Notes under the pieces: generated by a model
Databases searched by the model: none
Seen by the model: only the letters and a program-made list of their open reading frames with translations
What the model was told of the DNA's origin: nothing
In this document: positions 1 to 11,635 of the stretch, one piece after another
How the letters are laid out: each line of letters begins with the position of its first letter
Numbering within the stretch: position 1 is the first letter of the stretch
NCBI GenBank assembly: GCA_947624465.1
Contig: CANQKJ010000043.1
Location: 1-11,635, forward strand
Source: an uncultured Oscillospiraceae bacterium
Lineage (GTDB): Bacteria; Bacillota; Clostridia; Oscillospirales; Oscillospiraceae
Direction of reading: 5' to 3'
DNA length: 11,635 bases
Made by a program: the position numbers and the translations under genes

Positions 1-584
1 CCCAGGGTCATCCAGCGGTGGGTGGGCAGCACGGGCACGTCCTCCTCCACCCGGAGGATGATGTTCCGGTTGCGCTTCTTCAAAAACCGGGAGGACTGCT
101 CCGACTGGATCTGATCCGCCACGATCTCGTATTTCCCCGCGTTCAGAAAGTAGTCCAGATAGGGCGGCTTCTTCCCTCCGTGCTTCTGGGTGAAGTTGCT
201 TTTGGTGGCCTGGATGGTGGGGGAGATTTGGACGCAGTTCACGTTCCCCGGCTCGATCTTCGCCTGCATGAGGAAGTGCATGACGCCGCCGATCTCTTTG
301 CAGAGGATGCCTAAGTAGCCGATCTCCTGCTGGAGGATGATGGGCTGCTCGAAGCCCTCGCCCTGGAGCCCGGCGATGGTGAAGAAGCTGCGGTTCTCGT
401 TGCGGATGCAGCCCTCGGCGGGGTCGTAGAACCAGGGAGCGCACCTGTCCAGGGTAGTCTTGCGGATGTCCACCGCCGTGGTGGCGTTGCGTTCGGTGAC
501 CCAGGCGAGGATGTCCGACGTGGGGGTGACCGCACTGTTCGGTTCGGACCAGCTGCGGGCGATGGAATACAAAGTACCCGTCAT
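1..584 (-). CDS. NDP-hexose 2,3-dehydratase, N-terminal part (cut by window edge)
   Basis: The family (EvaA/TylX3-like, Pfam Hexose_dehydrat) removes the C2 hydroxyl from NDP-4-keto-6-deoxyhexoses, the first step towards 2,6-dideoxy or 2,3,6-trideoxy sugars. About 194 residues are visible. The family core appears as EPGNVN (111-116), SPTIQATKSN (121-130), a following HGGKKPPYL, and SEQSSRFLKKRN (161-172). Known members are about 460-480 residues with two tandem copies of this unit, so only the first copy lies in the window. The ATG at 584 is preceded by GAGGAG six bases upstream, which lies in the last codons of the glycosyltransferase gene. Only three bases separate that stop from this start, so the two are almost certainly cotranscribed. 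The function probably supplies a deoxy sugar to the surface polymer. Family assignment is from memory of motifs; the substrate is not known. Confidence 0.85.
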   Translation of the reverse strand, partial: MTGTLYSIARSWSEPNSAVTPTSDILAWVTERNATTAVDIRKTTLDRCAPWFYDPAEGCIRNENRSFFTIAGLQGEGFEQPIILQQEIGYLGILCKEIGGVMHFLMQAKIEPGNVNCVQISPTIQATKSNFTQKHGGKKPPYLDYFLNAGKYEIVADQIQSEQSSRFLKKRNRNIILRVEEDVPVLPTHRWMTL

Positions 585-587
585 CGC

Positions 588-2135
588 CTACTCCTCTTTT
601 TTGAAAAGGCGCTTGATCCAGGCTTTTAGTATGCGCAGCGGCTTGGTGATGCGCCATGACAAGGACCGCTCCCTGTCGTGCAGTTGTTCTTCCAACTGTG
701 CGACCCTCTTTTTCAGTTGATTGACCTGGCGGTCGTCTACCAGAACGATATTATCGATTCCAGAATCCTGTACCACCTTTTGCAATTCTTCAGGCCGGTT
801 TTTAATCTGCTCTGTCAGCGCAGACTGAAAGATACCCTTCAGCGTAGCTGTTTCGCCTTTGAGCGCAATATTCTCGTTTCTTAACTTAACAATATCATCT
901 CGATCTGGATACGCTTTCCTTTTAATTCTTGTCCCACAGAACATCAAATTTACATTCTCAACAATATCTATCAAACTGGTGTTGCGATAATCTTTATACG
1001 TAGATAACTGGGCCGCTTTATTCCCCCACTCAACTAAATAATCATAGATATATGGCTTCACGTACTGTTCAACTGAAGTTTCTTCCGTCTCATAGCAAAT
1101 TCCTGTTTTATCCAAATAGTCTCGCCAGCATATTGTCGGTCCCATAAAATAAACACTGCTGTCTCCGGGAAGCGTTGCAGGTAAAAAATTAAAATAAGCA
1201 TCGACCAAATAGCAATTTCTAATCTTCATCTGAACGGCCAAAAAGGTACTGAAATGCGGTTCAAAAGCACGTCGAAGAATGGTTACTCTGGTATTCGGTC
1301 TACAGAACTGAGAGAGATAAATCAATCCGCCCTCACTGGCAACAATCTCGTTCGCCCCAGCAACAATTGATATTTGCTCCGAAAACGGTAACTGCTCTGG
1401 ATAGATAATCTCAAAGCCTCTTTTGCGATAAAAATCCTCAAAATACTGTTCGTTATATGTCAACTCGTCCGCTTTCAGCATGGATCTGGATAAATAGACC
1501 TTTTTATAAGGGCCCGCCTCTATTCTGGAACTTGCAAAAGCGTAAATTTTCTCAGCGCCCGGCCTGTAACCGGATAGCATATGATAGGCTTCTTCCGGTA
1601 CTATGATCTTGTCAAATCTTGTGGGGGTGCGGATAATCTCAAATCTATCTTTTGGTAGGCCGATTGCCTCCAAAATTCCGTAGTGCTTAAATCCGCCAAA
1701 CGCCGGACTGTCTAAAAAGATAAATTTGTATGGAGTCTCTGGGTTATCCGCAAACCACCATAATCTGCTTAAGCTTTCGGTAATCAAATGAGAAAACGCA
1801 CCGTACAGCACACCACCAAACACAACTGTCTCATGACGATGCTGCAAATCATTTGGGATTTCATATGCCACTGTGCAGGAAAGATTCGCTGTTGGTTTAC
1901 CTACCTTTCGATTAAGACCAGCTACAAAAGTCCCACTATTATCGCATATACCACCTTTAAAAGCGGCATTTCTGGTAGAAATATCGGTACGTTTTATCAT
2001 GGGCAAAACTACGCCATCCTCTACTTCAATTACCTTTGGCGCGGAATAAATGCAGTAATCCTTGCTCATGACCTTTTTCCAATACTTCTGATCATATACA
2101 AAAAGTCTGTTGTCGAGGTTGTCCAAGATTGCCAT
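588..2135 (-). CDS. GT61 (DUF563)-like glycosyltransferase with C-terminal coiled coil
   Basis: 515 residues, full length. The central part fits the GT61/DUF563 pattern: a conserved segment with SHLITESLSRLWWF (115-128), KVYLSR (212-217) and the C-terminal domain signature ASEGGLIYLSQFCRP (266-280) followed by TRVTIL. From about 415 on the protein becomes charged and helical, with a likely coiled coil at 475-500 (QLKKRVAQLEEQL). It ends in the SWRITKPLR motif and a basic tail, as seen at the C-termini of many cytosolic surface-polysaccharide transferases. No signal peptide or membrane segment is seen. ATG at 2135 follows GTGAGG by seven bases. The gene is visibly richer in A and T than the dehydrogenase next to it, which suggests separate acquisition in a mosaic locus. 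Sugar donor and acceptor cannot be read from the sequence. Confidence 0.78.
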   Translation of the reverse strand: MAILDNLDNRLFVYDQKYWKKVMSKDYCIYSAPKVIEVEDGVVLPMIKRTDISTRNAAFKGGICDNSGTFVAGLNRKVGKPTANLSCTVAYEIPNDLQHRHETVVFGGVLYGAFSHLITESLSRLWWFADNPETPYKFIFLDSPAFGGFKHYGILEAIGLPKDRFEIIRTPTRFDKIIVPEEAYHMLSGYRPGAEKIYAFASSRIEAGPYKKVYLSRSMLKADELTYNEQYFEDFYRKRGFEIIYPEQLPFSEQISIVAGANEIVASEGGLIYLSQFCRPNTRVTILRRAFEPHFSTFLAVQMKIRNCYLVDAYFNFLPATLPGDSSVYFMGPTICWRDYLDKTGICYETEETSVEQYVKPYIYDYLVEWGNKAAQLSTYKDYRNTSLIDIVENVNLMFCGTRIKRKAYPDRDDIVKLRNENIALKGETATLKGIFQSALTEQIKNRPEELQKVVQDSGIDNIVLVDDRQVNQLKKRVAQLEEQLHDRERSLSWRITKPLRILKAWIKRLFKKEE

Positions 2136-2156
2136 ATATAGGCCTCACTTTCTATT

Positions 2157-3194
2157 TTACGGTTCGCAACACAACAGGTACCGCCCCCCGCCGCCCCTTG
2201 CTGTTTCAAACACTTCCGCTGCTCTTTCCATGGGATAAATCCCGTGGACTATCCCAGGCACCAGTTTCAGCCTGCCGGAAGCCATATACTCCACCGCCAT
2301 GCGCCACTCCTCACCGGGAAACGGCGCGGAGTAGGACATCCAGCTCCCCGTCAACCAGCACTCCTTGCGGTTGATGTTCTCCCAAAGGCGCACCGGGAAC
2401 GTCAGCTCCTTTTTCGGCGTCCCCACGTAGCACACCGTGCCCTTCTTCGCCACAGCTTGCAAAGCCAGCGCCATAGTCTGCCCGCTACCGGAGCACTCGA
2501 ACACGCAGTCATAACCGCGGCTGTTCAACGTCTGAAGAAGTTCAGCTTCTGAGATCTTCTCTGTGCTGAATACGGCGTCAGCCCCGGCGGCCTCCGCCGC
2601 CTGTAAGCCGGTCTCGCCCCGCCCGATGGCGGTCACGCTCTCCGCCCCCAGCAGGTTCGCCCACTGGATGGCATACAGCCCGATGATCCCGCACCCCAGT
2701 ACAGCCATTCGCCTGCCCTGTCCGTATTTCGCCAGCCGCAAAGCGTGAAGTGATACAGTCGCCGGTTCGATGGTGGCCGCCTGTTCAAAAGAAACTTCGT
2801 TTGGAAGAACTACGATGTTCCTCGCCGGCACTACCACATACTCCGCCATAGCCCCCTGCCGCCGTGAGCCGATGAAGTTGTAGTGGCCGCACAAAGAGTA
2901 GTCGCCCCGCTTGCAGTCGGGGCACTCATGGCAGGGCACCAGCGGGGCAGCCGTCACGCGCATACCCGGCTCGATCCCCTCCACTCCGATACCTGTCCTG
3001 TCCACCGTCCCGGAAAACTCATGGCCCAAAATGACAGGGTAGCTGTGGGCGGCGTGATCAAACACTCTGGGGATATCTGAGCCGCAGATGCCGCACACCG
3101 CCACCTTGACGCGGACCTCTCCCGGCCCCGGTTCCGGCGCAGGCACCTCCTTATATGCGATCTTCTCATTGTCCTCTATGACGACCGCCTTCAT
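2157..3194 (-). CDS. Zinc-dependent polyol-phosphate dehydrogenase, GatD-like (galactitol-1-phosphate 5-dehydrogenase type)
   Basis: Medium-chain dehydrogenase of 345 residues. Catalytic zinc ligands are C37 (in GICGSD) and H58-E59 (in GHEFSG), with E143 in the usual later position. The structural zinc loop is complete: C88, C91, C94, C102. The nucleotide-binding motif is GCGIIG (167-172). A C-terminal segment with SWMSYSAPFPGEEW is typical of galactitol-1-phosphate dehydrogenases. GatD interconverts galactitol-1-phosphate and tagatose-6-phosphate with NAD(H). The adjacent cytidylyltransferase recalls TarJ/TarI, where a dehydrogenase reduces a keto-sugar phosphate to a polyol phosphate that is then CDP-activated, so I infer that it works as a reductase here. 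ATG at 3194 follows AAGGAG by five bases, eleven bases after the upstream stop. Ribulose-5-phosphate or another ketose phosphate remains possible as substrate. Confidence 0.85.
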   Translation of the reverse strand: MKAVVIEDNEKIAYKEVPAPEPGPGEVRVKVAVCGICGSDIPRVFDHAAHSYPVILGHEFSGTVDRTGIGVEGIEPGMRVTAAPLVPCHECPDCKRGDYSLCGHYNFIGSRRQGAMAEYVVVPARNIVVLPNEVSFEQAATIEPATVSLHALRLAKYGQGRRMAVLGCGIIGLYAIQWANLLGAESVTAIGRGETGLQAAEAAGADAVFSTEKISEAELLQTLNSRGYDCVFECSGSGQTMALALQAVAKKGTVCYVGTPKKELTFPVRLWENINRKECWLTGSWMSYSAPFPGEEWRMAVEYMASGRLKLVPGIVHGIYPMERAAEVFETARGGGGRYLLCCEP

Positions 3195-3205
3195 AACGGC
3201 TCCTT

Positions 3206-4537
3206 TCAGCGGACAAAGATTCCGCCTGTCACATAATTGTATTTCACCGCATAGTTATAGTCCTCGACCAGAGATACCACGCTGTCCTTCACCAGCTCCC
3301 GGGGGTCCATAGGCAGTTTTCTGTCCCGGACCTTGATATATTGGAGCGGCATGTACTGGTGCAGCATCCCCAAAGGAATGGCCACGCCAGATAAGTTGCG
3401 GAACAGCTTCTCAACAGCCTCGCTGATTTCCTCGTCTGCCAAATAATAACGGCATCGGTCAGAAAAGCTGTATTTTCGGTCCAGGCTCTTCTCAAAGTCG
3501 CTGCCGCAATAGTATCTTTCCCAACTCTTGGGGGCACGCAGCATATGCTGCTCCAGCAGCTCAACGAAATTGGCCCGGGCGCCCGGATTCGGAATCAACT
3601 CCTCCTCGATGCGGGACAAGGCGAACAGCGCCTCCCGCAGGGCAAAGGTAAGGGCGGGCCCCACCTTGATGATGGCGATGCCGTCCTCCACCATCTCCCG
3701 CAGCTTGGCCGGAGACTGATAGTCGGTGGAGTGGCCCTCAAACACGATGTTGGGATATTTTCTCAGCTTTTGACATAGGTCGTGGGCGCGGAATCTGTCG
3801 TAATGACAGATCTCCCTGTTCCCAAACTCCACCCCCGGCTGGACCACCATGGCGATGATGTGTACCCAGGCGTCGGACAACCCCAGTCGGGCAAATTTCT
3901 GATGATAGGCCAGTAGGACCTGCTCAAATCGCTCCGGCGTGGTGACCTCAACGGTATCCTCTGCCCCCTGTGCCCCGCCGGGGACCGGCACCTCGCTTCC
4001 GATCACATAGACCGGATGGATTGCGGATGGGTCCGCCTTTAGAACATTCTGGAACTCCTCTTCACAGATGCGGTAGAGGACCGCTCCCCGCTCCGCAATG
4101 ACAGCGTCGTCCATCGGTCGGTCCGTGGGGTCGTCTCCCAGGTGCATACTGGTATCCAAGTGAATCTTCTGGTATCCGGCCCGCACACAGTCCCGCACCA
4201 GGATCTCTGCCTGTTCCATTGCCTCCGCCGCAGGAAGATCCGCCCAAGGCAGCGGCCCCATATGGTCCCCTCCGATGATGATCTTCTCGTGGGAAAAATG
4301 GATCTTGTCCGCAATCTCATAGACAAAATCCCGAAACTCAAATGGGGTCATCCCCGTATAGCCGCGGTTCTGATTCACCTGGTTGGATGTCGCCTCAATG
4401 AGGACCGTGTCGTCGAAGCGTTTTGCCTGGTCCAGGATTGCCTCAATCACCAGCTTATTGGCGCAACAGAAGGAGGGGATGCCGCAGTGGATGCCCGCTT
4501 TGCGCTTTTCCACCATATCCAGCAAGGGATTCTTCAT
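3206..4537 (-). CDS. GatZ/KbaZ-like protein (tagatose-bisphosphate aldolase non-catalytic subunit family; possible sugar-phosphate 4-epimerase)
   Basis: 443 residues, close to the family's usual 420-430. Family motifs are clear: IPSFCCANKLVIEA near the N-terminus, EATSNQVNQ (48-56), GYTGMTP (59-65), GGDHMGP (89-95) and HLDTSMHLGDDP just after. GatZ and KbaZ were described as partners of the GatY/KbaY class II aldolases, but no such aldolase gene is in this window. Some family members have been reported to epimerise C4 of fructose-6-phosphate, giving tagatose-6-phosphate. That activity would feed the GatD-like enzyme directly, and I infer it as the likelier role here. ATG at 4537 follows GAGAGG by nine bases, fourteen bases after the cytidylyltransferase stop. 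The family call is firm; the reaction is open. Confidence 0.85.
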   Translation of the reverse strand: MKNPLLDMVEKRKAGIHCGIPSFCCANKLVIEAILDQAKRFDDTVLIEATSNQVNQNRGYTGMTPFEFRDFVYEIADKIHFSHEKIIIGGDHMGPLPWADLPAAEAMEQAEILVRDCVRAGYQKIHLDTSMHLGDDPTDRPMDDAVIAERGAVLYRICEEEFQNVLKADPSAIHPVYVIGSEVPVPGGAQGAEDTVEVTTPERFEQVLLAYHQKFARLGLSDAWVHIIAMVVQPGVEFGNREICHYDRFRAHDLCQKLRKYPNIVFEGHSTDYQSPAKLREMVEDGIAIIKVGPALTFALREALFALSRIEEELIPNPGARANFVELLEQHMLRAPKSWERYYCGSDFEKSLDRKYSFSDRCRYYLADEEISEAVEKLFRNLSGVAIPLGMLHQYMPLQYIKVRDRKLPMDPRELVKDSVVSLVEDYNYAVKYNYVTGGIFVR

Positions 4538-4551
4538 ATCTCTGGGCCTCT

Positions 4552-5259
4552 CTATTCCTCAAAAAAGTATGTGTGCGCCAAAAGGCGGAACAGCCTCAGA
4601 TCCTCCGGGTAGGTAATTTTCAGGTTCAGCACCTTGGCCGGGATAACCTTCATCGGAATGTCGTGCGCCAGGGCGATGGCCCCGGCGGAACTCATTCGAT
4701 CAAACTCCTCGTCTGCGGCGCCGAAGTAGATGCGGCTGATGTCCCCAAAGCGGAAAGCCTCCGGAGACGCACCGGACACCAGTTCCTGCCGGGGCACGAC
4801 CTCCTCAATCTGGCGCTCTCCATCCATGCGGTAGCAGGTGTCGTACTGGCAGGCACCCAGGGTAGCGCCTCCCACTTCTTCCACCGCGCGGATGACCTCC
4901 CGGGTCCCCGCCACGTCGACATAAGGGTGGGTGGCATCATGGATCAGGACCACGTCGCGCTCCGCCGCGATATCCTCCACCGCCTTCAGGCCGTTCCGCA
5001 CCGAGGCGGAGCGGCTGCTCCCTCCGGCCGCCAGCCGGACTGGGCAACGAAAGGTGATATCCGAAATGGAGGTCCTCACAAAGTCCAGCCAGTTCGGATG
5101 GGACACGATGCAGATGGCGCCAAGCTCGGACATTTTGGCGTATTTTCGGACGATGTACCAGAAGATGGGCCGTCCGTCTATGTCGATGTACTGCTTGGGG
5201 ATCTCTGCGCCCAAGCGGGTGCCGCTGCCGCCCATCATCAAAAGAAGGATGTTACTCAT
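4552..5259 (-). CDS. IspD/TarI-like cytidylyltransferase, probably for a polyol phosphate
   Basis: 235 residues, the normal IspD/TarI size. It has the nucleotide-binding loop GGSGTRLGAEIPKQY (10-24), AGGSSRSASVRNGL (78-91), IHDATHP (106-112), SPEAF (165-169) and K214 in NLKITYPEDL. These fit transfer of CMP from CTP to an alcohol phosphate. Two positions depart from housekeeping IspD: the usual HDA-x-RP reads HDATHP, replacing the Arg, and the usual TPQ-x-F reads SPEAF. With a TagF-type transferase on one side and a sugar-phosphate enzyme plus dehydrogenase on the other, a CDP-polyol is a better guess than the isoprenoid pathway. Its ATG overlaps the stop of the upstream TagF-like gene by four bases (ATGA), so translation is coupled. 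The substrate is inferred only. Confidence 0.85.
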   Translation of the reverse strand: MSNILLLMMGGSGTRLGAEIPKQYIDIDGRPIFWYIVRKYAKMSELGAICIVSHPNWLDFVRTSISDITFRCPVRLAAGGSSRSASVRNGLKAVEDIAAERDVVLIHDATHPYVDVAGTREVIRAVEEVGGATLGACQYDTCYRMDGERQIEEVVPRQELVSGASPEAFRFGDISRIYFGAADEEFDRMSSAGAIALAHDIPMKVIPAKVLNLKITYPEDLRLFRLLAHTYFFEE

Positions 5260-6533
5260 CCCGCATCACCTATGATCTCTTTCAGTTTCTCCACCACACG
5301 CTCCGCCGCGTGGCCATCATCAATACAGCCCTTATCCCGAATAAACGTCTCGCATTTTTTCTGATACTCCGCCAAGTCAAAGTTTAAAATATTGCGGACC
5401 ATCTCAGCATTTGTACACGCCAGCGGGAAGGGCATAGATTCCAGTGGATAATAAAAGCCTCTCTCCGTGTAATAGTGGCGATAGTCCATGGCGAACAGGA
5501 AGCCCGGTTTTTTAGTCAGAACATAATCGCAGATCCAACTGGAATAGTCCGTGATTCCAACATCTGTTACCAACAGGAGATCCTGAATATCCGGGTAGTT
5601 GGTAACATCGATCACAAATTCAGGGAATTTGATTTTCTTTTTTTTCACAAGTTTTCTCAGTTGAAAATGGAACCGAACCAAAATGCTCCACTTCCCGCCA
5701 AACTTTTCCGTCAATGCCTCACAGAGCGCGTTATAGTCAAGCTTGTATGGCGACAGGTCATCGCCGTCCCGGAACGTCGGCGCATACAAAGCTACATGGC
5801 GATTTTTCGGAATCCCGCATGACTCTCGGACCTTTCTCTCCAGCACGGCAACCCGCTCAGTGTCCGATGTAAGCAGAATATCATTTCTGGCGTGGCCAAA
5901 ATCCAAAATATTAGAAGTACCCCAAAATGTATTTTGGAACAGCTCACGCTCAAAAGTGCTGTTGGAAATACAGTAATCTGTTCTTTCCCCGCACTCCTTT
6001 GCCTTTTTCAGCCACTGTTTATCGCTAGTAGTCTCGATGCGCTTAATCCCGAGGGAACCGTGCCATGTCTCAATCAGCACCTGCCCCGTTTTTTTCCAGG
6101 TATTCAGATAGGACAGGCTTGTGGAGTTATCGATCCAAACCTTTGACCTTGCCGCTTCCCGGTAAAACTCATATGAGCCGCGGAGCACCAGTTTCAGTTT
6201 GCTCGGGTACTCCTCCATCCGCTTGATGTTCTCCTTTCTCGCTACCCACACTAGATCCCAAGGGAGCTTCTGACGTATGATCTCATCAGCAATCGCCCTT
6301 GGATTGCAGTTATACCCGCCCCTCGTCGTCATAAACAGAATTTTGTTAGAAACGACCATCTCCTGTTTAGCCTGCTTGCGAATTGCCCATCTAGCCAAAG
6401 CAGTATCGATTTTCTTGAACAGTTTTTTGCGATAAGTTCCGTTAAAGCAGCTGAAAAAGCATTCTTTCAGCTTTTTATATGTTTTTTCTAACAAGTTTCC
6501 TTCAATAATCGCTTTTTTGATCTTCTCTATCAT
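5256..6533 (-). CDS. CDP-glycerol glycerophosphotransferase family protein (TagF/TagB-like polyol-phosphate transferase)
   Basis: 425 residues from the chosen start. It matches the teichoic-acid polymerase/primase fold in order: KILFMTTRGGYNCNPRAIA (64-82), VWIDNST (132-138), IETWHGSLGIKR (154-165), FGHARND (212-218), YAPTFRDG (250-257), and ITDYSSWICDY (327-337). The His of WHG, the His of FGHARND and the TDYSS motif are the family's conserved active-site elements. The protein would move a polyol phosphate from a CDP donor to a membrane-bound or oligosaccharide acceptor at the cytoplasmic face. The basic amphipathic N-terminus (about residues 1-60) may bind membrane. I chose ATG 6533, with GGAGAG eight bases upstream and twenty bases after the LicD stop. 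An in-frame ATG at 6638 would overlap LicD by 85 bases and adds no conserved sequence. The donor could be CDP-glycerol or the hexitol made by the next three genes. Confidence 0.85.
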   Translation of the reverse strand: MIEKIKKAIIEGNLLEKTYKKLKECFFSCFNGTYRKKLFKKIDTALARWAIRKQAKQEMVVSNKILFMTTRGGYNCNPRAIADEIIRQKLPWDLVWVARKENIKRMEEYPSKLKLVLRGSYEFYREAARSKVWIDNSTSLSYLNTWKKTGQVLIETWHGSLGIKRIETTSDKQWLKKAKECGERTDYCISNSTFERELFQNTFWGTSNILDFGHARNDILLTSDTERVAVLERKVRESCGIPKNRHVALYAPTFRDGDDLSPYKLDYNALCEALTEKFGGKWSILVRFHFQLRKLVKKKKIKFPEFVIDVTNYPDIQDLLLVTDVGITDYSSWICDYVLTKKPGFLFAMDYRHYYTERGFYYPLESMPFPLACTNAEMVRNILNFDLAEYQKKCETFIRDKGCIDDGHAAERVVEKLKEIIGDAG

Positions 6534-6553
6534 ATAGGTATCTCTCCGGCTCT

Positions 6554-7318
6554 CTATCCTTTGTGTTTTGTATTTCGGTCCGATTCCTGTGGCGGAATCA
6601 TATAGTATCCATACAGCTGTCTCAAATACCCATCCCATTTGGTGGGTGCGGAAAACCGTTCTCCCTCAAAATCCAGGAAAACCGTATCGCTAAACCAGCT
6701 CTTTGGATAGAATTCCACGGTCCCCTTATGTCCCCCGCCGGGGGAAAGGAAAAAGCCTTCGTCCTTCGCAGTCAGGCACTTGATAACGTCTCTCCGCAGG
6801 TTTCTCAGCCGCTGTTTTGTGAACCTATCCAAGATCCAATACCCTAGCCGGGCCGCATTTTGCTTGTATGGGATGTAGCCCATCCACCCGCACTTAACTT
6901 GCAGTACATAATTCATGACGCTGATTATGTCAAACAGAAAGCCTGTCCATTTCGTCGGCCTGCGGGACGGGGCGATAGGAAAGATGTCTATGTAGATCCC
7001 TCTCGGGCCGTTCCTGTTTTGGGTGGTAAACGGTTTTCTGGTATCACACAGTTTTGCAAAAAAGAAAGGATAATTCTCATCTGTGAACTCCGTCTGAATG
7101 GTCAATCCCACTGGAAGCTCCGAGCCCAGTTCTAAAAATTGTTCGTAGTCCTCCACTGGCATCATTACGTCCACATCATCGTCCCAAGGGATAAACCCCC
7201 GATGGCGAATCGCCCCCAGCAAAGTGCCGCCCGCCAGATAATAGCAAAGGTTGTGTCTTTCACAAAATGCCGAAAAAGATTTCAGCAAATCAAACAACTG
7301 TGTTTGTTCGCTTGTCAT
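6554..7318 (-). CDS. LicD-family phosphotransferase
   Basis: 254 residues. The LicD nucleotidyltransferase-fold signature is textbook: AGGTLLGAIRHRGFIPWDDDVDVMM (29-53), with the metal-binding acidic cluster D46-D48 and D50. A later IYIDIFPIAP segment and the C-terminal YLRQLYGYYMIPP are also typical. LicD proteins attach phosphocholine or other phospho-alcohols from CDP donors to surface glycans. No choline kinase or LicC-type gene is visible here, and the only cytidylyltransferase in the operon is the TarI-like one, so this enzyme may use the same CDP-polyol. Its first 29 bases overlap the end of the GT4 gene. No strong ribosome site precedes the ATG (GTTGGGA is the best), so it probably relies on coupling. 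Confidence 0.88.
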   Translation of the reverse strand: MTSEQTQLFDLLKSFSAFCERHNLCYYLAGGTLLGAIRHRGFIPWDDDVDVMMPVEDYEQFLELGSELPVGLTIQTEFTDENYPFFFAKLCDTRKPFTTQNRNGPRGIYIDIFPIAPSRRPTKWTGFLFDIISVMNYVLQVKCGWMGYIPYKQNAARLGYWILDRFTKQRLRNLRRDVIKCLTAKDEGFFLSPGGGHKGTVEFYPKSWFSDTVFLDFEGERFSAPTKWDGYLRQLYGYYMIPPQESDRNTKHKG

Positions 7319-8432
7319 GGCAGTCCCAACTTTCGGTTTTAAAGTACCGTTCTATTTGCTTGGTCGTGTGAGAAATATCAAAACCAGCATCTTTTACCGC
7401 CTCGGCACCGTCTACACGAGCGCCTTGCGATCCAATCAACTGCTCCACCCATGCGGCGGGACCCGCTGCCAAAGGGATACTGCAAACACTTTGTGTGATA
7501 TATACTTCCTCAGGTACATATTCTGAACAGACCACCGGCAGCCCCGCCGCCTGGGCCTCCAACGCGGCGATGCCCAGTCCTTCAAACAGGCTGGGGAACG
7601 CAAACACATCCATGGCCCACAGCAGGCGCTCCACATGGTCGGTCGTGCCATAAAAAATCACCTTGTCAGCGATTCCAATCTTCTGTGCCTTGGTCCTCAG
7701 TTTTTCTTTCTCCGGGCCGTTGCCCACCAGCAATAGGCAACACTTAGGAATCTCTTTTTGAAGTTCTGCAAATACATCCAGCAAAAAACTTTGGTTCTTT
7801 TCGTAGCACAAACGGCCCACATTGCCGACCAGAAATCGATCCTCCACTTTCAATTCCGTACGGACAACTTTGCGAATCACGGGGTCAAAACAGAACCGCT
7901 CCACGTCGATGCCATTAGGAATGAACTGATATCCTTGTTCTTTCAGCACTTGTCCGTCAAACAAAAACTTTGCCGCGCTTTGAGAGCAAGCCCACAAATC
8001 AGTTGCGTCCGCCGTATATCGCTTCTGGCCCCAATAATGAATCGCAAGCTTCAAGGAGCGTGTCAGGCTCTTTCTCAGGCCAGCGCCATGTGCGTGGGCA
8101 AAGCGAGATGTGATTCCCTCCTGTTGTGCTATGTGGAGATACGCCAGGGACAGGCCATGAAACGCATTCAGATGAAGCACATCCCAATGGCGTTCCCGCG
8201 CCAGTTTACGAAACCGCCGGTGATTCTCCGGGATGTTTCGCTGGCTGCCCGAAAGCTCAAAAAAACACACGCCATGTTCTTGAAGCTGTTTTGTGAAGAT
8301 GCTGTCCCCAAGACTGGCGGTAACGACGTCTACCTCAAGCCGGGTCAGGTCCAGTCGTGTCAGCACATTGCAGAGGAAGGACTCGATGCCGCCGGATTCC
8401 CAACGCTCTACAAAACAGCAGACACGTTTCAC
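7290..8432 (-). CDS. GT4-family glycosyltransferase (group 1, GT-B fold)
   Basis: 380 residues from a GTG start. The N-terminal Rossmann domain carries ESGGIESFL (12-20), the acceptor-side glycine loop, and FAHAHGAG follows at 111-118. The C-terminal donor domain has IPNGID (171-176), VGNVGRLCYEKNQ (202-214), LLLVGNGPEKEKL (233-245) and FEGLGIAALE (283-292), whose E284 and E292 form the EX7E motif. This is an intracellular retaining transferase, probably adding an early sugar to the lipid-linked unit. The GTG at 8432 overlaps the TGA of the recombinase-like gene (GTGA) and is preceded by a GGGGTGGGAG stretch. An open frame continues upstream to 8717, but its translation is low-complexity shadow of the recombinase gene. 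The coupling to the recombinase-like gene shows that the latter is the operon's first cistron. Confidence 0.88.
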   Translation of the reverse strand: MKRVCCFVERWESGGIESFLCNVLTRLDLTRLEVDVVTASLGDSIFTKQLQEHGVCFFELSGSQRNIPENHRRFRKLARERHWDVLHLNAFHGLSLAYLHIAQQEGITSRFAHAHGAGLRKSLTRSLKLAIHYWGQKRYTADATDLWACSQSAAKFLFDGQVLKEQGYQFIPNGIDVERFCFDPVIRKVVRTELKVEDRFLVGNVGRLCYEKNQSFLLDVFAELQKEIPKCCLLLVGNGPEKEKLRTKAQKIGIADKVIFYGTTDHVERLLWAMDVFAFPSLFEGLGIAALEAQAAGLPVVCSEYVPEEVYITQSVCSIPLAAGPAAWVEQLIGSQGARVDGAEAVKDAGFDISHTTKQIERYFKTESWDCHDKRTNTVV

Positions 8433-9280
8433 ATCTCCCACCCCACGAGGAACTGCTCCTCCTCGATCTGCCGGTCCATGGTCTGCTCCATCAGCACCTG
8501 CATACTGGACTGGATGCCATCCCAGGTGGTCAGATACAGCCTCCGCAGCGCCCGCGGGTTGCCCTTCTCCTCCGGTATCTGCGCCGCCCGGCACAGCTTC
8601 GAGATGAGTACCGTGATATAGCTGCGGTGCAGGGGTCCGCCCCGCTCGTTGCGGAACACCGGGCCGTCCTTGATTCCCTGCCGCTCCGCGAAAGCCAGCA
8701 CTTCCCGCGCCAGGCACGCCGGGAGATGCACCATCCGGCGGGCGCCCTGGAAGGTGACCACGAACTTGCCGGCCTCGACATCCTTCACTGTCATCTCAGA
8801 CAGCTCGTTGAGCCGCAGGCCGGTGCAGGCGATGGTCTTGACCAGCAGATATAACCGCTCGTCCTCCAACGTCTTGGCTGTGGTCAGCAGCCGCAGGTAT
8901 TCGCCCCGGCTCAATTCCGGCTGGAGCTTCCCATCTTTGGCCATGCGCTCGGCCAACTGATACTCCCGGCAGTCCATGAAGGAAAGAAAACTATCGTAGG
9001 CAGCAAGGAACACATTCACGGTGGCATTGGAATAGCCGCCCTCCAGCAGTTCGTCCTTCCACTCAGCCAGGGTGCCCCGGCGGATGGTCTTGTCCTCCGG
9101 CAGCGCCTGGTACAGCAGTTCCAGGGCATAGCGGTATTTGTTCAGCGTCTCAGCAGAGCGGCCCTTCGCCTCCCACTCCGCTAGGAACCGCTCGGCGTCG
9201 GCCCACTCCATCACAAATCCGCCTTCCGGCCGGAGGGCGATGATATCCGCTTGCTTCTTTTGTTTCACAGTAGCCGGCAT
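8429..9280 (-). CDS. Degenerate tyrosine-recombinase-like protein, probably not catalytic; first gene of the polymer operon
   Basis: 283 residues with a two-domain tyrosine-recombinase layout: a SAM-like core-binding domain (about 27-105) and a catalytic-type domain from about 120. Box I keeps its Arg (R156 in ACTGLRLNEL). The rest has eroded. The strand that should carry the catalytic Lys reads TFQGARRMVHLP. The HxxRH box reads NPRALRRLY, so the first His is R243 and the second is R247, while R246 is kept. The LGH box and the nucleophilic Tyr are absent from the shortened C-terminus, where no tyrosine follows box II apart from Y249. Domain order and the LSRGEYLRLL segment show kinship with the intact recombinase encoded next door (LSREEYLRLI). 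ATG 9280 follows GGAGGG by five bases. I infer a DNA-binding or accessory role, for example in orienting the switch. Confidence 0.75.
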   Translation of the reverse strand: MPATVKQKKQADIIALRPEGGFVMEWADAERFLAEWEAKGRSAETLNKYRYALELLYQALPEDKTIRRGTLAEWKDELLEGGYSNATVNVFLAAYDSFLSFMDCREYQLAERMAKDGKLQPELSRGEYLRLLTTAKTLEDERLYLLVKTIACTGLRLNELSEMTVKDVEAGKFVVTFQGARRMVHLPACLAREVLAFAERQGIKDGPVFRNERGGPLHRSYITVLISKLCRAAQIPEEKGNPRALRRLYLTTWDGIQSSMQVLMEQTMDRQIEEEQFLVGWEM

Positions 9281-9340
9281 AATGGCCCTCCTTTGCAGAC
9301 CGTAATAGCTCTTACAGTGCCGCAAGGGAGCGTCTTAGAC

Positions 9341-9350
9341 CTTGTATGAG
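9341..9350 (+). repeat. Inverted repeat, operon-proximal arm of the switch
   Basis: CTTGTATGAG, a perfect inverted match to 9560-9569. Just inside it, GAAAAGCGGCA resembles GAAAAAGCCGCA inside the other arm, so the similarity probably extends imperfectly beyond the core. Confidence 0.75.
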
Positions 9351-9364
9351 ACGAAAAGCGGCAT

Positions 9365-9394
9365 AAAAAATCCCTCCGTGGGCTTCACGGAGGG
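9365..9394 (-). terminator. Intrinsic terminator between recombinase gene and polymer operon
   Basis: A perfect 9-bp GC-rich stem (CCCTCCGTG 9372-9380 with CACGGAGGG 9386-9394) with a 5-base loop is followed on the minus strand by six T residues (9370-9365). It would end the recombinase transcript and stop read-through into the operon. It lies inside the invertible segment, so its direction would change with inversion. Confidence 0.85.
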
Positions 9395-9414
9395 GGAAAC
9401 GGGCGCGAAAAGTC

Positions 9415-9444
9415 GGGCTGTCAAAACACAAATATTGACAGCCC
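9415..9444. other. Perfect 10-bp stem-loop inside the switch
   Basis: GGGCTGTCAA (9415-9424) pairs perfectly with TTGACAGCCC (9435-9444) across a 10-base loop. No good T-run follows on either strand, so it is not a clear terminator. It could be a protein-binding palindrome in DNA, or an RNA element just upstream of the terminator on the minus-strand transcript. Confidence 0.6.
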
Positions 9445-9499
9445 TGTTTCTGATGCGCAAAAAACCGGTTTTTCTGGGTTTGATGTACCTTTTTGGCAC

Positions 9500-9528
9500 T
9501 TGCAAAAGTGCAAATGGTGTGTTATTAT
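9500..9528 (+). promoter_or_regulatory. Promoter inside the invertible segment, currently pointing away from the operon
   Basis: The -35 box TTGCAA (9500-9505) and -10 box TATTAT (9523-9528) are separated by exactly 17 bases, with four of six and five of six consensus matches. The predicted start near 9535 is about 25 bases inside the right-hand repeat. In the present orientation the transcript would run into the 3' end of the recombinase gene as antisense. In the inverted state it would read into the gene at 9280. A small palindrome, GCACTT-GCAA-AAGTGC (9496-9511), overlaps the -35 box and could be an operator. Confidence 0.65.
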
Positions 9529-9559
9529 GTCTCAAGGATTGCGGCTTTTTCTGCGCTGC

Positions 9560-9569
9560 CTCATACAAG
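9560..9569 (-). repeat. Inverted repeat, recombinase-proximal arm of the switch
   Basis: CTCATACAAG on the plus strand, the exact inverse of 9341-9350. It continues outward as AGCTATT, and that continuation is also matched in inverted form at 9304-9313, on the far side of the other arm. Confidence 0.75.
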
Positions 9570-9590
9570 AGCTATTCTGTTTTCTTTTTC

Positions 9591-10454
9591 CTAACTGACC
9601 AGCCCCAGCCGCTCCATCTGCCGGACGTGCTCCACCCCGGTGGAGATCAGGTAGATCCGCGTGGTTGAAATGTTGCTGTGCCCCAGAATGTCCGCCAGCT
9701 TCACCACATCCTGGTAGCGCCGGTAGTATTCCCGGGCGAACAGATGCCGCAGATTGTGGGGGAACACCTTGGTGGGTTCCACCCCCGCCGCTTCGCACAC
9801 CGACTTCATCTCCGCCCAGATCTGCCGTCTGCTCATGCCCATCCCGCCCCGGCCCAGGAATACCTGGCCGGCGGCGATTTTTTGTTTTCGGGCGTATTTC
9901 AGCAGCTTCCGGCACAGCTTCCCCGGCAGTAATATCGTTCTGATCTTCCCCTTCAGGGAGATGACCGCCCGACCGCTCCGGGCCGCCTCCACGGTGATAT
10001 ACCGGGTCTCGGACACCCGGATGCCGGTGGCGCAGATGGTCTCCATCACCAGGGCCAGCCGCTCGTTCCCCCGCCTCCGGGCGGCGTCGATGAGCCGCAG
10101 ATACTCCTCCCGTGACAGATCCCGGCTGGTATCCCGGAACATCCGGCGTTGGACCTGGAGGAGCTTCACCTTGCAGTCTGTTCGGCCCAGGAAGGTGAAC
10201 AGAGCGTTGACCGCCGCCAGCTTGAGATTGACGGTGGAGGTACTCAAATCCCCTCCGGCCAGCAGCGCCTCCTTCCACGACACCGCTGCGGACTTAGAGA
10301 CCGGATTGCCGTCCAAAAAGGCGGCGAACTCCCGGACGTAGTTCAGGTACTTCTCCACGGTGCTATCCGCCCGCTCCAGAAGGCGCAGATGGCGCTCAAA
10401 GGCGGTCAGCAGTGCCGGTGTGAGCTTGGGTGACGCGATTTCAGTTTTCCTCAT
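9591..10454 (-). CDS. Tyrosine recombinase/integrase with full catalytic set; candidate invertase of the adjacent switch
   Basis: 287 residues. An N-terminal SAM-like core-binding domain (about 12-92) is followed by the catalytic domain. All catalytic positions are visible: R146 (CATGIRVSE), Lys in SLKGK (K168 or K170), H233 and R236 in PHNLRH, H259 in LGHSNISTT, and nucleophile Y268 in TTRIYL. The size fits XerC/D-like and phase-variation recombinases rather than large phage integrases, because the N-terminal arm-binding domain is missing. ATG 10454 is chosen because GGAGGGG sits six bases upstream; the TTG at 10469 overlaps that site. The stop at 9591 lies about 20 bases from one inverted repeat of the putative invertible segment. 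Action on the 9341-9569 switch is inferred from position and from known clostridial and Bacteroides systems; other target sites elsewhere are possible. Confidence 0.88.
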   Translation of the reverse strand: MRKTEIASPKLTPALLTAFERHLRLLERADSTVEKYLNYVREFAAFLDGNPVSKSAAVSWKEALLAGGDLSTSTVNLKLAAVNALFTFLGRTDCKVKLLQVQRRMFRDTSRDLSREEYLRLIDAARRRGNERLALVMETICATGIRVSETRYITVEAARSGRAVISLKGKIRTILLPGKLCRKLLKYARKQKIAAGQVFLGRGGMGMSRRQIWAEMKSVCEAAGVEPTKVFPHNLRHLFAREYYRRYQDVVKLADILGHSNISTTRIYLISTGVEHVRQMERLGLVS

Positions 10455-10472
10455 GATGGACCCCTCCAAACA

Positions 10473-10497
10473 GTAAAATGATGCTGATATTTTACCA
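10473..10497 (-). promoter_or_regulatory. Candidate extended -10 promoter and operator for the recombinase gene
   Basis: On the minus strand TGGTAAAAT (10497-10489) is an extended -10 element with five of six matches; the -35 region is poor. The predicted start near 10482 leaves a leader of about 28 bases before ATG 10454. A 7-bp inverted repeat, GTAAAAT (10473-10479) and ATTTTAC (10489-10495), spans the -10 box and the start point, the right place for a repressor or for autoregulation. Confidence 0.35.
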
Positions 10498-10655
10498 TTG
10501 AAGAGAAAGAATCATGCGGATGGGCTTCTGAACTGCCTTTTTTAAAAACGAAGTTTATTGACCTCTTTTGAAAAGGCACTACTGGCCGCCACATACAAAG
10601 GCACAAAATGCAGTATCTTATCGAAAAGTCTTTTACATATATTGTGGTTTTCCTC

Positions 10656-10684
10656 TTGACAGTTTGACTGGTATATGCTACCAT
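10656..10684 (+). promoter_or_regulatory. Strong promoter for the structured RNA
   Basis: A perfect -35 TTGACA (10656-10661), a 17-base spacer, and -10 TACCAT (10679-10684, four of six). Predicted transcription start is near 10691. It diverges from the recombinase gene. The 10498-10655 stretch between them is AT-rich, and I see no gene in it. Confidence 0.65.
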
Positions 10685-10690
10685 TTCATC

Positions 10691-11007
10691 GTTGATTGAT
10701 TGCTTGTGCGTACTTCGCTGAAATCGCGGAGCCGGGTCCATTGGACCTGGGACCGGGGGGCACCCGCATTGCATACGTTGTTAAGGTTGTACGTTATGCC
10801 GGAACGGCCGCTATAAGAGATTGCGGCGTTTACTGGCAGGAGCTTGTAGGGGGCAGTATACCCTTTTGAGGGTAGATTGCCCGTTGTTGAATGCTTATCA
10901 CAGCCCATCGGGCTGAAAAGTGAAGAATGCCTGCACTCATTGAGAGTGCGAAAAGTTTGTTGACGTTGATGTTTTGACGACTTTTCGCACTCTCTTTTTG
11001 CGTTTTT
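10691..11007 (+). ncRNA. Structured non-coding RNA of about 300 nt with its own promoter and terminator
   Basis: No plausible reading frame lies on the plus strand, but dense local pairing does: 10713-10718 with 10726-10731 (loop TGAAATC); GGTCC-ATT-GGACC at 10735-10747; 10797-10802 with 10833-10838 enclosing a bulged hairpin at 10803-10830 (GCCGC/GCGGC); a two-part hairpin at 10851-10882 (GGGCAGT/ATTGCCC outside, TACCC/GGGTA inside); and CAGCCC-ATC-GGGCTG at 10901-10915. Competing pairings around 10771-10799 suggest a pseudoknot or switching. A consensus promoter lies directly upstream and a strong terminator closes it. It is not 6S (no single long rod), and the key motifs of RNase P and SRP RNA are absent, as is a tmRNA end. 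Size and compactness are compatible with the clostridial raiA-type RNA family, but I cannot confirm a match from memory. Confidence 0.6.
10942..11007 (+). terminator. Intrinsic terminator of the structured RNA, 15-bp perfect stem
   Basis: The stem from 10942-10956 (GAGAGTGCGAAAAGT) pairs without mismatch with 10980-10994. It is followed by TTTTTGCGTTTTT (10995-11007). Direction is plus, in line with the promoter at 10656. Confidence 0.88.
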
Positions 11008-11288
11008 GAAGGTGTTTCCGCTCATCGGGAGCAGCCAGCGGTCTTGCCAGCCGCCGGCCAGGGAAACGGATGCCGACAAACAGTCGATCAGCATATGACC
11101 CTCCCCGCTTTGAGGTTTGCGGGGGCCCAGGGATGATAACCTCGGAGGCCGCCGGCAAACGGTCTCACCTCTCACCGCTCCGGCGCTGCGCCGGTCCGGC
11201 AGCGTGAGAGTTCGCGTACCCCGATCCTGGCCGGAGGGATCACAGAACACTCGCGGCCCGCGCTGCAACGCGCCGGCTGAATATGACT
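11008..11288. other. GC-rich gene-free stretch with strong hairpins
   Basis: No convincing gene on either strand. Two hairpins stand out: CCCCGC (11103-11108) with GCGGGG (11119-11124) around a 10-base loop, and a bulged structure at 11171-11208 with CCGGCG-CTG-CGCCGG at its tip and CTCA/TGAG plus CGCT/AGCG at its base. The base composition contrasts with the AT-rich promoter region to the left. It may be a leader or regulatory region of the element that carries the excisionase gene, or a second structured RNA; I see no clear promoter for the latter. Confidence 0.4.
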
Positions 11289-11384
11289 ATGAAAACAAGG
11301 AGAAAGCTTTATCGTATGAATTCTGACATCAAAAACAGGAGCGCATACATTGCCTCTGCTGGGAGGTATCACTTTGGAGACTAA
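11289..11384 (+). CDS. Possible short leader peptide overlapping the excisionase start
   Basis: A 31-codon frame (ATG 11289, TAA 11382) ends inside the first codons of the excisionase gene, so coupling is conceivable. A second in-frame ATG at 11316 follows AAGGAG by 13 bases, which is long. The peptide is basic and matches nothing I recognise. It may be chance. Confidence 0.2.
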   Translation: MKTRRKLYRMNSDIKNRSAYIASAGRYHFGD

Positions 11385-11635
11385 GTATCGTTCCTTCGAC
11401 GACCTGCCCCTCGCCCTTCGGGTAGAGGACCTCATGCCTATCCTCGGCATCGGCAGGAACACCGCCTATGAGCTGGTGCGGTCCGGGCAGATCAGAAGTA
11501 TCAAAATCGGAAGGCAGATCCGTGTCCCAAAAGACGCTTTAGCAGATGGGAGGCCCGCTATACCACGGGCTTCGACCCTGCGACCGGCAAACAAATCCAA
11601 AAATCCATTTACGGCAAGACCCAAAAAGAGGTTCG
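11374..11635 (+). CDS. Tn916-type excisionase (Xis), 3' end replaced; frame still open at window edge
   Basis: The TTG start at 11374 has GGGAGG seven bases upstream. Residues 17-56 form a small winged-helix/MerR-like DNA-binding domain of the excisionase class: VEDLMPILGIGRNTAYELVRSG, then IRSIKIGRQIRVPKDAL. Xis proteins of this type bind near the ends of integrative elements, bend DNA and direct excision by the integrase. After L56 (about 11541) the similarity stops abruptly. The frame then continues, out of phase, through integrase sequence to the window edge. Family members are usually about 65-75 residues, so only the extreme C-terminus is missing, but the long foreign tail may spoil the protein. 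The window edge hides the true stop. Confidence 0.7.
   Translation, partial: METKYRSFDDLPLALRVEDLMPILGIGRNTAYELVRSGQIRSIKIGRQIRVPKDALADGRPAIPRASTLRPANKSKNPFTARPKKRF
11544..11635 (+). pseudogene. Tn916-family integrase fragment lacking its start, out of frame with Xis
   Basis: In the frame beginning at 11544 the translation reads RWEARYTTGFDPATGKQ, then IQKSIYGKTQKEV to the edge. This is the N-terminal arm-binding domain of Tn916-type integrases. No start codon or ribosome site precedes it; upstream, the same frame is merely Xis DNA read out of phase. Normally int begins downstream of the xis stop with its own start and about 15-20 residues before this point. The rest of the gene may continue beyond the window. 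A sequencing or assembly error could also produce this, so the pseudogene call is moderate. Confidence 0.6.

Follow-up and report, generated by a model that had tools for sequence, protein, structure and literature searches.

Mpi acts at the invertible promoters of Bacteroides capsule loci. As far as the available part of a study of invertons reports, UpxY is found near invertons in the capsule loci of these bacteria, and a Clostridia inverton group (139) goes with invertase group 35, 32 of 33 being in the class Clostridia, with a tyrosine-type recombinase or integrase nearby (PMC11892184); a link between Clostridia invertons and a neighbouring tyrosine-type recombinase is thus already published. 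In Clostridioides difficile, according to the portion of the report consulted, inversion at cwpV gives the OFF transcript an intrinsic terminator ahead of a surface gene, and a separate recombinase can catalyse this inversion (PMC2784873), so that terminator-based inversion is already published as well. Among the titles and abstract beginnings of the open-licence literature, we found no dead recombinase in phase variation, none as the first target gene of a switch, and no switch with both a promoter and a terminator inside the invertible segment.

Organization of the locus

We analysed a stretch of 11,635 nucleotides from an uncultured Oscillospiraceae bacterium (hereafter called the window). 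Its minus strand carries, in this order, the gene for an active-type tyrosine recombinase (ACT, 9594..10454), a 310-bp gap, the gene for a catalytically dead recombinase homologue (DEAD, 8432..9280) and a polymer operon of which DEAD is the first gene. The gap holds the repeat, the promoter and the terminator singled out in a preliminary description of this DNA. Both recombinase-type genes and the operon genes have open reading frames.

ACT (287 aa; Pfam Phage_integrase, 4.3e-23) has its nearest solved sequences among Xer-type proteins and harbours the complete catalytic set of an active tyrosine recombinase (R, K, H-x-x-R, H/W and Y), namely R146, K170, H233, R236, H259 and Y268. The genes that follow DEAD, all on the minus strand, overlap or lie at most ~21 bases apart. 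They encode a GT4 glycosyltransferase (7290..8420) and a LicD-family protein (6554..7318), both from domain matches, a TarF-like protein of the CDP-glycerol glycerophosphotransferase family (5256..6638, domain and profile match), an IspD-type cytidylyltransferase (4552..5259) with a further, sub-threshold match to a D-ribitol-5-phosphate cytidylyltransferase model, a GatZ/KbaZ-like protein (3206..4537), a dehydrogenase of the zinc-type alcohol dehydrogenase family (2157..3194), whose nearest model, galactitol-1-phosphate dehydrogenase, is also matched below cut-off, a GT61-type glycosyltransferase (588..2135) and an NDP-hexose 2,3-dehydratase family protein truncated at the contig end (3..584). 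This is a predicted teichoic-acid-like surface-polymer operon.

An Rfam scan of the window gave two matches, both far under the gathering scores. On the plus strand, a hairpin with perfect 15-bp arms followed by a T run (10938-11003; -27.9 kcal/mol, z -6.3) sits in an extended region where no gene is convincing, and an excisionase-type helix-turn-helix protein is encoded at the contig end (11350-11634), which suggests an integrative element beside the switch. A comparison of positions 10480-11635 with plasmids gave no match.

A family of predicted phase switches

The locus belongs to a family of invertible switches with 215 recombinase loci, which we counted as ACT loci for which no less than 330 nt were available from a point 20 nt ahead of the stop codon, with one copy per genome label; the 130 genomes are such labels, doubly named assemblies having been merged, perhaps not all of them. 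Because the motif by which the ACT genes were selected includes H, R, H/W and Y, only the counts of the first Arg (266 of 266) and of the Lys (257 of 266) are independent of that selection.

As predicted from these loci, the phase-switch family spans the Oscillospiraceae and some neighbours. The 80 DEAD loci retained out of 159 in species genomes come mostly from Oscillospiraceae or its genera, with some from Lachnospiraceae-type bacteria, and among 400 genomes of the window's family, with at most six candidates scored per genome, the DEAD profile has at least 50 matches below 1e-60, spread over 31 genomes. Three layouts recur: ACT and DEAD separated by ~300 bp, ACT followed after ~300 bp by a large protein and then DEAD, and fused tandem DEADs. 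Cultured relatives that carry ACT together with DEAD include Flavonifractor sp. An10 (L106) and Anaerotruncus sp. G3 (L068). In six loci (L048, L051, L054, L060, L080 and L101), the protein between the switch and DEAD has 967-1,393 aa and a signal-peptide-like start, and, as judged by eye, it is probably secreted; the reverse strand of these six genes is open over most of their length.

An inverted repeat better than 95% of cross-locus controls was found in 48 of 82 distinct regions after ACT (82 of 90 regions entered this control). The consensus recombination site is ACARAAT-NNNN-ATTYTGT, with the majority sequence ACAGAAT-CAAC-ATTTTGT, as derived from a matrix of 156 loci chosen for good repeats. 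At each of core positions 7-12 the two arms agree in 99-100% of these loci, and at outer positions in 71-96%, values that are partly due to construction since the loci were picked for their repeats. When 200 of the 215 loci were taken without such selection, 185 of these 200, all having a left site, showed a right partner with an identical core, versus 19 of 200 in the cross-locus control. Extra repeat copies occur in two loci, with two right arms in L045 and two left arms in L085; they could allow alternative inversions.

Recombination sites in the window

The perfect 10-bp inverted repeats on which the preliminary description was built do exist: CTTGTATGAG lies at 9341-9350 (+) and its exact inverse at 9560-9569, and with their flanks they make a 15-nt arm pair at 87% identity. 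Such a match is unlikely to be random, as had been argued, because dinucleotide shuffling of the 190-nt right part yields that 10-mer at a frequency of 1e-4, and a 10-mer from anywhere in the 21-nt left site at 5.5e-4. We also found a second perfect 10-bp inverted match, AATAGCTCTT (9304-9313 vs 9567-9576), which overlaps the same left site and whose core match occurs in 5e-5 of shuffles.

The family rule picks a pair of sites at this second match. The left site, ACAGAAT-AGCT-CTTGTAT (9563..9580, minus strand, core 9569-9574), lies 10 nt past the ACT stop codon, close behind it as in the family, and ranks first among the 23,236 18-mers of the window when scored with the site matrix from 156 other loci. 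The right site, CCGTAAT-AGCT-CTTACAG (9300..9317, plus strand, core 9306-9311), is the inverted partner that shares its core, at a distance of a few hundred bp and 23 nt from the DEAD ATG; at the threshold used, 9306-9311/9569-9574 is the only core-identical pair. These sites bound a segment of ~260 bp (9312..9568), predicted to be invertible from the family site rule and from inverted homologous segments, and lying here in the OFF orientation. Good half-sites on both arms, a further family feature, are lacking here: those of the right site are degenerate, and its score of -3.7 is the third lowest of 185, only three of which, window included, fall below -2.

The role of CTTGTATGAG as the recombination site did not hold up. 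Aligned in register with the left site, its right arm carries two mismatches in the 6-bp core, and it lies 60 nt from the first ATG, versus 23 nt for the partner at 9300-9317. The corresponding distance is 16-39 nt in 22 of 24 other family loci with DEAD as first gene (126 and 144 nt in the other two; six more such loci gave no start). This arm is best described as repeating the left site's inner half at a displaced position, ~30 bp inward of the right core. The core followed by GTATGAG within 54 nt was obtained in 0 of 20,000 shuffles, and on the right these two blocks, contiguous in the left site, lie 30 bp from each other. The right site thus reads as damaged or weakened. Since it is the third worst of 185 and holds the pieces of the left site 30 bp apart, the copy in the window may flip slowly or be stuck in the OFF state.

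Coupling of promoter and terminator

A promoter with TG before its second hexamer was found at 9500..9528 on the plus strand (TTGCAA at 9500-9505, 17 nt, TATTAT at 9523-9528), pointing away from the operon as previously noticed. The strong terminator described as facing the operon is also there (9394-9372, minus strand; folding energy -18.4 kcal/mol, z -4.9), and it could stop read-through from the ACT gene. Positions 9200-9700 hold two promoter-like sites versus 0.4 expected, and terminator-like sites number two versus 0.7 expected.

A clear one-way promoter is present in 151 of the 182 loci with a repeat. In an earlier set, from which 56 segments were kept, an outward promoter reached a score of 9.5 or more in 35, versus 10% of shuffles. 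Classified by promoter score, with thresholds set by the analyst, the 215 loci comprise 114 OFF, 37 ON, 31 unclear and 33 without a usable repeat, the window being OFF like most of those classified. The 151 classified loci yielded 139 non-redundant segments, in which terminators are antiparallel to the promoter in 50 cases and parallel in 6 (shuffled mean 1.05); the counts are 14 and 0 among the 34 ON segments, and 36 and 6 among the 105 OFF segments. Promoter and opposing terminator therefore travel together in about one third of the segments, as they do in the window, where the outward promoter lies near one arm; being detected in 50 of 139, the antiparallel terminator is common rather than universal. 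The homologues thus back the proposal that an invertible promoter, here in its OFF state, precedes a surface-polymer operon, and the "double lock", in which promoter and terminator swap roles together, is conserved.

Inversion in relatives

The preliminary description had called for a comparison of both orientations in related genomes. A complete genome in a single contig (G442) harbours two ACT-DEAD copies ~0.8 Mb apart (L179 and L180) whose segments have opposite orientations: the flanks are 100% (960 bp) and 99.6% (2,898 bp) identical, and the 252-bp segment is inverted at 99.2% identity. These opposite copies form a natural record of such segments inverting. At least four further homologous pairs are inverted at lower identity (L048/L051, L101/L102, L086/L098 and L095/L098). 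The repeat rule misses real switches, since the inverting G442 pair was classed as having no usable repeat, a classing made with nearly the same rule as that of the 215-locus count. A flipped copy of the window segment was not found, the window's own assembly showing one copy, and comparisons with relatives revealed no DNA near-identical to its switch.

Contig breaks were considered as a sign of mixed orientations and dropped, as contig ends show no significant excess within 100 bp (4 of 81 vs 0 of 80, P 0.06) or 400 bp (7 of 81 vs 3 of 80, P 0.17) after the recombinase; six more plus-strand matches, which have no matching control, end within 100 bp downstream. Strict mutual exclusion of ON loci within a genome was rejected, because 2 of 25 multi-locus genomes hold more than one ON locus, one of them having 4 of 10 ON (permutation P(<=2) 0.047). 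There is a weak hint of coordination between the switches of a genome, with clear exceptions.

A catalytically dead recombinase homologue heads the operon

DEAD (283 aa) is 34% identical to the ACT of the window over 216 aligned positions, and its C-terminal end differs, with the conserved tail EQ-x-DR-x-EQ-x-GW. It keeps both Arg residues of the catalytic set, and the Lys, the first His and the Tyr are absent; the H/W position is a Trp in one alignment and a gap in another. The single recombinase named at the outset does exist, intact and in full frame on the minus strand at 9594-10454 with its catalytic residues, but the locus has two recombinase-type genes and the second (8432-9280) is catalytically dead.

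A protein search collected 356 relatives of DEAD. The 120 of them listed lack the first catalytic His and the Tyr without exception, and the first Arg in 116 cases; close relatives (P0001-P0003), compared as proteins only, are 80-95% identical. In DEADs from the fetched loci, the His of HxxR, the H/W and the Tyr are missing in 141 of 141, the last two positions being gaps. Profile matches of DEAD to Xer-type structures span profile positions 24-253. In a midpoint-rooted FastTree phylogeny of 70 sampled from 80 non-redundant DEADs and 70 from 147 ACTs, the DEADs form a single clade with a support of 1.0. Residues E265, Q266, E275, Q276, G280 and W281 of the tail are invariant in 19 members. A frameshift was considered as the origin of this odd tail and rejected, because the tail is kept in 60 listed of 120 aligned homologues and in the 19 members. 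The one pair compared for selection, the window gene and that of locus L038, has a dN/dS of 0.08, which indicates purifying selection. The conserved tail, the single clade, the absent catalytic residues and this ratio together make DEAD look like a maintained family rather than a decaying one, and it is probably kept as a regulator.

The DEAD gene of L038 (9989-10844) is 92% identical to that of the window at the DNA level. The DNA in front of it differs from that of the window, with no site pair found and an integrase-like frame running on the opposite strand, and behind it comes a pair of ABC export genes; the dead gene may be transferred from one operon to another. In L063, L075, L079, L089, L095, L098 and L109, dead recombinase units occur two or three at a time as fusions or tandem arrays, the open frame of L109 having 749 codons, and an IMG/VR viral contig (L146) carries an ACT-DEAD pair.

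Where at least 6.5 kb of sequence precedes DEAD (54 loci), an ACT gene on its strand lies inside that distance in 43 cases. The remaining 11 lack both an ACT in this range and a site pair immediately ahead of DEAD, so that DEAD is not tied to a switch everywhere. ON and OFF states both occur with and without DEAD, and their shares do not clearly differ between loci where it was seen (20 ON, 48 OFF) and those where none was seen in the fetched range (17 ON, 66 OFF). DEAD is the first gene of many glycan operons: the 62 first non-DEAD genes downstream, hand-picked from a list of 89 (45 second genes were taken from a list of 74), include up to 12 nucleotidyl transferases, 9 ABC-2 exporters, 7 GT4-type and 4 GT2-type glycosyltransferases.

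Proposed mechanism and alternative readings

We consider it likely that the locus is a phase switch in which ACT flips the segment between the inverted sites, and promoter and terminator are coupled; we propose that DEAD biases or locks the switch. ACT would recombine the two short inverted sites and flip the ~260 bp between them, a role suggested by its adjacency and by the homologous inverted pairs. In the OFF state, the promoter would fire back toward the 3' end of the recombinase gene, and the terminator facing the operon would block read-through from ACT. A flip would point the promoter at the operon and the terminator in the opposite direction. DEAD would be turned on first, ahead of the teichoic-acid-like surface-polymer operon, and it would be made mainly in the ON state if no other promoter serves it. 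DEAD might then bind the same sites or the ACT protein and bias or lock the switch. DEAD is of recombinase descent and has retained most of the sequence that bears the fold, from which we infer that it regulates the switch by feedback. More generally, the clade of dead tyrosine recombinases may consist of feedback regulators of inversion switches, made mainly when ON, which keep the DNA-binding and subunit-contact parts and set how long the polymer stays ON; we put this forward tentatively.

DEAD could, instead of acting on the switch, regulate transcription of the polymer operon, as an antiterminator for instance, having descended from a recombinase and playing a part comparable to that of UpxY in Bacteroides capsule operons. 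This reading is conceivable, if short of probable: DEAD heads many glycan operons and 11 of 54 copies come without ACT or a site pair, but ACT is found upstream of the other 43. A further reading bears on the present state of the window copy, which might be a relic of a family switch, permanently or almost permanently OFF after decay of its right site. It overlaps with the phase-switch reading, denying only present function, and it has a substantial chance of being correct, somewhat below even. The near-bottom rank of the right site, the 30 bp that part blocks contiguous on the left, and the single orientation found in the assembly all fit a relic, but the open frames of both recombinase-type genes and of the operon, the low dN/dS of DEAD between the window genome and L038, and the retained identity of the core speak against it.

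A working switch that recombines at CTTGTATGAG itself is unlikely. A perfect 10-bp inverted match seen in 1e-4 of shuffles would favour crossover there, but the two mismatches fall in the six positions that are 99-100% identical between arms in the 156 good-repeat loci, and the distance to the ATG is 60 nt. That the repeats arose by chance beside an unrelated integrase, with a fixed promoter driving the operon, is very improbable: the shortness of the repeat would fit, but the family-wide rules for site, core, promoter and terminator are obeyed at this locus. A phase switch thus remains our preferred reading. The site motif, the promoter-terminator cassette and the dead recombinase in the switched operon define a searchable family in clostridial gut commensals, and they provide a concrete hypothesis, that pseudo-enzymes regulate phase variation.

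Comparison with known systems

FimB and FimE, the recombinases of the fimS switch of Escherichia coli, are both active. The fimS segment is of similar size (314 bp) and is likewise flipped by tyrosine recombinases, as far as the description consulted goes; in contrast, one of the two recombinase-type proteins of the window is dead and is encoded by a target gene of the switch. Inverton group 139 and invertase group 35 are possibly of the same kind as the switch of the window or overlap with it. They were compared by description, without the repeat motif, and the available part of that account mentions no dead recombinase and brings up terminators only as a suggestion for future work (PMC11892184). 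At cwpV, the promoter is located outside the inverted DNA in the portion of the report consulted (PMC2784873), whereas in the window promoter and terminator are both inside, the predicted promoter being at 9500-9528. The Bacteroides capsule loci share with the window an invertible promoter before a polysaccharide operon and a regulator gene close behind it, but the gene behind the promoter codes for an antiterminator in the former and for a dead recombinase in the latter. The C. difficile and Bacteroides systems are analogues of the window's switch, compared with it by layout.
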